Shown here piece by piece: positions 1 to 5,790 of a DNA stretch of 5,790 bases. A program made the position numbers and the translations under genes. This stretch comes from an uncultured Flavobacteriales bacterium. Its GTDB lineage: Bacteria > Bacteroidota > Bacteroidia > Flavobacteriales > Crocinitomicaceae. Position 1 is the stretch's first letter. Each line of letters opens with the position of its first letter. Where the stretch lies: contig CAMLDR010000236.1 in assembly GCA_946478775.1 (NCBI GenBank), forward strand, positions 1 through 5,790. Direction: 5' to 3'. Below the pieces are notes generated by a model. It ran no database searches. It had not been told where the DNA came from and saw only the letters and a list, made by a program, of their open reading frames with translations.

Positions 1-1
1 G

Positions 2-304
2 CGCATCAAGGAATTGTGGCAGAAAAAAGACTATGGTCAGTACGGAGTGAACGGGAAATTGCCTGTAAACTTCCTTTCCAATAACGATATCACAGGTGGT
101 AACTCCGGTTCCCCGGTGATCAACGCAAACGGAGAATTGATCGGAACGGCATTTGACGGTAACTGGGAAGCAATGTCCGGTGACATCTACTTCGAGCCGA
201 ACATTCAGCGCACGATCTCTTTGGACGTTCGCTACACGCTTTGGTTGATCGACAAGTGCTACGGCGCAAGTAATTTGGTTAATGAAATGAAGTTGGTTAA
301 ATAA
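2..304 (+). CDS. S46 family serine peptidase (dipeptidyl-peptidase 7-like), C-terminal fragment
   Basis: This is the last 100 residues of a gene whose start lies outside the window; the reading frame is open from base 2. It carries the S46 signature TGGNSGSPV with the nucleophilic serine at bases 104-106, then [18 protein letters not shown] and the conserved tail ending near LVNEMKLV. Full-length S46 enzymes are roughly 700 residues, so about one seventh is present. Family members are periplasmic or surface exopeptidases that release dipeptides from the N-terminus of oligopeptides and feed amino-acid catabolism in Bacteroidota. In Porphyromonas enzymes the residue 18 positions after the catalytic serine sets P1 preference: Gly in DPP7 (hydrophobic P1), Arg in DPP11 (Asp/Glu P1). 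Here it is Gly (bases 158-160), so DPP7-like specificity is inferred. G+C is near 48%, consistent with a resident gene. The family call is firm; the exact substrate is not. Confidence 0.95.
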
Positions 305-342
305 CAAAGTAGTCAGCCGAGGTTGACACTTCATTACTTTGT
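304..342 (+). repeat. Stem-loop just after the peptidase stop codon
   Basis: An inverted repeat begins at the last base of the stop codon. ACAAAGTAGT (304-313) pairs with ATTACTTTGT (333-342) over 10 bp, including one G-U pair. A second inverted repeat lies inside it, GTCAGC (312-317) with GTTGAC (322-327), also including a G-U pair and with a short loop. The two stems compete for bases 312-313. No T-run follows it, so it is not itself a typical intrinsic terminator. It may stabilise the 3' end of the peptidase mRNA. Its function is not known. Confidence 0.45.
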
Positions 343-361
343 AATCAATAAATAATAATAG

Positions 362-394
362 AAAAGCCGCTGGTCTTGGGACTGGCGGCTTTTT
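362..394 (+). terminator. Intrinsic terminator of the S46 peptidase gene, possibly bidirectional
   Basis: The left arm at 362-375 (AAAAGCCGCTGGTC) pairs along its full 14 bp with the right arm at 380-393 (GACTGGCGGCTTTT). Two pairs are G-U, and the loop is the four bases TTGG. The right arm runs into five Ts and a further T-rich stretch, which is the classic factor-independent form. On the minus strand the same hairpin is followed by TTTTC and a TATTATTATT stretch. It could therefore also stop transcripts of the STAND gene, which converges on it from the other side and ends 41 bases away. Confidence 0.88.
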
Positions 395-434
395 GTTTGT
401 GATTTTTAAAGTGGCGTTGCTTGCTATTTAGAGA

Positions 435-3395
435 TTACATTTTTGTCATTTGGATAGCCCCAAATTTTGTATTGTTAATTTTTCCAAATCCAAATTTCAC
501 TAAGTCTCCGACTTTTAATTGTCCAAAAGTTTGATCTATTAAACTTGCTTCTCGAAAATAAATTCTACCTTGTATTTTGTCTGAATCATATTTTATGTAG
601 CCATATTTTGATTGGTCATTATGCAATTTTATAATTGTACCGTCGTATCCAGTTTCTTGAGGTTCAAGATTAATAATATCTAATTGTATATTAACAGTTT
701 TATTCTTTTTAATCGGTTCATGAATAGATTTTGGTCTGCTTTGTTGGAAATGATTCCTATATCCATTTAGACGATCCATTTTTCTTTTGAACCTAAAGTG
801 AATCTGTTCAGGGAATTTAGATAATCCGAACTCACAGATTTCGATTGCTACTGATTTGTTATGAATTCGATAACAAGTATCAATTAAACTTTCCAATGCT
901 AATGTTATATCGTTAAGCTCTTCAGAAGATAAATCTTTAGAAATGTCAATTTGTTTTAATTGAGCAAAGAGCATATGACCATACTTATTGTAAACTCTTT
1001 TAAGTTGTTCTTTTATTTTCTGTCTAATAGTATATTCCCTCTCAAATTTATCATTCCAAAAGAAACATTCTCTCATAACTATTAAAGCAAGTAAATGTAG
1101 CTTCTGATTTTTAGTCAGATTTACGTTAAGCGATGCATATTTAGAATAATAACTTTCAAGAATTTTAATAGATTTTTCTTTGTCTAAACTCCAAGAATAG
1201 CTTGAATATCGTTTCAAAACTTCAAATTCATAATAATCATCGAAATACTCATCAAACAATTTTATTGCGGGTTCTTTTTCTCCACGATGATTGAAAAGAA
1301 AATCAGCTAAATCTAAAAGTGCCTCAAATTTTACATCATAGGAGAATTCTTTACCATGTCGCAATATTTCTCTATATTGCTGAATTGTAGTTTCTGGATT
1401 TGATTGATGACGCAAAGTTTTGACATGGGTTAGTAATGCTCTATCTGTATCAGTTGTGATGTTTGTTTTTATTCTATCATAAAAAGCTTTGGTTCCACTT
1501 CGAAAACCATCACCTCTTTTATTATATTCTTGTTTCATGATTTCAAGAATGTCTTTTGAATCAACTTTGAAGGATCCATCTTCATCAACTTCAATTAAAC
1601 GAAGCTTTACAAGTTTATCTAAGGAATTGTTGAATAAAGCTTCATCCTCATCTTTTTTATTTAGGATAAACTTTATGTGTTTAACTAAGCTTGTGAGAGA
1701 GTCTTTAGGGGTTAGTAATCCAATGACGGTGAAAATATCTTGTGCAAGTTTGTCCCCTTCCAGTTGCTTATAATTTCTTCCATATAGAAATTCATTTCTT
1801 TCAGAATGGGAGTTAACCCGCTTCATGTCATTTAGAAAATCTTCAGTAAGCTTTCCTCTTTGAACAAAGCAATTTACAAATCGAATAATTTCGATTGGTT
1901 TTCCAATTGTTATTTTATGGATTTCATTTTTAATGTTGCCTTTACTAATTTGAGATTCTACGTCCTTCAGTTGCAATTGAGTATAATTGTGTTCAAATGT
2001 CAAAACCTCATAAAGAAACTTAATCGTGTTGGATATGTCTAATTCGTTTGTTTGAATGTCATCACCGATTTTAAGGAAATTATTTCGAGTGGTAATAATT
2101 ACCTTATGGTAAACGGTATTTAGTTGTTTAATGAATAACGTAATCTTTTCTTTATCGATATCTTCAAATGTTTCATAATCATCTATTACAAGTAACATTT
2201 TGGACTTTTCATCAATGATTTTTTTAGGATCGATTGAATCTTCTGAATAAATTAGCATATTCAGTTTCTGTATTAGTTCTTCAAAACTGGAAATACGATT
2301 TTCTGAATTTATTGGAATTATTTTGCCTGTAAATTTATTGAGTTCTCTGTCTTTAGCCGAAAGAAAAATTATAAATTCAAAAGTTTTTTTTTCACTGAGA
2401 GAAAGCTCCCCACAAATTTTTTGAACAGTAGCTGTTTTACCATTTCCTCCGTGTCCCCATAATGTAATGCATACAGAAGAGCCTTTTTCTTTACCAGTTA
2501 GAAAATTATAAACTTTTTCTTTTATACTCCCTACCTCTATGTATCTTTTATAATTAGGATGAAAGACATTTATAATACAGCCATTAGGTTGTCGCTTTAA
2601 TACTCCATTATTCGCACTAAATTCAAATTCCTCCCAACATTTAGTGAAATCGTTATCTGATTTATCAATTCTATTGTATCGAATTTTTCCAAGTAATGCT
2701 TGTTGAACATTTCTAAACACATACAAACCATCTTCATTAGGTTCAATGTGAATGAATGGAGATAATCGGAAATAAGTATTGGGTTCATAAGAGGCGTATA
2801 GGTTGCCTAATTCAAATTCTGATATTTCTTTTGAACATCTCCAATTACTCCTAATATCTCCCTCGGAATCGTATATAGTACCGGTATATTCTTGTGTCGC
2901 TTCATCGAATCCTTGACAAACAATTAGATCAGTTTTCCTACTGAGTATTTGAATTCTTAAGTTCAATAGTTTTTGATACCATTCATCAAATAGTTTAGAA
3001 AAGTTGTATAGATCATCTTCAAAACTATAGCCATGACCAATTAAATCATTTCTAAGTTCAGCATAGTCTGTTAGTTCAGATTTAGTTTGTTCTTTAGATA
3101 GTTGGTTATTAATGTCAAGTTTTTGGATTAAGCTAGCAATAGTACCAATTGATGGTTTTTGAATTTCTTTTATAATATTACCTTGAAGTACAAAGTCAGT
3201 AATTCCAATTTCTTCAAAATTTTTGTTCCAATAATAAGAAAGTAACAAATAGAAAGCATATTCTACTCTAACTTGGTGATAAACACGAATTTCAGCCGTT
3301 CCTTCGAAGCGTCTAATCTTTTTTTCAATTGTATTTAATATGTAATCCATATAGGAAAATTTATTTAATCTTGTTTTTGTTCGAGACTGCTCCAC
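435..3395 (-). CDS. HEPN-STAND NTPase with helical repeats and C-terminal cold-shock-like domain (predicted defence protein)
   Basis: This encodes 986 residues, probably cytoplasmic; no signal peptide or membrane segment is seen. Domains in order are as follows. Residues about 15-150 are a helical HEPN-like domain with the Rx4-6H motif ELRNDLIGH (R115, N116, H121), the active-site pattern of HEPN RNases. Residues about 165-290 are a linker domain I do not recognise. Residues about 290-510 are a STAND P-loop core: Walker A GHGGNGKT (314-321), Walker B LLVIDD (401-406), sensor-1 VIITTR (432-437), and a GKP motif (498-500) like GLPL of NB-ARC proteins. Residues about 545-620 look like a winged helix. 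Residues about 640-870 are helical repeats, TPR-like. Residues 917-983 resemble a cold-shock OB fold (YGYIKY, then GRIYFREASL). STAND proteins switch on ligand binding and release an effector; here RNA cleavage by HEPN is inferred. The start is GTG; ATG at 3350 (residue 16), behind an A/T-rich leader, is a credible alternative. G+C is near 30% against nearly 50% in resident neighbours, which suggests acquisition. Confidence 0.85.
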   Translation of the reverse strand: MEQSRTKTRLNKFSYMDYILNTIEKKIRRFEGTAEIRVYHQVRVEYAFYLLLSYYWNKNFEEIGITDFVLQGNIIKEIQKPSIGTIASLIQKLDINNQLSKEQTKSELTDYAELRNDLIGHGYSFEDDLYNFSKLFDEWYQKLLNLRIQILSRKTDLIVCQGFDEATQEYTGTIYDSEGDIRSNWRCSKEISEFELGNLYASYEPNTYFRLSPFIHIEPNEDGLYVFRNVQQALLGKIRYNRIDKSDNDFTKCWEEFEFSANNGVLKRQPNGCIINVFHPNYKRYIEVGSIKEKVYNFLTGKEKGSSVCITLWGHGGNGKTATVQKICGELSLSEKKTFEFIIFLSAKDRELNKFTGKIIPINSENRISSFEELIQKLNMLIYSEDSIDPKKIIDEKSKMLLVIDDYETFEDIDKEKITLFIKQLNTVYHKVIITTRNNFLKIGDDIQTNELDISNTIKFLYEVLTFEHNYTQLQLKDVESQISKGNIKNEIHKITIGKPIEIIRFVNCFVQRGKLTEDFLNDMKRVNSHSERNEFLYGRNYKQLEGDKLAQDIFTVIGLLTPKDSLTSLVKHIKFILNKKDEDEALFNNSLDKLVKLRLIEVDEDGSFKVDSKDILEIMKQEYNKRGDGFRSGTKAFYDRIKTNITTDTDRALLTHVKTLRHQSNPETTIQQYREILRHGKEFSYDVKFEALLDLADFLFNHRGEKEPAIKLFDEYFDDYYEFEVLKRYSSYSWSLDKEKSIKILESYYSKYASLNVNLTKNQKLHLLALIVMRECFFWNDKFEREYTIRQKIKEQLKRVYNKYGHMLFAQLKQIDISKDLSSEELNDITLALESLIDTCYRIHNKSVAIEICEFGLSKFPEQIHFRFKRKMDRLNGYRNHFQQSRPKSIHEPIKKNKTVNIQLDIINLEPQETGYDGTIIKLHNDQSKYGYIKYDSDKIQGRIYFREASLIDQTFGQLKVGDLVKFGFGKINNTKFGAIQMTKM

Positions 3396-3553
3396 TGTTA
3401 AAGTAGTCCAACTACGATTATTTATTACCAGTAAACGATTTTAATTGTTTAAAGCTCATCAGAAAACTCGTGAATGTAGTCTCAGTAAATAGTGCTTAGC
3501 GCGTTTCGCTCCTCCAATACTACTCAAAAAAATCAAAACAAAAATCCGGAGAA
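3396..3553 (-). other. Leader region upstream of the STAND gene
   Basis: These 158 bases separate the membrane-protein stop from the STAND gene start, and both genes lie on the minus strand. The region holds a small perfect inverted repeat (GTAGT 3403-3407, ACTAC 3411-3415, three-base loop) only 7 bases before the GTG start. It also holds a G+C-rich patch at about 3491-3516 with a 4-bp hairpin (AGCG 3498-3501, CGCT 3507-3510), and a possible 13-codon reading frame at 3459-3418 on the minus strand (MSFKQLKSFTGNK). No convincing terminator for the upstream gene is present. No clear Bacteroidota promoter is present either; the best -7 element match (TAGTATTG, near 3520) lacks a properly spaced partner. 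The STAND gene may have its own promoter here or be read through from upstream. Confidence 0.3.
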
Positions 3554-4165
3554 CTAAAATTTTCTCTTTTGGGTTATAATTCTAAGCTTAAAAGGTTGAT
3601 CGGCTCTGAAGTTTCCGTTTGAATCTTGTTTAATCAAAATGACTCCTTTGTCTATCAGGAGTTTATTGCCCATGATACTACGATCTTCTCCCAAGGGATC
3701 TTTTTCACTGAGCAGGATCGTGTCGCCGCTTATGCGGTATTCGCCGTAATTAGTTGTCTCGCTAAACACAGCATAATCACTTAGTTTGTAGGTTTTGTTT
3801 TGTCTCAGGTAAAGCGTTAGACCATTGATATCGCCGTCGTAATGAGCTTGCAGGACAACCGGGCTGGATTCCCGGAGATTCAGTTGAATGCGCAGCGTGA
3901 TAACAACTACAGTGTGAATGAGGCAGACAACTATAGGAAAAAGGTATCCGCGTGTTTTGGTTTTCAGAAGCCGGATCAGGGAGTAAATAATGACTCCGAT
4001 TAAAAGCGCATGCATGAAAAAGAACCGGATGCTCAATAGAAATCCGGTAATGAAACCTTCCTCGATCTGGTAGAATGACCGGATCTCATCATCCAGCACG
4101 AAGGCTGAGATCAGGATGGAGAAGATGGTGAGGAGGATGATTGGTTTTCTGTTGGTTCGGTTCAT
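3554..4165 (-). CDS. Unrecognised membrane protein with three N-terminal helices and an extracytoplasmic beta-rich tail
   Basis: This encodes 203 residues that I cannot assign to a family. Three hydrophobic segments are visible at about residues 8-24, 38-66 and 74-93. Basic residues at the N-terminus (MNRTNRK) and between helices 2 and 3 (KTKTR), with an acidic loop between helices 1 and 2, put the N-terminus inside and the C-terminal 100 residues on the outer side of the inner membrane. That tail is polar, alternates short strands and turns (for example NYGEYRISGDTILLSEKD) and looks beta-rich. Small stress- or lipid-related sensor domains can look like this, but there is no motif to name one. 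The ATG start at 4165 follows an A/T-rich stretch. G+C is about 47%, matching the peptidase and WG-repeat genes rather than the two low-G+C modules on either side, so it is probably a resident gene. Confidence 0.75.
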   Translation of the reverse strand: MNRTNRKPIILLTIFSILISAFVLDDEIRSFYQIEEGFITGFLLSIRFFFMHALLIGVIIYSLIRLLKTKTRGYLFPIVVCLIHTVVVITLRIQLNLRESSPVVLQAHYDGDINGLTLYLRQNKTYKLSDYAVFSETTNYGEYRISGDTILLSEKDPLGEDRSIMGNKLLIDKGVILIKQDSNGNFRADQPFKLRIITQKRKF

Positions 4166-4209
4166 GGTTTCCGGGATAGAAGAAAGACTATTTCAATAAT
4201 AGCTTGCTT

Positions 4210-4362
4210 TTATTCAGGTTTAATTTTCACGATTTTATTGTCCCGCAAAACAACCAATTCACTGTTTTTAGACTTCTTAAATTCTAAAAGTTTTTCATAC
4301 ACTTTTTCAAGCCCTTTCAGAATTTTAATTTTTTCTTCTTTTTGAATTTCACTTGTTTTCAT
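4210..4362 (-). CDS. 50-residue partner of the zeta-like toxin, candidate antitoxin
   Basis: This is a short gene of 50 codons from ATG at 4362-4360 to TAA at 4212-4210. The N-terminal half is a highly charged helix rich in Lys and Glu (QKEEKIKILKGLEKVYEKL). It is followed by FKKSKNSELVVLRDNKIVKIKPE, which reads as a turn plus a small beta hairpin. Its start lies 14 bases inside the end of the zeta-like gene, in another frame, which points to translational coupling and fixed stoichiometry. Small proteins of this shape, ending in a pattern like LVVxRxxKIVxIxP, sit beside COG4185 zeta-like ATPases in other bacteria as far as I recall, which supports an antitoxin role. The G+C is low, as in its partner. 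The membrane-protein gene starts 44 bases further on. That it is a real gene is likely; the antitoxin function is inferred from context. Confidence 0.72.
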   Translation of the reverse strand: MKTSEIQKEEKIKILKGLEKVYEKLLEFKKSKNSELVVLRDNKIVKIKPE

Positions 4363-4933
4363 AATGATTTTTTAAAAGGTTGAACTTCTCTTGGTTCAGA
4401 ATATTCAGTACTCCATCAATTTGTTTATCGGCTAAAAGTTCGTGTATCCCTTCGGAATTATCAAAAATTAGTGCGCCGTCAACAATTGGAAGATAAATAT
4501 CAAACAAATTTAGAATTCCTCTGGTGTATCTTCTTTCAATAACTTCCGGTTCAATGTTGTGACCGCCTTCGAATACTCTTGTTTTTACACGTTCTTTAGC
4601 CAGATCACTATTTTGTAACCAAAAGAACAATAATGTTACACGATACCCTTTTTTCTTCGCCTCAATTATTTTGCTTTTATAACTTTTCGTTGATAATGTT
4701 GTTTCAAATGCGAAATTTTCGTTCGCAGAAAGTAATTCATTGATTCTGTTTAACATGATTCGCCCTGATTCAAAGGATACTTTTTCAGGTTGAAAAGGTG
4801 ATAGTCCTTTTGCGATTTCATCCGCGTTGACAAATTCTTTACAATCTAAAATATCAGGCAAGATCGTGAATGAGGCGGTAGTTTTACCAGCTCCGTTGCA
4901 ACCTGCTATTATGTAAAGCTTTTTCTCATCCAC
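4349..4933 (-). CDS. Zeta-toxin-like P-loop kinase (COG4185-type ATPase)
   Basis: This encodes 194 residues from GTG at 4933. An in-frame GTG at 4969 would add 12 residues. I prefer 4933 because it gives MDEKKLYIIAGCNGAGKTT, with the first strand close to the N-terminus as in relatives, and because the extra 12 codons lie over two palindromes. Motifs from this start are: Walker A GCNGAGKTT at residues 11-19; NADEIAKGLSPF near 36-47 with an Asp (D38) in the position of the zeta catalytic base; FETTLS near 76-81; and an Arg-rich lid RVKTRVFEGGHNIEPEVIERRYTRG ending near residue 139. Zeta toxins phosphorylate UDP-N-acetylglucosamine and block cell-wall synthesis. COG4185 relatives share the fold, but their substrate is less certain. 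The gene is followed by an overlapping small partner gene. G+C is near 28-30%, unlike the neighbouring resident genes. The family call is strong; toxicity is inferred. Confidence 0.88.
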   Translation of the reverse strand: MDEKKLYIIAGCNGAGKTTASFTILPDILDCKEFVNADEIAKGLSPFQPEKVSFESGRIMLNRINELLSANENFAFETTLSTKSYKSKIIEAKKKGYRVTLLFFWLQNSDLAKERVKTRVFEGGHNIEPEVIERRYTRGILNLFDIYLPIVDGALIFDNSEGIHELLADKQIDGVLNILNQEKFNLLKNHYENK

Positions 4934-4935
4934 AA

Positions 4936-4949
4936 TTGTAAATTTACAA
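4936..4949. promoter_or_regulatory. Perfect 14-bp palindrome at the start of the zeta-like gene, candidate operator
   Basis: TTGTAAATTTACAA is its own reverse complement and ends two bases before the preferred GTG start at 4933. On the minus strand a TATAAT hexamer (4955-4950) abuts it, so a transcript from that element would start inside the palindrome. A symmetric site overlapping the start of a toxin-antitoxin cassette is the usual place for autoregulation by the toxin-antitoxin complex. No DNA-binding motif is evident in either protein, so the regulator is unknown. A chance palindrome in A/T-rich DNA cannot be excluded. Confidence 0.45.
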
Positions 4950-4960
4950 ATTATATTTAC

Positions 4961-4977
4961 TCTCACCACTGGTGAGA
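4961..4977. promoter_or_regulatory. 17-bp odd palindrome upstream of the zeta-like cassette
   Basis: TCTCACCACTGGTGAGA has 8-bp perfect arms around one central base (C4969). It is richer in G+C than its surroundings and sits just upstream of the TATAAT hexamer at 4955-4950, where a repressor would cover a promoter. The alternative GTG start at 4969 falls exactly at its centre, which argues against that start. There is no T-run after it on either strand, so it is not a typical terminator for the WG-repeat gene upstream. Its sequence is unrelated to the 14-bp palindrome 11 bases away. Confidence 0.45.
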
Positions 4978-5035
4978 TTTCTGGAAGAAGAATAGGAAAA
5001 AACGTCGTTACCCAAATTGGTTTACAAGAAAGATT

Positions 5036-5790
5036 TTACTTCATCTTTTGATCCCGCACAGTCAAACAAATCAGCTTGTATCCCTTATCCGTGCGCAGGA
5101 ATTCATAATGGTTCTGCGTAAAATCTTTTTTGGTAGTGTGAGAAATAATCACCGACATGGTTGGATAGATCCAGTCCTTCGACTCGCCGCAATTGGTGAA
5201 GTAGTGTTCGAATTCCGATCCACCGAACATAAAGGGGTTTAATCCATCGATCGAAACAAAGTAATCGGTTTTCGGGTCTAAGATTTCCGATAATCCGCTT
5301 TTCAGAAGAGTGAAATTGTCTGAAATGAGTTTTTTACTGACCGTTTTTCCCCAACCGTCTTCGGTTTCCCAGGTAATGGTGTCGTAAGAAGCGCTAACTA
5401 ATTTTTGGATCGTTAAGTCATTCAATAACTCTTTTCGAAGCCAGTGTTCAAATTCTTTTTCAAAGACGATAAAGGAGTAATAACTTCCGTCTTTTGCCAA
5501 TAAAGAGATGCGTGCAGTGTCCGGGTGCACAGATTTGGTCTTTTGAAGCGAGAAGAGATTCAATGCTTCACGGGAAGTGAATTTTTCAACGAGGAGGTTG
5601 TTCGCCGTATCGATCAGGACTTCCTGTCCGCCGGTCCAGCTAAAATGATTGCATCCCGACTCGCTGTGCCTGTTCCAAAGTTTTTTCTCAGCTCCTTTCA
5701 GTCCGATGAGCATTCCGTTCTGTACACGAGTCAGTTCGTTGTAATCCGCAGGAACGACAATTTTCCCTGTTCGGTCGAATAGACCCACTT
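5036..5790 (-). CDS. WG-repeat-containing protein, C-terminal part
   Basis: The frame is open through the window edge (its first two bases belong to a split codon), so the true start lies beyond base 5790. The first visible residues, VGLFDRTGKIVVPADYNELTRVQNGMLIGLKG, fit one WG (KWG) repeat: a strand, an [F/I]D-x-x-GK turn, then V-P-x-x-Y. Proteins with such repeats usually carry several in tandem, so more are expected outside the window. The next segment (about residues 55-75) may be a degenerate repeat. The remaining 150 residues show no repeat and no motif I recognise; they contain the acidic and aromatic stretch TWETEDGWGKTVSKK. WG repeats are thought to form beta-rich binding surfaces, and no enzymatic role is indicated. 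G+C is near 50%, so it is probably a resident gene. It ends 102 bases before the zeta-like start. Confidence 0.8.
   Translation of the reverse strand, partial: VGLFDRTGKIVVPADYNELTRVQNGMLIGLKGAEKKLWNRHSESGCNHFSWTGGQEVLIDTANNLLVEKFTSREALNLFSLQKTKSVHPDTARISLLAKDGSYYSFIVFEKEFEHWLRKELLNDLTIQKLVSASYDTITWETEDGWGKTVSKKLISDNFTLLKSGLSEILDPKTDYFVSIDGLNPFMFGGSEFEHYFTNCGESKDWIYPTMSVIISHTTKKDFTQNHYEFLRTDKGYKLICLTVRDQKMK

Follow-up and report, generated by a model that had tools for sequence, protein, structure and literature searches.

Proteins that combine a HEPN domain, a STAND ATPase, TPRs and an OB domain of the S1 or cold-shock-like type were predicted in 2013 by Anantharaman et al. (PMC3710099; here and below, statements on this survey refer to the accessible part of its text), who name Npun_F6454, MED222_16016, Desac_1927 and the B. 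cereus protein gi 229028907 and rate the HEPN–STAND–TPR–S1 proteins as mostly active. In the literature searched, that survey is the only paper to mention the three locus tags, and no experimental study of the HEPN–STAND–TPR–OB order was found, two main NLR papers lying outside the coverage of the search; the architecture has been in print since 2013 as a prediction. Avs/AVAST and bNACHT proteins likewise consist of a single chain with an N-terminal effector, a central STAND NTPase and C-terminal repeats, the effector being a TIR, SIR2 or Mrr-type nuclease in the descriptions accessible to us. CoCoNuT systems (PMC11090510) also join cold-shock-like OB folds to an NTPase and include HEPN nucleases in some types, but, according to the accessible part of that paper, they employ a McrB-type GTPase encoded in multi-gene operons and not a STAND protein.

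The gene described here lies in a window of 5,790 nucleotides (that is, the whole stretch of DNA that was analysed) from an uncultured Flavobacteriales bacterium. Its product shows the architecture predicted by Anantharaman et al. (PMC3710099), with a HEPN domain that is likely and a cold-shock match that falls below the curated cut-off, and the predicted logic, i.e. an RNase under the control of a STAND switch with a C-terminal RNA-binding OB domain, is the same. Relatives of the window protein carry S1 (68 of 120 matches listed in a search with a Paenibacillus relative) or cold-shock-like tails, and it is likely that they and the proteins of 2013, compared by description only, form one sequence family. 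An earlier note on this DNA had suspected that the domain order is without precedent, which turned out to be wrong: the order itself is already in print (PMC3710099), as a prediction. The difference is that no Bacteroidota group with cold-shock tails is named in the accessible part of the survey. When compared with Avs and bNACHT proteins, the window protein has a HEPN-like domain in place of their effectors and an added tail, and no PADLOC family, those of Avs/AVAST included, matches it at E up to 1. The features are as follows, with residues numbered throughout in the 986-residue frame that opens with GTG at 3395.

435..3350, minus strand: protein of the order HEPN (likely)–beta–NB-ARC–WHD–TPR–OB, 971 residues from the probable start ATG at 3350
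2940..3350, minus strand: N-terminal helical domain, residues 16-152, HEPN-like according to predicted models and published topology rules
3033..3053, minus strand: Rx5H motif R115-N-D-L-I-G-H121, at the end of helix 110-119 and the start of the next loop
1518..2528, minus strand: NB-ARC NTPase with helical and winged-helix parts, residues 290-626
2433..2456, minus strand: Walker A, GHGGNGKT, residues 314-321 (K320)
2178..2195, minus strand: Walker B, LLVIDD, residues 401-406
2085..2093, minus strand: TTR, residues 435-437, which we take to be of sensor-1 type
1896..1904, minus strand: GKP, residues 498-500, presumably the GxP motif of NB-ARC
768..1511, minus strand: TPR-like superhelix, residues 629-876, the presumed sensor
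438..659, minus strand: five-stranded tail, residues 913-986, cold-shock-like according to model, Pfam and motifs, presumably an OB barrel

The minus-strand open reading frame spans 435-3395 (986 residues, GTG start). Since residues 1-15 are poorly conserved, M16 is present in ∼94% of the homologues among the matches listed, and similarity to the closest relative fetched (L001, 75% protein identity) ends at about 3351, the true start is probably the ATG at 3350, which yields a protein of 971 residues. In blastn, the similarity to L001 spans 438-3351 only, and all other matches have E-values of 0.24 or worse.

Searching with the window protein yielded 407 homologues at E up to 1e-5, the best 120 of which were aligned with it. 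Among these 120 matches, 34 are close (59-86% identity), 4 exhibit 38-41% and 82 exhibit 32-38% identity. A second search, starting from the Paenibacillus relative (L040), yielded 496 homologues, and 115 new sequences from it extend the alignment to 236 sequences. The motifs named in the earlier note (R115, H121, 314-321, 401-406, 435-437 and 498-500) are all found at the positions it gave, and their conservation is beyond chance: R115, H121, K320, D405, D406, T435, T436, R437 and G498 are invariant in the 121-sequence alignment. K320, D405, D406, R437 and G498 are retained in 236/236 sequences of the wider set (from the matches listed), and of the 48 gene models derived from the 50 genome loci that were fetched, 46 retain R115, H121, K320, D405, D406 and R437, the other two being fragments. 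P500 is likewise invariant among the 121 sequences, and is A or V in 36/236 of the wider set, again from the matches listed.

The core can be assigned to the NB-ARC clade by Walker A, Walker B, TTR, the GxP motif (with P500 not universal) and a winged helix that follows the NTPase. Consistently, PF00931 (NB-ARC) scores 30.7 bits, above its curated cut-off of 23.5, and NACHT scores 24 bits, under its cut-off of 26.7. In fold comparisons, residues 267-651 of the predicted model align with CED-4 and resistosome chains. CED-4, Apaf-1 and plant NLR resistosomes also rank among the closest known systems, and the nucleotide-driven switch looks similar to that of immune receptors in plants and animals. 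ORC/Cdc6 and clamp loaders are matched with similar Z-scores, and the core match thus reveals an AAA+/STAND fold and not a role in immunity. Further fold matches comprise a MalT-system chain (8bob) and, as a likeness to Avs, the Avs5 filament chain 9nc9. Pfam, predicted model and fold comparison jointly support the STAND switch that had been proposed, and the same three approaches identify the helical repeats, with helices at 629-876 in the model, as TPR-like.

For the N-terminal domain, the predicted models show helices at 18-29, 36-66, 68-79, 83-93, 110-119 and 129-144. R115, N116 and H121 are invariant in the 121-sequence alignment drawn from the matches listed. In the set of 236 (likewise from the matches listed), R115 is R in 233/233 and H121 is H in 234/234 of the sequences having the position, the exceptions being three shortened records; N116 is N in 232, D in 1 and a gap in 3. 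R115 and H121 are kept even in N-termini with identities down to 26%; N116 is replaced by I in one genome locus (L030). E45, located in the long helix 36-66, is E or D in 232/236 sequences with 4 gaps (from the matches listed). According to Anantharaman et al. (PMC3710099), HEPN domains are characterized by (i) an Rx4-6H motif with a polar residue after R, (ii) placement of this motif at the end of helix 3 or in the loop to helix 4, (iii) an acidic residue in helix 2, and (iv) an insert between helices 2 and 3. The window protein exhibits R115-N116-x4-H121, and its predicted model, with helices judged by eye, shows the corresponding topology, with E45 in helix 36-66 and the extra helices at 68-93.

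Comparisons with known families did not reveal HEPN homology. Pfam, applied to 47 N-termini, identified no family in more than one member and a single weak match to Csm6-HEPN (E 0.059), a PDB profile search of the N-terminus gave a single chance-level match (E 0.26), and Foldseek with the N-terminal model against the PDB returned no match at E < 0.001. In hhalign comparisons (from both of which L064 is absent, and in the first of which many alignment rows were dropped), the alignments of PF18731, PF13643 and PF05168 did not score above decoys, with controls between HEPN families being weak themselves (best Probab 30). The Swt1-type HEPN alignment, comprising 28/31 loci with 3 left out for length, was matched with a Probab of 0.74, and was outscored by 2/20 column shuffles and by two segments from the TPR region of the family itself; in the best alignment, RN is placed over RN and H over H with a one-residue gap. 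Based on the motif, the helix topology and the survey of 2013, we consider it likely that the domain is a HEPN domain. The earlier claim of a HEPN domain is made likely by these three lines of evidence, but profile-profile and fold searches did not show it.

The predicted model shows a low-confidence linker (880-902) followed by a tail of five strands at 913-985. We scanned 17 tails, i.e. that of the window protein and those of 16 of the 34 close relatives, and PF00313 matches 16/17 of them at E up to 0.1 (best 3.4e-6); the window tail itself matches with an E-value of 9.6e-4 and 19.4 bits, under the curated cut-off of 27. Three of the four relatives with 38-41% identity (P0036-P0038) are annotated with PF00313 in the database. 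Two motifs of the tail, KYGYI (930-934) and IYFR (945-948), are conserved, and positions 931, 933 and 946 are aromatic in 35, 37 and 36, respectively, of the 37 rows having them; by alignment, we take these to be the sites of the RNA-binding aromatics of cold-shock proteins. When the PDB was searched with a profile of the tails, dUTPases ranked first (E 0.0025), and the cold-shock reading hence rests on Pfam, motif and model instead. In the same search, the cold-shock domain of UNR was found at E 0.23 and bacterial cold-shock and Lin28 chains at 0.4-0.86, so that the tail is to be regarded as a divergent cold-shock member. Taken with the predicted model, the Pfam matches, weak but family-wide, uphold the cold-shock-like tail noted earlier.

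The tails divide the family. At least 75 residues form the tail in 37/39 rows P0001-P0039, with P0034 and P0035 ending early, and among the 82 relatives P0040-P0121 P0086 alone reaches 102 residues past the TPRs while the other 81 have at most 51. Of the 115 new relatives listed for the second search, 104 extend 75 residues or more beyond the TPRs, and for 36 of the 104 no S1 domain is called. In a tree of 53 cores, calculated with the tails left out and with tail sets drawn from two separate searches, 13 cold-shock-tailed rows lie on one side of a branch with a support of 100/100, and the 21 rows from the second search that were classed as long-tailed by length (15 with and 6 without an S1 call) lie on one side of another branch, likewise with 100/100. 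The tail labels require two changes in all, compared to a mean of 24.8 when shuffled. Judged by eye, tail-less relatives (L002, L005, L010, L014 and L018) often end in a short ELGxKLKxAMxKK-like stretch, a trace of which (FGIKLKSAV) precedes the cold-shock-like domain of L001 but is not clearly present in the window protein. A 1185-residue relative (L032:8001-11558) apparently has two OB-like repeats after its TPRs, again by eye.

The family is sparsely distributed, being present in 3/395 Bacteroidota genomes with the seed genome included. The cold-shock-tailed form was found in L001 only among the 50 genome loci and in 0/35 other genomes of the order to which L001 belongs. Matches comprise one Runella plasmid (37.5%) and three loci on viral contigs, and none was found among the phage records searched. 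One of the viral loci, L056, is identical to part of L039, a locus of Klebsiella sp. that shares 14.6 kb at full identity with a contig from the viral collection, and is thus not independent; a search of E. coli with the L039 gene gave no match. The STAND gene is AT-rich, with 29.7% GC in the window compared to 43-46% for the S46 peptidase end, a 203-residue ORF and a WG-repeat ORF, and 34.0% for a zeta-type kinase; its GC content lies below that of the flanks in 43/43 loci with enough flank, with a mean gap of 12.6 points.

We further analysed the nearest three genes on each side of the STAND gene in 45 loci (229 genes, in halves of 114 and 115). At E up to 1e-10, 176 PADLOC models are matched by the 114 and 296 by the 115 neighbours, among them models of type I and IIG restriction-modification, AbiEii and SoFic, while 19 models are matched by 143 control genes, for which 8-kb stretches were chosen arbitrarily in 20 of the genomes that carry these loci. 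Redundancy among the models, many of which a single type I gene matches, inflates these counts, and mad3, the commonest match in the second half of the neighbours (4/115), also occurs in the control (2/143); the contrast is hence strong but coarse. Phage integrases, a sign of mobility, account for 7 of the first 114 neighbours versus 0.49 expected in all 229 (Poisson P 9e-7; expectation from 385 matches in 41 whole genomes). None is among the Pfam matches listed for the second 115 neighbours, nor among those listed for the control, which comprise families with at least two members so that a single one is possible. N6 methylases account for 3 of the second 115 neighbours versus 0.17 expected in all 229 (from 133 matches; P 7e-4), and Pfam identifies a Thoeris-type TIR in 2/114 neighbours. 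The phage antitermination and NinG matches in the second half probably derive from L039, the locus of Klebsiella sp. The largest neighbour family comprises 7/114 or 4/115 genes, and hence there is no fixed partner and the gene is a one-gene module. Enrichment of the neighbourhoods over the controls, AT-richness and patchy distribution together support a defence role. Abortive infection, as proposed in the earlier note, is thereby favoured as far as defence is concerned, on the strength of genomic context.

Based on this evidence, namely the domain anatomy, the invariant residues of catalytic type, the fold of the core, the neighbourhoods rich in defence genes and the signs of mobility, we think it rather probable that the window gene encodes a one-gene, NLR-like abortive-infection protein, in which the TPRs would sense, the NB-ARC core would assemble and the HEPN domain would cleave RNA. 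As inferred from known STAND proteins, the NB-ARC/WHD core would keep the chain closed in the resting state. A sign of infection would be recognised by the TPR superhelix, perhaps together with the tail, followed by exchange of ADP for ATP and by assembly of chains via the NB-ARC core, in a manner resembling CED-4 or plant resistosomes. The N-terminal HEPN domains would pair upon assembly so that their Rx5H sites form a working RNase, and cleavage of RNA would result in growth stop or cell death. The cold-shock-like tail may bind single-stranded RNA and thus hold the substrate near the RNase, or help to gate activation. STAND proteins such as Avs usually sense by their C-terminal part, and two kinds of tail (cold-shock-like, and long and mostly S1) are found at one C-terminal position in two distinct groups of the family; both points would fit a protein in which phage-made or damaged RNA bound by the OB tail, and not a protein ligand of the TPRs, frees the RNase. 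Cold-shock domains are usually unspecific binders, however, and the 81 of 82 listed relatives P0040-P0121 with at most 51 residues after the TPRs still keep R115, H121 and the switch, so that the basic mechanism does not depend on a tail; we therefore consider a tail acting as the sensor unlikely. It is tempting to speculate further that the tail is an exchangeable RNA sensor, cold-shock-like or S1 at the same place, and that these are bacterial NLRs switched on by RNA that answer by cleaving RNA, all within one chain, an idea we hold to be slightly more doubtful still.

The reading of an NLR-like RNase could also fail at the N-terminus, which might be a helical adaptor or assembly domain in which R115 and H121 are structural. 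The lack of a HEPN assignment in profile and PDB fold comparisons would agree with this, but R-N-x4-H at a helix end with a conserved acidic residue upstream fits the HEPN rules, and the HEPN–STAND–TPR–S1 proteins are rated mostly active in the survey (PMC3710099); we regard such an adaptor as distinctly improbable. Finally, STAND proteins can be regulators, and the MalT-system chain 8bob and ORC/Cdc6 chains among the fold matches would be consistent with a MalT-like housekeeping or stress regulator that employs RNA binding outside of defence. The patchy distribution, the AT-richness, the unrelated flanks in L001 despite 75% identity, and the defence and integrase neighbours in excess of controls all argue against this, and we consider a regulator very unlikely indeed. 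If the preferred reading holds and the protein is active, a single chain with its own RNA-binding part would unite two branches of bacterial immunity, that of the HEPN RNases and that of the NLR-type STAND proteins. Within one family, the groups with a cold-shock-like tail, with an S1 tail and without a tail offer a natural set for asking whether the tail senses, recruits substrate or only anchors.

In the window itself, the flanks are mostly ordinary genes, unrelated to those of L001, and only the zeta-type kinase appears conflict-like. This zeta-toxin-type P-loop kinase (4349-4969, minus strand; PF06414, E 6.4e-10) is followed by a charged ORF of 50 residues (4210-4362, minus strand), with an overlap of 14 bases at the end of the kinase gene. 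With GC contents of 34.0% for the kinase and about 27% for the ORF, the two are AT-rich, and they resemble a small toxin-antitoxin-like pair located close to the STAND gene. On the plus strand, 2-304 contains the 3' end of a gene for a dipeptidyl-peptidase-7-type S46 peptidase (PF10459, E 4e-43), a housekeeping-type flank, and at the other end of the window an ORF with a weak WG-repeat match (5036-5788, minus strand; E 6.8e-4) is cut by the window end.
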